A stretch of 64,000 nt of DNA from an uncultured Anaeromyxobacter sp. (lineage in GTDB: Bacteria > Myxococcota > Myxococcia > Myxococcales > Anaeromyxobacteraceae), in NCBI GenBank assembly GCA_903855945.1, contig CAIOAK010000179.1, forward strand, positions 1-64,000. Reading direction: 5' to 3'. Shown piece by piece: positions 1-64,000 of this stretch. Numbering within the stretch: position 1 is the first letter of the stretch; each line of letters begins with the position of its first letter. Position numbers and translations under genes: made by a program. Below the pieces are notes generated by a model that ran no database searches, was not told the origin of the DNA, and saw nothing but the letters and a program-made list of their open reading frames with translations.

Positions 1-366
1 CGGCGCCCGCGCAGATGCGCCCCGCGCCGGGGCCACCCCGTCCCGCCTGGCGGAAGGGCGGGCGGCGACGCGTTCCGCCCGGATCCCCCCTCGAAGCAGG
101 CTCGCTCGAGTCGCCTTCGGCCCCGCATCCGCCAGCCGGCGGGAGGCGCGACGCGACGAGCTGCCCGCAGGGGCGCCGGGACGCGAGCAGGCTCGGGTCC
201 CGGTGTTCCCCGGCGCCGAACGGCCGCGCACACCCGAACCCGAGGACGTGCTGCTCGGAGAGGCGCGACCTCCACGCCGGCGGCACCTCGGACTGCGCCG
301 CCGAAGGCGATCCTCGCTGCGACGCCGCGCCGCCGAAGGCGCCCCGACCGATGATAGAACCGGCGC
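1..366. other. Region without a recognisable gene
   Basis: No reading frame here looks like a protein: open frames give low-complexity Arg/Pro/Gly/Ala-rich translations typical of random GC-rich DNA. A 15-base direct repeat, GCGCCGCCGAAGGCG, occurs at 295-309 and 327-341. The region probably holds the upstream region of the helicase at 367, but no convincing -35/-10 pair is visible. Confidence 0.5.
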
Positions 367-2949
367 GTGCTCCCACTCCCGGTAGACGACATCCTGCCCG
401 ACATCGTCCTGGCCCTTCGCCGGGCCGGGTCGGTGGTGATCGAGGCGCCGCCGGGCGCCGGCAAGACCACCCGCGTCCCCCGCGCGATCCTGGAGGCGGG
501 ACTGGCGGGGGACGGCGAGGTGCTGGTCCTCGAGCCGCGGCGGCTGGCGGCGCGGATGGCGGCGCGCCGGGTGGCCGAGGAGATGGGCGAGCGGCCCGGC
601 GAGACGGTGGGCTGGCAGGTCCGCTTCGAGGAGGTGGCCGGCCCCCGCACCCGCATCCGCTACGTGACGGAGGGGCTGCTCACGCGTCGCCTGGTGGCCG
701 CGCCGGGCCTGCCCGGCGTGGGGGCCGTGGTCCTCGACGAGTTCCACGAGCGGCACCTCCAGGGCGACCTGGCGCTCTCGCTGCTCCAGCGGCTCCAGCG
801 AACGACGCGCCCCGAGCTGAAACTGGCCGTGATGTCGGCCACGCTCGACGCCGCGCCGGCGGCCCGCTTCCTCGACGCCCCATCGGTCCGCTCCGAGGGG
901 CGCCTCTTCGATGTCGCGGTGGAACACCTCTCTCCGGCCGACGCGGCCCGCGACGATCGGCTGGAGGACCGGGTGGCCTCCACCGTCCGCCGTGTCCTCG
1001 GCGAGTCACCCTCCGGGGACGTCCTCGTCTTCCTGCCGGGCATGGCGGAGATCCGGCGCGCGGCGGGGGCCTGCGCGCCGCTCACGTCGCGGCTCGGCAT
1101 CGACGTCCTGCCCCTCCACGGCGACCTCTCCCCGGAGGAGCAGGACCGCGCCGTGCGCCCCGGCCTCCGTCGCAAGGTGATCCTCTCCACCAACGTGGCG
1201 GAGAGCTCGGTCACCATCGAGGGCGTGACGGTGGTCATCGACTCCGGCCTGGCCCGGGTCGCCTCCCACTCGCCCTGGTCGGGCCTCCCGCGCCTGGAGG
1301 TCCGGCGGGTCTCCCGTGCCTCGGCCGCGCAGCGCGCCGGCCGGGCCGGACGGACGGCGCCGGGGCGCTGCCTGCGCCTCTTCACGCGCCACGACCTCGA
1401 CACGCGCCCCGAGTTCGACCTGCCGGAGATCCTGCGCGAGGACCTCTCGGAGACGCTGCTCGCTGTGGCGTCCCTGGGCGTCGATGACCTGCGCTGGCTC
1501 GACGCGCCTCCCGAGGCCGCTGCCGCCGCGGCCCGCGAACTGCTCCGGGATCTGGGCGCGCTCGACGGAGCGGGAAAGATCACCGCGACCGGGCGACGCC
1601 TCCTGCGCTTTCCCCTCCACCCGCGCCTGGCCCGCCTGATGGTGGAGGCCGGGGATCGCGGGGCGGGGCGCGAGGGAGCGGTCCTGGCCGCCTTGCTCGC
1701 CGAGCGGGACGTCCGGGAGCGCACGGCGGGCGGCCGCCGCGGCGGACCCGTCACGGGCCCCTCCGACCTGCTCGAGCTGGCGCACCTCTTCGAGCAGGCG
1801 TCCGCCTCCCGCTTCGATCCCGACCGCCTGCGAGCGCTCGGGCTCTCCCCCGGGGCGGTGCAGGCGGTGGAGCGGAGCCGTCGGCAGGTGTCCCAGCTCC
1901 TGGGACGAACCCCCGCCAGCCCACGGCCACGCCCCGAACAGATCGAGGAGGCGCTCCTCCTCGCCACCCTGGCGGCCTATCCGGATCGCGTGGCTCGACG
2001 TCGCGCGCCGGGCAGCCCCGAGGTGGTCCTGGCGGCCGGCGGCTCGGCCCGCCTCGACGATGGGAGCGTGGTCCGGGAGGCGCCGCTCGTCGTGGCCGTG
2101 GACGCCGACGAGCGGAGGGACAGGCGCCCCACCGGAACCGGCCCCGCCCAGGGTCGCGGCGGCCAGGTCCTCGTCCGCATCGCCTCGGCGGTGACGCCGG
2201 AGATGATCCTGGAGCTCCTCCCGGACGCGCTGCGGTGGGAGGAGGAGCTCGTCTGGAACGAGGGGGCCGAGCGGGTGGATGCGTTCGAGCGGATGCGCTA
2301 CCGGGACCTCATCCTCGAGGAGACCCGCAAGCCGGTCCCCGATCCGGAACGAGCCGCAGCGCTTCTCGCCGACATGGCGGTGGCCCGGGGCGCGCGCACC
2401 TTCGCCGAGGAGGGCGAGGTCGATGGGCTGCTCGCCCGGATCGCCTTCGCGGCGAGGGCGGCGCCGGAGAGCAGCTTCTCGGCTCCGACGGAGGAGGACG
2501 TGGCCGGGGCGCTGCGGGAGGCCTGCTCCGGACGGCGCAGCTTCGCCGACCTGCGCCTGGCCGGGCTCGTGCCGGCGCTCCTGGCGCGCATCCCACCCGA
2601 CCGGCGCGCGCTGCTCGAGCGTCTGGCCCCCGAGCGGATCACCATCGGGGCGGGGCGCAGCGTCCGGGTGAACTACGGCCGGGGGGAGGACCCGCCCTGG
2701 GTCGAGAGCCGGCTCCAGGACTTCTTCGGCGCCGCGCGCGGGCCGTCGGTGGGCGGAGGGCGCGTGCCGCTCGTCCTCCACCTGCTCGCCCCCAACCAGC
2801 GCGCCGTCCAGGTGACCACCGATCTGGCCGGATTCTGGGAGCGCCACTACCCGGCGCTGCGGCGCGAGCTCATGCGCCGCTACCCGCGACACGCCTGGCC
2901 CGAGGACCCGCGCACGGCGCGGCCGCCCGAGCCGCGCGGACGCCGCTGA
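367..2949 (+). CDS. hrpB: ATP-dependent RNA helicase HrpB
   Basis: This is a DEAH-box helicase of the HrpB family, 860 residues, a normal length. The Walker A motif PPGAGKTT is near residues 28-35, the DEFH box (LDEFHERH) near 124, then SATLD, the motif V segment STNVAESSVTIEG and the motif VI QRAGRAGR near 322. A helicase-associated domain and the long HrpB-specific C-terminal region follow. It should use ATP to unwind or remodel RNA in the cytoplasm; the physiological substrate of HrpB is not well defined. It starts at a GTG, because the conserved N-terminal pattern (LPVDDILPDIVLALR) begins directly there. It is alone on its strand and converges on the HlyIII gene with only 9 bases between stops. 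Confidence 0.95.
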   Translation: MLPLPVDDILPDIVLALRRAGSVVIEAPPGAGKTTRVPRAILEAGLAGDGEVLVLEPRRLAARMAARRVAEEMGERPGETVGWQVRFEEVAGPRTRIRYVTEGLLTRRLVAAPGLPGVGAVVLDEFHERHLQGDLALSLLQRLQRTTRPELKLAVMSATLDAAPAARFLDAPSVRSEGRLFDVAVEHLSPADAARDDRLEDRVASTVRRVLGESPSGDVLVFLPGMAEIRRAAGACAPLTSRLGIDVLPLHGDLSPEEQDRAVRPGLRRKVILSTNVAESSVTIEGVTVVIDSGLARVASHSPWSGLPRLEVRRVSRASAAQRAGRAGRTAPGRCLRLFTRHDLDTRPEFDLPEILREDLSETLLAVASLGVDDLRWLDAPPEAAAAAARELLRDLGALDGAGKITATGRRLLRFPLHPRLARLMVEAGDRGAGREGAVLAALLAERDVRERTAGGRRGGPVTGPSDLLELAHLFEQASASRFDPDRLRALGLSPGAVQAVERSRRQVSQLLGRTPASPRPRPEQIEEALLLATLAAYPDRVARRRAPGSPEVVLAAGGSARLDDGSVVREAPLVVAVDADERRDRRPTGTGPAQGRGGQVLVRIASAVTPEMILELLPDALRWEEELVWNEGAERVDAFERMRYRDLILEETRKPVPDPERAAALLADMAVARGARTFAEEGEVDGLLARIAFAARAAPESSFSAPTEEDVAGALREACSGRRSFADLRLAGLVPALLARIPPDRRALLERLAPERITIGAGRSVRVNYGRGEDPPWVESRLQDFFGAARGPSVGGGRVPLVLHLLAPNQRAVQVTTDLAGFWERHYPALRRELMRRYPRHAWPEDPRTARPPEPRGRR

Positions 2950-2958
2950 CGGCGCGCA

Positions 2959-3618
2959 CTACCCCGTGAGGGCCCGCACCGCGTCCGCCGCCACCACGAA
3001 GTGGAGCCCGGCCGCGGCGACGACGAGTGCGTGGAAGACCTCGTGGTAGCCGAAGACGCGCGGGAAAGGATCGGGGCGGCGCGCCGCGTAGATCACCGCC
3101 CCCACCGTGTAGAGCAGCCCACCGGCCGCCAGCAGCAGGAACGGGCCCATCCCCAGCTTCTGGATGAGGGCCGGCATGAGCGGCACCGCCGCCCAGCCGA
3201 GCAGGAGGTAGAGGGACGTGGAGAGGGCCCTCGGCGCCCTCGGCCACAGCATCGCGCGCAGGATGCCGAGCCCCGCACCCACCCAGACCACGCCGAGCAG
3301 CTTGCGGGAGCGCTCGTCCCCGAGCAGCAGGCAGAGCGGGGTGTAGGTTCCGGCGATGAGGACGAAGATGGCCGAGTGGTCGAGCCTCCGCATCCAGAGC
3401 CTCGCCCGCGGGCCCCAGGTCGGCCGGTGGTAGAGGGCGCTCACCCCGAACAGGACGACGAGGCTCCCGCCGTAGATGGCACCCGCCATCCGGGCCCGGG
3501 GACCGGGGGCGAGGAGGACGAGGGCCACGAGCCCCGCGATCGCCACGCCGGCCGCGATCTCGTGGGAGACCCCTCGCAGGAGCGGTTTCGTCCGGGGTGC
3601 GTCGGGAGGAGGCGCCAT
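2959..3618 (-). CDS. Hemolysin III / PAQR family integral membrane protein
   Basis: A 219-residue, seven-helix membrane protein of the HlyIII/YqfA (PAQR) family. The family's metal-site signatures are present: HE at residues 19-20, the SALYH motif in the second to third helix, a HxxxH-like RLDHSAIF segment, and GYHEVFHA close to the C terminus. PAQR proteins are thought to be zinc-dependent membrane hydrolases (ceramidase-like); bacterial members affect membrane composition, and the haemolysin name is historical. It lies 61 bases downstream of the exonuclease gene and may be the last gene of that minus-strand group. The molecular function is inferred from family only. Confidence 0.88.
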   Translation of the reverse strand: MAPPPDAPRTKPLLRGVSHEIAAGVAIAGLVALVLLAPGPRARMAGAIYGGSLVVLFGVSALYHRPTWGPRARLWMRRLDHSAIFVLIAGTYTPLCLLLGDERSRKLLGVVWVGAGLGILRAMLWPRAPRALSTSLYLLLGWAAVPLMPALIQKLGMGPFLLLAAGGLLYTVGAVIYAARRPDPFPRVFGYHEVFHALVVAAAGLHFVVAADAVRALTG

Positions 3619-3679
3619 GACCGGAAGCTATCCGCCGATCGTCACCCGTGTGTCACGGCGGGGAGTTCCCGGCGGGGTG

Positions 3680-4198
3680 CTACCGCGCCGGGAGCTTCAG
3701 CCCCATGCCGATCATGGCGAGCAGCGCCTCGGCGTTGGCCCGGGCGTCGTTCACCGGATCGTGGTCGGAGACGGTCTTCCGGAGGTGCTTCCAGGTGGCG
3801 TAGCCGTCCTTCACCATGCCGCAGTAGAGGTCGCCGATGCGCCGCCCCGACCACCCGAAGGGGTTCCGCCCCAGGAGGGAGTGGAAGTACCAGTTCACGT
3901 ACTGCCAGTCGAAAGCCAGGTTGTCCGAGAAGAGGACGGGCCTCCCCTTCGAGTTCTCCACCACCCAGGCCTCGAAGCGGGCCATCACCTCGCGGGGGTC
4001 GTCGAAGGCCTCGTGCTCGGGCCGGGAGAAGCCGCTCACGGCGAGCGCCTCGGGCAGCCACTCGGAGGAGATGGGCCGGGTCCTCCCGTAGAAGGTGCGG
4101 GACAGGGTCGGCTCGACCACGATCGCCCCCAGGCACACCATGGAGTACTTGCCCGGGATGGGGCCGTCCGCCTCCACGTCCACGACGATGAGCGACAT
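3680..4198 (-). CDS. DnaQ-like 3'-5' exonuclease (DEDDh fold)
   Basis: A short (172-residue) single-domain exonuclease-like protein. Exo I is VVDVEADG with candidate metal ligands D7 and E9, Exo II is the NLAFDW segment, and Exo III is DHDPVNDARANAEAL with the DEDDh histidine and final aspartate. It has no polymerase or extra domain, so it is a free-standing nuclease of the type annotated as '3'-5' exoribonuclease' or 'exonuclease' in many proteobacteria. It could act on RNA or DNA; nothing in the sequence decides. It follows the decarboxylase gene by 3 bases and so is probably cotranscribed with it. Confidence 0.82.
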   Translation of the reverse strand: MSLIVVDVEADGPIPGKYSMVCLGAIVVEPTLSRTFYGRTRPISSEWLPEALAVSGFSRPEHEAFDDPREVMARFEAWVVENSKGRPVLFSDNLAFDWQYVNWYFHSLLGRNPFGWSGRRIGDLYCGMVKDGYATWKHLRKTVSDHDPVNDARANAEALLAMIGMGLKLPAR

Positions 4199-4201
4199 CG
4201 A

Positions 4202-5626
4202 CTACCCTCTTCCGGCCCGGGCTGCTTCCTGAAGTTCTTGCCAGAGCGCCTCCACGTGACGTCGCTCGGTGGTCTCGGCGCCGATCGAGACCCGGAGCGT
4301 CTGCCGCCCCTTGAGGAGGCTGGGCGTCAGGTAGGCCCGTCCGCCCTCATTCACTCGCCGTGAAATATCGAGATTGTGGGCGGCGATCGCGGCCTCGTCG
4401 GAAAACCCCTCCGGGACGTGGCGGAACGTCACCGTCTGCAGCGGCACCGGCGCGAGCCGCTCCCATCCGGCCGTGCCGTCCACCCGGTCGGCGAACCAGC
4501 GCGCGTTCTCCACGTCCCGCCGGACCCGCGCGCGCATCCCCTCCACCCCCTCGTCGAGCAGGTGGAACCAGAGCTTGAGGGCGCGGAAGCGGCGCCCGAG
4601 CGGGATGCCCCAGTCGCGCAGGTTGCGCACCTCGCCGTCCTGGGCGGTGCGCAGGTAGCTGGGGTTCGTGGACATCACGCGCACGAGGTGCTGGGGGTCG
4701 CGGACGAAGTAGGCCGAGAGATCGAACCCCGGACCCATCCACTTGTGCGGGTTGAACACGATCGAGTCGGCCTCCTCGATCCCCCGCCACATCCACCGGT
4801 ACTCGGGGACGACCATCGCCGTCCCCGCCAGCGCCGCGTCCACGTGGAGCCAGAGTGCGTGGCGCCGCGCCATCCCGGCGATGGCGGCCACCGGGTCGAG
4901 CGCCGTCGTGCCGGTGGTCCCGACCGTGGCCACCACCGCGCAGGGGCGCAGCCCGGCCGCGAGGTCGGCCTCGACGGCCTCCCCGAGCGCGTCCACCCGC
5001 ATCGCGTGGGCCCGATCGGTGGGCACGATGCGCAGGTGCCTCTTCCCGAAGCCGGCGAGCAGCACGTCCTTCTCGATGGAGCTGTGCCCCTGGTCGGAGG
5101 CGTAGACCACGAGGGGCGGCTCGCCCCCCTGCAATCCCTCCCGGTTCTGGCAGAAGCCGCCCGTCCGCTCCCGTGCGCAGAGCAGCGCCGTGAGCGTGGA
5201 GGTGGAGGCCGTGTCGTGGATGACCCCCGTGAAGGCGTCGGGCAGCCCCACCATCTGGCGGAGCCAGTCGATCACCACCTCCTCCAGCTCGGTGGCGGCC
5301 GGCGAGGTCTGCCAGCTCATGCCCTGCACGCCGAGCCCGGCGCAGACCAGGTCGGCGAGGATGGAGGCGCGACTCGTGTTGGAGGGGAAGTAGGCGAAGA
5401 AGGACGGGTGGGTCCAGTGGGTGATGCCCGGCAGCAGCACCGGGTCGAGCGCGGCGATGGCCTCGGGGAGGCGACCGCCCTGGAGCGGCGGCTCCGACGG
5501 CAGCCGGGCCCGGATCTCGCCGGGGCGCACCCGGCTCATCACCGGAAGCCCCTCCACCCGGTCGCGGTAGTCGGCGACCCAGTCGACGAGCTCGTGCCCC
5601 AGCTTCCGGAAGGTGTCGGAGTCCAT
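4202..5626 (-). CDS. Pyridoxal-dependent group II amino-acid decarboxylase (aromatic-L-amino-acid decarboxylase-like)
   Basis: A 474-residue PLP enzyme of the DDC/TDC/GAD superfamily (group II decarboxylases). The N-terminal THWTHPSFFAYFP block, the substrate/PLP pocket segment TASTSTLTALL, the VGTTGTTALDP stretch and the PLP-lysine motif NPHKWMG (K295) are intact. These features match aromatic amino-acid decarboxylases best, so DOPA, tryptophan, tyrosine or phenylalanine is the likely class of substrate, giving the corresponding amine and CO2. The specificity cannot be read from sequence. It starts 3 bases from the sucB stop and shares the sucA-sucB transcript orientation, an unusual partner for a TCA-cycle operon. 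Confidence 0.87.
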   Translation of the reverse strand: MDSDTFRKLGHELVDWVADYRDRVEGLPVMSRVRPGEIRARLPSEPPLQGGRLPEAIAALDPVLLPGITHWTHPSFFAYFPSNTSRASILADLVCAGLGVQGMSWQTSPAATELEEVVIDWLRQMVGLPDAFTGVIHDTASTSTLTALLCARERTGGFCQNREGLQGGEPPLVVYASDQGHSSIEKDVLLAGFGKRHLRIVPTDRAHAMRVDALGEAVEADLAAGLRPCAVVATVGTTGTTALDPVAAIAGMARRHALWLHVDAALAGTAMVVPEYRWMWRGIEEADSIVFNPHKWMGPGFDLSAYFVRDPQHLVRVMSTNPSYLRTAQDGEVRNLRDWGIPLGRRFRALKLWFHLLDEGVEGMRARVRRDVENARWFADRVDGTAGWERLAPVPLQTVTFRHVPEGFSDEAAIAAHNLDISRRVNEGGRAYLTPSLLKGRQTLRVSIGAETTERRHVEALWQELQEAARAGRG

Positions 5627-5629
5627 CGC

Positions 5630-6802
5630 TCAGGCGCCGAGCAGGAGCCGGCTGGGGTCCTCGACGAGCTCCTTCACCTTCACGAGGAAGCCCACCGCCT
5701 CCCGACCGTCGATGATCCGGTGGTCGTAGGAGAGGGCGAGGAACATCATCGGGCGCGCCACCACGGCATCGTCGGGACCGACCACGGCGCGCTTCTGGAT
5801 CTTGTGCAGGCCCAGGATGCCGCTCTGGGGCGTGTTCAGGATGGGCGTGGAGAGCATCGAACCGTAGATGCCGCCGTTGGAGATGGTGAAGGTGCCCCCG
5901 GCCAGGTCCTCCATCGTGATCTTGTTCTCGCGGGCCCGGCGGGCCAGCTCCACGATGGCGAGCTCGATCTCCGCGAGCGAGAGCTGGTCGGCGTCGCGGA
6001 GGATCGGCACCACGAGCCCCTTGCCGCCTCCCACGGCGACCCCCACGTCGTAGTGGTCCTTGAAGAGGACCGCGTCGCCGCGCACCTCGGCGTTCACCGA
6101 GGGGAAGGTGACGAGCGCCTCCACGGCGGCCTTCACGAAGAAGCCCATGAAGCCCAGCTTCACGCCGTGCCTCTCCTGGAAGGCGGCGCCGTGGCGGTCG
6201 CGGAGCTCCATGACCCGCGACATGTCCACCTCGTTGAAGGTGGTGAGGATGGCGGCGCTCTCCTGGGCCTCGAGGAGGCGGCGCGCGACGGTGCGCCGGA
6301 GCGGCGACATGGGCACCAGACGTTCGCGCGGACCGGGAGGGGGGAAGTCGGCGGGGGCGACCGAGCCCTTGCCGGACGCGGCCTCGAGCAGCCGGAGGAG
6401 GTCGGCCTTGCCGAGCCCCTTCTCGGCGAGCAGCTTCCGCGCGGCCGGCGTGAGGCGCGGCCCATCCCCCGCCGGGGCGGCCGCAGGGCGGGGCGCGGGC
6501 GGGGCAGCGGGCTTCGGCGCGGCGGGGGGCGGAGTCTCGACCTTCGGGGCCGCGGCGGCCACCGCGCCCTCCTCGATCTCGCCCAGGGGCTGCCCCACGG
6601 CGACCATCTCACCGGTCTGCCGGAGCACCCGGCGCAGCACGCCCGAGGCCGGGGCGGGGACGGCCACGGTGGCCTTCTCGCTCTCCACCTCGACGACCGG
6701 CTCGTCGCGGAGGACGGCGTCCCCCTCCTTCTTCAACCACTGCCCGACCTGCGCCTGGGTGACGCTCTCGCCCAGCGACGGGACCTTCAGCTCGACGGCC
6801 AT
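5630..6802 (-). CDS. sucB: Dihydrolipoyllysine-residue succinyltransferase (E2 of 2-oxoglutarate dehydrogenase)
   Basis: A 390-residue E2 component. One lipoyl domain occupies residues 1-78 with the lipoylated lysine in VESEKATV (K43). An Ala/Pro-rich linker follows, then a peripheral-subunit-binding domain ([14 protein letters not shown] near 137), and the catalytic acetyltransferase-like domain with the active-site motif [13 protein letters not shown] near the C terminus. It transfers succinyl groups from lipoamide to CoA in the TCA cycle. It is immediately downstream of sucA with a 28-base gap. No E3 (lipoamide dehydrogenase) gene is present in the window, so E3 must be encoded elsewhere. 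Confidence 0.96.
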
Positions 6803-6830
6803 GGAATCCCCTTCTCCCCGTTTCGACGGA

Positions 6831-9602
6831 TCAACCCAGCGCCTCTTCGACGAGTGCCTGCTGGACGAGCTTGTGGCGCGTCGCCGAGCCGGACGCCGGG
6901 CTCGGACTGGGCGGGCGGGCCACCACGGACGACCGGGCGTCGAACCCGCGCACCGCCTCGCCGAGCGCGTCGCGGATGAAGTGCCAGGCCCCCATGTTTC
7001 GAGGCTCCTCCTGGACCCAGACCACCGAGGCGGAGGCCGGGTACGGGGCGAGCGCCGCCTGCAACTCGGCCACCCGCAGCGGGTAGAGCTGCTCCACCCG
7101 CACGATGGCCACGTCGAGCCGCTTGCGCGCGTTGCGCTCCCCCACGAGATCGTAGAAGACCTTGCCGGAGCAGAGGATCACGCGCTTCACCGCCGACGGG
7201 TCGGTCAAGCCCTCGTCGGGCAGGACGGGGTGGAAGGAGCCCCCGGTGAGCTCCCCGATGGGGGAGACCGCGGCCTGGTTCCGGAGCAGGCTCTTCGGCG
7301 ACATCACCACCATGGGCTTGCGGAACGGGGAGAGGACCTGCCCGCGCAGCGCGTGGAAGATCTGCGCCGGCGTGGTGAGGTTCATCACCCGCCAGTTGTC
7401 CTCCACGGAGAGTTCCAGGAAGCGTTCCAGCCGGGCGCTGGAGTGCTCGGGCCCCTGCCCCTCCATCCCGTGGGGGAGCAGCATCACGAGGCCGGAGAGA
7501 CGGTTCCACTTCACCTCGGAGGAGGAGAGGAACTGGTCGATGAGCACCTGGGCCCCGTTCACGAAGTCGCCGAACTGGGCCTCCCAGATGGTGAGCGACT
7601 CGGGCTGCTCGAGGCTGTAGCCGTACTCGAACCCGAGCGCCGCCGCCTCGGAGAGCGCGCTGTCGTAGATCGAGACCTTCCCCTGCCCCTCCCGGAGGTT
7701 TCCGAGGGGCATGTAGGGGGCGCCGTTCCGGTGGTCGTGGATGACGGCGTGCCGGTGGCTGAAGGTGCCGCGCTGGACGTCCTGCCCCACCAGCCGGACG
7801 CGACGCCCGTCCCAGGCGATCGAACCGTAGGCGAGCACCTCGGCGAAGCCCCAGTCGAGCGGGCGCTTGCCACGCGCCATCTCGGCGCGGGCCTCGAAGA
7901 GCTTGGCGATCTTGGGATTGGGCTCGAAGCCGGCCGGGATCTCGGACAGGTGGCGGGCCACCTGGGCGAGCCGATCGTCGGGAACCGCGGTGACCGCGTC
8001 GTCGCTCGAGAGGAGCGGGCCGCCCCGGTAGCGGCTCCACACGCCCTCGGCCGGCGCCGGGACCGGCACCGCCGCGACCGCGGCCGAGGCCTGGTAGGCC
8101 TCCTCGAGCCGGGCCTGGAAGGCGCGGGTGAGGCCCGAGACCTGCTCCTCGGTGGCCACGCCGTCCTTCTGGAGCGACGACGCGTAGGCCCGGGGGAACG
8201 GGGTCTTCGCGGCGATGGCCCGGTACATCACCGGCTGCGTGAAGGTGGGCTCGTCCCCCTCGTTGTGGCCGAACTTGCGGTAGCCCCAGACGTCGAGGAC
8301 CACGTCCCGGTGCCAGCGCTGCCGGAAGTCGGCGGCCAGCAGCACCGCCTGGGCCACCGCCTCCATGTCCTCGCCGTTCACGTGGAGGACGGGGATGTCG
8401 AGCATGAGCGCCACGTCGGTGGCGTAGGTGGTGGAGCGCGAGTCGCGCGGGGAGGTGGTGAAGCCGATCTGGTTGTTCACCACCACGTGGATGGTGCCTC
8501 CGCAGTAATTGGCGGGGAGGCCGGACATGTTGAAGGTCTCGGCCACGATCCCCTGCCCCGCGAAGGCAGCGTCGCCGTGGATGAGAACCGGGATGGATCG
8601 CTGCCCCTCTGCGTCGCTGAAGCGGTCCTGCTTGGCGCGCACGCGCCCCTGCACGACCGGGTCGATCCACTCCAGGTGGCTGGGGTTGAAGGCCAGCGAG
8701 AGGCGGAGCCCGCCGTCGGGGGTGTCGCGGGTGCTCGTGTAGCCCAGGTGGTACTTCACGTCGCCGCCGGCCGCGCCGTTGATGATGGCCTGGTCGCGGA
8801 ACTCGGCGAAGATGCTCTGCAGCGGCTTTCCGAGGACGTTGGCGAGCACGTTGAGACGTCCGCGGTGGGCCATGCCGATGACCACGTTGCGGACGCCGTA
8901 GCCGATGGCCCGATCGACGAGCAGCTCGAGGAGCGGGACCAGGACCTCCGACCCCTCCAGCGAGAAGCGCTTCGCGCCCAGGAAGCGCGTCCCCAGGAAC
9001 TGCTCGAACATCCCGGCCTGGAGGAGCTTCTCGGCCAGCCGTAGCTTCACCTCGGGTGCGAGGGTGAGCCGGTTGCGCGTGCGCTCCATGCGCTGCTCCA
9101 GCCAGCCGCGCAGCTCCCGGTCGTGGATGTGGCCGAGCTGGATCCCGAGCGTCCGGCCGTAGGTCTCCTGGAGGCGGGCCACCCGCTCGCGAAGCGCCTC
9201 CACCCGCCCCCCGTCGTCCCCCACCGGGCGGTCGAGGTCGTCCTCGGTGAGGCCGAACTCCGACAGCTCGAGACGCTCGGCCCGGCGCGGCTCCAGGCCC
9301 AGCGGATCGAGGTCGGCCTGCATGTGACCGAAGGTCCGCCAGGCCCGGGTGAGCCGATCCACCCGGAGGCGGAAGGCCTCCCGGTCGTCGGCCGGTCCTG
9401 CGCTCGCTTCACTTACGGTTCGTGCAGGCCAGGCGGTGGGCGCGGGCGCCGCGCCGGGCGCGGGAGGGAGCGACGCGAAGTAGGTGCGCCATCCCTCGTC
9501 CACCGAGGCGGGGTCCTCCCGCCAGGCGAAGTAGAGATCCTCCACGAACCCGAGGTTGGATGCGCTCGGGGCCGGCGTGGCGGCTTCGTTGGCGTCGGAC
9601 AT
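6831..9602 (-). CDS. sucA: 2-oxoglutarate dehydrogenase E1 component
   Basis: A 923-residue thiamine-diphosphate-dependent E1 subunit, close to the usual 900-950 residues. Visible landmarks are the N-terminal [20 protein letters not shown] block (E2-binding segment), [14 protein letters not shown] and [14 protein letters not shown] of the ThDP-binding core, the FGHNEGDEP segment, and a C-terminal transketolase-like domain ending with an EEPRNMGAW motif. It decarboxylates 2-oxoglutarate and reductively succinylates the E2 lipoyl group. Starts with ATG at 9600-9602. An intact sucAB pair implies a complete oxidative TCA step in this organism, even though other genes suggest low-oxygen life. Confidence 0.96.
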
Positions 9603-9612
9603 GGCCGGCCGA

Positions 9613-9972
9613 TCATACCGGCGGGGGGCCGGCGTGGCGACCCACCACCTCGAGGAGTTGCTCGAGATCGAAGGGCTTGGCCAGGTAGGCGTCGGCGACC
9701 GGGAGGGTGCTCGCCCCGGGCATGGCGGCGGTCATGATGGCCACCGGGACCCCGACCGCGATCCCCTCGCTCCGCATCCGCTCGAGGAGCTGCGGACCGT
9801 TCATGACCGGCATCACCAGGTCGAGGACGAGCAGGGAGGGCCTGCGCCCGCGCAGATAGGTGAGCGCCTCCTCCCCGTTCCCGGCGATGTCTACCTCGTA
9901 CCCCTCGAATCCGAGGAAATCGGCGATCCCCTGGCGGATGCCGGGATCGTCCTCTACGACGAGGATGGCCAT
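9613..9972 (-). CDS. Single-domain response regulator (CheY-like receiver)
   Basis: A 119-residue receiver domain with no output domain. The acidic pair is in VVEDDPG, the phospho-acceptor aspartate is in LLVLDLVMP, and the conserved threonine and lysine are in IMTAAMP and AYLAKPFD. I place the start at the ATG giving MAILVVEDD; a longer in-frame extension exists but reads into the Lgt gene and is not receiver-like. It overlaps the lgt stop by 19 bases, so expression is probably coupled to lgt. No histidine kinase is adjacent, so its partner kinase and target are unknown. Confidence 0.85.
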   Translation of the reverse strand: MAILVVEDDPGIRQGIADFLGFEGYEVDIAGNGEEALTYLRGRRPSLLVLDLVMPVMNGPQLLERMRSEGIAVGVPVAIMTAAMPGASTLPVADAYLAKPFDLEQLLEVVGRHAGPPPV

Positions 9973-10724
9973 CCCTGGGAGATAACGGTCGGGGAGCGCA
10001 GCCGCCACGCCCCCCACGCCACCAGGAGGACCGCCCCGTACTGGGCCGGGGTGAGCCCTGCGTACCTGGCGTCGGCGGAGGCGATATCGGTCGCCCGGAG
10101 GAAGTCGAGCAGGAACCGGGCGGTACCGTAGAGGACGGCGAGCAGCGCGAGGAGCCGCCCCTCCAGCCGCCCCCGCGCCCAGAGCCGCCAGAGCAGCGCC
10201 GCGATGGCGAAGAGGACGAGCGCCTCGTAGAGCCCCAGGTCGTGGCGCGCCCCGCCCGGGAAGGCGACCGCCAGCGGGAAGTCGGTGCGTCGGCCCGGGT
10301 GGTCGTGCACCAGGAAGCAGCCGATGCGGGCGACCGCCCAGCCGGTGGGGACACCCACGGCGAAGGCGTCCCCGTACCGGACGAGCGGAACGCCCCGGAT
10401 CCGGAAGAAGAGGACCGCGGCGACGATCCCTCCCGCGAGCCCGCCGAACGAGGAGAGGCCGTCCCAGAACTCGAGGAGCCGGCCGGGGCTGCGCAGCTCC
10501 TCGGGGTGGTAGAGGCCAACGTGCACCAGGTGGCCGACGGCGATGCCGGAGAGCACGCCCCAGATGGCGAACTCCAGGACCGGGCGCGGGTCGAGCCCCC
10601 GGCGCCGGGCCGCCCAGGCCGCCGTTCGCACGCCGGTGGCCACTCCGAGCGCCGCGAACAGGCCGAAGACCTGCAGGGTGACCGGTCCGAGGTGGATCGT
10701 CGGTGGATCGAACCAGGGGATCAA
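9954..10724 (-). CDS. lgt: Prolipoprotein diacylglyceryl transferase
   Basis: A 256-residue multi-helix membrane protein of the Lgt family, which moves a diacylglyceryl group from phosphatidylglycerol to the lipobox cysteine of prelipoproteins. Family signs are the N-terminal DPPTIHLGPVTLQVFGLF block, the SFGGLAGG segment, ARIGCFLVHDHPGR, and a DLGLYEAL block. The canonical N-x-E-L-x-G motif of enterobacterial Lgt is replaced by VHDHPGR, a divergent form. The start chosen is TTG at 10722-10724, the first start giving a family-like N terminus; upstream translation is low-complexity and overlaps the DUF3501 gene. The window encodes at least one putative lipoprotein substrate (51357-52442). Confidence 0.85.
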   Translation of the reverse strand: MIPWFDPPTIHLGPVTLQVFGLFAALGVATGVRTAAWAARRRGLDPRPVLEFAIWGVLSGIAVGHLVHVGLYHPEELRSPGRLLEFWDGLSSFGGLAGGIVAAVLFFRIRGVPLVRYGDAFAVGVPTGWAVARIGCFLVHDHPGRRTDFPLAVAFPGGARHDLGLYEALVLFAIAALLWRLWARGRLEGRLLALLAVLYGTARFLLDFLRATDIASADARYAGLTPAQYGAVLLVAWGAWRLRSPTVISQGWPSSS

Positions 10725-10741
10725 GGCGGCCGCCGGGCGCC

Positions 10742-11299
10742 CTACCCGTCCTGCAGATCCGCCGCGAGCGCAGCCTGCTGCTCGGGCGTGAGCGCGACCT
10801 CGGCCACGAGGCGCGGATGGTCGGACCCCACCGACACCGGCCGCTCCCCCTTCACGTCGAAGTGGAGGTACTGCACCGCGGAGAGCCGATCCTCGCCGAC
10901 CTGCCGCGCGTCGAAGGTGGCCGGCGCCTTCCAGCCGGAGGCGGTCCGGACGTAGAGGCTTCCGGGCAGCCCCATCCACTCCCGCAGCTTCGCGGCCCGT
11001 TCGGCCGGGTCGTCGATCTCGATGAGCAGAACGGCCCCCAGCTCCCCCGGGCGCCCGAGGAGCTCGTTGTAGGTCTCGAGCTCGTGCTCGATCTCCTCGT
11101 CGCGAACCATGCGCTCGGCTCGGACCATCTCCTGCACCTGGTAGCGGACGGTCTCGCGGTTCTCGAAGAGGAAGGTGAGGGAGTCGCCCAGGTGGACGCG
11201 GCGGGGTGATTTCACTGCGAGTATGGCCTGTCGCGTCTCCGGCCGGACCTTCTCGTAGGCGGTGAGGTCGAGGATCTCCTCGCGGACCACGGGCTTCAT
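10742..11299 (-). CDS. DUF3501 family protein
   Basis: A 185-residue soluble protein of the DUF3501 family, function unknown. No cysteine motif, signal peptide or membrane helix is visible. It is mostly charged and ends with an acidic LTPEQQAALAADLQDG segment. The start is the ATG at 11297-11299, which overlaps the stop of the upstream Fe-S protein by 4 bases (ATGA), so the two are translationally coupled. In many bacteria DUF3501 genes sit beside a GlpC-like Fe-S protein and rubrerythrin, exactly as here. This suggests a role in an electron-transfer or peroxide-handling complex; that role is inferred from context only. Confidence 0.85.
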   Translation of the reverse strand: MKPVVREEILDLTAYEKVRPETRQAILAVKSPRRVHLGDSLTFLFENRETVRYQVQEMVRAERMVRDEEIEHELETYNELLGRPGELGAVLLIEIDDPAERAAKLREWMGLPGSLYVRTASGWKAPATFDARQVGEDRLSAVQYLHFDVKGERPVSVGSDHPRLVAEVALTPEQQAALAADLQDG

Positions 11300-12660
11300 G
11301 ACGGGGTTCCCTTCCCTCCCTCCCCGAAGCCGTTCTCCCGGTAGGCCCGGGCCAGCACGGTCATGGGGTGGAGCGGCTTGTTCCCGGCGAACTGCTCGAA
11401 CTGGACCGCGGCGAGCGGGCAGTCGGTGCACCAGACCTGGGCCTCGGCGCCCTTCATGCCGTCGAAGGCCGCCTTCCCGATGCGCCCCGACGCGTCGTGC
11501 CCCTCCACGGTCATGGCGTACGTCCCGTCGTGCCCGCAGCACTCCAGGACCGACGCCGCGATCTCCACTCCGGGGATGCGCCGGATGAGATCGCGCCCCT
11601 TGAACCCCACGGCCTGGGCGCGCAGGTGGCAGGGGGCGTGGTAGGCGACCTTCCCGCCCGGCGGGACGCTCCGGAAGTCCTTGCTGAAGCGGGGCTCGTT
11701 CCGGATCGACCAGAGGTACTCGGAGACGTCCATCACGGCGGGCGCGAGCTTCGCGGCCCGCTCCCGATCGACCCCCTCGAGAAGGTGGGGCCACTCCCTG
11801 CGCATCATCATGGAGCAGGTGGGATTGACGACGAGAACCTTGGCCCCCTTCTCCACGTAGGGCAGGAGGAGGTCGAGGTCGTCGTGGGCCTGCAGCCGGA
11901 GCTGGTCGATGTCCCCGTGCTCCCAGACCGGCATGCCGCAGCAGCGCAGCCCCTTCACCACGCGTACGTCCACCCCGTTCTTCTTCAGGACTTCCAGGGT
12001 GTCGGCGCCGAGCCGCGTGTCGTTGTTCTGCACGAAGCAGGTCTGGAAGAGCACCGCGTCGCCGCCCGGCTCGGGGTTCACCCAGCCGGCCCCCTCGGCC
12101 CAGGTGTCGAAGGCGGTGGTGGCGAAGTCGGGGAGCGCCGCGTGCCGATCGACGCCCAGCACCTTCTCCATCGCCCAGCGGGCCGGCGCCACCTTGTTCA
12201 TGGCGTTGGCGAGTCCGAGCGACATCCGCGCCAGCTTCCCCGATCGATCGGGGTCGCCCAGGAACCGCTCGCGGAGGTTCGGCTTCCCGCCGCGCGCCTT
12301 GAACTTCTGGGCGTCGTATCGGTGGACGAGCGCCGGGAAGTCGAGCTGGAAGGGGTGGCCGTCCCGAGGGGTGTAGGGGCACTGCACCTCGCAGAGCTTG
12401 CACTGGAAGCAGTCGTCCATCACCCCCTCGATCTCGGGCGCCGAGAGCCGGTGGGCGTCGTGGTCGCGCGCGTCGAGGAGCGTGAAGAGCCGGGGGAACG
12501 AGTCGCAGAACTTGAAGCACATCCGGCAGCCGTTGCAGATGTCGAAGGCGCGCAGGACCTCGCCGTGCAGCGCCGCGGGATCCCAGTAGACGGGCTGCGA
12601 CGGATCGTACGAGAGCCCGGCCGTGGGTTCGGCGCTGATCCTCTTGCCAGACTCGGACAT
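11296..12660 (-). CDS. GlpC-like Fe-S oxidoreductase with two [4Fe-4S] ferredoxin motifs and two CCG domains
   Basis: A 454-residue protein resembling anaerobic glycerol-3-phosphate dehydrogenase subunit C and heterodisulfide reductase-type subunits. Two CxxCxxCxxxC clusters are present in the N-terminal part ([11 protein letters not shown] and [13 protein letters not shown]). Two CCG (cysteine-rich) domains follow, with [12 protein letters not shown] and [11 protein letters not shown]. Such proteins accept electrons from a flavoprotein partner and pass them to quinones or thiols. No GlpA/GlpB-like dehydrogenase lies nearby; the neighbours are DUF3501 (4-base overlap) and rubrerythrin. A role feeding electrons to rubrerythrin is plausible but inferred. 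Confidence 0.88.
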
Positions 12661-12715
12661 GGCGATCGCTCCGGAAGGCGCGGCCGGCCCCCGAAGGAGC
12701 CGGACCGCGACCTCG

Positions 12716-13135
12716 CTACTGGATGCTCTGGAGCATCTTCGAGAACTTGCCGGCGTGGGACTTCTCCGCCTTGGCGAGGGTCTCGAACCAGTCGGCGATC
12801 TGGGCGAAGCCCTCCTCGCGCGCGGTCTTGGCGAACCCGGGGTACATGTCGGTGTACTCGTGGGTCTCGCCGGCCACGGCCGACTTGAGGTTGGCGACCG
12901 AGTCGCCGATGGGCAGGTCGGTGGCCGGGTCGCCCACCACCTTCAGGTAGTCGAGGTGGCCGAAGGCGTGGCCGGTCTCCCCCTCTGCGGTCTCGCGGAA
13001 GTTGCCCGCGACCTCGGGGTAGCCTTCCACGTCGGCGACCTTCGCGAAGTACAGGTAGCGGCGGTTGGCCTGCGACTCGCCGGCGAAGGCGGCCTTCAGG
13101 TTGCCGTGGGTCTTGGTGCCCTTGAGCTGGGACAT
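12716..13135 (-). CDS. Rubrerythrin-type ferritin-like di-iron protein lacking the rubredoxin domain
   Basis: A 139-residue ferritin-like four-helix protein of the rubrerythrin group. Di-iron ligand motifs are visible in four places: GESQANRRY (helix 1), [11 protein letters not shown] (ExxH, helix 2), [10 protein letters not shown] (helix 3) and [10 protein letters not shown] (ExxH, helix 4). It stops at residue 139, so the usual C-terminal rubredoxin-like CxxC-CxxC domain is absent, as in sulerythrin-type proteins. It probably reduces hydrogen peroxide to water using electrons from another protein, since it lacks its own rubredoxin. The adjacent Fe-S protein gene (12660) is an obvious candidate donor. 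A strong Shine-Dalgarno (AGGAGAG) precedes the ATG. Confidence 0.92.
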
Positions 13136-13213
13136 GTCGATCTCTCCTTGGGGTGGAACCTGCGATGGGAAACGGGTTGGTCCTCCCCTCTACTGCCGGG
13201 GAGACCATTCAGC

Positions 13214-13256
13214 CGCAACACATCGTATCTATCGGATCGATAGTCCCAGGCTATCG
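13214..13256 (-). promoter_or_regulatory. Candidate palindromic operator/promoter upstream of rubrerythrin
   Basis: A perfect inverted repeat CTATCG-GAT-CGATAG occupies 13229-13243, about 95 bases upstream of the rubrerythrin start, and another CTATCG half-site lies at 13251-13256. On the minus strand the palindrome is followed at once by TACGAT, which could be a -10 element. The arrangement suggests a repressor or redox regulator acting on the rubrerythrin promoter. The arms do not match PerR or Fur consensus sequences that I know; the regulator is unidentified. Confidence 0.45.
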
Positions 13257-13448
13257 CTAGGCCGGGACCGGCGCGGCCGGCTTGGCGGCCCGGGCCTCGT
13301 GGGCGTCCCAGCGCTTCTGGATCGCTGGCCCGAGGTCCTCGAACTTCGGCGTGACGTCCTTCTTGGTCAGGGCGTCGAAGCACTGCAGGCACTGGTGCAG
13401 GCCGTTCTCGGCCTCGATCACCCACTGGATGTGATGGGGGCAGTTCAT
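13257..13448 (-). CDS. Small Cys/His-containing protein, possible zinc ribbon
   Basis: A 63-residue protein beginning MNCPHHIQWVIEAENG. It holds one N-terminal CPHH group and one CLQC group around residues 20-23, which together could form a one-metal zinc knuckle; the C-terminal third is helical and ends in an Ala/Pro tail. I choose the ATG at 13446-13448 because upstream sequence is Arg/Pro-rich and not protein-like. It is not a family I recognise. It lies upstream of the rubrerythrin gene on the same strand, with a 121-base gap that holds the palindromic operator candidate, so it may or may not share regulation with the peroxide-stress cluster. Confidence 0.6.
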   Translation of the reverse strand: MNCPHHIQWVIEAENGLHQCLQCFDALTKKDVTPKFEDLGPAIQKRWDAHEARAAKPAAPVPA

Positions 13449-13512
13449 GAGGGGCTTTCTAGCGCACGGAGGGCGCCGGGGGAAGGGCGCGCCCCGTGCT
13501 AGGCTGCGGGGC

Positions 13513-13980
13513 ATGGAGGACCTGCGGGTTCCCAAGAGAGAGGTCCCCGTCGAGGTCCTGCTTCCGGGTGGGGAGGCAAGGCAGGTTTCCGTCTACCTGG
13601 CGGAGGGTGCACAGTCACGCCCCGGCCCGGAGCGGCTCTCCGACCTGCTGAACGGATCGGTGCCCTTCATCCCCGCGCGGGAGGTGGCCACCGGGGCCAT
13701 GACCTTCCTCCACCGGGCCTCCATCGCCGTGGCGCGCATCGCGGCGGAGGCCGAACCCCCCGACGATTCCTTCACCATCCCCACCGAGTACGAGGTGGAG
13801 ATCACCCTCACCGCCGGTACGCGCCTCACCGGGATCGTCGCCTTCGTCGAGCCCGAGTCGAGCGCACGGCTCGTGGACTTCCTCAACCGACCCGAACCCT
13901 TCCTGCGCCTCCTGGAGCGAGACGGGGTGGCGCTGGTCGGCCGGGCCCATGTGGCCCGGGTCGCACTGCTCCCGAGGTGA
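13513..13980 (+). CDS. Unrecognised protein with two tandem copies of a ~65-residue unit, paired with PilT-like ATPase
   Basis: A 155-residue soluble protein with no signal peptide. The two halves look alike. Residues about 12-78 (VEVLLPGG...RLSDLLN...FLHRASIAVARI) align with about 97-155 (VEITLTAG...RLVDFLN...LVGRAHVARVALL), each with a beta-rich start, an R-L-x-D-x-L-N helix and a hydrophobic V-A-x-V/I end. This is an internal duplication seen by eye. The start is the ATG at 13513, preceded by a GC-rich inverted repeat (GCCCCG at 13491, CGGGGC at 13507). Its stop overlaps the GTG of the PilT-like gene (GTGA), which strongly suggests a shared complex or pathway. Function unknown. Confidence 0.7.
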   Translation: MEDLRVPKREVPVEVLLPGGEARQVSVYLAEGAQSRPGPERLSDLLNGSVPFIPAREVATGAMTFLHRASIAVARIAAEAEPPDDSFTIPTEYEVEITLTAGTRLTGIVAFVEPESSARLVDFLNRPEPFLRLLERDGVALVGRAHVARVALLPR

Positions 13981-15497
13981 TCGAGATGGCCCGCCTGGAC
14001 GCGTTCATCGAGCGACTCGCCGCGCAGGACGGAGGGGAGCTCCTCTTCCAGTCGGCACATGGAGCGGTCCTGTCCGTGGACGGCGAGCAGCGGACCCTGG
14101 TCCGGCAGGCCCTCTCCTCGGCCCAGATCATCGGGGCCTTCGTCGAGATCGTCCCCGCCGAGATGCAGGGCAGCTTCCCCCGCCCGGGTCGTACCGTCTT
14201 CCCGTACCTCTCCCCGTCCGGGAACGTGGAGATCGAGTTCGAGTCCCACGACGGGACCGTGCGGGCGGTGGTCCGCAACGCGGTGCCGGGGATGGAGGCG
14301 TTCCCGCAGGAGCGCGCGGCAGCCCCTGCCCCCGCGGCCGCACCGGCTCGCCCCCCGGAGCGGGCAGCGGCCGCGCCGAAGCAGGAGATGCCGCCCCAGG
14401 TCGCGCTGCCCGACGACGTCAGCGAGGCGATGCAGGTGCTCCTGCACGAGATCGTGGCCCGCAAGGCCTCCGACATCCACCTCGCCTCGGGCCACCCCCC
14501 CTCGTTCCGCGTGGACGGCGACATCGTCACCGCGGACTCCTTCGGCCCGCTCGATCCGGAGCGGCTCGCCGGCATGCTCTGGTCGATCGCACCGCTGAAG
14601 AACCGGCAGGAGTTCGAGGAGCGCAACGACACCGACTTCGCCACCGCCACCGCGGAGGGGCGCTTCCGCGTCAACGTCTTCGCCGACCGGCACGGCATCG
14701 GCGCGGTGATGCGGCTCATCCCCTCCACCATCCGCTCCGCGGAGGAGATGGGGCTCCCCAAGGCTGTCCTCGACCTCTGCTTCCTCGCGAAGGGGCTCGT
14801 GCTCGTGACCGGTCCCACCGGCTCCGGCAAGTCCACCACCCTCGCCTCCATGATCGACCACGTGAACCGGAACCGGGACGATCACATCATCACCATCGAG
14901 GACCCCATCGAGTTCGTGCACCCGAACAAGCACTGCCTCGTGAACCAGCGGGAGGTCGGCACGCACACCCAGTCCTTCAAGGCGGCGCTGCGGGCCGCGC
15001 TGCGCGAGGACCCGGACGTGGTGCTCGTGGGCGAACTCCGCGACCTCGAGACCATCGCCATCGCCATCGAGACCGCGGAGACCGGCCACCTCGTGTTCGG
15101 CACCCTCCACACGAACAGCGCCCCGTCCACCGTCGATCGGATCATCGACCAGTTCCCCACCGACCGGCAGGCCCAGATCCGCACCATGCTCTCCGAGTCG
15201 CTGAAGGGGGTCGTCACCCAGGTCCTCTGCAAGAAGATCGGCGGGGGGCGCGTGGCGGCCATGGAGATCCTGCTCGTCTCCTCCAGCGTCGCGAACCTGA
15301 TCCGGGAGGGGAAGACCTTCCAGATCCCGTCGGTGATGCAGACCGCCAAGGGGGTGGGCATGACCACCCTGAACGACTCGCTGCTCGATCTCGTGAAGCG
15401 GGGGCTCGTGGAACCTGCCGAGGCACTCTCCAAGGCGGTCGCCAAGAACGAGCTGAAGGCCCTCTTCGAGCGGAACGAGATCCAACTTCCCGCTTGA
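13977..15497 (+). CDS. PilT/PilU-family secretion ATPase with an extra N-terminal domain
   Basis: A 506-residue type IV pilus retraction-type ATPase. The core from about residue 145 on shows KASDIHLASG, Walker A GPTGSGKST near 279-287, the Asp box TIEDPIEFVH, the Walker B region DPDVVLVGELRD and the His box LHTNSAPSTVDRII. Canonical PilT is about 345 residues; here about 105 residues of an unrecognised alpha/beta domain plus an Ala/Pro linker (about 105-130) precede it. It should hydrolyse ATP to drive filament disassembly or twitching-type movement at the inner membrane. No other pil gene is in the window. It starts at GTG 13977 overlapping the upstream stop; ATG 13986 is an alternative start. 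Confidence 0.88.
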   Translation: MIEMARLDAFIERLAAQDGGELLFQSAHGAVLSVDGEQRTLVRQALSSAQIIGAFVEIVPAEMQGSFPRPGRTVFPYLSPSGNVEIEFESHDGTVRAVVRNAVPGMEAFPQERAAAPAPAAAPARPPERAAAAPKQEMPPQVALPDDVSEAMQVLLHEIVARKASDIHLASGHPPSFRVDGDIVTADSFGPLDPERLAGMLWSIAPLKNRQEFEERNDTDFATATAEGRFRVNVFADRHGIGAVMRLIPSTIRSAEEMGLPKAVLDLCFLAKGLVLVTGPTGSGKSTTLASMIDHVNRNRDDHIITIEDPIEFVHPNKHCLVNQREVGTHTQSFKAALRAALREDPDVVLVGELRDLETIAIAIETAETGHLVFGTLHTNSAPSTVDRIIDQFPTDRQAQIRTMLSESLKGVVTQVLCKKIGGGRVAAMEILLVSSSVANLIREGKTFQIPSVMQTAKGVGMTTLNDSLLDLVKRGLVEPAEALSKAVAKNELKALFERNEIQLPA

Positions 15498-17407
15498 CCC
15501 CATCCGGTCCCACCTCGCGCCTGGCCCGCGCCGCGCCGTGGCTGGCGCTCGCCGCGATCCTCGCCGGCACCGCCGTCGCCTATCTCCCGGCGCTCCCAGG
15601 ACCGTTCGTCCTCGACGACTGGGGGAGCATCGAGTCCAACATGGCGCTCCGGCGGCCGGGCGCGGTCCGGATCCCGTCGCTTCCGGAGATGCTCGGGCCG
15701 GGCCGACCGGTCACCGAGACCACCTTCGCCCTCGACTTCCGGGCCGTGGGGCTCGAGCCCTTCCGCTATCACCTGGTCGGACTCCTCCTGCACCTCGGGG
15801 TGGTCGTCGCCGCGTACGCCTTCCTCTCCTCCCTGCTCCGGCGGTCGGGCCATCCTCGCCCCCGCGGCGTCGCGCTGGCGGTTGCCGGCCTCCTCGCGCT
15901 GCACCCGATCCAGGCGGAGTCGGTGGCCTACGCGGCCCAGCGTTCCGAGGTCCTGGCCGCGCTCCTCGTCCTCCTGTCGCTCGCGCTGCTCGACCGCGCC
16001 GCGGCGACCGGGCTGGGCTGGCGCGGTGCGGCGTCATGGGCGGGCGGCGGCGTGGCCTGGATCCTCGCCATGGGTGCGAAGACCACCGCCATCGCCATGC
16101 CCGGGATCTTCCTCCTCGATCGGGCGGTGGTGGCGCCCGCCGACGAGCGCGGCGCGCGCCGGCTTGGTCGCCGGACCTCCCGGGCGCTCCTCCTCGCCGC
16201 CCCGCTCCTCCCGCTGGCGGCCTGGAGTGCGGTGCTGCACCTGCGCCACTTCGAGTCGGCGCCGGGTGGCGGCGTCGGGTCGGCCGGGGCCGGGCTGCCG
16301 ACCGGTGCCTACCTCCTCACGCAGCTCCGCGTCGTCTGGCTGTACTTGAGGCTGCTCGCCTGGCCGGACGCCCTCGCCCTCGACCGGAGCTTCGTCCCGA
16401 GCCGCGGCGTGGACGGTCCGGTCCTGCTGGCGGGCGCCGGCATCGCGGCGGCGCTCCTCCTCGCCGGCTGGCTCTGGTTGCGGGCGGAGCGCGCCGACGG
16501 TCCCCGCCCGGCCCACCGGCTCGCCGCCTTCGGGATCCTCTTCTGGTTCGCGGCGCTCGCCCCCACCTCGTCCGTCATCCCGGTCATCGACCTGGCCGTG
16601 GAGCACCGGGTCTACCTGGCCTGCCTCGGCCCGTTCCTGGCGGTGGTGGTCGGGCTCGACGCACTCCTCTTCCAGTTCCTGCAGCCGGGGAACGCGCGCC
16701 GCGCCGGCGCCGTGCTGGCCGCCGGCGTGTTCGCTCTGCTCGGAGTGGCTCTCGCCGGACGGGCGCGGATCTGGAGCTCGGCCGAGTCGCTCTGGGAGGC
16801 TTCGGCCCGCGCCTCGCCCGGCAACGCCCGCGCCTGGACCAACCTGGGGCTGGCCCGGGCGCGCCGGGGCAACCTGGTGGGCGCCGAGGCGGCCTACCGC
16901 AAGGGATGGGGAGTCGTGGCGGACCCCGCACGGGCGGCCAGCCTGGGCCGGAACTACTCGGCGGTACTCCTGGAGATGGGGCGCGCCGACGAGGCGCTCG
17001 CGGTGGTAGACCGGGCGCTCGTCGTGGCCCCCGGGGAGAGCTCGCTCTTCGCCAACCGCGCCGCCGCGCTCTCCCGCATGGGGCGGAACGACGAGGCGGT
17101 CGTCGAGGCCAGGCGGGCCGTGCAGGCCGCACCCGGGGACCCGCTCATGCGAAACGTCCTCGGCTCGGCCCTCACGATGGTGGGCGACTGGCAGGGGGCC
17201 CTCGCCGAGTTCCAGACGGCCGAGGCCATCGACCCCGGGAACCCCGCCTACGGCGTCGCGGCCGCGGTCTCGCTCTCCGCGCTCGGAAGGCGCGAGGAGG
17301 CCTGCGCTGCCTTCCACCGGGCGTGGGCCACCACCCGCGCCCGGCCCCTCCCCTTCGACGCCGCCCGGCGTGCCGCCGCGCTCGGCTGTCCCCTCCCGGT
17401 GCCCTGA
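15494..17407 (+). CDS. TMTC-like polytopic membrane glycosyltransferase with C-terminal TPR repeats
   Basis: About 637 residues. The N-terminal part is a multi-helix GT-C-like membrane region: FVLDDWGSI carries the acidic DD motif in the first periplasmic loop, and HPIQAESVAYAAQRSE is the signature shared with eukaryotic TMTC O-mannosyltransferases and their bacterial relatives. From about residue 440 there are four or more tetratricopeptide repeats (NARAWTNLGLARARRGNL, ESSLFANRAAALSRMGRND, DPLMRNVLGSALTMVGDW and so on). It probably transfers a sugar from a lipid carrier to exported protein. The only start near the N terminus is TTG at 15494, overlapping the PilT-like stop (TTGA), which implies translational coupling. 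The sugar and acceptor are unknown; pilin or envelope proteins are possible. Confidence 0.8.
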   Translation: MTPSGPTSRLARAAPWLALAAILAGTAVAYLPALPGPFVLDDWGSIESNMALRRPGAVRIPSLPEMLGPGRPVTETTFALDFRAVGLEPFRYHLVGLLLHLGVVVAAYAFLSSLLRRSGHPRPRGVALAVAGLLALHPIQAESVAYAAQRSEVLAALLVLLSLALLDRAAATGLGWRGAASWAGGGVAWILAMGAKTTAIAMPGIFLLDRAVVAPADERGARRLGRRTSRALLLAAPLLPLAAWSAVLHLRHFESAPGGGVGSAGAGLPTGAYLLTQLRVVWLYLRLLAWPDALALDRSFVPSRGVDGPVLLAGAGIAAALLLAGWLWLRAERADGPRPAHRLAAFGILFWFAALAPTSSVIPVIDLAVEHRVYLACLGPFLAVVVGLDALLFQFLQPGNARRAGAVLAAGVFALLGVALAGRARIWSSAESLWEASARASPGNARAWTNLGLARARRGNLVGAEAAYRKGWGVVADPARAASLGRNYSAVLLEMGRADEALAVVDRALVVAPGESSLFANRAAALSRMGRNDEAVVEARRAVQAAPGDPLMRNVLGSALTMVGDWQGALAEFQTAEAIDPGNPAYGVAAAVSLSALGRREEACAAFHRAWATTRARPLPFDAARRAAALGCPLPVP

Positions 17408-19968
17408 TGGCGATCGAAGCCCCCCTGGCCGCGCTCCTCCCCGCTCCCGGCGAACCCGCCCTCGACGACGGGCAGGTGCTCGACCGCTTCGTCTCCTGGG
17501 CGACCGCCTCGGGGCTCACCCTCTACCCCGCGCAGGAGGAGGCCATCCTGGAACTCCTCGGAGGCCAGCACGTCGTGCTCGCCACTCCCACCGGGTCGGG
17601 GAAGTCGATGGTGGCGAGCTTCCTCCACTTCCAGGCGATGGCCCGCGGGGAGCGCTCCTTCTACACCTGCCCCATCAAGGCGCTCGTGAACGAGAAGTTC
17701 TTCGACCTCTGCCGCCTCTTCGGCCCCGAGAACGTGGGCATGATGACCGGGGACGGGGCGGTGAACCGGGACGCCCCCATCATCTGCTGCACCGCCGAGA
17801 TCCTCATGAACCTGGCGCTCCGCGAGGCGCGCCCGCGGGTTGACGCCGTGGTGATGGACGAGTTCCACTACTACGGCGACCGGGACCGCGGAGTGGCCTG
17901 GCAGGTCCCGCTCCTGCTCCTCGACCGGGCCCGCTTCCTCCTCATGTCGGCCACGCTGGGCGAGGTGGCGACCATCTCGGAGGGGCTCCTCACCCTCACC
18001 GGCCGCCGGACCGCCGAGGTCCGGAGCGACGAGCGCCCCGTGCCGCTCGACTTCATCTGGCAGGAGACCCCGCTCCACGAGACCCTGGAGGAGCTGGTCA
18101 CGGCCGGGCGGGCGCCGGTGTACCTGGTCAATTTCACCCAGCGTGCAGCAGCCGAGCAGGCGCAGAACCTCATGTCGGCCCGCTTCTCCTCCCGGGAGGA
18201 GAAGGCGCGCGTCCAGGAGGCGCTCACCGGCTTCCGGTTCGACACCCCCTTCGGGAAGGACCTGCAGCGCTACCTGCGCCACGGAGTCGGGCTGCACCAC
18301 GCCGGGCTCCTGCCCAAGTACCGGCTCCTCGTGGAGAAGCTGGCCCAGCAGGGACTTCTCAAGGTGGTGTCGGGCACCGACACGCTCGGCATGGGGGTGA
18401 ACATCCCCATCCGGACGGTGCTCTTCACCCAGCTCTGCAAGTTCGACGGCGAGAAGACCGCCCTCCTCTCCGCCCGCGACTTCCGGCAGATCGCCGGACG
18501 GGCCGGGCGCAAGGGGTTCGACGAGCGCGGCTACGTCGTCGCCCAGGCTCCCGAGCACGTCATCGAGAACAAGCGCATCGCCGAGAAGCAGGCGGCCGGG
18601 AAGAAGGTCGAGAAGAAGAAGCCGCCGCAGAAGGGGTTCGTGCCCTGGGACCGGAACACCTTCGAGCGGCTCCAGACGAGGGCGCCCGAGGCGCTGGAGA
18701 GCCGGTTCGAGGTCACCTTCGGCCTGCTCCTCAACCTGCTGCAGGGGGAGACCGGGAAGCGCGGCGGAGGGTACGGCCGGCTCGTGGAGCTCATCGGCCG
18801 CTCCCACGGCAGCGACGTCCTGCGATCGCGCCACCGGCGGCTGGCGGCCCAGCGCTTCCGGACCCTGCGGATGGCGGGGCTCCTGGAGCTGCACGCGGTG
18901 GAGGGCTACCGCGGACGCCACGTGCGCCCGGCGCGCGGGCTGCAGCACGACTTCTCGCTCTTCCACACCCTCTCGCTCTACCTGCTCGACAGCCTGCCCC
19001 GCATCGACCCGCAGCGGGAGACCTACGCCCTCGACGTGCTCACCCAGGTCGAGTCGATCCTGGAGGATCCCGACGTGGTCCTCTGGAAGCAGCTCGATCG
19101 GGCCCGGGGCGAGGCGGTGGCCCGGATGAAGGCGGAGGGGAAGGAGTACGACGAGCGCATGGCGGAGCTGGAGCACGTCGAGTACCCGAAGCCCAACGCC
19201 GAGTTCGTCTACGCCACCTTCAACGCCTTCGCCGCCCTGCACCCCTGGGTGGGGAAGGAGAACATCCGCCCCAAGTCGGTGGCGCGGGAGATGGTCGAGC
19301 GGGCCATGTCCTTCAACGACTACGTCCGCGAGTACGAGCTGCAGCGCAGCGAGGGGGTCCTGCTCCGCTACCTCTCGGAGGCCTACAAGACGCTCGTCCA
19401 GACCGTACCGGAGACCTACCGGGACGAGGCGATGGAGGACGTGCTCGTCTTCCTGCGCACCACGGTGCGCGGGGTGGACTCGAGCCTCCTCGACGAGTGG
19501 GAGCGGATGCGCGCGGGCGATGGTGCGGCCACGCCGGTCCGCGCCACCGGCCCCGAGGTGGCACCCGCCGCGCCCGCCTACGCGCTCGACCCGGCCACCA
19601 ACCCGCGGGGGTTCGCGGCCCGTGTCCGCGCCGACCTGCACCGGCTGCTCGGTGCGCTGTCGCGACGGTCGTTCGAGGAGGCCGCCACGCTCGTCCGGCA
19701 GCGAGCCGGGGAGGAATGGACGCCGCGCCGGATGGAGGACGCGATGGCGCCCTACTGGGCGGAGCACTCCCGCATCGACGTCACGCCGCGCGCACGCCGC
19801 CCCGACAACACCTTCCTGGAGGAGCTCGTGCCGCGCCGGTGGAAGGCCGTCCAGCGCATCGTCGACGAGGCGGGCGAGGTGGACTGGATGGTCGAGTGCC
19901 AGGTGGACCTCGAGACCCCGCCGGGCCCCGACGAGCCCCTGGTGGAACTGGTTCGCGTCGCCACGTAG
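17407..19968 (+). CDS. DEAD/DEAH-box Ski2-like helicase with DUF3516 C-terminal region
   Basis: An 853-residue superfamily 2 helicase. Walker A is PTGSGKSM near residue 59, motif II is DEFHYYGD, motif III is MSATLGE, and motif VI is QIAGRAGRKG. A Lys-rich insertion (KKVEKKKPP) and a long C-terminal region of the DUF3516 type follow. The architecture resembles Ski2/Mtr4-like RNA helicases, including the LHHAGLLPKYR and SGTDTLGMGVN blocks. It likely unwinds structured RNA with ATP in the cytoplasm. The ATG shares its first base with the previous stop, continuing the chain of coupled genes that starts at 13513, though a functional link to the pilus-type ATPase is not obvious. Confidence 0.9.
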   Translation: MAIEAPLAALLPAPGEPALDDGQVLDRFVSWATASGLTLYPAQEEAILELLGGQHVVLATPTGSGKSMVASFLHFQAMARGERSFYTCPIKALVNEKFFDLCRLFGPENVGMMTGDGAVNRDAPIICCTAEILMNLALREARPRVDAVVMDEFHYYGDRDRGVAWQVPLLLLDRARFLLMSATLGEVATISEGLLTLTGRRTAEVRSDERPVPLDFIWQETPLHETLEELVTAGRAPVYLVNFTQRAAAEQAQNLMSARFSSREEKARVQEALTGFRFDTPFGKDLQRYLRHGVGLHHAGLLPKYRLLVEKLAQQGLLKVVSGTDTLGMGVNIPIRTVLFTQLCKFDGEKTALLSARDFRQIAGRAGRKGFDERGYVVAQAPEHVIENKRIAEKQAAGKKVEKKKPPQKGFVPWDRNTFERLQTRAPEALESRFEVTFGLLLNLLQGETGKRGGGYGRLVELIGRSHGSDVLRSRHRRLAAQRFRTLRMAGLLELHAVEGYRGRHVRPARGLQHDFSLFHTLSLYLLDSLPRIDPQRETYALDVLTQVESILEDPDVVLWKQLDRARGEAVARMKAEGKEYDERMAELEHVEYPKPNAEFVYATFNAFAALHPWVGKENIRPKSVAREMVERAMSFNDYVREYELQRSEGVLLRYLSEAYKTLVQTVPETYRDEAMEDVLVFLRTTVRGVDSSLLDEWERMRAGDGAATPVRATGPEVAPAAPAYALDPATNPRGFAARVRADLHRLLGALSRRSFEEAATLVRQRAGEEWTPRRMEDAMAPYWAEHSRIDVTPRARRPDNTFLEELVPRRWKAVQRIVDEAGEVDWMVECQVDLETPPGPDEPLVELVRVAT

Positions 19969-19976
19969 CCAGGGCG

Positions 19977-20924
19977 CTACGCGAAGTAGAGCGCGAGCCC
20001 CGCCACCCCGGCGAGGCCGATCCCCATCGCCACGAGGTAGAGGAGCGAGGCGAACGCCGCCTTGGGAAGGGTGAGGCGCCAGCGCTGCCCGTAGACCCGG
20101 CGCAGCGCGAAGAGGAACCAGGCGGGGAGCGACAGGCCCAGCACCGCGGAGAGGAACTCCCGCACCCCTCCCTCGGGCAGGAACCGCACCAGGAACAGCA
20201 TCGTGAAGATGGTGAAGGCGAAGGCGTGGAGGTGCAGCGCGAGCACCACGTGCTCGGAGAACCAGCGGCGGGGCCACAGGAGCGCCAGGATGAGCACCGC
20301 GGCCGGCACGAGGAAGAACATCACCCGGGGGATCCACTCCCGGAAGGCAGCCTGGACCCGGGTGACGGCCTCCTCGCGCGACATCGCCTCGAAGGCCTTC
20401 CACCGGTCGTCGACGGTCCGCCCCAGCCAGCCCCGCGTGCGCAGCTTCTCGTGCTGCTCCGCGGTGCCCGTCGGGACCACCGACCGGGCGTCGTCGGCAG
20501 TGCCCTCCTGCGTCGCCTCCGCCCGTTCCGCCTCGTCCTGCGACTCATCGAACCGGAAGGCCGGCGACACGTCGGCGGAGAAGGAGGTCGCGAGGAAGAA
20601 GACGAAGCTCGTGAGCAGGTAGAGCCGGAGCGGGGAGCTGAATCGGGCTCGGCGGCCGGTCGTCCATTCGACGGTGAGCAGGCCGGGCCGGAAGAGGAAT
20701 GGGAGCACCGTCCGGGCCACGCGGGAATCGAGCGAGAGGCCGTCCTCCACGGCGTCGAGCGCCAGGTCGCGCGCGGGGATGCGCATGTCCACGTTCCGCT
20801 GCCCGCAGGCAGCGCAGAAGGCGTCCACCTGCGTCGAGCCGCAGTTCAGGCAGGCGGTGGGGCGCGGGCGGGTCTCGCGGACGGGGGTCAGGAACGCTCC
20901 GGTTCGGCCCGGGCTCCTTGACAC
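19977..20924 (-). CDS. DUF3667 domain-containing membrane protein with N-terminal zinc ribbon
   Basis: About 315 residues. An N-terminal CLNCGSTQ...CAACGQ zinc ribbon is followed by a helical segment (ARDLALDAVEDGLSLDSR, TVLPFLFRPGLLTVEWTTGRRARF) typical of DUF3667, then about five membrane helices with a soluble acidic loop between helices 1 and 2. The family is of unknown function. The start is uncertain: I use the GTG at 20922-20924, which places the zinc ribbon near the N terminus as in relatives, but it has no clear Shine-Dalgarno. It converges on the helicase gene and diverges from the small gene at 20954. Confidence 0.78.
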   Translation of the reverse strand: MSRSPGRTGAFLTPVRETRPRPTACLNCGSTQVDAFCAACGQRNVDMRIPARDLALDAVEDGLSLDSRVARTVLPFLFRPGLLTVEWTTGRRARFSSPLRLYLLTSFVFFLATSFSADVSPAFRFDESQDEAERAEATQEGTADDARSVVPTGTAEQHEKLRTRGWLGRTVDDRWKAFEAMSREEAVTRVQAAFREWIPRVMFFLVPAAVLILALLWPRRWFSEHVVLALHLHAFAFTIFTMLFLVRFLPEGGVREFLSAVLGLSLPAWFLFALRRVYGQRWRLTLPKAAFASLLYLVAMGIGLAGVAGLALYFA

Positions 20925-20953
20925 CCCCGGGGGACGGGTCCAAGGGTAGCAGC

Positions 20954-21319
20954 ATGTTCTCCGCAAGGCAGCCGAGCCCTGGGCGTACCTGGCCGCGTGG
21001 GCAGCGGTTCGTGCTCTCGCCGCCCGGCATCGATGCCGAGGCCAGCTACCGGGGCGCGGTGACGTCCGTCCGCTCCATGGGGCGGGACGCGCTGACGCTG
21101 GCCGAGCGGCGCTGGGCCGAACCGCTCGGTCTCCTCCCCACGGACGGGATCGTGATGGCGGAGATCCGGCACGGCCGGACGGCGCTCGCCGACATCGCGC
21201 GGTCGCTCGACGCGTGCGGAACGCCGGCCGCCCAGGTCCGGGAGGCCGTCGACCGGCTGGTGGAGAAGGGGCTGGTGGAGGCGCTGCCGCCGCCCGGCCC
21301 TCCCAGCGCCCGGGCCTGA
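20954..21319 (+). CDS. Small protein with possible winged-helix domain
   Basis: A 121-residue protein, not recognised. After a short basic N terminus, the segment from about residue 45 on (ALTLAERRWAEPLGLLPTDGI, then a helix ending DIARSLDACG, then VREAVDRLVEKGLVEAL) has the helix-turn-helix and wing spacing of a DprA- or MarR-like winged helix. The last part, REAVDRLVEKGLV, looks like a recognition helix and wing. Such domains are common at the ends of myxobacterial DUF4388-type regulators; here it stands alone. The ATG at 20954 is 30 bases from the divergent DUF3667 gene start. Coding status is supported by the uninterrupted frame and position between convergent and divergent genes, not by homology. 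Confidence 0.55.
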   Translation: MFSARQPSPGRTWPRGQRFVLSPPGIDAEASYRGAVTSVRSMGRDALTLAERRWAEPLGLLPTDGIVMAEIRHGRTALADIARSLDACGTPAAQVREAVDRLVEKGLVEALPPPGPPSARA

Positions 21320-21338
21320 CGGCGCCCGCCGCCTTCAT

Positions 21339-21713
21339 TCACTCCAGGTCACTACGACTGCTCTTCCTCTCGGAGGTCCGGCGCTTCTCGGCGAGCCGCC
21401 GCTCCTTCGCACCGCGCGTGGGCTTCGTGGCGACCCGGCGGCGGGGAACGTGGGAGAGGGTCTGCAGTCGCTCCCGCAGGCGGGTGAGCGCCGCCGAGCG
21501 GTTCTGGGCCTGGCTGCGCCGTTCGGTGGCCGTGACGGTGACCCCGGTGGGGCGGTGGTGGAGGCGAACCCCGCTCTCGGTCTTGTTCCGGTGCTGACCC
21601 CCGGGGCCGGAGGCGATGAAGAACTCCTCCTCGCACTCGGCGGAGAGGGCCTCGGCCGGCAGGGCGAGGGAGCGCCGGGCGGCCGCCCGGATGGCGGGGG
21701 AGACCTCCGTCAC
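21339..21713 (-). CDS. Short class-I release-factor-like protein (GGQ domain)
   Basis: A 124-residue protein consisting only of the peptidyl-tRNA hydrolase domain of class-I release factors. The catalytic GGQ sits in ASGPGGQHRNKTESGV, followed by the VTVTATERRSQAQNR block and a basic, probably unstructured tail (KERRLAEKRRTSERK) like that of ribosome-rescue factors. ArfB proteins usually have SSGPGGQxVNK. The HRNKTESGVRL form here is closer to RF2-like and mitochondrial rescue-factor proteins, so I avoid the name arfB. It probably releases peptides from stalled ribosomes. The gene is 4 bases from the LolD-like ATPase stop and on the same strand. Confidence 0.85.
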   Translation of the reverse strand: MTEVSPAIRAAARRSLALPAEALSAECEEEFFIASGPGGQHRNKTESGVRLHHRPTGVTVTATERRSQAQNRSAALTRLRERLQTLSHVPRRRVATKPTRGAKERRLAEKRRTSERKSSRSDLE

Positions 21714-21717
21714 GGGC

Positions 21718-22428
21718 TCACCGCGCCCCTCTCCGCTCGTCGGAGACCACCCGTCCGTCCACGATCTCGATGATCCGGTCGGTCCGCTCGGCGAGCCTGC
21801 GGTCGTGGGTGACGACGAGGAAGGTCACCCCCTGGGCCTGGTTCACCTCGCGCAGGAGCGTGAAGACCTCGTCGGCGGTGTGGGTGTCGAGGTTCCCGGT
21901 GGGCTCGTCGGCGAGCACCACCTTGGGGTTCATGGCGAGGGAGCGGGCGATGGCCACCCGCTGCGCCTGACCTCCGGAGAGCGTGGTGGCGCGGGCCTCG
22001 GCGCGGGCCAGGAGGCCGACGCGGCCGAGCAGCGCCTGGGCGCACTCGCGCATCGACGGGTCGAACCGCCCCCGGTCGGCGGCCATGGGGATCATCACGT
22101 TCTCCAGCGCGGTGAACTCGGGCAGGAGGTGGTGGAACTGGAAGACGAAGCCCAGCGTCCGCCCCCGGCACCGGGTGAGGCCGTCGTCGTCGAGGCGGCC
22201 GGTGTCCTGACCGTCGAGGAGCACCCGCCCGCCGGTGGGCCGATCGAGCAGCCCCATGATGTGGAGCAGCGTGCTCTTCCCCGATCCGGACGGGCCCATG
22301 AGCGAGGCGAACTCGCCGCGACGGAGCGTGAGGTCCACCCCCCGGAGCACCTGGGCGCGCGCCTCCCCCTCCCCGAAGTCGCGGGTGATCCCCTCCAGCC
22401 GCATGACGTCGGCGGCCGCTTCACCCAT
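21718..22428 (-). CDS. ABC transporter ATP-binding protein, LolD/MacB type
   Basis: A 236-residue ATPase. Walker A is GPSGSGKST, the Q loop is in FQFHHLLPEFTALENV, the signature is LSGGQAQRVAIARSL, and Walker B is VVLADEPTGNLD with a following H-loop VVTHDRR. The sequence is typical of the LolD/MacB/FtsE cluster, which powers extraction of lipoproteins or export of peptides and macrolides by a mechanotransmission-type permease. The gene overlaps the end of the permease gene by 8 bases and is the third gene of the adaptor-permease-ATPase operon, which favours a MacAB-like export function over lipoprotein release. Confidence 0.9.
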   Translation of the reverse strand: MGEAAADVMRLEGITRDFGEGEARAQVLRGVDLTLRRGEFASLMGPSGSGKSTLLHIMGLLDRPTGGRVLLDGQDTGRLDDDGLTRCRGRTLGFVFQFHHLLPEFTALENVMIPMAADRGRFDPSMRECAQALLGRVGLLARAEARATTLSGGQAQRVAIARSLAMNPKVVLADEPTGNLDTHTADEVFTLLREVNQAQGVTFLVVTHDRRLAERTDRIIEIVDGRVVSDERRGAR

Positions 22429-23632
22429 AGCGGATCACCTCGGCCGGCTCGAGCCTGGCGGCGCGCCGGGCGGGGAACCAGGCGGCCAGCGTCCCGGTGA
22501 GGAGCGCCACGGCCGAGGCTCCCAGGTAGAGCCCCGGGGTGAGATCGACCGGGAAGAGGGGCTCACCCGTGGGGTTCCGGGCCAGGCCGGCGAAGGCGAT
22601 CGCCATCGCCGAGCCGATGAGGGCGCCCAGGATCGATCCGGCCCCCCCGACGAGCGCCCCCTCGAGCAGGAAGATGCGCTGCACCGCGCCCGTGGAGGTT
22701 CCGGTGGCCTTGAGGATCCCGATCTCCCGCGACTTCTGGATGACGGAGACCCCGAGGACGCTCGCGATCCCGAGCGCCACGGCCAGGACCACGAGCCCCT
22801 GGATCATCCAGCTCGAGGCCGACTGCGAGCGCAGTCCCACGAGCAGTTGCTGGTTCAGCTCCATCCAGCTGTCGGCACCGAGGCCGAAGCGTCTCGCGAT
22901 CTCCCGGGCCACGCGCTCGGCCTCGAAGATCTCGTCCACCTTCACCTCGATGGTCGTGGCCCCGCCCGGGATGTCGAGCATCGTCTGGGCGGAGCGGAGC
23001 GGGATGAACACCCAGCGGGCGTTCACCTCCTTGTTCCCGATGTCGAAGGTGCCGGCCACGGTGAAGACATCGCCGCGCCCCTCCGGCGTGGTGATCCGGA
23101 TCTTGTCCCCCACCACCACGCCCAGGTCGCTCGCCAGGGTGGAGCCGATGATGGCCTCGGCCCCCTCGAGCGCGAAGCGCCCCGACTTCATGCGGGGGAG
23201 GATGTCGATCACCTTCGCGAAGCTCTCCGGATCGATCCCCCGCAGGGCCACCGACTTCGTGGCCGGCCCGCGGCTCGCGAAGGCGGCGCCGGCCGCGGTG
23301 GGGGTGGCGGCGATCACGCCCGGGATGGCCGGGAGGGCCTTCAGCACCTGCTGCCACTGCTCGATGGAGCGGATGCGGTCGGGCACCTTCTCCACGTGGT
23401 CGGCCGTCGTCGCGTCGGAGGGGAGCGGCCGGGCCACCCGCTCCGGCGCCTTCACGAGGACGTGGGCCTGGGCCGAGAGGGTCTGGGACACGAGCGAGCG
23501 CTGCAGCCCGCTGATGAGCGCGGTGAGGAAGATGAGGACCGCCACGCCCACCGTGGTGCCCCCGAGCACGAGCGCGGTCTGGGCCTTCCCCTCGCGGAGG
23601 TACCGGATGGCGATGAACCACTCGAATCGCAT
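22421..23632 (-). CDS. ABC transporter permease, LolC/MacB-type (FtsX fold)
   Basis: A 403-residue permease with the four-helix FtsX/MacB topology: one N-terminal helix (residues about 18-42), a large periplasmic MacB-like domain (about 45-265), and three C-terminal helices that end with AWFPARRAARLEPAEVIRYG, the conserved closing motif of this family. Together with the ATPase downstream and the HlyD-like adaptor upstream it forms a complete tripartite-type exporter minus the outer-membrane channel. MacB normally fuses ATPase and permease; here they are separate. The substrate is unknown. Confidence 0.9.
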   Translation of the reverse strand: MRFEWFIAIRYLREGKAQTALVLGGTTVGVAVLIFLTALISGLQRSLVSQTLSAQAHVLVKAPERVARPLPSDATTADHVEKVPDRIRSIEQWQQVLKALPAIPGVIAATPTAAGAAFASRGPATKSVALRGIDPESFAKVIDILPRMKSGRFALEGAEAIIGSTLASDLGVVVGDKIRITTPEGRGDVFTVAGTFDIGNKEVNARWVFIPLRSAQTMLDIPGGATTIEVKVDEIFEAERVAREIARRFGLGADSWMELNQQLLVGLRSQSASSWMIQGLVVLAVALGIASVLGVSVIQKSREIGILKATGTSTGAVQRIFLLEGALVGGAGSILGALIGSAMAIAFAGLARNPTGEPLFPVDLTPGLYLGASAVALLTGTLAAWFPARRAARLEPAEVIRYG

Positions 23633-23640
23633 GGCGGCGC

Positions 23641-24849
23641 CTACCGAGCCGGCCCGGTGCGGACGCGCCGCCCCGGCCCCACCGGGTCGGCCGGGGAGAC
23701 CACGGCCTCCCCTGTCGTGAGCCCGGAGAGCACCTGCACCACGCCGTCGCCCCGGATGCCGAGCTTCACGGGCTGTCTCTCCGTCTTCCCTCCGCGCACC
23801 ACGAGCACCCAGGGATCCCTGGCGGCGTCCCGGACCGCAGCCGCCGGCAGGACGAGCGCCTCCCCGTCCCGACCGGTCTCCACGTTCACCGAGACGGTCA
23901 TGTCCGGCCGGAGGAAGGGGGGCGGGTCCTTCACGTCGAGCTTCACCTCGACAGTGCCCCGGGAGAGATCGACGGCGGGGGAGATGTAGGCCACCCGGGC
24001 GGGGAAGGCCCGGTCCGGGAAGGCGTCGGCCGACGCGGTGGCCGGCTGCCCGAGCCGGAGCTGGGCCAGGTTCTTCTCGTCCGGCTGCACGGAGAGCTGC
24101 GTCTCCCCGTCGCGGGCCACCACGAGCACCGGCCGGCCGGGCTGGACCACGTCCCCCGGCTCCACGTCCCGCTCGGTGACGACACCGGCGGCCGGCGCCC
24201 GCACCGAGAGCTGGTCGAGCCGCGCGGCTGCGGCCTGCTCGGCTCCCCGCGCCTGCTCGCTCGCGGCCTTCGCAGCGCGCCGATCGGCTCCCGAGGCGGC
24301 GGCGCTGGCCTGGATCCGCGCCTGCGCGACCTGGCTCGCGGCCAGATCGCGGGCCTGGACGGCGTCGTCGAGGTCGGAGCGGCTGACCGAGCCGGCCTCG
24401 GCCAGCGTCCGCTGCCGGGTGAGCTTGAGCTCGGTCTGGGCGAGTCGGAGCTCGGCCTGCCGGAGCCCCTCGGAGGTGACCTGGACCGACACCACCTCCA
24501 CCTGCTCCAGCCGGGCCGCGGCCTGCGCTGCGGCCGCCCGCGCCTGGGCGAGCGCCGCCCGCGCCTCCACGTCGTCGAGCTGGAGGAGCAGGTCGCCGGC
24601 CTTCACCCGGTCCCCCTTCTCGACGGGGACGCGCACCACCCGCCCCACCACCACGCTCCCCACCTGGATGCGGGCCGGCGCCAGCACCCGGCCGCTCGCC
24701 ACCACCCGCTGCACGAGGTCGTGCCGCTCCACGGGGTAGACCGGCACCCGCGGACCCAGGAAGGCGCGGAGCGCCATCCCCAGGACGAGCACGGCCACCA
24801 CGCCGCCCAGGATGCGCCAGCGCCAGCGGCGAAAGGTCGGGGATGCCAT
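23641..24849 (-). CDS. Periplasmic adaptor (HlyD/MacA-type membrane fusion protein)
   Basis: A 402-residue membrane-fusion protein. A basic start (RRWRWR) and one membrane helix (residues about 13-30) anchor it. A lipoyl half (GSVVVGRVVRVPVEKGDRVKAGDLL) leads into an Ala/Gln-rich coiled-coil hairpin (about 90-225). The second lipoyl half (APAAGVVTERDVEPGDVVQPG), a beta-barrel and a membrane-proximal domain complete it. It should link the permease at 22421-23632 to an outer-membrane channel. The ATG lies only a few bases after the predicted transcription start and lacks a Shine-Dalgarno (see the promoter entry at 24859), so the operon may begin with a leaderless message. Confidence 0.92.
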   Translation of the reverse strand: MASPTFRRWRWRILGGVVAVLVLGMALRAFLGPRVPVYPVERHDLVQRVVASGRVLAPARIQVGSVVVGRVVRVPVEKGDRVKAGDLLLQLDDVEARAALAQARAAAAQAAARLEQVEVVSVQVTSEGLRQAELRLAQTELKLTRQRTLAEAGSVSRSDLDDAVQARDLAASQVAQARIQASAAASGADRRAAKAASEQARGAEQAAAARLDQLSVRAPAAGVVTERDVEPGDVVQPGRPVLVVARDGETQLSVQPDEKNLAQLRLGQPATASADAFPDRAFPARVAYISPAVDLSRGTVEVKLDVKDPPPFLRPDMTVSVNVETGRDGEALVLPAAAVRDAARDPWVLVVRGGKTERQPVKLGIRGDGVVQVLSGLTTGEAVVSPADPVGPGRRVRTGPAR

Positions 24850-24858
24850 GAAACGCAG

Positions 24859-24887
24859 AGTATAGGGTCGGTTCGAACCGGCGCGCG
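24859..24887 (-). promoter_or_regulatory. Candidate promoter with palindromic spacer for the MacAB-like exporter
   Basis: On the minus strand a TATACT -10 element (24859-24864) lies 9 bases upstream of the adaptor ATG. A perfect 12-bp palindrome CGGTTCGAACCG (24869-24880) sits in what would be the spacer between -10 and -35, the position used by MerR-type activators; a TetR-type repressor could use it as well. The -35 region (around 24882-24887) is poor, which is compatible with activator dependence. The regulator gene is not in the neighbourhood. Confidence 0.4.
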
Positions 24888-24978
24888 ACCCGGAAATCGG
24901 AAGTCGCGCTCCTCCTTTCCCGGCGCCCCGGGGCACCCGCCCGGCTAGACTCTCCCTCACCTTGCACCCGAGGTGCCG

Positions 24979-26145
24979 ATGGACTCGACCATGTGGGCGC
25001 TCGTCTACGATCGCAAGAAGGACCCCTGGAGCACCACCCGCGGCCTCCGCAAGGAGGAGGTGGCGCGACCGCAGCTCGACGTGAGCCGCGACCACCGCGA
25101 CGCCTCGATGGTGATCGTGAAGCCCCGATTCGCGGGATTCTGCGGGTCGGACCGGGGCATCTGGTTCCGCCGAGCCTTCGGCGACATGATCCAGTCCACC
25201 CTCTCGGCCGAGGGGAAGGACGCCCGGGTGATCGGCCACGAGCTGCTCGGCGAGGTGGTGGAGGCCGGGCCCGAGGCCACGCGCGACTTCGGGCTTCGCC
25301 CCGGCGACGTGGTCTCCACCGAGAGCCACATCATCTGCAACACCTGCTACCAGTGCCGCATCGGCGACAACCACGTCTGCGCCACCGATCGCATCATCGG
25401 GATCAGCCTGGACGGCTGCTTCGCCGAGTACGTGAAGCTCCCGGCCCAGGCCCTCTGGCCCACCGACGTCTCCAAGATCCGGCCCGAGGTGGCGGCGCTG
25501 CAGGAGCCCTTCGGGAACGCGGTCCACGCCTGCACCAAGGTGAACCTCCGCGGCAAGTCGGTGGCGATCATCGGCTGCGGAACCATCGGCCTCTTCGCCA
25601 TCGCGGTGGCCCGTGCGCTGGGCGCCCGGCAGGTGATCGGCGTCGAGCCCATGCGCTCCCACATCGAGATGGCGAAGAAGCTCGGGGCGGACGCCGTGGT
25701 CGAGCCCACCCGGACCACCGCGACCGCCTACGTCCACGACGAGGGGATCACCCGGGCCATCCACGACCTCACCGACGGTGTGGGGGTGGACGTGGCGCTG
25801 GAGATGTCCGGCTCCAACGCGGCCCTCAACACCGCCATCTCGGCGGTGCGGCGCGGCGGCCACGTGATCCTCTTCGGGCTGAAGAGCGGCGAGGCGGTCA
25901 TCGAGAGCCTGGAGCGGGTCATCGTGGACGGCATCAGCCTCCACGCGGTGGTGGGGCGCCGCATCTTCGAGACCTGGCACATCACCCGCAACCTCCTCGA
26001 GTCCACGCGCCCCAACATCCAGGAGCAGATCTGGAAGGTGATCCTGCAGGAGGGCCGGGACACCATCGTGCCCTTCTCCAGCTGGGAGGCCGGTCCGTTC
26101 GAGGAGCGCATCCAGGCCCATCCGAAGGTGCTCATCCGGTTCTAG
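24979..26145 (+). CDS. tdh: Zinc-dependent medium-chain dehydrogenase, threonine 3-dehydrogenase-like
   Basis: A 388-residue medium-chain alcohol dehydrogenase. The catalytic zinc ligands are in FAGFCGSD and IGHELLGEV, the structural zinc site is the four-cysteine [15 protein letters not shown], and the Rossmann motif is [10 protein letters not shown]. It is longer than E. coli Tdh (341 residues). The assignment to L-threonine to 2-amino-3-ketobutyrate oxidation rests on the kbl gene 13 bases downstream; the sequence alone would only say polyol/threonine dehydrogenase. ATG at 24979 is preferred over GTG at 24973 because a GAGG lies 5 bases before it. Confidence 0.85.
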
Positions 26146-26158
26146 CCAGGAGGCTCCC

Positions 26159-27346
26159 GTGAACGACCTCGCTCGCGACGTCTTCGCCCGCGCCCTCGCG
26201 GAGATCCGGACCGCCGGGACCTGGAAGGAGGAGCGGGAGATCCAGTCCCCGCAGGGCGCCTCGATCGAGGTGGGCGGCCGCCGCGTCCTCAACTTCTGCG
26301 CCAACAACTACCTGGGGCTCTCCAGCCACCCCGAGCTGCTCGCCGCGGCGCGGGAGGCGCTCGACGGCCGGGGCTACGGCCTCTCCTCGGTCCGCTTCAT
26401 CTGCGGAACCCAGGACCTGCACCGCGAGCTGGAGCGGCGGCTCGCCGATTTCTTCGGATTCGACGACGCGATCCTCTTCTCCTCCTGCTTCGACGCCAAC
26501 GGCGGCGTCTTCGAGGCGCTGCTCGGCGAGGAGGACGCCATCGTCTCCGACGCGCTCAACCACGCGTCGATCATCGACGGGATCCGGCTGGCCCGGGCGC
26601 GCCGCTACCGCTACGCGCACGCCGACATGGCGGACCTCGAGGCCCGCCTGGTGGAGGCTGCCGACGCCCGGCTCCGCATGGTCGTGACCGACGGGGTCTT
26701 CTCCATGGACGGCGACCTGGCCCGGCTCGACGAGATCTGCGCGCTGGCCGAGCGCCACCGGGCGCTCGTGCTGGTGGACGACTCCCACGCCTCCGGATTC
26801 GTCGGGCGAACCGGTCGCGGCACCGCGGAGCACTTCGGAGTCCAGGGGCGCGTGGACGTGATGACCTCCACACTGGGCAAGGCGCTCGGGGGCGCGGCCG
26901 GGGGGTTCGTGGCCGGTCCGCGGGAGGTGGTAGACCTGCTGCGGCAGCGCGCCCGCCCGTACCTCTTCTCCAACACGCTCGCACCGCCCATCGTCGGGGC
27001 GAGCCTGGCCGCGCTCGCCCTGCTGGCGGGCTCGACGGGGCTCCGCGACCGGGTGATGGAGAACGCCCGGCGCTTCCGGGAGGGCATGGCGGCGGCCGGC
27101 TTCCAGCTCCGACCCGGCTTCCACCCCATCGTCCCCATCCTGCTCGGCGACGCGCGGCTGGCCGTGGATTTCGCCGGCGACCTGCTCGCGGAGGGCATCT
27201 ACGTGGTCGGGTTCAGCTTCCCCGTGGTGCCGAAGGGGCAGGCCCGCATCCGCGTGCAGCTCTCCGCGGCCCACACCCCGGAGATGGTGGACCGGGCGGT
27301 GGCCGCGTTCGTGAAGGTGGGGCGCCGCCGCGGGGTGATCGCGTAG
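26159..27346 (+). CDS. kbl: Glycine C-acetyltransferase (2-amino-3-ketobutyrate CoA ligase)
   Basis: A 395-residue PLP enzyme of the alpha-oxoamine synthase family. The GTG start follows an excellent Shine-Dalgarno (CAGGAGG at 26147-26153). [16 protein letters not shown] near the N terminus, the [16 protein letters not shown] block, DDSHASGF and the PLP-lysine motif [10 protein letters not shown] (K241) are all present. With Tdh it degrades L-threonine to glycine and acetyl-CoA. The family includes 8-amino-7-oxononanoate synthase and 5-aminolevulinate synthase, but the pairing with a threonine-dehydrogenase-like gene and the strong match to Kbl blocks make kbl the best call. Confidence 0.93.
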
Positions 27347-27356
27347 CGGCGTCCGG

Positions 27357-28100
27357 TCAGAAGACGAACTGGAGACCGACGCTCCAGGCCCAGTAGGACG
27401 GGCCCAGCTGCCAGCTCTTCGAGGACCCGAAGTTGTTCACGCTCGACCGGGTGAAGTCGAAGACGAGCAGCGTGCGGTTGATCCCGATGTCGTAGTCCAT
27501 CTGGCGCGACAGCGTGGTGTCGATGAAGTCGAGCACCAGCCCGACACCGACGGTGAACGACCACCCGAAGGTGCCGCCCGATCCGCGCTGGATGGTTCCG
27601 TTGCTCGTGACCCATGAGGAGGTCCCGCTCTGGCCGCTCGCGGTCCAGATGTCGTCGATGATCGCGCCGCGCACGTAGGGCTCGAAGGGGACGCTGAACC
27701 GCTCGTAGAACCACTCCCAGCGGTAGCCGGCCTGGAGCTGCACCGGGAGGATCATGAGCGAGGTGGTGCCGCCGCGCAGCGTGTTCCCCGCGCTGTCCTG
27801 GTAGATCCCCTGCCCCCAGATCTGCCAGTAGCCGATGCCGCCCCCGACGTCGAGCGTGCCGAACTCGGTGATCCAGACCGACTTGTTGAACTGGAGCTGC
27901 ACCATGAGCGGACGGTCGGTCCCGAAGATGGCCGCGTACGGGAGGGCGTTCGTGAACTCGGAGTCGATGTTCGGGGCGAAGGGGGACACCGTGACCTGGA
28001 AGGAACCCCAGCGCGGCGACTCCTTCCAGCTGATGACCGGCGTCTGGGCCGCGGCCGGGAGGGCGGTGACCAGCAGGAGCGCGAGCAGAACCTTCTTCAC
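27357..28100 (-). CDS. Myxobacterial-type outer-membrane beta-barrel protein
   Basis: A 247-residue exported protein with a clear signal peptide (MKKVLLALLLVTALPAAAQ, cut after AAAQ). The mature part has alternating polar/hydrophobic strands rich in Tyr, Trp and Phe, and ends in WSVGLQFVF, the C-terminal aromatic signature recognised by the BAM machinery. It resembles the myxobacterial MXAN_2562-type outer-membrane barrel family, function unknown. The GTG start (28098-28100) overlaps the stop of the upstream MYXO-CTERM gene by 4 bases, so the two proteins are made together. Confidence 0.8.
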   Translation of the reverse strand: MKKVLLALLLVTALPAAAQTPVISWKESPRWGSFQVTVSPFAPNIDSEFTNALPYAAIFGTDRPLMVQLQFNKSVWITEFGTLDVGGGIGYWQIWGQGIYQDSAGNTLRGGTTSLMILPVQLQAGYRWEWFYERFSVPFEPYVRGAIIDDIWTASGQSGTSSWVTSNGTIQRGSGGTFGWSFTVGVGLVLDFIDTTLSRQMDYDIGINRTLLVFDFTRSSVNNFGSSKSWQLGPSYWAWSVGLQFVF

Positions 28101-28993
28101 GAGCGCCTCCTGCGGGCGGCGAGCAGGGCCAGGACGGCGAGGACGGGGGCGAGTGCGCCGGCGCCGCCGGTTCCGCAGCCGCCGGTTTCCACCCCTCCCA
28201 CCGCCTTGTAGGTACTCCAGAAGTCCGCGAAGGGGAGCGGCGTGGTGTCGGTGCCGGCCGGGTAGACCGCGGAGGTCGCGCCGGGATTGCCCGCCACGCT
28301 GGAGCCGACCGCGGTGAGCTTGTAGGCGACACCGTTCGTGAGGCCGCTGCACACGATGGTGCCGGCGTTGCCCGGGCCCCCCGTGGCCGCCGTCCCGGTC
28401 GGAGGCGTGCAGGTGACCGTGAAGGTGACCCCCGTGGTGGCCTGGTAGTCGGCGGTCACGGTACCGGGGGTCACGTTGAGGGAGAGCTGCGAATCGCCGG
28501 GCGTGGAGCCGCTGATGACGGGTGCGGGCGGGGCGGCCAGCTGAAACCTGAAGGTGCCCTGCGCGGCGAGCTGCCAGTTCGTGGTCAGGCCGAGCGGCAG
28601 GTAATAGACGCACAGGTTGATGTCCTGATCGGTCGCCAGCGTGCAACTGGTCACGCCCGCACCGGTGGCCATGGAATTCACCGGGATGCTGGAGATGGCC
28701 TGGGTGGCCGCCGTGGCGAGGACGTCCTGGAAGATGCCGGTGGGGACGCCACCGGAGGTGGTGCACCCGGTGCCGGTGGCTACCGTGGCCACCCGCCACT
28801 TGTCGCCGGCGGCGATGGTGAGGGAGGTGACGAGGGTCCAGGTCGAGAGGGTGGTGCTGGAGGCGCAGTCGGCGCGGTTCGCCTGCCCCCTCACGCTCTG
28901 CGTGGTGACGAGTGCGGTCACCGTGCCGGCGGTGGTCTGGCCGAGGGCAAGCCCGGGGAGGAGGATCAGGAGAAGCGTGGCCTTGCGGAGCAT
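28097..28993 (-). CDS. Secreted Thr/Ser/Ala-rich protein with MYXO-CTERM-like tail
   Basis: A 298-residue protein with an N-terminal signal peptide (MLRKATLLLILLPGLALGQ) and a low-complexity Thr/Ala/Gly-rich beta-type body that includes a fibronectin-III-like segment (APPAPVISGSTPGDSQLSLN to YKLTAVGSS). The end has a GGCGTGG segment, a hydrophobic helix (LAPVLAVLALLAA) and an RRRR tail: the MYXO-CTERM pattern that targets proteins to the cell surface in myxobacteria, in which the cysteine is thought to be lipidated after cleavage. The ATG at 28991-28993 is chosen for the signal peptide. It is coupled to the outer-membrane barrel gene downstream. Function unknown. Confidence 0.75.
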   Translation of the reverse strand: MLRKATLLLILLPGLALGQTTAGTVTALVTTQSVRGQANRADCASSTTLSTWTLVTSLTIAAGDKWRVATVATGTGCTTSGGVPTGIFQDVLATAATQAISSIPVNSMATGAGVTSCTLATDQDINLCVYYLPLGLTTNWQLAAQGTFRFQLAAPPAPVISGSTPGDSQLSLNVTPGTVTADYQATTGVTFTVTCTPPTGTAATGGPGNAGTIVCSGLTNGVAYKLTAVGSSVAGNPGATSAVYPAGTDTTPLPFADFWSTYKAVGGVETGGCGTGGAGALAPVLAVLALLAARRRRS

Positions 28994-29077
28994 GGGTCGC
29001 GATTCTGCAAGGGAGGGGCCAGCCATGCAAGCTCCCGTTGCCGCCGACGGACGCAAAGGGGGCGGGCCGAGGCCGCC

Positions 29078-29126
29078 TTTTTGGCAAAGCCGGCTGGCGG
29101 CGCCCCTCCCGCGTGCCAATTTGGCA
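29078..29126. promoter_or_regulatory. TTGGCA repeats with a 13-base palindrome upstream of the MYXO-CTERM gene
   Basis: TGCCAA-T-TTGGCA at 29114-29126 is a perfect inverted repeat with a one-base centre, and a third TTGGCA copy lies at 29081-29086 inside TTTTTGGCAAA. They fall in the 156-base gap between the Usg-like gene and the MYXO-CTERM gene and could be operator sites. No promoter consensus is clear nearby. Confidence 0.3.
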
Positions 29127-29149
29127 AGGATCCGCATGGTGGCGAGCCT

Positions 29150-30172
29150 CTAAGAAAGGCGCTGGCGCACCCAGGCCTCGGCGATGCGAACCGCGTTCCC
29201 GGCCGCCCCGCGCCTCAGGTTGTCGGCCACCGCGAAGAGGTCGAGCCCGTTCGGCTGGGAGGCGTCCTCCCGGACCCGCCCCACCAGCACCGCGTCGTCG
29301 TTCACCGCCAGCATCGGCATCGGATAGACCCTCCCGGCGGGGTCGTCGATCACCTTCAGCCCGGGGGAGGCGCGCAGCACCGCCCGGGCCGCCTCGACGG
29401 TGAGCGGACGGGCCGTCGCGATATTCACTATCAGTGAATGTCCGTAGAAGACCGGGACCCGGATCGCCGTGGCGGTGATCCCGAGTCCGGGTGCGGCGAG
29501 CAGCCGGCGCAGCTCGCTCCCCACCGCGGCCTCCTCCTCGGTGCTCCCGCCCGGGAGGAAGGCGCCCACCTGCGGAACCAGGTTCATCCCCATCCGGTGG
29601 GAGAGGTCGGACGGCTCGGGCTCCTCGCCGTTCAGGAGCGCGACCATCTCCCGCTCGAGCTGCCGGACCCCGGCGCGCCCCGCACTGGAGGCGGGGAAGA
29701 GGACCGTGACCACCACCCGGACGAGACCGGCCTCGCGGTGGAGCGGCGCGAGCGTGAGCGCGAGGGACACCACCGGGCCGGAGGCGGACGCCACCACCCC
29801 TCGCACCGACCCGCGCGCCACGTCGGCGTCGTTGACACCCGCCACGACGAGCGGGACCCCCTCCTCGGCGCGGAAGGCGCCCGAGAGGTCCACCGAGAGG
29901 CACCCATTGGCCCAGGCGCGAGGCGCGAGCTCCCGGGCCGCCGCCGCGGGTACGGCCAGGATGGCGACGTCGCAGCCGCGGAAGGACCGTTCGGAGACGG
30001 CCTCCACCTCGTACTCCTCCCCCCGGAACTCGAGGAGGTCCACCTCCGACCTCGTGGAGGCGAGGAGTCGCGGGATCCCCGGCACGTCGCGTGCCTCCAG
30101 ATCCTCCAGCACGGCGCGCCCCACGGACCCGGTGGCCCCCACCAGGGCGAGCTGCAGCGGTTTCTCGGTCAT
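29150..30172 (-). CDS. Aspartate-semialdehyde dehydrogenase homologue lacking the catalytic cysteine (Usg-1-like)
   Basis: A 340-residue protein with the aspartate-semialdehyde dehydrogenase fold. The NADP loop GATGSVGRA, the late motif RVPVFYGHS and the C-terminal LFAVADNLRRGAAGNAV are conserved. At the place where active enzymes have PNCST, this protein has ASASGPVV (residues 128-135), so the nucleophilic cysteine is missing. The same loss marks Usg-1 proteins. It is therefore unlikely to perform the asd reaction; a functional asd is expected elsewhere. It overlaps the epimerase gene by 4 bases and ends the uppS-to-usg operon. Confidence 0.85.
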   Translation of the reverse strand: MTEKPLQLALVGATGSVGRAVLEDLEARDVPGIPRLLASTRSEVDLLEFRGEEYEVEAVSERSFRGCDVAILAVPAAAARELAPRAWANGCLSVDLSGAFRAEEGVPLVVAGVNDADVARGSVRGVVASASGPVVSLALTLAPLHREAGLVRVVVTVLFPASSAGRAGVRQLEREMVALLNGEEPEPSDLSHRMGMNLVPQVGAFLPGGSTEEEAAVGSELRRLLAAPGLGITATAIRVPVFYGHSLIVNIATARPLTVEAARAVLRASPGLKVIDDPAGRVYPMPMLAVNDDAVLVGRVREDASQPNGLDLFAVADNLRRGAAGNAVRIAEAWVRQRLS

Positions 30173-31080
30173 CGTCGGGCTCCCTCCCGGAGCAGATCTC
30201 GCAGCGCCGGCTCGAGCGACGGCCACTGGAAGCGATAGCCGAGCGCGAGCGCGCGCCGGGGCAGGACCCGCTGGCTGGCGAGCACCACCTCGGCCATCTC
30301 GCCGAGCACGGCCCGCACGGCGAAGGCCGGCGCGCGGAGCAGGCTCGGGCGGCGCAGCACGCGCCCCAGCGCCCGGGCCAGGTCCCGGTTGCGCACCGGG
30401 TCCGGGGCGGTGGCGTTCACCGGGCCGCGCGCCTCCGGATCGAGCAGCGCGAGCCGCAGGATCCCGACCTGGTCGGCCACGTGGATCCAGGACTGCCAGA
30501 AGCTCCCGTCGCCGATGGCGCCTCCGGCGAGCATCTTGAAGGGCAGCGCCAGACGCGGAAGCGCTCCTCCGTCGGGGGAGAGCACGATGCCGGTGCGCAC
30601 GAGCACGACGCGGGCCCGCCGGGCGGCGGCGCGCGTGGCCTCCTCCCACTCGAGCGCCAGATGGGCCAGGAAGTCGTTGCCGGCGGGGGAGGCCTCGTCG
30701 ATCACCTCGTCGCCCCGCGGGCCGTAGTAGCCGATGGCGCTCCCGTTCACGAGCACCGCCGGGCCGCCCGCGCCGATCACGGAGGCCACGTTCCGGGTGG
30801 AGAGCACGCGGCTGTCGCGGATCCGCTTCCGCCGCTCCTCGGTCCAGCGCCCCTCGGCCACCGGCTCGCCGGCCAGGTTCACGCAGGCGTCGCAGCGGGC
30901 GAGCTCGTCCTGCCACGGCCCGGCGAGCCCCGGGTCCCCCACCACCAGGCGTGCACCGGCCGGAAGCCCCTGGGGCGCGGCGCGGCGGGAGAGCGCCAGC
31001 AGCTCGTGGCCGTCGGCCAGGAGGGACTCCGCGAGGGCACGGCCGATGAGGCCGGTGGCACCGGTGAGGAAGACGCGCAT
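30169..31080 (-). CDS. SDR-family NAD(P)-binding epimerase, TIGR01777 type
   Basis: A 303-residue extended short-chain dehydrogenase-like protein. The nucleotide-binding GATGLIGRALA, CVNLAGEPV, the SAIGYYGPRGDEV block with the TIGR01777-type tyrosine, and the C-terminal EVVLASQRVLPRRALALGY (DUF1731-type) segment all match the YfcH/TIGR01777 group. These are NAD(P)-dependent proteins of uncertain substrate, named after sugar epimerases. The ATG is 2 bases downstream of the tsaB stop and the end overlaps the Usg-like gene, so it is inside the long minus-strand operon. Confidence 0.88.
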   Translation of the reverse strand: MRVFLTGATGLIGRALAESLLADGHELLALSRRAAPQGLPAGARLVVGDPGLAGPWQDELARCDACVNLAGEPVAEGRWTEERRKRIRDSRVLSTRNVASVIGAGGPAVLVNGSAIGYYGPRGDEVIDEASPAGNDFLAHLALEWEEATRAAARRARVVLVRTGIVLSPDGGALPRLALPFKMLAGGAIGDGSFWQSWIHVADQVGILRLALLDPEARGPVNATAPDPVRNRDLARALGRVLRRPSLLRAPAFAVRAVLGEMAEVVLASQRVLPRRALALGYRFQWPSLEPALRDLLREGARR

Positions 31081-31082
31081 GA

Positions 31083-31811
31083 TCAGGGGATCCCGTTCGG
31101 GAACTTCACTTCGGCCTCGCTCTTGCGCACGTAGTGGGGCTCGAGCGCGAAGAGGGCCTGGTCGTCGTAGGCGGCGGCACCGAGGCGCGGGGCCGCGAGC
31201 CGCCCCACCGCATCGGCCGAAGGGGTGGACGGGGCACCCGCGAGCAGCGGCAGCGCGGATTCCATCGCCTCGCGGTGGGCCTCGTAGCCCTCGCCGAAGC
31301 CGAGCACGCGCCCCAGGCCGGCGAGACGCGAGGCCACCGCGCCCGGGGGGAGCGCCTCCTCGGGGCGGACCGGCTCGGCCGCTCCGTTCGCGACCCGGTA
31401 GAAGCCGGCGTAGACCTCGCCCTTGCGCGCGTCGAGCATGGGGACGAGGACCGCATCGCTCCCGGCCGGCAGCGCCGCGGCCGCCTCCAGGGCCATCGCC
31501 GCCAGGCTGGACACGCCGGCGATGGGTCGCCGGTTGGCGTAGGCGAGCCCCTTCCAGGTGGCGAGGCCGATGCGCAGCCCGGTGAAGGATCCGGGGCCGA
31601 TCCCCACCGCGAAACCCTCCACCTCGTGCACCTTCCGACCCAGCGCGGAGAGCAGGTCGCTGAGGGCGCCGGGGAGGCGGGTCCCGTGGCCGGGTCCGGG
31701 CGAGACCTGCCGGTCGGTGCGGGAGGTGAGCACCTCGACCGACCCCGCACGGAGCTCGAGCAGGGCGCAGGAGAGCGTGGGCGTGGCGGTATCGATGGCG
31801 GCGACGAGCAT
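31083..31811 (-). CDS. tsaB: tRNA threonylcarbamoyladenosine biosynthesis protein TsaB
   Basis: A 242-residue ASKHA-fold protein. The N terminus AAIDTATPTLSCAL and the central GIGPGSFTGLRIG and SSLAAMALEA motifs are diagnostic of TsaB (YeaZ). The N-terminal GPGHGTRLP corresponds to the usual HS..L region. TsaB is the inactive partner that organises TsaD and TsaE to make t6A at position 37 of ANN-decoding tRNAs. It is in the uppS-cdsA-dxr-rseP operon, 18 bases after rseP. Confidence 0.92.
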   Translation of the reverse strand: MLVAAIDTATPTLSCALLELRAGSVEVLTSRTDRQVSPGPGHGTRLPGALSDLLSALGRKVHEVEGFAVGIGPGSFTGLRIGLATWKGLAYANRRPIAGVSSLAAMALEAAAALPAGSDAVLVPMLDARKGEVYAGFYRVANGAAEPVRPEEALPPGAVASRLAGLGRVLGFGEGYEAHREAMESALPLLAGAPSTPSADAVGRLAAPRLGAAAYDDQALFALEPHYVRKSEAEVKFPNGIP

Positions 31812-31829
31812 GGGAGCGCTTCCGACTCC

Positions 31830-33503
31830 CTAACCCATCAACCGGACGATGTCGTTCTTGAAGACGAAGATCATGAGGAAGAGGAGGAACACGATCCCCA
31901 CCAGGTTGGCCACCTCGCGGGTGCGGATCGAGAGCGGCCGGCGCGTGGCCGCCTCGACGAGGGTGGCCACCACGTGGCCGCCGTCGAGCACGGGGATGGG
32001 GAGCAGGTTCATGAGCCCCAGGTTCACGCTGATGAGCGCCATCTTGAAGAGGAAGCTGGCCCAGCCCTCCTGCGCGGCCTGGGCGGCGATCTGGAAGAGC
32101 ATGATCGGGCCGCCCACCGTCTTGAAGCTGATCTGCCCCTGCACGATGCGGGCGATGCCGAGGGCGGTGAGCCGCACCACCTCGCCGAGGTGCCCGAACG
32201 CGGTGCCGAGCGCCTCGCCGGGCCCGACCGAGAGGGGCACCTCCTCCGCCACGAGCGCCTTCGAGTCTACGAGTCCGCGCTGGTCGGGGAAGAAACCCAG
32301 CACCACCCGGCGGTGCGTCTCCCGCGTCATCTCGTCCACGTACTCCTGATCGACGGGGACGAGCTCGGTGGTGCGGCCGTCGGTGAGCCCCAGCTTCACC
32401 GGGGTCCCGGTGAGGAAGTCGGCCGAGAGCTGGTTCAGCTCGCGGAAGGAGCGGACCGGCTTGCCGTTCACCGAGGCGATGGCGTCGCCGCGCCGCAGGC
32501 CGGCCTGGTCGGCCGGGCTCCCCGGCAGCACCCCGGCGACGAAGGTGGAGATGGTGGGGTCCGCGGCCTGGAAGGCCGGCTTCCCCTCGACGCAGGTGGG
32601 CACCGGCCCCAGCTTCATCGGCTCGTAGGTGGAGAGCGCCACGCCGGGCGCGCGCAGCGGCGCTTCCCGCAGCACCTCCACCGGAAGGGGGGCGCAGGCC
32701 GCGGCCCCGAGCGCCCGGTCGAGGTCGCCCATGTTGCGGATCGGCTCCCCGCCGGCGCGGACCACGAGGTCGAAGGGCTGGAGCGGCCCCGCCCGGCCCG
32801 GAAGCGAGGGCGCCACCACCGCGGAAGGCCAGGACGGAGTGACCCCGATGACCCCGCGGGTGATCGTCTCGACGGGGTTCGACTCCTTCTCGGCGGCCGG
32901 GATCACCGGGACGACCACCCGCTGGCCGGCGCGCATCACCGTGAAGTCGATCCGCTCCCCGGCGCGGGGGGCCACCATCTGCCGGAGGTCGGAGAAGTGG
33001 CGGATCGGCGCGGCCGGGCGCCCGGGCACGGTGACCTCGACCACCCGGTCTCCCGGGTGGAGGCCGGCCCGCTCGGCGGCCGAGCCGGGCATGACGGTGC
33101 CGAGCGTGGGCCCGGGCACCATCGTGCCGTTCTGCGCGAGGGCCAGCGCGAAGTAGACGACGACCGGGAAGGCCAGGTTGGCCCCCGGGCCGGAGAGCGC
33201 GATGACGAGCCGCTTCCACGGGGCGGCCTCCAGGAATCCCCGCCCCCGGTCCTCGGGCACGACCTCCGCGCCCGGCTCGTCGCCGGCCATCTTGACGTAC
33301 CCGCCGAGCGGCAGGAGCGAGAGGACGTACTCGGTCTCCCCGCGCTTGACCCCGAACAGGCGCGGGCCGAAGCCGATCGAGAACTTCGTCACCTTCACGC
33401 CGAGGAGCTTGGCGGCCAGGAAGTGGCCGAGCTCGTGGACGAAGATCAGCCCTCCGAGCAGGAGGACGATCGATCCGACCTTGAGGAGGATGTCGCTGGC
33501 CAT
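31830..33503 (-). CDS. rseP: Site-2 intramembrane zinc metalloprotease RseP
   Basis: A 557-residue site-2 protease, longer than E. coli RseP (450). The zinc motif FVHELGH (H23, E24, H27) is in the first membrane helix, followed by SIGFGPRLFG and LPLGGYVKMAG. At least two PDZ domains follow, with GSAAERAGLHPGDRV and GSPADQAGLRRGDAI as their ligand-binding loops, and a third PDZ-like segment lies between them (QPFDLVVRAGGEPI), which explains the extra length. The C-terminal NLLPIPVLDGGHV holds the third zinc ligand (Asp). It cleaves anti-sigma factors and remnant signal peptides in the inner membrane. Operon position between dxr and tsaB is as usual. Confidence 0.95.
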   Translation of the reverse strand: MASDILLKVGSIVLLLGGLIFVHELGHFLAAKLLGVKVTKFSIGFGPRLFGVKRGETEYVLSLLPLGGYVKMAGDEPGAEVVPEDRGRGFLEAAPWKRLVIALSGPGANLAFPVVVYFALALAQNGTMVPGPTLGTVMPGSAAERAGLHPGDRVVEVTVPGRPAAPIRHFSDLRQMVAPRAGERIDFTVMRAGQRVVVPVIPAAEKESNPVETITRGVIGVTPSWPSAVVAPSLPGRAGPLQPFDLVVRAGGEPIRNMGDLDRALGAAACAPLPVEVLREAPLRAPGVALSTYEPMKLGPVPTCVEGKPAFQAADPTISTFVAGVLPGSPADQAGLRRGDAIASVNGKPVRSFRELNQLSADFLTGTPVKLGLTDGRTTELVPVDQEYVDEMTRETHRRVVLGFFPDQRGLVDSKALVAEEVPLSVGPGEALGTAFGHLGEVVRLTALGIARIVQGQISFKTVGGPIMLFQIAAQAAQEGWASFLFKMALISVNLGLMNLLPIPVLDGGHVVATLVEAATRRPLSIRTREVANLVGIVFLLFLMIFVFKNDIVRLMG

Positions 33504-33511
33504 GGAGAGTT

Positions 33512-34663
33512 CTAATGCGCCACGCGGCGCAGCGCCTCGGCCCGTCCCCAGTCGGAGGCGGCGATGGCCTGATCGACCGAGTCGAGCCGCTCCGGGCGAT
33601 GGGCGTCGAGCACCTGGGCGCAGATCCGTGCGATGTCGTCGAACCGGCAGCGCCCCGCCAGGAAGGCCTCCACCACCCCCTCGTCGGAGCCGGAGAGGAC
33701 GGCCGGGGCGGTCCCCCCCATCTCGAGGGCCCGGTAGGCCAGGGTGTAGGCCGGGAAGCGCTTCGGGTCGGGGGGCTCGAAGGTGAGGCGCCCGACCCGG
33801 GCCAGGTCGAGCGCCGGGAGGTCGAGGGCGATCCGGTCCGGATGGGCGAGCGCGTAGCTGATCGGGCCGCGCATGTCGGAGACGCCGAGCTGGGCCACCA
33901 CCTGGCCGTCCACGTACTCCACCATGGAGTGCACGATCGACTCCGGGTGAACCAGGATGTCGATGCGCTCCGGGGGTACGTCGAAGAGCCAGCGGGCCTC
34001 GATGACCTCGAGCCCCTTGTTCATCAGGGTCGCCGAGTCGATGGTGATCTTGGCCCCCATGCTCCAGTTGGGGTGGCGCAGCGCCTCGGCCGGGGTGACG
34101 TCCGGCAGCCGCTCGGCGGGGTGGTTCCGCAGCGGCCCGCCGGACGCGGTGAGGATGAGCCGGCGGACCTCGGAGTGGTTGTGCCCGACGAGGGACTGGA
34201 AGATGGCGCTGTGCTCGCTGTCCACCGGGAGGATGGAGGCCTTCCGCTCGGCGGCGCGCCGCATGATGAGCTCGCCGGCGAGGACGAGCGACTCCTTGTT
34301 GGCGAGCCCCACCGGCTTTCCGGCCTCGATGGCCGCGGCGGTGGAGCGGAGCCCCGCCCCTCCGGAGATGGCGGCCAGCACCAGGTCGGCCTCGGGGAGC
34401 GAGGCCACCGCCACCGCCCCCTCCTCCCCGTGCCGGATCTCGGGCGCGTCGGGCCCGAGCCGCTCCCGGAGCTCGGCGGCCGTGGCCGCATCGGAAACCG
34501 AGACGAGGAGCGGCCGGAAGGCGCGGACCTGCTCCGCCAGCCGGGCGGCGTTCCGCCCCGCGGCGAGCCCCACCACCGAGAAGCGCCCCGGGGACCGGGA
34601 GACGACGTCCAGGGCCTGGACCCCGATCGAGCCGGTGGAGCCGAGGATGGAGAGTCGCCTCAT
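33512..34663 (-). CDS. dxr: 1-deoxy-D-xylulose-5-phosphate reductoisomerase
   Basis: A 383-residue enzyme of the non-mevalonate isoprenoid pathway. The NADPH loop GSTGSIGVQALDV, the KESLVLAGELI block, the metal and substrate motif PVDSEHSAIFQ, TASGGPLRN, and SATLMNKGLEVIEA are all present. It turns deoxyxylulose phosphate into methylerythritol phosphate, feeding the UppS product pathway encoded two genes upstream. The ATG (34661-34663) overlaps the cdsA stop by 4 bases. Confidence 0.96.
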   Translation of the reverse strand: MRRLSILGSTGSIGVQALDVVSRSPGRFSVVGLAAGRNAARLAEQVRAFRPLLVSVSDAATAAELRERLGPDAPEIRHGEEGAVAVASLPEADLVLAAISGGAGLRSTAAAIEAGKPVGLANKESLVLAGELIMRRAAERKASILPVDSEHSAIFQSLVGHNHSEVRRLILTASGGPLRNHPAERLPDVTPAEALRHPNWSMGAKITIDSATLMNKGLEVIEARWLFDVPPERIDILVHPESIVHSMVEYVDGQVVAQLGVSDMRGPISYALAHPDRIALDLPALDLARVGRLTFEPPDPKRFPAYTLAYRALEMGGTAPAVLSGSDEGVVEAFLAGRCRFDDIARICAQVLDAHRPERLDSVDQAIAASDWGRAEALRRVAH

Positions 34664-35487
34664 CGGTGGAACCACAGGGCGCAGGCGACCACCCAGGGGG
34701 CCACGAAGAGGACCGCGTCGATGCGGTCGAGCAGCCCTCCGTGCCCGGGGAGCACCTTGCCCGAGTCCTTCACACCGGCGGCCCGCTTCAGCATCGACTC
34801 GGAGAGGTCGCCGAGCGGGCCGAGGAGGGCCGCGCCTGCGCCCACCAGCGCGGCCGGGGCCACGCCCAGGTCGGGGAGGAACAGCCATTTCATTACCAGT
34901 GAACAAGCGACGCTCCCGGCGGCCCCGCCCCAGAACCCCTCCCAGGTCTTCTTGGGCGAGATGCGCGGCGCGAGGGGCCGTTTCCCGAGGAAACGGCCGG
35001 TGAAGTAGGCGAAGGTGTCGTTGGCCCAGGTCACGATGAAGAGCAGGACCACCCACTGCCAGCCGGCCCGCTCCCGCAGGGCCACCACCGAGGCCGGGAG
35101 CAGTCCGGCGTAGCCCCAGGCGAGCGCGGCCAGGCCGGCCGACCGGGGCGCCTCCGCGAGCTCCCCGCGCTGCAGCATGCTGGTGGCGAGGAGCGCCACC
35201 ACGGCGCCCGCACCCACCACGCCGGCCCAGTCCTGGAACGGCTTCCCGCCGTCGCTCCAGAGCCAGGCCCCGATGGGGAAGAGCGCCGCGCCCACCACGC
35301 CGATCCAGCCGGTGGGGGAGATCCGCTTCTCGAACATCCAGATGAGCTCGCCGGCCGAGAGCGCCGCCGCCACCGCGATGAGCAGCGCGAACTGCCACTC
35401 CCCGAGCCAGGTCATCCAGACGGCCACCGGGAACAGGATCAGGGCGGTGACGACGCGGACGGCGAGGTTGCGGTTCTGCTCTTTCAT
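34660..35487 (-). CDS. cdsA: Phosphatidate cytidylyltransferase
   Basis: A 275-residue membrane enzyme with about eight helices. The CDP-diacylglycerol synthase signature is at the C terminus: SPKKTWEGFWGG, LGDLSESMLKRAAGVKDSG and LPGHGGLLDRIDAV with its conserved acidic residues. It makes CDP-diacylglycerol, the precursor of all phospholipid head groups, at the inner membrane. The gene is 6 bases after uppS and overlaps dxr. Confidence 0.95.
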   Translation of the reverse strand: MKEQNRNLAVRVVTALILFPVAVWMTWLGEWQFALLIAVAAALSAGELIWMFEKRISPTGWIGVVGAALFPIGAWLWSDGGKPFQDWAGVVGAGAVVALLATSMLQRGELAEAPRSAGLAALAWGYAGLLPASVVALRERAGWQWVVLLFIVTWANDTFAYFTGRFLGKRPLAPRISPKKTWEGFWGGAAGSVACSLVMKWLFLPDLGVAPAALVGAGAALLGPLGDLSESMLKRAAGVKDSGKVLPGHGGLLDRIDAVLFVAPWVVACALWFHR

Positions 35488-35493
35488 CCGGGC

Positions 35494-36228
<735 letters not shown>

Positions 36229-36283
36229 CTCGGCCACGGGCGGCTTATAACACGCCCCCCCCACGGGCTGGGGAGGGGGTGGT

Positions 36284-36313
36284 TTGACCCCGCGACCCCG
36301 CGACCTCTATCCT
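36284..36313 (+). promoter_or_regulatory. Candidate promoter for the Ser/Thr kinase gene
   Basis: TTGACC (36284-36289) and TATCCT (36308-36313) are separated by 18 bases. The start site would fall at about 36320-36321, that is, on the GTG start codon, implying a leaderless transcript. The spacer contains two tandem copies of CCCCGCGA. Predicted from sequence only. Confidence 0.4.
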
Positions 36314-36320
36314 TTTCCCC

Positions 36321-37457
36321 GTGCCCCCGCGGTGTGTCGGCCCTTGGGAAATTCTCACGGTCATCGGCCGAGGGGGGGTGGGGACTGTCTACCGCGCCCG
36401 CCACCTGCTCGACGGCATGCCCGCCGCGGTGAAGCTCCTGGGACCGGCCCCGGCGGTGGACGCCACGTCGGCCCGGCGGCTCGCGCGGGAGTTCGAGGTC
36501 CTCCGCGCGCTGGTGCACCCCAACATCGTCCGGGTCTTCGACGCCGGGCAGGTGGAGGGCTACTCATGGCTCGCGATGGAGCTGGTCGAGGGGCTCGACC
36601 TCCGGACGTACCTCGCTCCCCTGGTGGGCAGCCCCATCCTGGAGCTGCCATCCTTCCTCGCCTCCTCCCCGCCGGAGGGGGCGGAGGAGCCGGTCTTCGA
36701 CATGGCGGCCTGGCTGCTCGAGCCGGAGACGCACGGGGATGCCGCGGCCCTCGTGTCCCGCCCCCCCCGCTCCGGGGTCGAGGACATCCGGGCCTTCGCC
36801 GACCTGATGGACGAGCCGGAGACGAACGACCGATCCGGCTCCTGGGCCCGGACGGCCGATCCGCCCCGCGCGGTCGATCTGGCGGGCGGGGAGGAGCCGG
36901 AGCCCGAGGTCCCGTCGGTGGCCCTGACGCGCCTGCTCAACCGCCCGGAGCGGATGGCCCGGCTCCGCGACGTGCTCGGGCAGGTGATCGACGCGCTCGA
37001 CTTCGTGCACGGCAAGGGGTTCATCCATCGCGATCTGAAGCCCTCCAACATCATGGTGGACGACACCCGGCGCGTCCGGATCATGGATTTCGGCCTCGTG
37101 AAGCAGCTCTCCGATGCGAGCGCGCTCACCCTCTCGGGACGCGTGGTCGGCACCTACCGGTACATGGCACCGGAGCAGGCTTCCGGGCGCGAGGTGGACC
37201 ACCGCTCCGATCTCTGGAGTCTCGGGGTGATCCTCTACGAGCTCCTCGTGGGTCGTCCGCCCTTCCCCTCCTCCGTGCCCTCCGAACTCTGGAGGGAGAT
37301 CACGTCGGTGGAGCCTCCGGCGATCCGGGAGATGAACCCCGCAGCCGACGTCGCCCTTGCGGCCGCAGCCGAGCGGCTGCTCCGGAAGGACCCCGCAGAC
37401 CGCATCCAGACCGCCGCCGAGTTGCGGTCCGCCATCGTGGCGCCCGCAGAGGCCTGA
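36321..37457 (+). CDS. Ser/Thr protein kinase with a large insertion between lobes
   Basis: A 378-residue eukaryotic-like kinase without membrane helix or sensor domain. It has the Gly loop IGRGGVGTVY, the catalytic lysine in AAVKLLG, the hinge MELVEGLDL, the catalytic loop HRDLKPSN near 236-243, DFG in IMDFGLVK, APE as MAPEQ, and DLWSLGVIL. Between the hinge (about 100) and the segment leading into the catalytic loop (about 215) lie about 115 acidic, Pro-rich residues not found in ordinary PknB-type kinases. It should phosphorylate Ser/Thr in cytoplasmic targets. The GTG start has no Shine-Dalgarno and seems to coincide with the predicted transcription start. It lies directly upstream of an unknown protein and a DnaC-like ATPase on the same strand. 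Confidence 0.88.
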   Translation: MPPRCVGPWEILTVIGRGGVGTVYRARHLLDGMPAAVKLLGPAPAVDATSARRLAREFEVLRALVHPNIVRVFDAGQVEGYSWLAMELVEGLDLRTYLAPLVGSPILELPSFLASSPPEGAEEPVFDMAAWLLEPETHGDAAALVSRPPRSGVEDIRAFADLMDEPETNDRSGSWARTADPPRAVDLAGGEEPEPEVPSVALTRLLNRPERMARLRDVLGQVIDALDFVHGKGFIHRDLKPSNIMVDDTRRVRIMDFGLVKQLSDASALTLSGRVVGTYRYMAPEQASGREVDHRSDLWSLGVILYELLVGRPPFPSSVPSELWREITSVEPPAIREMNPAADVALAAAAERLLRKDPADRIQTAAELRSAIVAPAEA

Positions 37458-37482
37458 CAGATCGGACCGCTAGGCTCCGGAC

Positions 37483-38148
37483 GTGTCGCTCATCCCCGCC
37501 GGGTCCTTCTCCTACACCGCCCTCGTCTCCGAGTTCTTCCTCCAGCTCCGGGGGGCGGGGATCCTGCTCTCCCCGCTCGACCTGGAGCTGGTGGCGGAAT
37601 GGGAGCGCCGGGGCGTCCCGGCGCAGGTGGTGTGCCGCGGGATGCGACGGGGGTGGGACGTGCTCGTCGAGGAGCGCGCGCCGGGCGCGGCCCCTCCCCG
37701 CTCGCTCCGCGCACTCCGCGGCTTCGTCGAGGAGGAATGGCGCGCCTACCGCGAGGGGCGGGTCGGGGACGGCGGCGCCCGGGGTCCCGAGGCCGACGCG
37801 GCGCGCGCCCGCCTGGCCGATGCCCGTGCGCGGCTCGGCGAGGCGGAGGGCGCGGCCGACGGGGAGCGGGCCCTCGGGTACCGGGAGGCTGCGGCGCTCC
37901 TGCCGGAGGAACCCGTGGCGCTCGACGAGCTGGAGCGGGCCTTCTCCCGCGCCGACGACCGGATCCTGCACCGGTGGATCCGGTCGCTCCCCCGGCCGGA
38001 GCGCGCGGCTCTCGGCCCGCGCTGCCGGCTCCTCGCCGGCGAGCGAACGCGCCGCGCGCGACGCTCCTCCTACCGCCACACCCTCCGCACCCACCTCTTC
38101 GAGGCTGCACGGCGGGCGGGGATACTCTGCCTTCGCGGGACCGTGTAG
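37483..38148 (+). CDS. Unrecognised 221-residue protein upstream of a DnaC-like ATPase
   Basis: Not a family I recognise. Two compact helical segments are visible: residues about 10-60 (FFLQLRGAGILLSPLDLELVA and EWERRGVPAQVVCRGMRRGW), which resemble a helix-turn-helix-like unit, and about 130-221, which is basic and ends in RSSYRHTLRTHLFEAARRAG. The middle is a charged Glu/Arg/Ala linker. No signal peptide or membrane segment. The GTG start (37483) lies 25 bases after the kinase stop. Its place 13 bases ahead of a DnaC/IstB-like helicase-loader-type ATPase suggests a replication- or DNA-repair-linked partner, by analogy with DnaD/DnaC-type gene pairs; that is inference. Confidence 0.6.
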   Translation: MSLIPAGSFSYTALVSEFFLQLRGAGILLSPLDLELVAEWERRGVPAQVVCRGMRRGWDVLVEERAPGAAPPRSLRALRGFVEEEWRAYREGRVGDGGARGPEADAARARLADARARLGEAEGAADGERALGYREAAALLPEEPVALDELERAFSRADDRILHRWIRSLPRPERAALGPRCRLLAGERTRRARRSSYRHTLRTHLFEAARRAGILCLRGTV

Positions 38149-38161
38149 ACTCCGCCGCCCG

Positions 38162-39043
38162 ATGGCCGAAAAACCCGACAGCAGCGCCGCCTGCAAGGAG
38201 TGCGGCGGGGCGGGCTACGTGGTCGAGCAGGTGGTCGGCTCCCCGGCCCGCGCGCGGCGATGCGCCTGCCAGGCCACCTGCCCCCGCTGCGGCGGGAGCG
38301 GCTACTTCATGGTGACCTCGGGGCCGGGGCGGGTCGCCCAGGCCTGCGATTGCCGCCACCTCGACCAGCGCATCGCCACCTTCAACGCGGCCGCCATCCC
38401 GGCCGCCGTCGCCCGGGCCTCCTTCGAGAACTTCCGGCCCTGGTCCCAGAGCCAGTCGAAGGCCCGGGCCGCCTGCGAGAACTTCGCCCACCAGGTCCGG
38501 TCCGACCGGGCCAGCCGGGGAGTGCTGCTGCACGGGAAGCCGGGCTGCGGGAAGACCCATCTCCTGGCCGCGTCGCTGCGCTGGCTGGCGCTCGAGAAGG
38601 GTGTCTCCTGCCGCTACGTCGAGTTCATGCTGCTCCTCTCGGACATCCGCGCGGGGTTCGGCTCGAACCGCGGCCACATGGAGATCCTGGGGCCGCTCGC
38701 GAACGTCCCGGTGCTCGCCATCGACGAGCTGGGCAAGGAGCGGGGCACCGAGTGGGAGCGGTCGATGCTCGACGAGCTCATCAGCCGCCGCTACAACGCC
38801 GGCCTCACCACCATCTTCGCCACCAATTACCCGCGCGACCCGCAGCCGGTCCCGGTGCCGGTGGGCGGCAAGCACCACACCGCGTCGAAGGAGTTCCAGC
38901 GCGACGCCGAGGTGCTCAGCCTGGAGGAGCGGGTCGGCCAGCGCATCTACTCCCGCCTGAACGAGATGTGCGACTTCGTCCAGCTCGAGGGTCCCGACTA
39001 CCGCAAGGACGCCGAGCCGGGCCGCGGGTCCTTCTGGAGGTAG
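38162..39043 (+). CDS. DnaC/IstB-like AAA+ ATPase with DnaJ-type zinc motifs
   Basis: A 293-residue protein. Residues 1-70 hold two CxxCGGxG motifs (CKECGGAG, CPRCGGSG) interleaved with two CxC motifs (CAC, CDC), the cysteine pattern of the DnaJ zinc-finger region. Residues about 95-290 are an AAA+ ATPase of the helicase-loader type: Walker A HGKPGCGKTHL near 121, Walker B VLAIDELGKE, sensor I IFATNYP, and an arginine-rich VGQRIYSRL segment. Such ATPases load DnaB or assist transposases. No transposase and no inverted repeats are nearby, so a chromosomal role is more likely. Overlapping no other gene, it follows the unknown 221-residue gene by 13 bases. Confidence 0.85.
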   Translation: MAEKPDSSAACKECGGAGYVVEQVVGSPARARRCACQATCPRCGGSGYFMVTSGPGRVAQACDCRHLDQRIATFNAAAIPAAVARASFENFRPWSQSQSKARAACENFAHQVRSDRASRGVLLHGKPGCGKTHLLAASLRWLALEKGVSCRYVEFMLLLSDIRAGFGSNRGHMEILGPLANVPVLAIDELGKERGTEWERSMLDELISRRYNAGLTTIFATNYPRDPQPVPVPVGGKHHTASKEFQRDAEVLSLEERVGQRIYSRLNEMCDFVQLEGPDYRKDAEPGRGSFWR

Positions 39044-39051
39044 GGGCGCGC

Positions 39052-39846
39052 ATGGCCGGATTCGAGGGACGGATCGCGCTGGTCACGGGCGCCGGGTCGG
39101 GCATCGGCCGGGCGGCGGCGCTGCGGCTGGCGCGGGACGGGGCGATCGTCGTCGCGACCGACGTGCGGGGGGACGCGGCGCGGGAGACCGCCCTGCTCGC
39201 AGGGTCCGGTGCGGTCGCGCTGGAGCTGGACGTCCGCGATCCCGCGTCGTGGGAGCGCGTCCTCGCGTCGCTGCCGGCGGCGCCGCTGGGCGTGCTGGTG
39301 AACGGTGCGGGCGTGACCGGCCTCGGGGCGGGGGCGGGGGCGGCGGCGCAGGACCCGGAGACGCTGTCGCTCGAGACGCTCCGGGCCGTACTGGCCGTGA
39401 ACCTCGAGGGGGTGGTGCTGGGATGCCGGTACGCGATCCGCGCCATGCGCGAGCGGGGCGGCAGCATCGTCAACGTCTCCTCCCGGGCCGGGTCGATCGG
39501 GGTTCCGGGGGCGGTCGCCTACGGGGCGAGCAAGGCCGCGGTGGGGAGCGTCACCCGCTCGGTCGCGCTCCACTGCGCCGGAGCCGGCCTCGCGGTGCGG
39601 TGCAACGCGGTGGTTCCCGGCGCCATCGACACGCCGATGTGGGGGGCGCTCCTGGGGGACGGGCCGGACCGGGCGGAGCGGGCCGCGCGGGTGGGCGCGG
39701 AGGTGCCCCTCGGGAGGATGGGGACCGCCGAAGAGGTGGCCGAGGCCATCGCATGGCTGGCGTCGGACGGCGCGGCCTACGTCACCGGGACGGAGATCGT
39801 GGTGGATGGAGGAATGGCGGCGGGACCGGTGGCGCGGCGGGGGTGA
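39052..39846 (+). CDS. Short-chain dehydrogenase/reductase (classical SDR)
   Basis: A 264-residue classical SDR. Cofactor loop TGAGSGIGRA, the NGAGVT (NNAG) motif, the catalytic serine in NVSSRAG and YGASK (YxxxK) are intact, and the C-terminal GTEIVVDGGMA is typical of the FabG-like group. The ATDV after strand 2 (Asp rather than Arg) suggests NAD+ preference. The substrate is unknown. The ATG follows the DnaC-like stop by 8 bases, so it may be cotranscribed, although no functional link is evident. Confidence 0.9.
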   Translation: MAGFEGRIALVTGAGSGIGRAAALRLARDGAIVVATDVRGDAARETALLAGSGAVALELDVRDPASWERVLASLPAAPLGVLVNGAGVTGLGAGAGAAAQDPETLSLETLRAVLAVNLEGVVLGCRYAIRAMRERGGSIVNVSSRAGSIGVPGAVAYGASKAAVGSVTRSVALHCAGAGLAVRCNAVVPGAIDTPMWGALLGDGPDRAERAARVGAEVPLGRMGTAEEVAEAIAWLASDGAAYVTGTEIVVDGGMAAGPVARRG

Positions 39847-39904
39847 AGCGCGCCGTGATGGAGCGGTACACGGGGCCGGCGGGCGTACGCGAGCCCTGCG
39901 CCGC

Positions 39905-41089
39905 CTACTTCGTAGACGGCGCTGTGGGGACCAGCCTCCGGTGCAGCAACCGCACCGCGTCGGGCGCGCGGGCCGCCGCGCAGAAGGCCGTGACCCGGAG
40001 CGGCGTCGCCAGCACGGCGCGCGGCTCCTCCCCCACCTCCCGCAGCGCCGCGACCACGTCGAGGAGCAGCCCCGGTCCCGCACCGGCACGTGAACCCACC
40101 ACCGAGACCGACCCGGCGTCGCGGTCGTCCACCGCCGCGTCGGGCACCGCGGCGACGAGATCGCCGCGCGCGGCCGGCCACTCGTGCACGTTGTCGAGCG
40201 GGATCACGAGGAGCGCCCGCCCGCCGAGCGCGGCGACCTCCACCGGCGTCGCGCCGCGACGCCCGAGCGCCGCGATGGCCGGAGCGAGCCCTCCCCAGGG
40301 CAGCTCCACGAGCGCGAGCCCCTTCTGCGAGGTCACGCCGGCGACCCGGTCGCCCGGAGCGGCGTGCCCCCGCACCACCGTCTCGGCGGCCGAACCCGAC
40401 GTCGCGCGCGCGTGGATGGCGATCCCCTTCTGGCGCGCGAACTCCACGGCGTCGGCGTTCAGCACCTTGGCCCCCGCCCGCGCCAGCTCCTGCATCTCCT
40501 CGTAGGAGATCTCGTCGAGGCGGCGCGGGTTCTCGACCACCCGCGGATCGGCCGTGTAGACGCCATCCACGTCGGAATAGATCTCGCAGTCGGCGCCCAG
40601 CGACGCCGCCAGGGCGACCGCGGTGGTGTCCGAGCCTCCCCGGCCGAGCGTCGTCACCTCCTTGCGGGGCGACACGCCCTGGAAGCCCGCCACGATCACC
40701 ACCCTTCCCCGGTCGAGCTCCTCCCACACCCGAACCGGCCTCACCTCGACGATGCGTGCGGAGGCGTGCTGTTCGTCGGTGAGGATCCCGGCCTGGCTCC
40801 CGGTGAAGCTCACCGCCGGGACGCCCAGGTCCTCGAGCGCCATGGCGAGCAGCGCCATCGAGATCCGCTCGCCGGCCGTGAGGAGCATGTCGAGCTCCCG
40901 GCGCGCCGGGCTCGGGGAGACCTTGCGGGCGAGGGCGAGCAGCTCGTCGGTGGTCTTGCCCATGGCCGAGACGACGACGCAGATCCGCCGGCCGTCCCGC
41001 CGGGCGGCGGCCACCCGCTCCGCCACCTTGCGCACCTTCTCCACGTCGGCCACCGACGAACCACCGAACTTCTGCACCACCACTTCCAT
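39905..41089 (-). CDS. lysC: Aspartate kinase
   Basis: A 394-residue aspartokinase of the monofunctional, alpha-beta class. The N-terminal [15 protein letters not shown], the [23 protein letters not shown] block and the aspartate-binding regions are intact; two ACT-domain regions in the C-terminal half (from about 260) would bind lysine and/or threonine for feedback control. It makes aspartyl phosphate, the first step of the Lys/Met/Thr pathway. Stand-alone gene; the next step enzyme is not adjacent, and the asd-like gene at 29150 lacks its catalytic cysteine. Confidence 0.95.
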
Positions 41090-41145
41090 CGCGTGCCTCC
41101 GCCCCTTCCGGGCCCGGGGATCCTAGCACCGCGCCGGCCGGCTCC

Positions 41146-41174
41146 TTGACAGGGATCGCACCGGACGCGATGGT
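41146..41174 (+). promoter_or_regulatory. Weak candidate promoter for the Gld-like ABC operon
   Basis: A consensus TTGACA (41146-41151) is followed after 17 bases by GATGGT (41169-41174), a poor -10 element. It lies 35 bases upstream of the ATP-binding-protein start, in the gap divergent from lysC. Confidence 0.3.
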
Positions 41175-41208
41175 CGTCCGGGCGGCGTACGGCGTGCGGA
41201 GGGCGCGG

Positions 41209-41952
41209 ATGATCGAGGTCAGCGGTCTCACCAGGCGCTTCCGCGAACGGACCGCCGTCCAGGACCTCACCTTCTCCATCGGTCGGGGCGCGGTCGTGGG
41301 GCTGCTCGGACCGAACGGCGCCGGAAAGACCACCACCCTCCGCCTCCTCACCGGCTTCCTGCCCCCCTCGGCGGGCACGGTGCGCGTGGCCGGCTTCGAC
41401 GTCTTCGAGCAGCCCATGGAGGCCCGCCGGCGCATCGGCTACCTGCCCGAGATCCCGCCTCTCTACGACGGCATGACCGTGCGCGAGCAGCTCCGCTTCG
41501 CGGCCGACCTGAAGGGGCTGCCGCGCGCGCGCGTCCGCGAGGAGGTCGAGCGGGTGGCCGGCCTCACCAGCGTGGATGGCGTCCTCGACCGGCTCACCGC
41601 CAACCTCTCCAAGGGATTCCGGCAGCGGGTCGGCATCGCCCAGGCGCTGGTGGGCGACCCCGATGTGCTCATCCTCGACGAGCCCACCGTGGGGCTCGAC
41701 CCCATCCAGATCCGGGAGGTGCGCGACCTCATCCGATCGCTCGGCGGCCGCCACACCGTGCTCCTCTCCTCCCACCTGCTGCCCGAGGTGGCCATGACCT
41801 GCTCCCAGGTGATCGTCCTGAACGAGGGGCGGCTCGTCGGCTTCGACACCCTGGACGGGCTCGTCGCCCGCCACCTCCCCGGACGGCGCGTCACCGTCCA
41901 CGACATCGCCTTCCTGGAGGAGATCTTCGGGAAGCTCGTCACCCCCGCCTGA
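41209..41952 (+). CDS. ABC transporter ATP-binding protein, GldA-like
   Basis: A 247-residue ABC-2-type ATPase. Walker A GPNGAGKTT, LPEIPPLYDGMTVRE after the Q loop, a degenerate signature LSKGFRQRVGIAQAL and Walker B LILDEPTVGLD are visible. The LSKG signature and the operon context (a GldF-like permease and a GldG-like protein next) match the Gld/Nos-type ABC systems found in gliding bacteria. The start MIEVSGLTRRF (41209) is chosen; the upstream extension is not ABC-like. It energises the downstream membrane proteins; the transported substance is unknown. Confidence 0.9.
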   Translation: MIEVSGLTRRFRERTAVQDLTFSIGRGAVVGLLGPNGAGKTTTLRLLTGFLPPSAGTVRVAGFDVFEQPMEARRRIGYLPEIPPLYDGMTVREQLRFAADLKGLPRARVREEVERVAGLTSVDGVLDRLTANLSKGFRQRVGIAQALVGDPDVLILDEPTVGLDPIQIREVRDLIRSLGGRHTVLLSSHLLPEVAMTCSQVIVLNEGRLVGFDTLDGLVARHLPGRRVTVHDIAFLEEIFGKLVTPA

Positions 41953-41958
41953 GACCCC

Positions 41959-42762
41959 GTGCGCGCCACCCTCGCCATCGCCCGGAAGGAACTCTCCACC
42001 TACTTCACCACGCCCGTCGCCTGGGTGGTGCTGGTGGTGGTCGCCTTCTTCTCGGCCCAGGTCTTCGCCGGCGCGCTGGACGGCTTCCGGCTCCTCACCA
42101 GCCGGGCCGGCGAGATCCCCGGGGGCGCCGCGCTGCTCGACCGGGTGAACCTCACCGACGCCGTGGTGGCGCGCCTCCTCGCCTCGGTCGGGCTCCTCCT
42201 CGTCATCGCCACCCCGTTCCTCTCCATGCGGCTCGTGGCCGAGGAACGTCGCTCCGGGACCTTCGAGCTGCTCATGACCTCCCCGGTCCACCCCGCCGAG
42301 ATCATCGCCGGGAAGTACCTGGCGGCGCTCGGGGTGCTCGCGGCGGCGCTGGCGCTCGTGACCCTGCTCCCGGCGTCGCTCACCCTCGTCGCCCGGGGCG
42401 CGCAGGGCGGGAGCGCCGTGGAGTGGCCCACCGTCGCCGCCGGGTTGCTCGGCCTCTTCCTCCTCGGGGCCGCGGCGCTCGCCGTGGGGCTGGCCTTCTC
42501 GGCGCTCGTGGCCACGCCGGTCGTGGCGGCGCTGCTCTCGCTCCTCGTGCTGCTCGGACTGTGGCTCGCCGGGATGTTCACTGTGGGTGCTGGCAGCGCC
42601 GCGCGGAACCTGGCCAGCGGGCTCTCCCTCTCCGAGCACCTCGCCCCCTTCCTCCAGGGGCGCATCGCGCTCGCCGACGTCGTCTACTTCCTCTCCCTCG
42701 TCGCCCTCGGCCTCTTCGTGGCCGAGCGGGCCGTCGAGGGGCGCCGGTGGGGCGGCGCATGA
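41959..42762 (+). CDS. ABC-2 type permease, GldF-like
   Basis: A 267-residue membrane protein with six helices. The N terminus LAIARKELSTYFTTPVAWVVL and the MRLVAEERRSGTFELLMTSPV motif are the hallmarks of GldF-type ABC-2 permeases. It starts at GTG 6 bases after the ATPase stop and overlaps the next gene by 4 bases. It forms the membrane channel with the ATPase at 41209-41952 and the GldG-like protein. In Flavobacterium GldAFG are needed for gliding; in myxobacteria the equivalent function has not been established from this sequence. Confidence 0.88.
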   Translation: MRATLAIARKELSTYFTTPVAWVVLVVVAFFSAQVFAGALDGFRLLTSRAGEIPGGAALLDRVNLTDAVVARLLASVGLLLVIATPFLSMRLVAEERRSGTFELLMTSPVHPAEIIAGKYLAALGVLAAALALVTLLPASLTLVARGAQGGSAVEWPTVAAGLLGLFLLGAAALAVGLAFSALVATPVVAALLSLLVLLGLWLAGMFTVGAGSAARNLASGLSLSEHLAPFLQGRIALADVVYFLSLVALGLFVAERAVEGRRWGGA

Positions 42763-44294
42763 AGCGCCCCCTCGCCGCCCGCATCCTCCTCGCCGCTGGT
42801 CTCCTCCTGCTCGCGTCCGCGGTGGTGACGCTGCTGCTCGGCGATGCGCGTCTGCTCGTCGGGAAGCTGGCGCTGGGCGTCGCCGCCCTGGCCGCGGGCG
42901 CGCTCCTCTCCGGACGGGACGGGCTCTCCCGGTCGCTCCGGGGGCGCGGGACCCACTTCGCCGCGGTCACCGCCGCGTCCGGACTGCTGCTCGCCGCCTC
43001 CCTGGGCGTGGCCGGCTGGCTGGCCCACCGGCGTCCGCTGGCGCTCGACGTGACCGGGCAGGAGCTCCACACCCTCTCCCCCGACACGGTGCGGACCCTC
43101 GCGGCGCTGCCCCGGGACGTGGAGGTGCTGGCCTTCTACCGGCCGGACGACGCCGCCCACGCCCCGGCGCTGGACCTGCTGCGCCGCTTCGCCGAGCAGG
43201 GCCCCCGGCTCCGCTTCGAGCTCATCGACCCGTACCGCGCGCCCGAGCTCGTGCGGCGCCACCAGATCTCGGAGTCGGGGACGCGGGTGGTGGTGGCCCC
43301 CGGACCGGGAGAGGCCCGGCTGCGCGAGCTCACGGAGGAGTCGCTCACGAACGCGCTCGTGCGCATCTCCCACCCGGACCGGCCGCGCGTCTATTTCACC
43401 CAGGGTCACGGAGAGCCCTCGCCGACCGACGCGGCGCGCCCGGGCTGGTCGCTGGCGGCGCGGGCGCTCGCGCGGGAGAACCTGGAGCTCGTCCCGCTGC
43501 AGCTCCGGGGGACCGGCGAGGTGCCGGCCGACGCGGCTGCGGTCCTGGTGGTGGGCCCCCGCCGCCCCTTCCTCGATCCGGAGGTGGCGACGCTCCAGGC
43601 CTACGCGCGGCGCGGCGGCCACCTGGGGATCTTCCTCGAGCCGGAGCTGGACCCGGGGCTCGACCCCGTGCTGGCCGGGCTGGGCATCGAGGCCGGGAAC
43701 GACATGATCGTCGACCCGAGCCCGACCGCGCGCCTCGCCGGTGCGACGCCGGCCATGCCGATCCTCCGCGCCACCACCGCCCACCCGGTGAGCACCCCGC
43801 TCGCCGACGTGGGCGTGGTCTTCCCGACCGCCCGATCCCTCGTCGCGCGGCGGGGCGCACCGGCCCGGGCCGTGCCGCTCGTGCTCACCTCCGAGAGCGC
43901 CTGGGCGGAGACCGACCTCGGGTCGGTCTTCGCGGGCACCGCCCGGCTGGACGAGGGGGAGAAGGTGGGCCCCGTCCCGCTCGCGATGGCCGTCTCCTGG
44001 CCCGTCCCGGGCGACCCGCCGCGCGAGTTCCGGGCCATCGTGGCGGGCGACTCCGACTTCCTGACGAACGGCTACCTCCACCTCCTCGGCAACCAGGACT
44101 TCCTCCTCTCGGCGGTGAACTGGCTCGCCGAGCGGGACGACCGCATCCCCATCCGGCCCCGCAACCGGGAGGCCTCCCGCCTCACGCTCACCGAGGCACA
44201 GGCCTCCACGCTCAAGTTCGTGGCCATCGACGTGGTGCCGCTCGCGCTGCTCCTCGTCGGCATCGCCGTCTGGCTGTCGCGCAGGGAGCGCTGA
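42759..44294 (+). CDS. GldG-like ABC-associated membrane protein
   Basis: A 511-residue protein with two or three N-terminal membrane helices (residues about 8-30, 35-50, 68-88), then a large periplasmic domain typical of GldG/DUF4350-type proteins: DVTGQELHTLSPDTVRTLAALPRDVEV, VYFTQGHGEPSP, GGHLGIFLEPELDPGLDPVL and VAGDSDFLTNGYLHLLGNQDFLL, ending with a C-terminal helix (residues about 485-505). The family works with ABC-2 permeases. ATGA overlap with the permease gene. Function inferred from family. Confidence 0.85.
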   Translation: MKRPLAARILLAAGLLLLASAVVTLLLGDARLLVGKLALGVAALAAGALLSGRDGLSRSLRGRGTHFAAVTAASGLLLAASLGVAGWLAHRRPLALDVTGQELHTLSPDTVRTLAALPRDVEVLAFYRPDDAAHAPALDLLRRFAEQGPRLRFELIDPYRAPELVRRHQISESGTRVVVAPGPGEARLRELTEESLTNALVRISHPDRPRVYFTQGHGEPSPTDAARPGWSLAARALARENLELVPLQLRGTGEVPADAAAVLVVGPRRPFLDPEVATLQAYARRGGHLGIFLEPELDPGLDPVLAGLGIEAGNDMIVDPSPTARLAGATPAMPILRATTAHPVSTPLADVGVVFPTARSLVARRGAPARAVPLVLTSESAWAETDLGSVFAGTARLDEGEKVGPVPLAMAVSWPVPGDPPREFRAIVAGDSDFLTNGYLHLLGNQDFLLSAVNWLAERDDRIPIRPRNREASRLTLTEAQASTLKFVAIDVVPLALLLVGIAVWLSRRER

Positions 44295-44296
44295 GC

Positions 44297-44836
44297 GTGA
44301 AGGCCCGGGCCCGGACGCTCCTCCTGCTCGCGTCGCTCGCCCTCCTCCTCGGCGGGCTGGTCGCCTGGGCGCTCCTCGGCGTGGAGCGCCCCGACGAGGC
44401 GGCCCGCGCCCGCCACGACCGGGAGGCCCGCGCGCTCCCCTTCCGGCCGGGCGACGTGACGCTGCTCGAGATCGCCCCGCGGGGGGTCCCCCAGGTGCGA
44501 TGGACGCGGGTCGAGGGGGGATGGCGCGCCGAGCCATCGGGCGCTGCGGCCCGCGCCGAGGTGGTGGACGGACTCCTCGAGCGGCTCGCGGAGATGCGCG
44601 TGCGGGTCGTCCTGCCGGCGGGCGAGGGCGGGCTCGCCTCCCGGGGTCTCGACCCTCCCGCATCCCGCGTCGCCCTCACCCTCCGGGATGGCTCGACCCG
44701 GGCGCTCGACCTCGGGGACGAGAACGGCTTCGACCGGACGCGGAACGCCCGGCGAGGCGGCGAGATCCTGCTGGTCGAGGGGGTCCCGTCGGTGCTCTTC
44801 GACCCTGCGCCGGATCGGGCGATCGCCGCGCCCTGA
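44297..44836 (+). CDS. Short DUF4340-like membrane-anchored protein
   Basis: A 179-residue protein with an N-terminal anchor (residues about 6-27) and a periplasmic DUF4340-type repeat: [64 protein letters not shown], and [10 protein letters not shown]. Normal DUF4340 proteins are about 300-450 residues with several such units; this one has a single copy, so it is either a genuine short form or a truncated gene. The GTG start (44297) is 2 bases after the GldG-like stop. It likely assists the same ABC system. Confidence 0.7.
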
Positions 44837-44880
44837 ACGGCCCCAGCGCGGCCGTCCGGCGAGCGGTCCCGGGGATGCGC

Positions 44881-44909
44881 TTGATCTTCCGGGGGCTTGC
44901 CCTTATCTT
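44881..44909 (+). promoter_or_regulatory. Predicted sigma-70-type promoter for rpoZ
   Basis: TTGATC (44881-44886) and TATCTT (44904-44909) with a 17-base spacer precede the omega-subunit gene. The start site would be near 44916, giving a leader of about 33 bases. The spacing is ideal and each hexamer has four or more consensus bases. Confidence 0.5.
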
Positions 44910-44948
44910 CCCGGTCCCCGAACATCCGTTTGCGAGAGGTTCCGAGCG

Positions 44949-45209
44949 ATGGCACGTGTCACAGTGGAAGACTGCCTCCCCATGGTGGACAACCGGTTCG
45001 CCCTGGTCCTCCTCGCCACGAAGCGCACCCGCCAGCTGATGGCAGGGGCTCGCCCGCTGCTCGCGACCAGCCGAAACAAGGCCACCGTGCAGTCGCTCCG
45101 TGAGATCGCCACCGGGAAGGTCCGCTTCGATCGTTCGGTGCGCGATGCCCTGGCCGGCAAGTTCGACCGGGAGAAGCCGGTGGCTTCCTCCACCCCGTCC
45201 CGCAAGTAG
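44949..45209 (+). CDS. rpoZ: DNA-directed RNA polymerase omega subunit
   Basis: An 86-residue omega subunit. [30 protein letters not shown] is the conserved N terminus, with the R-x-L-x(10)-K contact region following. It supports assembly of the beta-prime subunit. ATG at 44949. It is not next to gmk/spoT as in enterobacteria; here it precedes groESL. Confidence 0.95.
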
Positions 45210-45251
45210 CGCCCCGTTCCCCGAGCGGCGCGGCGAGCACTCATCTGGGTA

Positions 45252-45306
45252 GACTGCCAGATTGAGATTGTAACTACCTGATTTTACTGTTGTTTCTAGT
45301 TTCGTT
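45252..45306. promoter_or_regulatory. AT-rich stretch upstream of the groE promoter
   Basis: A patch that is much richer in A+T than its surroundings (TTGAGATTGTAACTACC, then ATTTTACTGTTGTTTCTAG) lies just before the groE -35 element, as expected for an UP element or nucleoid-protein site. It begins with GACTGCCAG (45252-45260), the same half-site found in the downstream inverted repeat. Confidence 0.4.
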
Positions 45307-45313
45307 CCGCGGG

Positions 45314-45341
45314 TTGACACCCGCCGGCGCGTGATTACACT
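45314..45341 (+). promoter_or_regulatory. groESL promoter
   Basis: A consensus TTGACA (45314-45319) and TACACT (45336-45341) with a 16-base spacer form a strong housekeeping-type promoter. The start site should be near 45348, giving a leader of about 107 bases that includes the inverted repeat at 45354-45378. No CIRCE element and no good heat-shock-sigma promoter are seen. Confidence 0.6.
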
Positions 45342-45353
45342 CCACTCGCTCGT

Positions 45354-45378
45354 TGGCAGACGGGTCATCCGACTGCCA
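45354..45378. promoter_or_regulatory. Inverted repeat in the groESL leader, possible operator or RNA hairpin
   Basis: Arms TGGCAGACGG (45354-45363) and CCGACTGCCA (45369-45378) are complementary at 9 of 10 positions around a GTCAT centre. The repeat lies just after the predicted transcription start, the usual place of the HrcA/CIRCE operator, but the sequence is unrelated to CIRCE. It could bind an unknown repressor or fold as a leader hairpin. Confidence 0.5.
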
Positions 45379-45454
45379 GGAGCCAAATCGTTCCAACCGG
45401 TTTCCGCGCCTCCCCAGGGACTCGCGCGGATTCGTTCGAAAGAGGAGAGAACAC

Positions 45455-47426
<1,972 letters not shown>

Positions 47427-47461
47427 CCACCGGTCTCCGGACCGGAACGATGAGATTCGGA

Positions 47462-47494
47462 GGGCCGTCGGGAAACCGGCGGCCCTTTCCTTTT
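47462..47494 (+). terminator. Rho-independent terminator after groEL
   Basis: Stem GGGCCGTCGG (47462-47471), GAAA loop, stem CCGGCGGCCC (47476-47485, one G-T wobble), then TTTCCTTTT. A clear intrinsic terminator 35 bases past the groEL stop. Confidence 0.85.
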
Positions 47495-47529
47495 CCCCGG
47501 GCGCCGATCCGTGGTTTCTTTCGGGCGCC

Positions 47530-50500
47530 ATGAACGCCCTCCTCCTCGCGATCGCCCTCGCAGCCCCGGCCGCGGCCCCGCAGCTCCTCGCCCTCTCCCC
47601 CTCCGGGTGGACCGCCACGGGCGGCGGCGAGGTCGCGCGCACCGGGTCCGTCACCCTCGCGGCTCCGGCGGGCGGTGGCGAAACGAGCGCCCTCTCCGCC
47701 CCGGTGGCGCTGTCGGTGGGGCGGCTCTACCGGATCTCGGCCGACGTGGAGACCCGCGGCGTGACCGTGGATCCGGTGGGGCGCTACCCCACGCCGGTCG
47801 GCGCCTGCATCGCCATGAAGAGCTTCCCCTTCACGAACTGCTCGGCGTCGCTGGCCGGCGACGCCCGGCGGCGCGTCGAGCTGCTCTTCTTCGCCACCAC
47901 GGCCCAGGACCGCGTGGCGCTCCACCTGGGGCGGAACGGCAAGGCCACCGGCTCCGCCACCTTCTCCGCCGTCCGGCTGGAGGAGGTCCCCGACGTCACC
48001 GCCTACATCCCGCTCGCCCAGGTGCGCTGGTCGGGGCCGGGGTTCCGCTACGAGGACGGCGGCTGGATCTTCGTCCACGTGGAGGGGGAGCCCTACCCGC
48101 GCGGGCGCCAGTACGGCGAGCTCGTCGCCTCCGAGCTGGCCCGGTATCTCGAGAAGCTCGCCACCCTGCAGGACCGCTCCGACCCGGAGAAGGGCTGGAA
48201 CGGGCTGCGCAAGCTGGCCGACGCGCTGATGCTCCGGCGCTTCGACCCCGAGTACCTGGAGGAGATGAAGGGGATCGCCGACGGGGCGGCGAAGGGGGGC
48301 GCGAAGTTCAAGGGGCGTCCGATCGACCTGCTCGACGTGGTCACGCTGAACAGCGCGGTGGACCTCTCCCAGCTCGACGAGGCCCTGCACGTCTCCCCCA
48401 CCGCCGTCACCGGCAAGGCCTTCCTCTCCGCCGACGACGAGACCGACCCGGCGGCCACCGCCAAGGACCGCTGCTCCTCCTTCGTGGCCACGAGGAGCGC
48501 CACCCCCGACGGGCGCTTCGTCATGGGGCAGCTCTTCATGTGGAACGGCTACAGCGGCATCCACTGGGACGTCATGCTCGACGTGGTCCCGACGAAGGGG
48601 CGTCGCGTGGTGCTGCAGACCTTCCCGGGCGGCATCCACTCCGGCTCCGACTGGTACCTGAACGACGCGGGGATCGTCATCGGAGAGACCACCGTGGGGC
48701 AGACCCCCTTCGCACCGGAGGGTACGCCGCAGTCCAACCGGGCGCGCAAGGCGGCCCAGTACGGCACCTCCATCGACGAGGTGGCCCGCATCCTCCGCGA
48801 ACGGAACAACGGCCTCTACACGAACGACTGGACCATCGCCGACGCCAAGACCGACGAGGGGGCCGACCTCTTGCTGGGGACGACCGCCTGGAAGCTCTGG
48901 CGCACCGGCAGCCCCGGCCACGCCGGCGACACACCGGGCGGCCTCACGGACTTCGTGTGGGCCAACAACAACACCCGTGACCCGGAGGTGCGGCGCGAGT
49001 ACGCGCGGGCCACCGACGGCGTCCCCGCCGACATGGCCTTCAACGCCTGGAACCGGGACATCGCCTTCTGGAGGTTCTACGAGACGTACGGCAAGGGGAA
49101 GATCGACCTCGAGGCGGCGGTGCGCCTCTTCGCCTCCTCCCCGGTGAACCGGCCGCACGCCTGCGACGGCAAGCTCACCACCGGCGAGATGGCCGACCGG
49201 CTCGTCTTCATCGCCCACTACGGGAAGACCACCCTGCGCGAGAAGTGGGTGGGGAGCCGCTTCATCCCCGATCTGCCCAACGCCGTCCCCCATTTCACCC
49301 TGGGTTACACGACCTTCAGCCCGATCTTCGTGGCCGACGGACTGAAGGCGGCGCGCGCCCGGGCCGGGAAGACCGCGGCGCCCCCGGCGGAGGGAAAGCC
49401 GGACGTCACCGCGCTGAAGGCGGAGCTCTCCTTCGAGCGGAAGCTGCTCTGGGAGGGCACCCTCTTCCCCGCCTCCGACGCCGACAACTGGCTCACCAGC
49501 GGCTCGGCCGCCTACTGGGCCATCTTGAAGAAGCTCCCCGACGAGCCGGTGAAGGCGCTGGAGTGGATCCGGGAGGCCCTCTCCGACGCCGACCTGCGGC
49601 TCGCCTGGCTCACCGCGCGGGAGCCGGTGGTGGCCCCGGCGGCCAGCCGCTCGGCCTACGACGGATACGCCCCGTACGGCGTCCCCCGCATCCGCGGCAC
49701 CTTCGCCCTGCACCAGCTCCGGCTCGCCGCGGGCAACGCCGCCTTCTCCCGGATCCTGCGGGCGGCGGTGGAGCGGTCGGCCGTGAAGCCCATGACCACC
49801 GCTCGCTTCGTCGCGCTGGCCTCGGAGATCGCCGGCAAGGACATGGGGCCGGTGCTCTCCCCGTGGGTCGAACGTTCCGACCTGCCCGATCCGGTGGTCT
49901 CGGCGATCGCCGTGAAGACCGGTGACGCCTGGACACTCACGGTGAAAGTGACCCACGGCCGCCCCTGGCGCTACGCGGCCGCGCTCGCGGTCACCGGCGA
50001 GAAGGGGATCCGCTACGAACGGGTGGAGGTGACGAAGGAGGCGGAGACCTTCACCTTCCCGGCGAAGGAGAAGCCGCTGCGCGTCGCCTTCGACGCGGCG
50101 GCCGACGTGCCGGTGGCCCGGGACGGCGGCATCGCCCTCACCTCGGTGCTCGACGACTTCTCGGCGCTGCTCTGGGTGCGGGGGACCTCGCGCGAGGTGG
50201 AGGCCAACCGGACGCTCTCGCTGCTGTGGCGGGAGGTCGTGGCCGACGCCTCGGTGGAGGTGCTGCCGCCGCTCCTCTCCGACGCCGAGGTCTCCGACGC
50301 CGACCTCGCCTCCCACGACCTCGAGGTGGTGGGCGGGCCGGAGGACAACGCGGTGGCGGCCCGCATGGCCGCCTCGTGGAAGCTCCCGCTCGAGACGGGC
50401 AAGGGCTACTTCCGCTGGCAGGGGCGGACCTACGCCCGCCCCGAGGACGGCCTGGCGGTGGCCTTCCCGAACCCGTGGAATCCGAAGCGGACCGCCTTCC

Positions 50501-50652
50501 TCTACCTCGCCAACACGAAGGTCCAGGAGTGGCGGATGCTCCGCAGCTGGCAGCGGAGCGCACCGAGCTGGGTCCTCTGGAAGGAGGGGGAGGTGGCGGC
50601 CAAGGGCTGGCTCGGCGCCGCCCGGCTCGACGTCCCGGTGACGGTGGAGTGA
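47530..50652 (+). CDS. Secreted phospholipase-B-like / C45 hydrolase fused to an M1-peptidase-like C-terminal region
   Basis: A 1040-residue exported protein. It has a signal peptide (residues 1-16), then a beta-sandwich-like region (about 20-155). Residues about 180-600 are a phospholipase-B-like / C45 Ntn-hydrolase domain: EPYPRGRQYGELVASEL, a candidate nucleophile at C315 in KDRCSSFV, and DWTIADAK and WANNNTRDP blocks. Residues about 718-860 resemble the C-terminal part of M1 aminopeptidases (IRGTFALHQLRLAAGNAAF, WVERSDLPDPVV, VTHGRPWRYAAALAV), but the M1 zinc motif HExxH-18-E is absent, so peptidase activity from this part is unlikely. Probably hydrolyses an acyl or peptide bond outside the cytoplasm, after autocleavage at the cysteine. 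Confidence 0.8.
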   Translation: MNALLLAIALAAPAAAPQLLALSPSGWTATGGGEVARTGSVTLAAPAGGGETSALSAPVALSVGRLYRISADVETRGVTVDPVGRYPTPVGACIAMKSFPFTNCSASLAGDARRRVELLFFATTAQDRVALHLGRNGKATGSATFSAVRLEEVPDVTAYIPLAQVRWSGPGFRYEDGGWIFVHVEGEPYPRGRQYGELVASELARYLEKLATLQDRSDPEKGWNGLRKLADALMLRRFDPEYLEEMKGIADGAAKGGAKFKGRPIDLLDVVTLNSAVDLSQLDEALHVSPTAVTGKAFLSADDETDPAATAKDRCSSFVATRSATPDGRFVMGQLFMWNGYSGIHWDVMLDVVPTKGRRVVLQTFPGGIHSGSDWYLNDAGIVIGETTVGQTPFAPEGTPQSNRARKAAQYGTSIDEVARILRERNNGLYTNDWTIADAKTDEGADLLLGTTAWKLWRTGSPGHAGDTPGGLTDFVWANNNTRDPEVRREYARATDGVPADMAFNAWNRDIAFWRFYETYGKGKIDLEAAVRLFASSPVNRPHACDGKLTTGEMADRLVFIAHYGKTTLREKWVGSRFIPDLPNAVPHFTLGYTTFSPIFVADGLKAARARAGKTAAPPAEGKPDVTALKAELSFERKLLWEGTLFPASDADNWLTSGSAAYWAILKKLPDEPVKALEWIREALSDADLRLAWLTAREPVVAPAASRSAYDGYAPYGVPRIRGTFALHQLRLAAGNAAFSRILRAAVERSAVKPMTTARFVALASEIAGKDMGPVLSPWVERSDLPDPVVSAIAVKTGDAWTLTVKVTHGRPWRYAAALAVTGEKGIRYERVEVTKEAETFTFPAKEKPLRVAFDAAADVPVARDGGIALTSVLDDFSALLWVRGTSREVEANRTLSLLWREVVADASVEVLPPLLSDAEVSDADLASHDLEVVGGPEDNAVAARMAASWKLPLETGKGYFRWQGRTYARPEDGLAVAFPNPWNPKRTAFLYLANTKVQEWRMLRSWQRSAPSWVLWKEGEVAAKGWLGAARLDVPVTVE

Positions 50653-50657
50653 GCCGG

Positions 50658-51347
50658 ATGTCCGGCGTACCGGACGTGAAGGGGGCCTTCGACGCCGCGG
50701 CTCCCGGCTACGACGCCCTGCGACGGCAGCTCATCCCCTGCTTCGACGATTTCTACGGTGCCGCGGTGGACGGGCTCGGGTTCCGGCGAGGCGCCGCCCC
50801 GCGCATCCTCGACCTCGGGGCGGGGACCGGGCTCCTCTCGGAGCTCGTGCTCCGCCGCTGGCCCCGCGCGCGGCTCGCGCTCGTCGATCTCTCCACCGAC
50901 ATGCTCGACCGGGCCCGGGCACGCTTCGAGGGCCGCGCCGCCCGGGTGGAGATCCGGACGGCCGACTACCTCCGGGACCCGCTGGGCGGCCCCTTCGACG
51001 CGGTGATCTCGGCCCTCTCCATCCACCACCTGCCCGACGCGGGGAAGCGGACGGTCTTCCGGCGCGCCTTCGCGGCGCTGCGCCCGGGAGGGGTCTTCGT
51101 GGACGCCGACAACGTCCTCGCCCCGACGGCGGGACTCGCCGCCCGCGACCGCCGCTCCTGGATCGCGCGCATCCGGGAGAGCGGCATCGGCGAGGCCGAC
51201 CTGGCCGCGGCGCTGCTGCGCACCCGGCTCGACCGGCTCTCCCCGCTGGCGGACCAGCTCACCTGGCTCCGGCGCGCCGGCTTCGTGGACGTGGACTGCA
51301 GCTACAAGTGGCTCCACTTCGCCGTGTTCGGCGGGCGGCGATCGTAG
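50658..51347 (+). CDS. Class I SAM-dependent methyltransferase
   Basis: A 229-residue soluble methyltransferase. The SAM-binding motif I is ILDLGAGTGLLSE, motif II carries ALVDLSTDML, motif III is DAVISALSIHHL, and motif IV is ALRPGGVFVDADN. The substrate is unknown; the N-terminal AFDAAAPGYDALRRQLIPCF is typical of small-molecule and tRNA-like methyltransferases of the methyltransf_11/25 group. The ATG (50658) is 5 bases past the stop of the secreted hydrolase gene, so the two may be cotranscribed. Confidence 0.9.
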   Translation: MSGVPDVKGAFDAAAPGYDALRRQLIPCFDDFYGAAVDGLGFRRGAAPRILDLGAGTGLLSELVLRRWPRARLALVDLSTDMLDRARARFEGRAARVEIRTADYLRDPLGGPFDAVISALSIHHLPDAGKRTVFRRAFAALRPGGVFVDADNVLAPTAGLAARDRRSWIARIRESGIGEADLAAALLRTRLDRLSPLADQLTWLRRAGFVDVDCSYKWLHFAVFGGRRS

Positions 51348-51356
51348 GAAGCGGCG

Positions 51357-52442
51357 TCAGGTTCCCCGACCCTTCCGGCGCACCGCCCAGCCGAGGAGTG
51401 CGAAGACGGCGACCGCCGCCCCGAGCAGGATCGCGATCCGGGTCACCGCGCGGTCCACCACCTCCCCGGCCCGCCGGGCCGCCTCCTCGGCGGCGTGGTC
51501 CACGAGCCGCTGCGCATCGGCCATGAACGCGGTTCGCTCCCGCCGCACGAAGGCCTCCACCTCGGTCCGCTCCCGTTCGAGGAGGCGCGCCACCTCGACC
51601 CGCTCGATGTCGATCGCCCGCACGAGCTGGACGCGCTGCTCCTCGGCGAAGACCTCGAGCCCGGCCTTCCCCAGCCAGGTGAGCATGTCGTCGAACTTTT
51701 CGAGCGCCTGGGCGCCCCGCGTCAGCGCGATGTCGAGGCGCGGGTCGATGAGGTCCATGTACGTGAGCTCGGCCTGCCAGGTGGCCTGGCGGGGAAGCAC
51801 GACCGGGAGGTAGTCCATCCGGGCGACGAGCCCGTCGAGGTCCTCGTTCATTCGCCCCGCCACCACCAGCACGCCGAGCTCCTCGGTGGGGGTCACCGTG
51901 GAGAGGTACTGCTCGACCCCGTCCCGGGTGGCGAAGGTGCTCTGGACCGGGTGCTCGTCGGCCCAGCGCTCGAGCATGGCCCGAACCTTCTTGAGGTCCC
52001 GGCCCGGGGCCGCCCAGGCGACGATCTCCTGGACCCTCGACTCCAGATCGATGGCCGTGGCGAGCACCTGCGGGGAGCCCGGCCCCATCGTCGCCTTGCC
52101 CTGCGGGGAGCGGAGGTATCCCTCCACCTGGAGCAGGAGCGTCCAGGTGTCGAGGAGCGCCACCATGGGGCGCTGGTTGAAGAGCGTTCGGTAGAGGGCC
52201 GGGACGACGTTGATCTTCCAGACCAGCAAACGCCGCTGTACCGCCGGGTCGGTGCTCGCGGCGCGGGCGCTGTCGGCGGCCTGCTCCATGAGCCCCGTGA
52301 AGGGGATGACCTCGGAGCGCAGGCGGGTCCGGAGCGCCTCGGAGGAGACCTTCACCCCCTGCTGCTCCATGAATTCCGACTGGACGGGCACGGTCGCGCA
52401 GGCGACCGTCAGAAGCGCGGCGGCGAGAAGGAAACCCCTCAC
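51357..52442 (-). CDS. Putative lipoprotein with coiled-coil region and C-terminal membrane helix
   Basis: A 361-residue protein of unknown family. The N terminus MRGFLLAAALLTVAC looks like a lipoprotein signal with C15 as the acylated cysteine, although the residue at -3 is Thr rather than Leu. The middle is helical; residues about 270-335 form a Glu/Arg/Ala-rich coiled coil (EVARLLERERTEVEAFVRRER, DHAAEEAARRAGEVVDRA), and a helix at about 337-355 followed by RRKGRG resembles a membrane anchor. A protein anchored at both ends in the inner membrane or bridging to the outer membrane is possible. It lies 9 bases after livF on the same strand, the last gene of the liv operon. Role unknown. Confidence 0.65.
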   Translation of the reverse strand: MRGFLLAAALLTVACATVPVQSEFMEQQGVKVSSEALRTRLRSEVIPFTGLMEQAADSARAASTDPAVQRRLLVWKINVVPALYRTLFNQRPMVALLDTWTLLLQVEGYLRSPQGKATMGPGSPQVLATAIDLESRVQEIVAWAAPGRDLKKVRAMLERWADEHPVQSTFATRDGVEQYLSTVTPTEELGVLVVAGRMNEDLDGLVARMDYLPVVLPRQATWQAELTYMDLIDPRLDIALTRGAQALEKFDDMLTWLGKAGLEVFAEEQRVQLVRAIDIERVEVARLLERERTEVEAFVRRERTAFMADAQRLVDHAAEEAARRAGEVVDRAVTRIAILLGAAVAVFALLGWAVRRKGRGT

Positions 52443-52451
52443 GCCGTCATC

Positions 52452-53168
52452 CTAACCCAGGTAGGCCGCGACCACCCGCTCGTGTGCGCGCAGCTCGTCC
52501 GGCGTCCCCTCGATGGCGATCGTCCCCCGCTCCATCACGTAGGCGTAGTCGGCCACCTGGAGGGCGGCGCGGGCGAACTGCTCGACGAGCAGCATGGTCA
52601 TCCCCTCGGCCTTCAGCCGCGCGATGGTGCGGAAGACCTCCTGCACGATCACCGGGGCGAGCCCCATCGAGGGCTCGTCGAGCAGCATCACCTTGGGCCG
52701 GGCCATGAGCGCGCGCCCGATGGCGAGCATCTGCTGCTCGCCGCCGGAGAGCGTCCCGGCCGGCTGCTTGCGCCTCTCCTTCAGCCGCGGGAAGAGCTCG
52801 TAGACCCGCTCCAGATCGTCCGCGGCCTTGGCGTGGAAGCCGACGAAGTGGGGCAGGCGCCGGTAGGCGCCGAGCAGCAGGTTGTCCTCGGTGGAGAGCG
52901 GACCGAACACCTTCCGCCCCTCCGGCGAGTGGGCGAGCCCCATCTGCGCGATCTGCGAGGCCTCCATCCCCTGCACCGGCGTGCCGTCGAGGATCACCTC
53001 GCCCTTCGACGGGCGGAGCAGGCCCGAGACGGCCCGCATGGTGGTGGTCTTGCCGGCCCCGTTGGCGCCGATGAGCGCCACCACGGTCCCGGCCTTCACC
53101 TCGAGCGAGGTGCCGACCAGCACCTCGCTGAGGCCGTATCCTGCGTGAAGGTTCCGGACGACGAGCAT
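52452..53168 (-). CDS. livF: Branched-chain amino-acid ABC transporter ATP-binding protein LivF
   Basis: A 238-residue ATPase. Walker A is GANGAGKTT, then the LivF-type GMEASQIAQMGLAHSPEGRKVF block, the signature LSGGEQQMLAIGRAL and Walker B VMLLDEPSMGLAP. It pairs with the LivG part of the upstream fusion protein to power branched-chain amino-acid (or related amide) import. The gap to the fusion gene is 13 bases. Confidence 0.93.
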   Translation of the reverse strand: MLVVRNLHAGYGLSEVLVGTSLEVKAGTVVALIGANGAGKTTTMRAVSGLLRPSKGEVILDGTPVQGMEASQIAQMGLAHSPEGRKVFGPLSTEDNLLLGAYRRLPHFVGFHAKAADDLERVYELFPRLKERRKQPAGTLSGGEQQMLAIGRALMARPKVMLLDEPSMGLAPVIVQEVFRTIARLKAEGMTMLLVEQFARAALQVADYAYVMERGTIAIEGTPDELRAHERVVAAYLG

Positions 53169-53181
53169 TCGCGTCTCCTCG

Positions 53182-55149
53182 TCAGCCGCCGGCCGGCTCG
53201 GGCGCGAGCGGGTGGGTGTCCGGATCGCCGGGCGCGTCCGACCCCAGGTAGGCCTCGACCACCTTGGGGTGGCGCTTCACCTCTGCGGGCGTGCCCTCGG
53301 CGATGAGCTTCCCCCCGTCGAGGGCGGTCACGACGTCGCAGAGCTCGGTCACCACGTCCATGTGGTGCTCGATGAGGATGATGGTGATGCCGCGCTGGTG
53401 GATCTTGCGGATGATCTCGACCTGCTTCACCACGTCGGGGTGGGCGAGGCCAGCGGCCGGCTCGTCGAGGATGAGCACCTCGGGGCGCCGGGCCAGCGCC
53501 CGGGCGATCTCCAGGAAGCGCTGGGCGCCGTAGGTGAGGTCCTTGGCGGGCTTGCGGGCCTGGTCCCCGAGCCCCACGAACGCGAGCAGCGCCAGCGCGT
53601 CGGCCTGGGCGCGACGCTCCTCGCGCCGGGCGAACCCGAGCAGCACGAGCGGGAGCGGCACCCGGTAGACCCCGCGGAGCGCCACCATCACGTTCTCCAG
53701 CGCCGTCATGCCGCTGAAGAGCTGCAGGTTCTGGAAGGTGCGGGCCACGCCCGCCCGTGCCGCGGCGAACAGGCTCCCCACCGGGAGCGCCTTGCCGCCG
53801 AGGAGCATCGTCCCCTCGGTGGGCGTGTAGAGCCCAGACACCACGTTCACGACCGTACTCTTGCCGGAGCCGTTCGGCCCGATGAGGCCGTGGACGCTGC
53901 CGGCCTTGACCCGGATGGTGAGCCCGTCGACGGCCTTCACGCCGCCGAACCAGCGCTTGAGGTCCCGGATCTCCAGCGCATCGCCGGTGCCCGCCGGGCG
54001 CGCCGGGAGCACCGCGTCGAGAGATGACGGGGCCGGGAGCGGCGGCGGCTCGACCCGGAAGAGGCGGGCCAGGAAGGAGGTGGCAAAGCCCATGAGCCCC
54101 TCGGGGAGCCCCACCACCACCGAGAAGAGCATCAGCGCGAAGATGGCCTTGCGCCAGTCCTCGGTGTTCTTCACGAGCAGGCTCCCGCCGAGGAGCGTGG
54201 CCGTGGCCACGATGGGCGAGAAGGCCTGGAAGGCCCGCAGCCGGCGACTGGTCATCCCACGGATGCCCGCGAAGAGCGCCACGGCGAGGCCGGCCGCCGA
54301 GAAGGCCTGGAAGAGGAACTTGTTCGAGAGCAGGTTGGGGAGCAGGGCCACGAGCGCCGCGCCGACCACGGCGCCCCAGAGGCTCTTGCGCCCGCCCAGC
54401 ACCACCCCGAGCAGCAGGATGACGGTGAGCTCGTAGACGAAGACGGTGGGCTGGAGGTACTGGAAGTTGAAGGCGTAGAGCGCGCCGGCCAGTCCGCCCA
54501 GGCCCGAGCCGAGCGCGAAGCCGGCCACCTTGTGGCGGTAGGTGCCCACGCCCATGGCGTCGGTGGCGATGGGGCTGTCCCGCAGCGCCTCGAAGGCCCG
54601 CCCCCACTGCGAGGAGAGCAGGTTGCGCATGGCCATCCAGACCAGCGCGAGCAGCAGCATGCACAGCCAGTAGAACTCGCGCGAGGTGAGCGCGAATCCG
54701 AGGAGCGGCGGGCGCGGCACCGGGAGTCCCTGCGCGCCGAGCGTGAGGTGCTCCCACTCGTTCAGCACCATGGTGGTGAGCGCGGTGAAGGAGAGCGTGG
54801 CGAGAGCGAACTGGGGCCCCTCGAGCCGCAACGCCGGGAGCGCCAGCAGCGCGCCGATCACGGTGCAGACCAGCGTGGCCAGCACGATGGCCATGGGGAC
54901 GCCCAGGCCGAGCCGGATGACGCCGATGCCGGCGGCGTAGCCGCCCAGCCCCAGGAAGGCGGCCTGTGCGAGGTTCACCTGGCCGAGGTAGCCGACGGTG
55001 ACGTCGAGGCCGATGAGCAGGATGCCGTAGATGGCGAGCAGGGTGAGCAGGCCGAGCGCGTAGCTCGAGGTCACGAAGAGCGGCAGCACCGCCAGCAGCG
55101 TGAACATCGCCAGTTCGGAACCGCGGACGAGGAGGAGGCGCTTGAGCAC
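53182..55149 (-). CDS. Fused LivM permease and LivG ATP-binding protein
   Basis: A 655-residue polypeptide joining two subunits that are usually separate. Residues 1-about 310 are the LivM-type permease (GLDVTVGYLGQVNLAQAAFLGLGGYAAG, FALATLSFTAL, ILLLGVVLGGRKSLWG). A roughly 80-residue linker with two extra hydrophobic segments (about 317-333, 345-365) follows. Residues about 388-640 are a LivG ATPase: Walker A GPNGSGKST near 424, signature LTYGAQRFLEIARAL, Walker B LILDEPAAGLAHPD. Both halves keep their motifs, so the fusion is likely functional. It imports branched-chain amino acids or amides with livH and livF. Starts at ATG 55149. Confidence 0.9.
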   Translation of the reverse strand: MLKRLLLVRGSELAMFTLLAVLPLFVTSSYALGLLTLLAIYGILLIGLDVTVGYLGQVNLAQAAFLGLGGYAAGIGVIRLGLGVPMAIVLATLVCTVIGALLALPALRLEGPQFALATLSFTALTTMVLNEWEHLTLGAQGLPVPRPPLLGFALTSREFYWLCMLLLALVWMAMRNLLSSQWGRAFEALRDSPIATDAMGVGTYRHKVAGFALGSGLGGLAGALYAFNFQYLQPTVFVYELTVILLLGVVLGGRKSLWGAVVGAALVALLPNLLSNKFLFQAFSAAGLAVALFAGIRGMTSRRLRAFQAFSPIVATATLLGGSLLVKNTEDWRKAIFALMLFSVVVGLPEGLMGFATSFLARLFRVEPPPLPAPSSLDAVLPARPAGTGDALEIRDLKRWFGGVKAVDGLTIRVKAGSVHGLIGPNGSGKSTVVNVVSGLYTPTEGTMLLGGKALPVGSLFAAARAGVARTFQNLQLFSGMTALENVMVALRGVYRVPLPLVLLGFARREERRAQADALALLAFVGLGDQARKPAKDLTYGAQRFLEIARALARRPEVLILDEPAAGLAHPDVVKQVEIIRKIHQRGITIILIEHHMDVVTELCDVVTALDGGKLIAEGTPAEVKRHPKVVEAYLGSDAPGDPDTHPLAPEPAGG

Positions 55150-55161
55150 GGTTCGGCCTCC

Positions 55162-56040
55162 CTAGACCTTGCGGATGACGGCCTTGCCGAACACGCCGGT
55201 GGGGCGGACGGCGAGCGCCAGGATGAGGAGCAGGAGCCCGGGCGCCTCGCGCCAGCCGCTCCCGATGTAGAAGGAGGCCAGGCTCTCGAGCGCGCCGAGG
55301 AAGAGGCCGATGAGGACCACGCCGAACCCCGACTCGAGGCCGGCGACCACCGCCACCGAGAAGGCCTTGAGCACGAACGAGGCCGCCATGGTGGGGCCGA
55401 CGGTGGTGATGGGCGAGACGAGGATGCCGGCCAGCGCCGCCACGCCGCCCGACAGCGCGTAGGAGAGCACCACCGTCCGCGTCGCCGAGATGCCCATCAG
55501 CTCGGCGGCGTCCCGGTCGGCGGCCACCGCCTCGACGGCCTTGCCGAGCAAGGTGCGCCGCTTGAAGAGCTCGATGAGCCCCATCACGGCGAGCACGCCG
55601 ACGAGCACCGAGATCTCGAGCCAGGTCACGTCCACGCCGAGGACGTGGACGGGCGTGGAGGGGATCGGGGTCGGGAAGGGGCGGTCGTCGCGCCCCCAGA
55701 TGTTCTCGGCGAACGAGAAGAGGAAGAGGCCGATGATGATGGTGAGGAGGATCCAGCCCTCGCTCTTCTGCTCCAGCGCGAGCCGGACGCCCGTCCGCTC
55801 CACCGCGAGCCCGAGCAGCGCCCCGAAGAGGAGGCCGCCGGGGATGACGAGCAGGTAGGGCAGCCCGAGGTTGATGAGGGTCAGGCTGAAGAAGGCCGAC
55901 ACCATCACCAGCTCGCCCTGGCCGAAGTTGAGGCTCTTGCTCGTGGCGTAGGTGAGCTGGAAGCCGTAGGCGATGAGGGCGTAGACGAGCCCCATGAGCG
56001 CGCCGCTCACGGCCATCTGGGCGATGATCGAACCGGGCAA
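55162..56040 (-). CDS. livH: Branched-chain amino-acid ABC transporter permease LivH
   Basis: A 292-residue permease with eight or so helices. GLVYALIAYGFQLTYATSKSLNFGQGELVMV is the conserved LivH N terminus, and AADRDAAELMGISATRTVVLSYALSGG is its permease loop. It follows the substrate-binding-protein gene after a gap holding a strong stem-loop, and precedes the LivMG fusion by 12 bases. Confidence 0.93.
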   Translation of the reverse strand: MPGSIIAQMAVSGALMGLVYALIAYGFQLTYATSKSLNFGQGELVMVSAFFSLTLINLGLPYLLVIPGGLLFGALLGLAVERTGVRLALEQKSEGWILLTIIIGLFLFSFAENIWGRDDRPFPTPIPSTPVHVLGVDVTWLEISVLVGVLAVMGLIELFKRRTLLGKAVEAVAADRDAAELMGISATRTVVLSYALSGGVAALAGILVSPITTVGPTMAASFVLKAFSVAVVAGLESGFGVVLIGLFLGALESLASFYIGSGWREAPGLLLLILALAVRPTGVFGKAVIRKV

Positions 56041-56061
56041 GGGGTGCTCGCGCGAGGGGGC

Positions 56062-56088
56062 GGGGGAGGAGGCGGAACCTCCTCCCCC
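56062..56088 (-). promoter_or_regulatory. Stable stem-loop between the binding-protein gene and livH
   Basis: A perfect 11-bp inverted repeat, GGGGGAGGAGG (56062-56072) and CCTCCTCCCCC (56078-56088), flanks a 5-base loop and lies 12 bases past the binding-protein stop on the minus strand. No U-tract follows, so it is unlikely to be a full terminator. It fits the usual intercistronic hairpin that stabilises the binding-protein mRNA and lowers expression of the downstream permeases. Confidence 0.7.
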
Positions 56089-56100
56089 GGATGGCAGGAG

Positions 56101-57342
56101 CTACTTGGCGGCCTGGGCCTTCAGGCGGTCGCGGTCGGCCGGGTTGGCGAAGACCACGCGCCCGTCCTGGACCTTGCCCATCACCACCTGGGCGCGGCGG
56201 AAGGCCTCGTGGGTCTCGAAGTTGCTCGGGTCCCACTTCGTGTAGGGCTTGTTCCAGGTGGCGATGATGCCCTTCACCGGGGTCTTCAAGTCCTCGAGGG
56301 CCGCCGTGATGGCCTTCGGGTCGGTGCTCTTCGCCTGCTTCACCGCCTCGGCGAAGATCAGCACCGCGTCGTAGCCCTGGGCGGCCGAGACGGGCGAGGG
56401 GATGCGCTCCACCTTGTAGGCGGCGTGGTAGTCGGAGATGAACTTGTCGATCTTCGGCGAGATGCCCTTCTCCTCGATGAAGGTCTGGGGCATGAGCGCA
56501 CCGTTCCCGTTGGCGCCGGCGTTGTCGATGTAGTTGGACATCGACAGCGTCCAGCCGCCGATGAGCGGCACGTTGTAGCCGACCTTGGCCTTGCCGTTGG
56601 CGATGGCGGCGAGCTCGGGCCCGATGCCCCAGATGAGGATGGCCTGGGCGCCGGCGGCCTTGGCCTTGAGGAGCTGGGCGGTCATGTCCTTGTCACCGAT
56701 GTTCCACTTCTCGAGGGCGACCACCTCGAGCTTGTTGCCCTGCAGCTTGATCTGGTTCTGCAGGTCGTCGCGGCCGGAGACGCCGTAGTTGGTCGAGTCG
56801 AAGAAGATGGCCACCTTCTTCAGGCCCAGCCGGATCGCCTCCTCGACCACCATGGCGCCCTGGATGCCGTCGTGGGCGGCGAAGCGGAAGATGGAGAGGG
56901 TCTTCGGCCCCTCGACCGGCGGCGGGCCGGCCTTGTTCGCCCACTGGGTCATCGAGGCCGAGCCGGCCGCCGGGCAGATGATCTTGCCGATGCCCTTCTC
57001 CTGCAGATACTTGTCGCCGGCCATGACCACGCCGGTGTTCACGGAGCCGATGACGCCGGAGAGGTCGGACATCGAGGCCAGTTCCTGCGCGATGAGCGCG
57101 CCGCGCTCGTTCTTGGCCTCGTCGTCGCGCTCGACGATCTCGATCTTCATCTTCTTCCCGCCGACGTCGATGCCTCCGGCGGCGTTGATCTCGGCGATGG
57201 CGAGCTTGGAGCCGTCGCGGGTGGAGGTGCCCATGGGGGCCGAGCCGCCCGAGTACGGACCGGTGAGCGCGAGCTTGATGGTGTCGGCGGCGAGCGCCGG
57301 GACGGCGAGCACGCAGAGGAACGCAGCGAGGAGTGCCTTCAT
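56101..57342 (-). CDS. Branched-chain amino-acid ABC transporter substrate-binding protein
   Basis: A 413-residue periplasmic binding protein. Signal peptide MKALLAAFLCVLAVPALA, then the Leu/Ile/Val-binding fold: IKLALTGPYSGGSAPMGTSTRDGSKLAIAEINAAGGI, FDSTNYGVSGRDDLQNQI and a GFGYDAVLIFA-like AQGYDAVLIFAEAVKQA segment. It captures branched-chain amino acids or a related ligand (the family also binds urea and short amides) for LivH/LivMG/LivF. First gene of the liv operon, with a GGAAG ribosome-binding site before the ATG. Confidence 0.93.
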   Translation of the reverse strand: MKALLAAFLCVLAVPALAADTIKLALTGPYSGGSAPMGTSTRDGSKLAIAEINAAGGIDVGGKKMKIEIVERDDEAKNERGALIAQELASMSDLSGVIGSVNTGVVMAGDKYLQEKGIGKIICPAAGSASMTQWANKAGPPPVEGPKTLSIFRFAAHDGIQGAMVVEEAIRLGLKKVAIFFDSTNYGVSGRDDLQNQIKLQGNKLEVVALEKWNIGDKDMTAQLLKAKAAGAQAILIWGIGPELAAIANGKAKVGYNVPLIGGWTLSMSNYIDNAGANGNGALMPQTFIEEKGISPKIDKFISDYHAAYKVERIPSPVSAAQGYDAVLIFAEAVKQAKSTDPKAITAALEDLKTPVKGIIATWNKPYTKWDPSNFETHEAFRRAQVVMGKVQDGRVVFANPADRDRLKAQAAK

Positions 57343-57471
57343 CGTGGTCTTCCCTTCCTGTTGAGGGCGCCGGAGCGAGGGGCCCGGCGCGGGCTTTCCT
57401 GCCTGGAAGCCGCTACTTATCTTTGCGCGAACGCTAGCACGAGCGGAGGAGGAGCCTGACCCGAAATGGCG

Positions 57472-57508
57472 TAACGCGCTGCGTTATCGCGATGACCACC
57501 CGGATAAC
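57472..57508. promoter_or_regulatory. Cluster of inverted GTTA/TAAC repeats in the liv-amidohydrolase divergent region
   Basis: TAACGC (57472-57477) and GCGTTA (57481-57486) form a perfect inverted repeat with 3 bases between. GTTATC (57483-57488) and GATAAC (57503-57508) form a second, overlapping pair 14 bases apart. They lie in the 213-base gap between the liv operon and the amidohydrolase gene and could bind one regulator controlling both. Confidence 0.35.
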
Positions 57509-57555
57509 CACTCCTGACCATTTCGCCCGCGCCCTCCCTGGGCGAATGTGTACGG

Positions 57556-59304
57556 ATGAACACTCTCCTGAGCCTCCTCCTGCCGGCCCTGGCTGCCCTC
57601 GCGCTCCTCCTCGGTCCGACGGCGTCGCACGCCGCGCCGGCTGGCCTTCCGCGCAAGGCCGCCGTGCCCAGTCCAGCCGACGTCGTCTTCCTGAACGGCA
57701 AGATCGTCACCCTCGACACGAAGGGTTCGGTGGTGTCGGCCGTCGCCATCCGGAACGGCCGCTTCGTGGCCGTCGGGACCGACAGCGCGGTCCGTAAGCT
57801 CGCCGGCAAGGGCACCCGCATCGTGGACCTGGACGGGAAGACCGTCGTGCCCGGGCTCATCGACGCCCACTGCCATCCGGCACCGACGATGGTCTTCACG
57901 CAGGCCGTGGATGCGCGCGCGCCGGGAGTCCCGACGGTGGCGAAGGTGCTCCTGAACATCGAGGAGCGGGTGAAGGTCACGCCCAAGGGAGACTGGGTCG
58001 TGGTGGTCGGGTCGTCGGCCTCGCAGACCAAGTTCCTGGAGAAGCGACTCCCCAGCCGGGCGGAGCTCGACCGGGCCGCCCCCGAGAACCCGGTCTGGTT
58101 CTGGAACGGGACGCACGCCGAGGTGCTGAACTCCAAGGGGCTCGCCGCGCTGGGGATCTCGAAGGGAAACCTGAAGCTGCCCCACGGCGGCCGCGTCGAG
58201 GTGGACGCGAACGGCGAGCCCACCGGCCAGATGTTCGAGGGGGAGGCCAACGTCCCGTTCGTCCCGGACGCGAAGACCGTGGTGGGCTGGTTCGCGAAGG
58301 ACATCCCGGCACTGTGGAACGCCCGCGGCTTCACGACGGTGAACGGCATGCTGGCGCTCGACGAGGCGGCTGCGCTGCGCGCGGTGGCCCGGTCGGGTAC
58401 CCGTCCGACCATCCGCTACTCCCACTTCGTCTTCGCCGAGCCGAATGGCGTGGGCATGCCCGCCGACCTCTCCGTCCTCGCCATGCCGGCCGGCACATCG
58501 ACCGACGACTTCAAGACCACCGGGATCAAGCTCTGGATCGACGGCGAGGTGGACGCGGGCTCCGGCTTCTGCAAGGACCCCTACGCCGATCCCACGGGCG
58601 TCCCGGATGGCGGACGCGGCCTCCTCGTGACCACGGAGGCGCAGGCAACCGACTTCGCGCGCAGGGCCCGCGCCGCCGGCCTGGGCGTGGCCCTGCACGC
58701 CTCGTGCGACGCCTCGAGCGAGATCGCGGTGCGGGCGCTGCGCACCGTGGCGCGCGAGGGGGGGAAGCCGACCCTGCAGCGGATGGACCACTACGGCCAG
58801 TTCGTGGGCCCCACGCCCGAGGTGTCGAAGGCGGTGAAGGAGCTGGGGATCCACGTGGTCACCCAGCCGGCCTGGCTCCTCTTCCTCGGCAAGTCCACCC
58901 GCGACCTGCTCGGGGAGGAGCGCACCGCCACGGCGTGGCGCTACCGGTCGATGGTGAAGGCCGGGCTCAAGCCGGCCGGGTCGTCCGACACCACCGGCGC
59001 CTACCTGGAAGCCTCGAACCCCTTCGTGCACATGAAGGCGGCGGTGACCCGGCGGAGCGACATGGGCATCGTCCAGCCGGAGGAGGCCCTCTCGGTCGCC
59101 GACGCCCTGCGGATGTGGACCCTCTGGGGGGCGCGGGCCATCGGCGAGGAGCGCTCGCGCGGGTCGATCGAGAAGGGGAAGCTCGCCGACATGACGGTGC
59201 TCACCGAGGACCTCTTCACGATCCCGCCCGAGCGGATCGACCAGGTTCGCGCGGCCCAGACCATCGTGGGCGGGGAGGTCGTCTACCGGGCCGATCCGGG
59301 GTAA
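57556..59304 (+). CDS. Exported amidohydrolase, YtcJ-like
   Basis: A 582-residue exported metal-dependent hydrolase. Signal peptide (residues 1-27, ending SHA), then VVFLNGKIVTLD, AIRNGRFVAVG and DLDGKTVVPGLIDAHCHP, with the HxH metal pair of the amidohydrolase barrel. The KLWIDGEVDAGSGFCKDP and MDHYGQFVGP blocks and a C-terminal GSIEKGKLADMTVLTEDLF match YtcJ-type Amidohydro_3 proteins. It hydrolyses an unknown N-acyl or amide substrate in the periplasm. The liv transporter across the divergent gap may import the product; that is inference. Confidence 0.88.
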   Translation: MNTLLSLLLPALAALALLLGPTASHAAPAGLPRKAAVPSPADVVFLNGKIVTLDTKGSVVSAVAIRNGRFVAVGTDSAVRKLAGKGTRIVDLDGKTVVPGLIDAHCHPAPTMVFTQAVDARAPGVPTVAKVLLNIEERVKVTPKGDWVVVVGSSASQTKFLEKRLPSRAELDRAAPENPVWFWNGTHAEVLNSKGLAALGISKGNLKLPHGGRVEVDANGEPTGQMFEGEANVPFVPDAKTVVGWFAKDIPALWNARGFTTVNGMLALDEAAALRAVARSGTRPTIRYSHFVFAEPNGVGMPADLSVLAMPAGTSTDDFKTTGIKLWIDGEVDAGSGFCKDPYADPTGVPDGGRGLLVTTEAQATDFARRARAAGLGVALHASCDASSEIAVRALRTVAREGGKPTLQRMDHYGQFVGPTPEVSKAVKELGIHVVTQPAWLLFLGKSTRDLLGEERTATAWRYRSMVKAGLKPAGSSDTTGAYLEASNPFVHMKAAVTRRSDMGIVQPEEALSVADALRMWTLWGARAIGEERSRGSIEKGKLADMTVLTEDLFTIPPERIDQVRAAQTIVGGEVVYRADPG

Positions 59305-59314
59305 GGATGGGTCC

Positions 59315-60451
59315 ATGAAAGCCAGGCGATGGATCCTCGGCGGACTCGCCCTCGCCTCGGTGGTCGCCGGGTCGGCGTGGCTCCTGCGCTCCCGGTCGTC
59401 CGGGGCGGGCGGCCCCTCCCCCGGGGGTGGTGACCTGGCCCAGCGGGTGGTCCCCGTGACGTCGGCCACCGTCCAGCGGCGCGACGTCCCCACCTGGCTC
59501 GAGGGGCTGGGGACGGTCGTCGCCTTCAAGACCATCGCCGTCAAGTCGCAGGTGGACGGGCGGCTCGAGGCGGTCCACTTCAAGGAGGGGGAGTCGGTCA
59601 AGAAGGGGCAGCTCCTCGCCCAGATCGACCCGCGCCCCTTCGAGGTGCAGCTCCACCAGGCGGAGGGGGCGCTGGCCCGGGACCGGGCGCAGCTCGAGAA
59701 CGCGAAGCTCACCTCGGTCCGCGCGAAGACGCTCTGGGACAAGCAGCTGAACGCGCGCTCGAACCTGGACGACGCCGTCGCGATGGTGGGGCAGCTCGAG
59801 GGGACGGTGGCGGTGGACCAGGCCGCCATCGAGAGCGCCCGGCTGAACCTCGATTTCGCGCGCATCACCTCACCCGTGGACGGCGTCACCGGAGTCCGGC
59901 TCGTCGATCCGGGCAATCTCGTGCGGGCCACCGACCCCGCCGGCATCGTGGTGGTCACCCAGCTCGACCCCATCTCGGTGATCTTCACCGTGCCCCAGGA
60001 CGACCTCCCGCGCATCTCGGCGCAGATGCGCCGCGGCAAGCTGGAGGTCCGCGCCTACAGCCGCGACGGCGCGACGCTGCTCGGCACCGGCTGGCTCGAG
60101 CTCATCGACAACCAGATCAACCAGGCCACCGCCACGCTGCGGCTGAAGGCGGTGCTGCCGAACCCCCAGCGCGCGCTCTGGCCGAACCAGTTCGTGAAGG
60201 CTCGGCTCCTGCTCGGGACGCGCAAGGACGCGCTGGTCGTCCCGGCCACCGCGCTGCAGCGGGGCCCGAACGGTTCCTTCATCTACGTCATCGGGAAGGA
60301 CGACACGGTTCAGCCTCGTCCGGTGCGCGCCGATCCCCCGCTGGGCCAGACCGCCATCGTCGAGGAGGGGCTCGTGGAGGGGGAGCGGATCGTCGCCGAC
60401 GGCCAGGGACAGCTCCGGCCGGGCGCCAAGGTCGCGCCGCGCGACCGATGA
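59315..60451 (+). CDS. RND efflux periplasmic adaptor, MdtA-like
   Basis: A 378-residue membrane-fusion protein. A short membrane anchor (residues about 6-26) leads into VQRRDVPTWLEGLGTVVAFKTIAVKSQVDGRLEAVHFKEG, the lipoyl half characteristic of MdtA/AcrA-like adaptors. The hairpin is short, and the RITSPVDGVTGVRLVDPG second half, the beta-barrel and a membrane-proximal domain follow. It joins the RND pumps encoded next to an outer-membrane channel. The stop overlaps the next ATG by 4 bases. Confidence 0.93.
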   Translation: MKARRWILGGLALASVVAGSAWLLRSRSSGAGGPSPGGGDLAQRVVPVTSATVQRRDVPTWLEGLGTVVAFKTIAVKSQVDGRLEAVHFKEGESVKKGQLLAQIDPRPFEVQLHQAEGALARDRAQLENAKLTSVRAKTLWDKQLNARSNLDDAVAMVGQLEGTVAVDQAAIESARLNLDFARITSPVDGVTGVRLVDPGNLVRATDPAGIVVVTQLDPISVIFTVPQDDLPRISAQMRRGKLEVRAYSRDGATLLGTGWLELIDNQINQATATLRLKAVLPNPQRALWPNQFVKARLLLGTRKDALVVPATALQRGPNGSFIYVIGKDDTVQPRPVRADPPLGQTAIVEEGLVEGERIVADGQGQLRPGAKVAPRDR

Positions 60452-63400
60452 GCGTCTCCGAACCCTTCATCCGGCGACCGGTCGCCACCTCGCTCCTCAC
60501 CGCGGGGCTCATGCTGGCGGGCCTGCTCGGCTACCGGCAGCTACCCGTCTCGGCGCTGCCGCAGGTCGATTACCCCACCATCGTGGTGTCCACGATGCTC
60601 CCGGGCGCGAGCGCCGAGACCATGGCCTCGGCGGTCACGACCCCGCTGGAGCGGCAGTTCGGCCAGATGCCGTCGCTCACGCAGATGACGTCGGTGTCGA
60701 GCTTCGGGACCGCGCAGATCACGCTGCAGTTCGACCTGGACCGGAGCATCGACGCCGCCGAGCAGGACGTGCAGGCGGCCATCAACGCGGCCACGAACCT
60801 GCTCCCGACCACGCTCCCATCGCCCCCCACCTACAGCAAGAGCAACCCGGCCGACGCCCCCATCCTCACGCTGAGTGTGAGCTCGGACACCCTGCCCATC
60901 GACCAGGTGGACGACGTGGCCGACTCCATCCTGGCCCAGAAGATCTCCCAGGTCGCCGGCGTGGGGCTCGTCACCATCAACGGCGGCCAGAAGCCCGCGG
61001 TGCGGGTCCAGGTGGACCCCACGGCGCTGGCGGGGGCCGGGCTCTCGCTGGAGGACGTCCGGCAGCTGCTCGTCCGGGCCAACGTGAACCAGCCCAAGGG
61101 GAACCTGGACGGACCGCGCCAGGACTTCACGCTGGCCACCAACGACCAGCTGGCCCGCGCCTCGAGCTTCCGTCCGCTCATCCTCGCCTTCCGGGGCGGC
61201 GCCCCCATCCGGCTGCAGGAGGTGGCGGACGTCATCGACGGCGTGGAGAACGACCAGCTGGCCGGCTGGGCCGAGGACCGGCCGGCGGTCATCCTGAACG
61301 TCCAGCGGCAGCCGGGCGCCAACGTCATCGAGGTGGCGGAGCGGGTGAAGGCGCTGCTCCCCCGGCTCGAGACGGCCATCCCCCGCGCCGTGGACGTGCG
61401 CATCCTCACCGACCGCACCCAGACGGTGCGGGCCTCCGTGGAGGACGTGCAGTTCACGCTGCTCCTCAGCGTGTTCCTGGTGGTGGCGGTCATCTACGTC
61501 TTCCTGCGCAGCCTGCGCGCCACCGTCATCCCCGGCGTCGCCGTTCCGCTCTCGCTCATCGGCACCTTCGGCGTGATGTACCTGTGCGGATACAGCCTGA
61601 ACAACCTCTCGCTCATGGCGCTCACCATCTCCACCGGCTTCGTGGTGGACGACGCCATCGTCATGATCGAGAACATCTCCCGCTACGTGGAGGCGGGTGA
61701 CCCACCCTTCGAGGCGGCGCTGAAGGGGGCCAAGCAGATCGGCTTCACCATCGTCTCCCTCACGGTGTCGCTCGTGGCGGTCCTCATCCCGCTCCTCTTC
61801 ATGGGCGGAATCGTGGGGCGGCTCTTCCGGGAATTCGCGGTCACGCTCAGCATCGCCATCGGAGTCTCGGCGGTGCTCTCCCTCACGCTCACCGCCATGA
61901 TGTGCGCCTGGCTGCTCCGCCCCCACGAGGAACCGGGCCGGCTGGGCCGGGCCTTCGAGGCCGGCTTCGACGCGACCCTTCGCGCCTACGACCGCTCGCT
62001 CCTCGTCGTCCTGCGCCACCAGCCCGCCACCCTCGCCGTGACCGTGGCCACGCTCCTGCTCACCGGCGCGCTCTGGGTGGTCATCCCCAAGGGCTTCTTC
62101 CCGCAGCAGGACACCGGGCTCCTCATCGGCGTGTCGGAGGCCCCCGCCGACGTCTCCTTCGAGAGCATGCGAACCCGGCAGCTGGCGCTCGTGGAGGTGG
62201 TGCGGGCCGACCCGGACGTGGTCTCGGTGGCCTCCTTCATCGGCGCCGACGGCACGAACCCCACGCCGAACAGCGGCCGGCTCTCCATCTCGCTGAAGCC
62301 CCGGGAGGAGCGGAAGGCGGACGCCGAGGAGATCATCGCGCGGCTCCGTCCCCGGCTCGCCGAGGTCTCCGGGATCGCCCTCTACCTGCAGCCGGTGCAG
62401 GACCTCCAGATCGACACGCGGGTGAGCCGTACCCAGTACCAGTACACGCTGGAGGACGCCGACGCGGCGGAGCTGGAGCAGTGGGGCCCGAAGGTGCTCG
62501 CGCGCCTCCAGTCCCTGCCTCAGCTCCGCGACGTGGCGAGCGACCTGCAGGCCGCCGGCCTCCAGGCCCGGCTCACCATCGACCGGGACACAGCCTCCCG
62601 GCTCGGGATCCTCCCGCAGGCCGTGGACGACGTGCTCTACGACGCCTTCGGCCAGCGCCAGGTCTCGACCATCTTCACCCAGCTCAACCAGTACCGGGTG
62701 ATCCTGGAGGTGAAGCCGGAGTTCCAGCAGGACCCCCAGGCGCTGGCCCACATCTACGTGCCCACCACGGGCGGGGATCAGGTGCCGCTCTCGGCCTTCA
62801 CCCACTTCGAGCCGGCGCGCACGCCGCTCGCGGTGAGTCACCAGGGCCAGTTCCCGGCGGCCACCATCTCCTTCAACCTCGCTCCGGGCGTCTCCCTCGG
62901 CCAGGCGGTAGACGCCATCCACGGCGCCGAGCGGGCGATCGGGATGCCCCCCAGCGTGCGCGCGCAGTTCGTGGGCACCGCCCAGGCCTTCCGGGAGTCG
63001 CTCGCCACGGCGCCCATCCTCATCCTCGCCGCGCTCATCACCGTCTACATCGTGCTGGGCGTGCTCTACGAGAGCTACATCCACCCGATCACGATCCTCT
63101 CCACCCTCCCCTCGGCCGGCGTGGGGGCGCTGCTCGCGCTCCTCCTGCTCCGCATCGACTTCAGCGTCATCGCCCTCATCGGCGTGGTGCTGCTCATCGG
63201 GATCGTGAAGAAGAACGCCATCATGATGATCGACTTCGCGCTCGAGGCGGAGCGGGAGCGGGGGGCGAGCCCCGAGGAGTCTATCTACCAGGCCTGCCTG
63301 CTCCGCTTCCGCCCCATCATGATGACCACCATGGCGGCGCTGCTCGGTGGCCTGCCCCTCGCGCTCGGCACCGGCACCGGGTCGGAGCTGCGGCGGCCGC

Positions 63401-63552
63401 TCGGCATCTCCATCGTGGGCGGTCTGCTCATCTCCCAGCTGCTCACCCTCTACACGACGCCGGTCGTCTACCTGTACATGGACCGGCTGGCCCGCTGGCT
63501 GAAGCGGTGGAAGGCGACGAGGGGCGCACCGGCCCCCGACGGGAGCCCTTGA
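60448..63552 (+). CDS. RND efflux pump permease, MdtB-like
   Basis: A 1034-residue, 12-helix RND pump. The N terminus [19 protein letters not shown], the proton-relay [11 protein letters not shown] in the fourth helix, and the [18 protein letters not shown] segment of the tenth helix are intact. It exports drugs or other hydrophobic compounds across the envelope using the proton gradient. A second RND permease follows, which indicates an MdtABC-type hetero-oligomeric pump. No outer-membrane channel or TetR/two-component regulator is seen inside the window. Confidence 0.95.
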
Positions 63553-64000
63553 ACCTCTCCGAGCCATTCATCCGCCGGCCGGTCGCGACCTCTCTCCTCG
63601 CGACGGCGATCCTGCTGGCGGGCGCGGCGGCCTTCACGCAGCTCCCGGTCGCGCCGCTTCCCCGCGTGGACTTCCCCACCATCTCGGTGAACGCCAACCT
63701 GCCGGGGGCGAGCCCGGAGACCATGGCCTCGGCCGTGGCCACGCCGCTGGAGCGGCGCTTCGGGCGCATCGCCGGCCTGGCCGAGATGACCTCGGTGAGC
63801 TCGCTCGGCGCGGTGGGCATCACGCTCCAGTTCGACCTGGACCGGGACGTGGACTCCGCCGGGCGCGACGTCCAGGCGGCCATCAACGCGGCCATGGGGG
63901 ACCTGCCCCCCAACCTTCCCAGCCGTCCGGGCTACCGGAAGGTGAACCCCTCCGACGCGCCCATCCTGATCCTCTCCCTCACCTCCACGACGCTTCCGCT
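63549..64000 (+). CDS. Second RND efflux permease, MdtC-like (partial, runs off the window)
   Basis: The first 150 residues of an RND permease, cut by the window end. It begins at TTG, overlapping the stop of the first permease (TTGA): [20 protein letters not shown], then [21 protein letters not shown] and [20 protein letters not shown], all highly similar in pattern to the permease just upstream. This is the expected second subunit of an MdtBC-like pump. The C-terminal part and any outer-membrane factor lie outside the window. Confidence 0.9.

Follow-up and report, generated by a model that had tools for sequence, protein, structure and literature searches.

A DnaD-like and DnaC/DnaI-type gene pair, a probable resident helicase-loading pair, is maintained together with dciA in most Myxococcales

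The LH-DH module of the replicative helicase DnaB is the docking site of DciA, DnaC and lambda P alike (PMC9912922). Two loaders acting on one helicase would therefore have to compete, alternate or serve different sites. A survey of 1,426 genomes, whose data set includes Myxococcus xanthus, found none carrying both kinds of loader, DciA and dna[CI] (Brezellec et al., PMC5109545). Bacillus subtilis DnaI interacts with the helicase through its N-terminal zinc-binding domain (PMC13326638). In Escherichia coli, dnaT lies directly upstream of dnaC, and phages show the same gene order, with a DnaD-like gene followed by a DnaC-like gene.

Here, we describe a locus of an uncultured Anaeromyxobacter sp. 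in which a gene for a DnaC/DnaI-type ATPase directly follows that of a small partner protein, and we compare this pair with the systems above across the Myxococcales, an order in which dciA is also widespread.

The three-gene locus

The locus lies on contig C179 of a 4.07 Mb assembly that is 99% complete. Coordinates are those of the window, that is, the whole stretch of 64,000 nucleotides that was analysed. The features are as follows.

36284-36313, + strand: sigma-70-like promoter match TTGACC-18-TATCCT (consensus scan 9/12, shuffles mean 0.0), not by itself evidence of function
36321-37457, + strand: cytosolic Ser/Thr protein kinase; GTG start, 378 aa; Pfam PF00069 at 6.4e-50, catalytic motifs intact
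36615-36956, + strand: acidic insert of the kinase, residues 99-212, between hinge and helix E; 22 D/E vs 9 K/R
37483-38148, + strand: partner protein; GTG start, 221 aa; putative DnaD-like N-terminal domain and helical C-terminal half
37513-37752, + strand: DnaD/DnaB_2-like four-helix domain, residues 11-90 of the partner, as suggested by PHROG, hhalign and viral Foldseek
38162-39043, + strand: DnaI/DnaC-type AAA+ ATPase, candidate replicative-helicase loader; ATG start, 293 aa
38192-38353, + strand: N-terminal double zinc-ribbon-like region of the ATPase, residues 11-64, CxxCxGxG...CxC twice, judged from the ligand pattern
38417-39007, + strand: AAA+ domain; Walker A GKPGCGKT, Walker B AIDE, sensor 1 ATN, Arg finger RVGxRIYSR

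The three genes are co-directional and, as the initial annotation had stated, are separated by 25 nt (kinase to partner) and 13 nt (partner to ATPase). The promoter-like match ends 7 nt before the GTG of the kinase, whose transcript may be almost leaderless, and no terminator-like site occurs on the + strand within the locus. The single promoter-like site upstream and the lack of an internal terminator-like site fit one transcription unit, being compatible with it rather than proof of it. The grouping of these genes is not a chance observation, because kinase, partner and ATPase genes are all conserved in other genomes. The public relatives belong to Anaeromyxobacter and to Anaeromyxobacteraceae MAGs, with ATPase identities of at best 86-88%.

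The kinase domain is matched by the Pkinase profile in two stretches, interrupted by an insert of 114 residues (about 115 in the initial annotation). The motifs GxGxxG, VK, HRD, DFG and APE are intact. No PASTA or other additional domain was matched, and with the PASTA kinase (PknB/Stk1) equivalog the protein reaches 232 of the 450 bits required, over the kinase domain only.

Families are designated below by arbitrary labels, f1 to f12, of which only f1 is named (Anaeromyxobacteraceae, from record titles). In f1, f7 and f9, the kinase, partner and ATPase genes are followed by a convergent lysC-like gene. ABC-transporter genes come next in the window, in f7 and in f9, and in f1 the kinase gene is divergent from a uppS-like gene; the names uppS, lysC and ABC transporter were taken from the sequence starts of neighbouring gene calls, without profile search. 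Downstream of the ATPase, a short-chain dehydrogenase-like gene (39053-39846) begins 9 nt past the stop codon. A similar gene is found 3' of the ATPase in locus L003 and is seemingly missing in L002, so that the gene may have been inserted recently between those of the ATPase and lysC. Finally, the frame of the ATPase is open for 919 codons backwards through both upstream genes (36284-39043 of the window), which reflects the high GC content and not a fusion protein.

The AAA+ protein and its partner

The ATPase matches Pfam PF01695 with 40 bits (cut-off 24.1), and its orthologues in f2 and f6 do so with 40-49 bits. Among NCBIfam models, PRK08116 gives 105 bits, DnaI 67.8, IstB (IS21) 58 and DnaC 52. 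All four scores are under the curated cut-offs (228 bits for DnaI, 200 for IstB and 357 for DnaC); the DnaC of phage EJ-1 likewise fails the DnaC and DnaI equivalog cut-offs. Sequence matches in the PDB are strongest with the Aquifex-type DnaC (3ecc, 1.8e-18) and the DnaC of 6qel (8.9e-14), followed by DnaI-type proteins (1e-13 to 3e-7), and reach only 0.003 with the IstB of IS5376. All AAA+ motifs align with those of E. coli DnaC and of phage loaders. Relatives in phages are annotated, for instance, as DnaC-like helicase loader, and none among the matches listed exceeds 34% identity; relatives on viral contigs are 25-37% identical, and the closest viral and plasmid relatives together about 24-37%. 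With viral relatives so distant, no close phage source for the ATPase is apparent. By score, motifs and phage relatives, the sequence of the ATPase places it with the DnaC/DnaI type and not with IstB; it was a grouping with the IstB of a known transposon family that the initial annotation had named as refuting its own reading. That annotation's description of a DnaC/IstB-type AAA+ ATPase with a DnaJ-like zinc region is borne out by the PF01695 score above cut-off and by the two CxxCxGxG...CxC repeats.

In the zinc region, the second ribbon is nearly invariant across the order and the first is missing in some f6 members. Since the zinc domain of DnaI binds the helicase (PMC13326638), the zinc region of the ATPase may, by its position, be helicase-binding too. 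Genome G163 encodes a second, divergent PF01695-type ATPase (L098:7854-9068) downstream of a ParA-like gene; this ATPase does not belong to the resident clade described below and is possibly carried by a mobile element.

The 221-aa partner, which the initial annotation could not place, has no Pfam or NCBIfam match, and neither PF07261 nor any other Pfam family was matched by its homologues (0 of 39 members). PHROG 7498, annotated as "DnaD-like helicase loader", matches 30 of these 39 homologues (lowest E-value 3.1e-5). When divergent partners were scanned singly, nine out of ten matched PHROG 7498 or 16826, both DnaD-like, over residues of about 11-90, and the matches always fell on the C-terminal part of the profile. 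The profile of the N-terminal domain was also compared by hhalign with an alignment of 13 DnaD domains, made up of phage proteins and of B. subtilis DnaD (whose sequence was checked against PDB 8ojj, the 8ojj residue being adopted at the single difference). The comparison gave P 1e-4, a value reached by none of 500 column-shuffled controls, the nearest of which gave 1.2e-4.

The predicted structure of the partner has a pLDDT of 84 for the whole protein; the N-terminal domain alone reaches 86, with a pTM of 0.78 and predicted helices at residues 11-23, 31-43, 47-63 and 75-90. In a Foldseek search of viral models, the best match bears the name "Replication initiation and membrane attachment" (E 0.08, probability 0.97), which recurs at rank 4 (E 0.58). 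Foldseek against the PDB, with the whole partner or with the N-terminal domain, gave no significant match, solved DnaD domains included. A tblastn search of phages with a partner homologue gave no match, and the partner-domain HMM gave no significant match among the ORFs of 80 phage loader loci. The alignment of the partners is without a conserved stretch, and four homologues (L076, L077, L078 and L106) consist of the DnaD-like domain alone, about 100 aa long. The N-terminal winged-helix oligomerisation domain of DnaD is absent from the partner, in which the DnaD-like domain begins at residue 11. Taken together, the profile matches and the viral fold matches make it probable that the N-terminal domain is DnaD/DnaB_2-like, an assignment which Pfam and the PDB fold searches do not confirm and which is supported less strongly than the ATPase family, the pairing and the inheritance.

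Inheritance of the pair and coexistence with DciA

In a search of the phylum, the ATPase orthologue and the partner were found in the same genomes and were lacking from the same genomes. The pair is missing from f3 and f4 and, beyond Myxococcales, from almost the whole phylum. According to a comparison of two search tables, the two genes are same-strand neighbours in about 131 of 136 genomes; the exceptions include at least three cases at or near contig ends, and genome G110. Direct reading of 39 loci showed the partner gene right before the ATPase gene in every one, with a spacing of -23 to 258 nt (median 15 nt). This adjacency and near-perfect co-occurrence agree with the initial annotation, which depended on the genes being neighbours in related genomes and suggested that the unplaced protein may be the DNA-binding partner.

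The gene tree groups 38 ATPase orthologues in one clade (100/99), separate from the phage and E. coli loaders, and within it the members of f1, f2, f6, f8 and f10 each group together. On this sequence phylogeny, the pair is inherited vertically across Myxococcales. It is monophyletic, vertical and conserved in context, which makes it resident in the sense of Brezellec et al. (PMC5109545).

PF05258 was searched for because DciA is the ancestral loader. The genome of the window has a dciA gene (34 bits, cut-off 24; 79 bits with an order-specific model), located elsewhere, on contig C20 of G000. DciA (PF05258) was found in 126 of 145 Myxococcales genomes. The pair and dciA occur together in about 123 of the 145, with DciA above the Pfam cut-off in about 121 of these. 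The expectation that dciA is lost where dna[CI] is resident does not hold in Myxococcales. Only in f5, in f9 and in scattered, mostly fragmented assemblies was dciA not found; in f5 and f9, neither Pfam nor the order-specific model gave a convincing match, the complete single-contig genome G161 included. In f8, the DciA match is mostly weak (20-28 bits for three of the four genomes with a match), and f3 and f4 have DciA without the pair. Hence, three states exist within the order: dciA only (f3, f4), both systems (f1, f2, f6, f7 and, weakly, f8) and the pair only (f5, f9). Each of the ten f2 genomes having the orthologue carries dciA directly downstream of the ATPase gene and in the same orientation. 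At one such locus (L085), the stop codon of the ATPase ends at 8918 and the ATG of dciA is at 8921; read from an overlapping GTG at 8918, the protein scores 54.6 bits with Pfam DciA. No description of dciA and dna[CI] coexisting in Myxococcales was found in the literature searched, mainly open-access papers. The component parts are of known kinds; their combination and the order-wide coexistence with DciA appear to be undescribed in the literature accessible to us.

The genome of the window has one replicative DnaB, and a single strong replicative match was obtained in 23 of the 24 genomes checked. Genome G012 (Anaeromyxobacteraceae) carries two full-length replicative DnaB genes (L232, L235). 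The position of the docking helix that bears the serine/glycine code (PMC9912922) is occupied by other residues in 25 Myxococcota DnaB proteins. The Trp of this docking helix of DnaB, which is the helix that binds the loader, appears to have given way to other residues in those f6, f7, f8 and f9 genomes that were inspected and is kept in f1 to f4 and in one f5 genome, in a comparison that includes the DnaB genes L220-L225, L227, L228, L231 and L233.

Proposed function and known systems

The ATPase family, the strict pairing, the vertical inheritance, the co-maintenance of dciA and its linkage in one family are established computationally. From sequence and by analogy, partner and ATPase are probably a resident chromosomal helicase-loading pair of Myxococcales, made up of a DnaD-like organiser and a DnaI/DnaC-type AAA+ loader. 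In the mechanism that we infer, DnaB binding, DNA binding, the loading step, its site (origin or fork) and any phospho-control by the kinase are all presumed. By analogy with DnaD/DnaB-DnaI in Firmicutes and DnaT-DnaC in E. coli, the origin or a stalled fork would be marked or opened for loading by the DnaD-like protein, which would then hand on the ATPase. The ATPase would grip the DnaB hexamer with its zinc-bearing N-terminal region, deliver it to single-stranded DNA and depart upon ATP hydrolysis. The pair would thereby serve a cell with one replicative DnaB and, mostly, also with DciA. With DciA found across most Myxococcales, the main loader at the origin is not necessarily the pair. Of the chromosomal helicase-loading or DNA-repair module initially proposed, the loading part is favoured by the pairing and by the DnaC/DnaI scores; repair, as opposed to replication, has no support.

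How the two loaders share the work may be seen in several ways. In one of them, DciA would load DnaB at oriC, and the pair, like DnaT-DnaC acting with PriA in E. coli, would be a restart module that reloads it at stalled forks. The persistence of both systems in about 123 of 145 genomes, the pairing of dnaT with dnaC in E. coli and the single replicative DnaB of the window's genome, which would serve both, make such a division of labour a serious candidate, somewhat short of an even chance; in f5 and f9, however, where neither model detects dciA, the pair would carry the whole task, barring a further loader. An old phage-derived pair could instead be taking over from DciA, with dciA redundant in most lineages and the swap complete in f5 and f9. 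The three states within one order and the divergent DciA of f8 (20-28 bits in three of four genomes matched) are in line with an ongoing replacement. However, co-maintenance is order-wide and long-lasting, and the dciA kept beside the pair in f2 looks like joint use rather than decay, so that replacement appears rather unlikely.

The kinase might also act as a switch of initiation, by phosphorylating the DnaD-like protein or the loader or by signalling through its acidic insert. Its orthologue lies upstream of the pair, on the same strand, in five families (f1, f5, f7, f8 and f9), and the kinases next to the pair in these families share the insert, which varies in length and keeps an EPxT-type core. 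The single promoter-like site of the locus is upstream of the kinase. However, the kinase is apart from the pair in f6 (Myxococcus-type) and f2, and is not needed there; also, no substrate of it is known. We regard such a switch as a doubtful proposal. As a neighbour of the pair, the kinase is of older date but optional, and because it is away from the pair in f6 and f2, kinase control is no property of the module, if possible in some families; the control of the module envisaged in the initial annotation is not supported. Within the insert, two EPxT motifs, LLEPETH and MDEPETN, are kept in several families and are possible phosphorylation or docking sites.

An IstB-type transposition helper or mobile-element remnant shares the PF01695 AAA+ domain with the ATPase, but this identity is rejected as scarcely credible, since DnaC/DnaI models and structures outscore IstB, the gene is single-copy, vertical and order-wide, its neighbours resemble the uppS and lysC housekeeping genes in several families, and its closest viral or plasmid relatives are about 24-37% identical. 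In accordance with the initial annotation, no IstA or other transposase was seen among the neighbouring gene calls looked at, as judged from sequence starts rather than by a dedicated transposase search.

Returning to the helicase-loading pair, we tentatively suggest, as a speculative extension, that in most Myxococcales DciA and the resident DnaD/DnaI-type loader jointly serve a single DnaB, their genes being adjacent in one family and a dedicated kinase regulating them in others. If true, such a two-loader system would break the rule of mutual exclusion between loader types. An order with both loaders, the adjacency in f2 and the f5 and f9 genomes without detectable dciA would form a natural series on exclusion and loader replacement, and Myxococcus xanthus, being genetically tractable, suits testing.

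Compared with known systems, the ATPase shares with IstB, the helper ATPase of IS21, the AAA+ superfamily and PF01695; in contrast to IstB, it scores lower against the IstB model, has no neighbouring transposase that was seen, and is vertical and single-copy. DciA (PF05258), the known ancestral DnaB loader, occurs in the same genomes as the pair and is adjacent to it in f2. However, it is an unrelated protein, and its gene is elsewhere in the window's genome. With DnaT-DnaC of the E. coli primosome, the likeness claimed is that of gene order, the helper gene being directly upstream of that of the AAA+ loader. As for DnaD/DnaB_2 (PF07261) of Firmicutes and phages, the four-helix domain of the partner resembles that of the C-terminal part of DnaD by profile and PHROG and possibly by viral fold, and the partner gene directly precedes the loader gene; unlike in DnaD, the domain is N-terminal, comes without a winged-helix domain or a Pfam match and, in some divergent members, constitutes the whole protein of about 100 aa. 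Finally, the ATPase has the PF01695 core of B. subtilis DnaI and E. coli DnaC with all motifs, carries zinc ligands in its N-terminal region as DnaI does, and is encoded beside a DnaD/DnaT-type gene, resident and vertical throughout an order. It differs from DnaI and DnaC by its double DnaJ-like zinc ribbons at the N-terminus, by an additional stretch that separates sensor 1 from the Arg finger, by scores far under the equivalog cut-offs, and by sharing its genomes with dciA.
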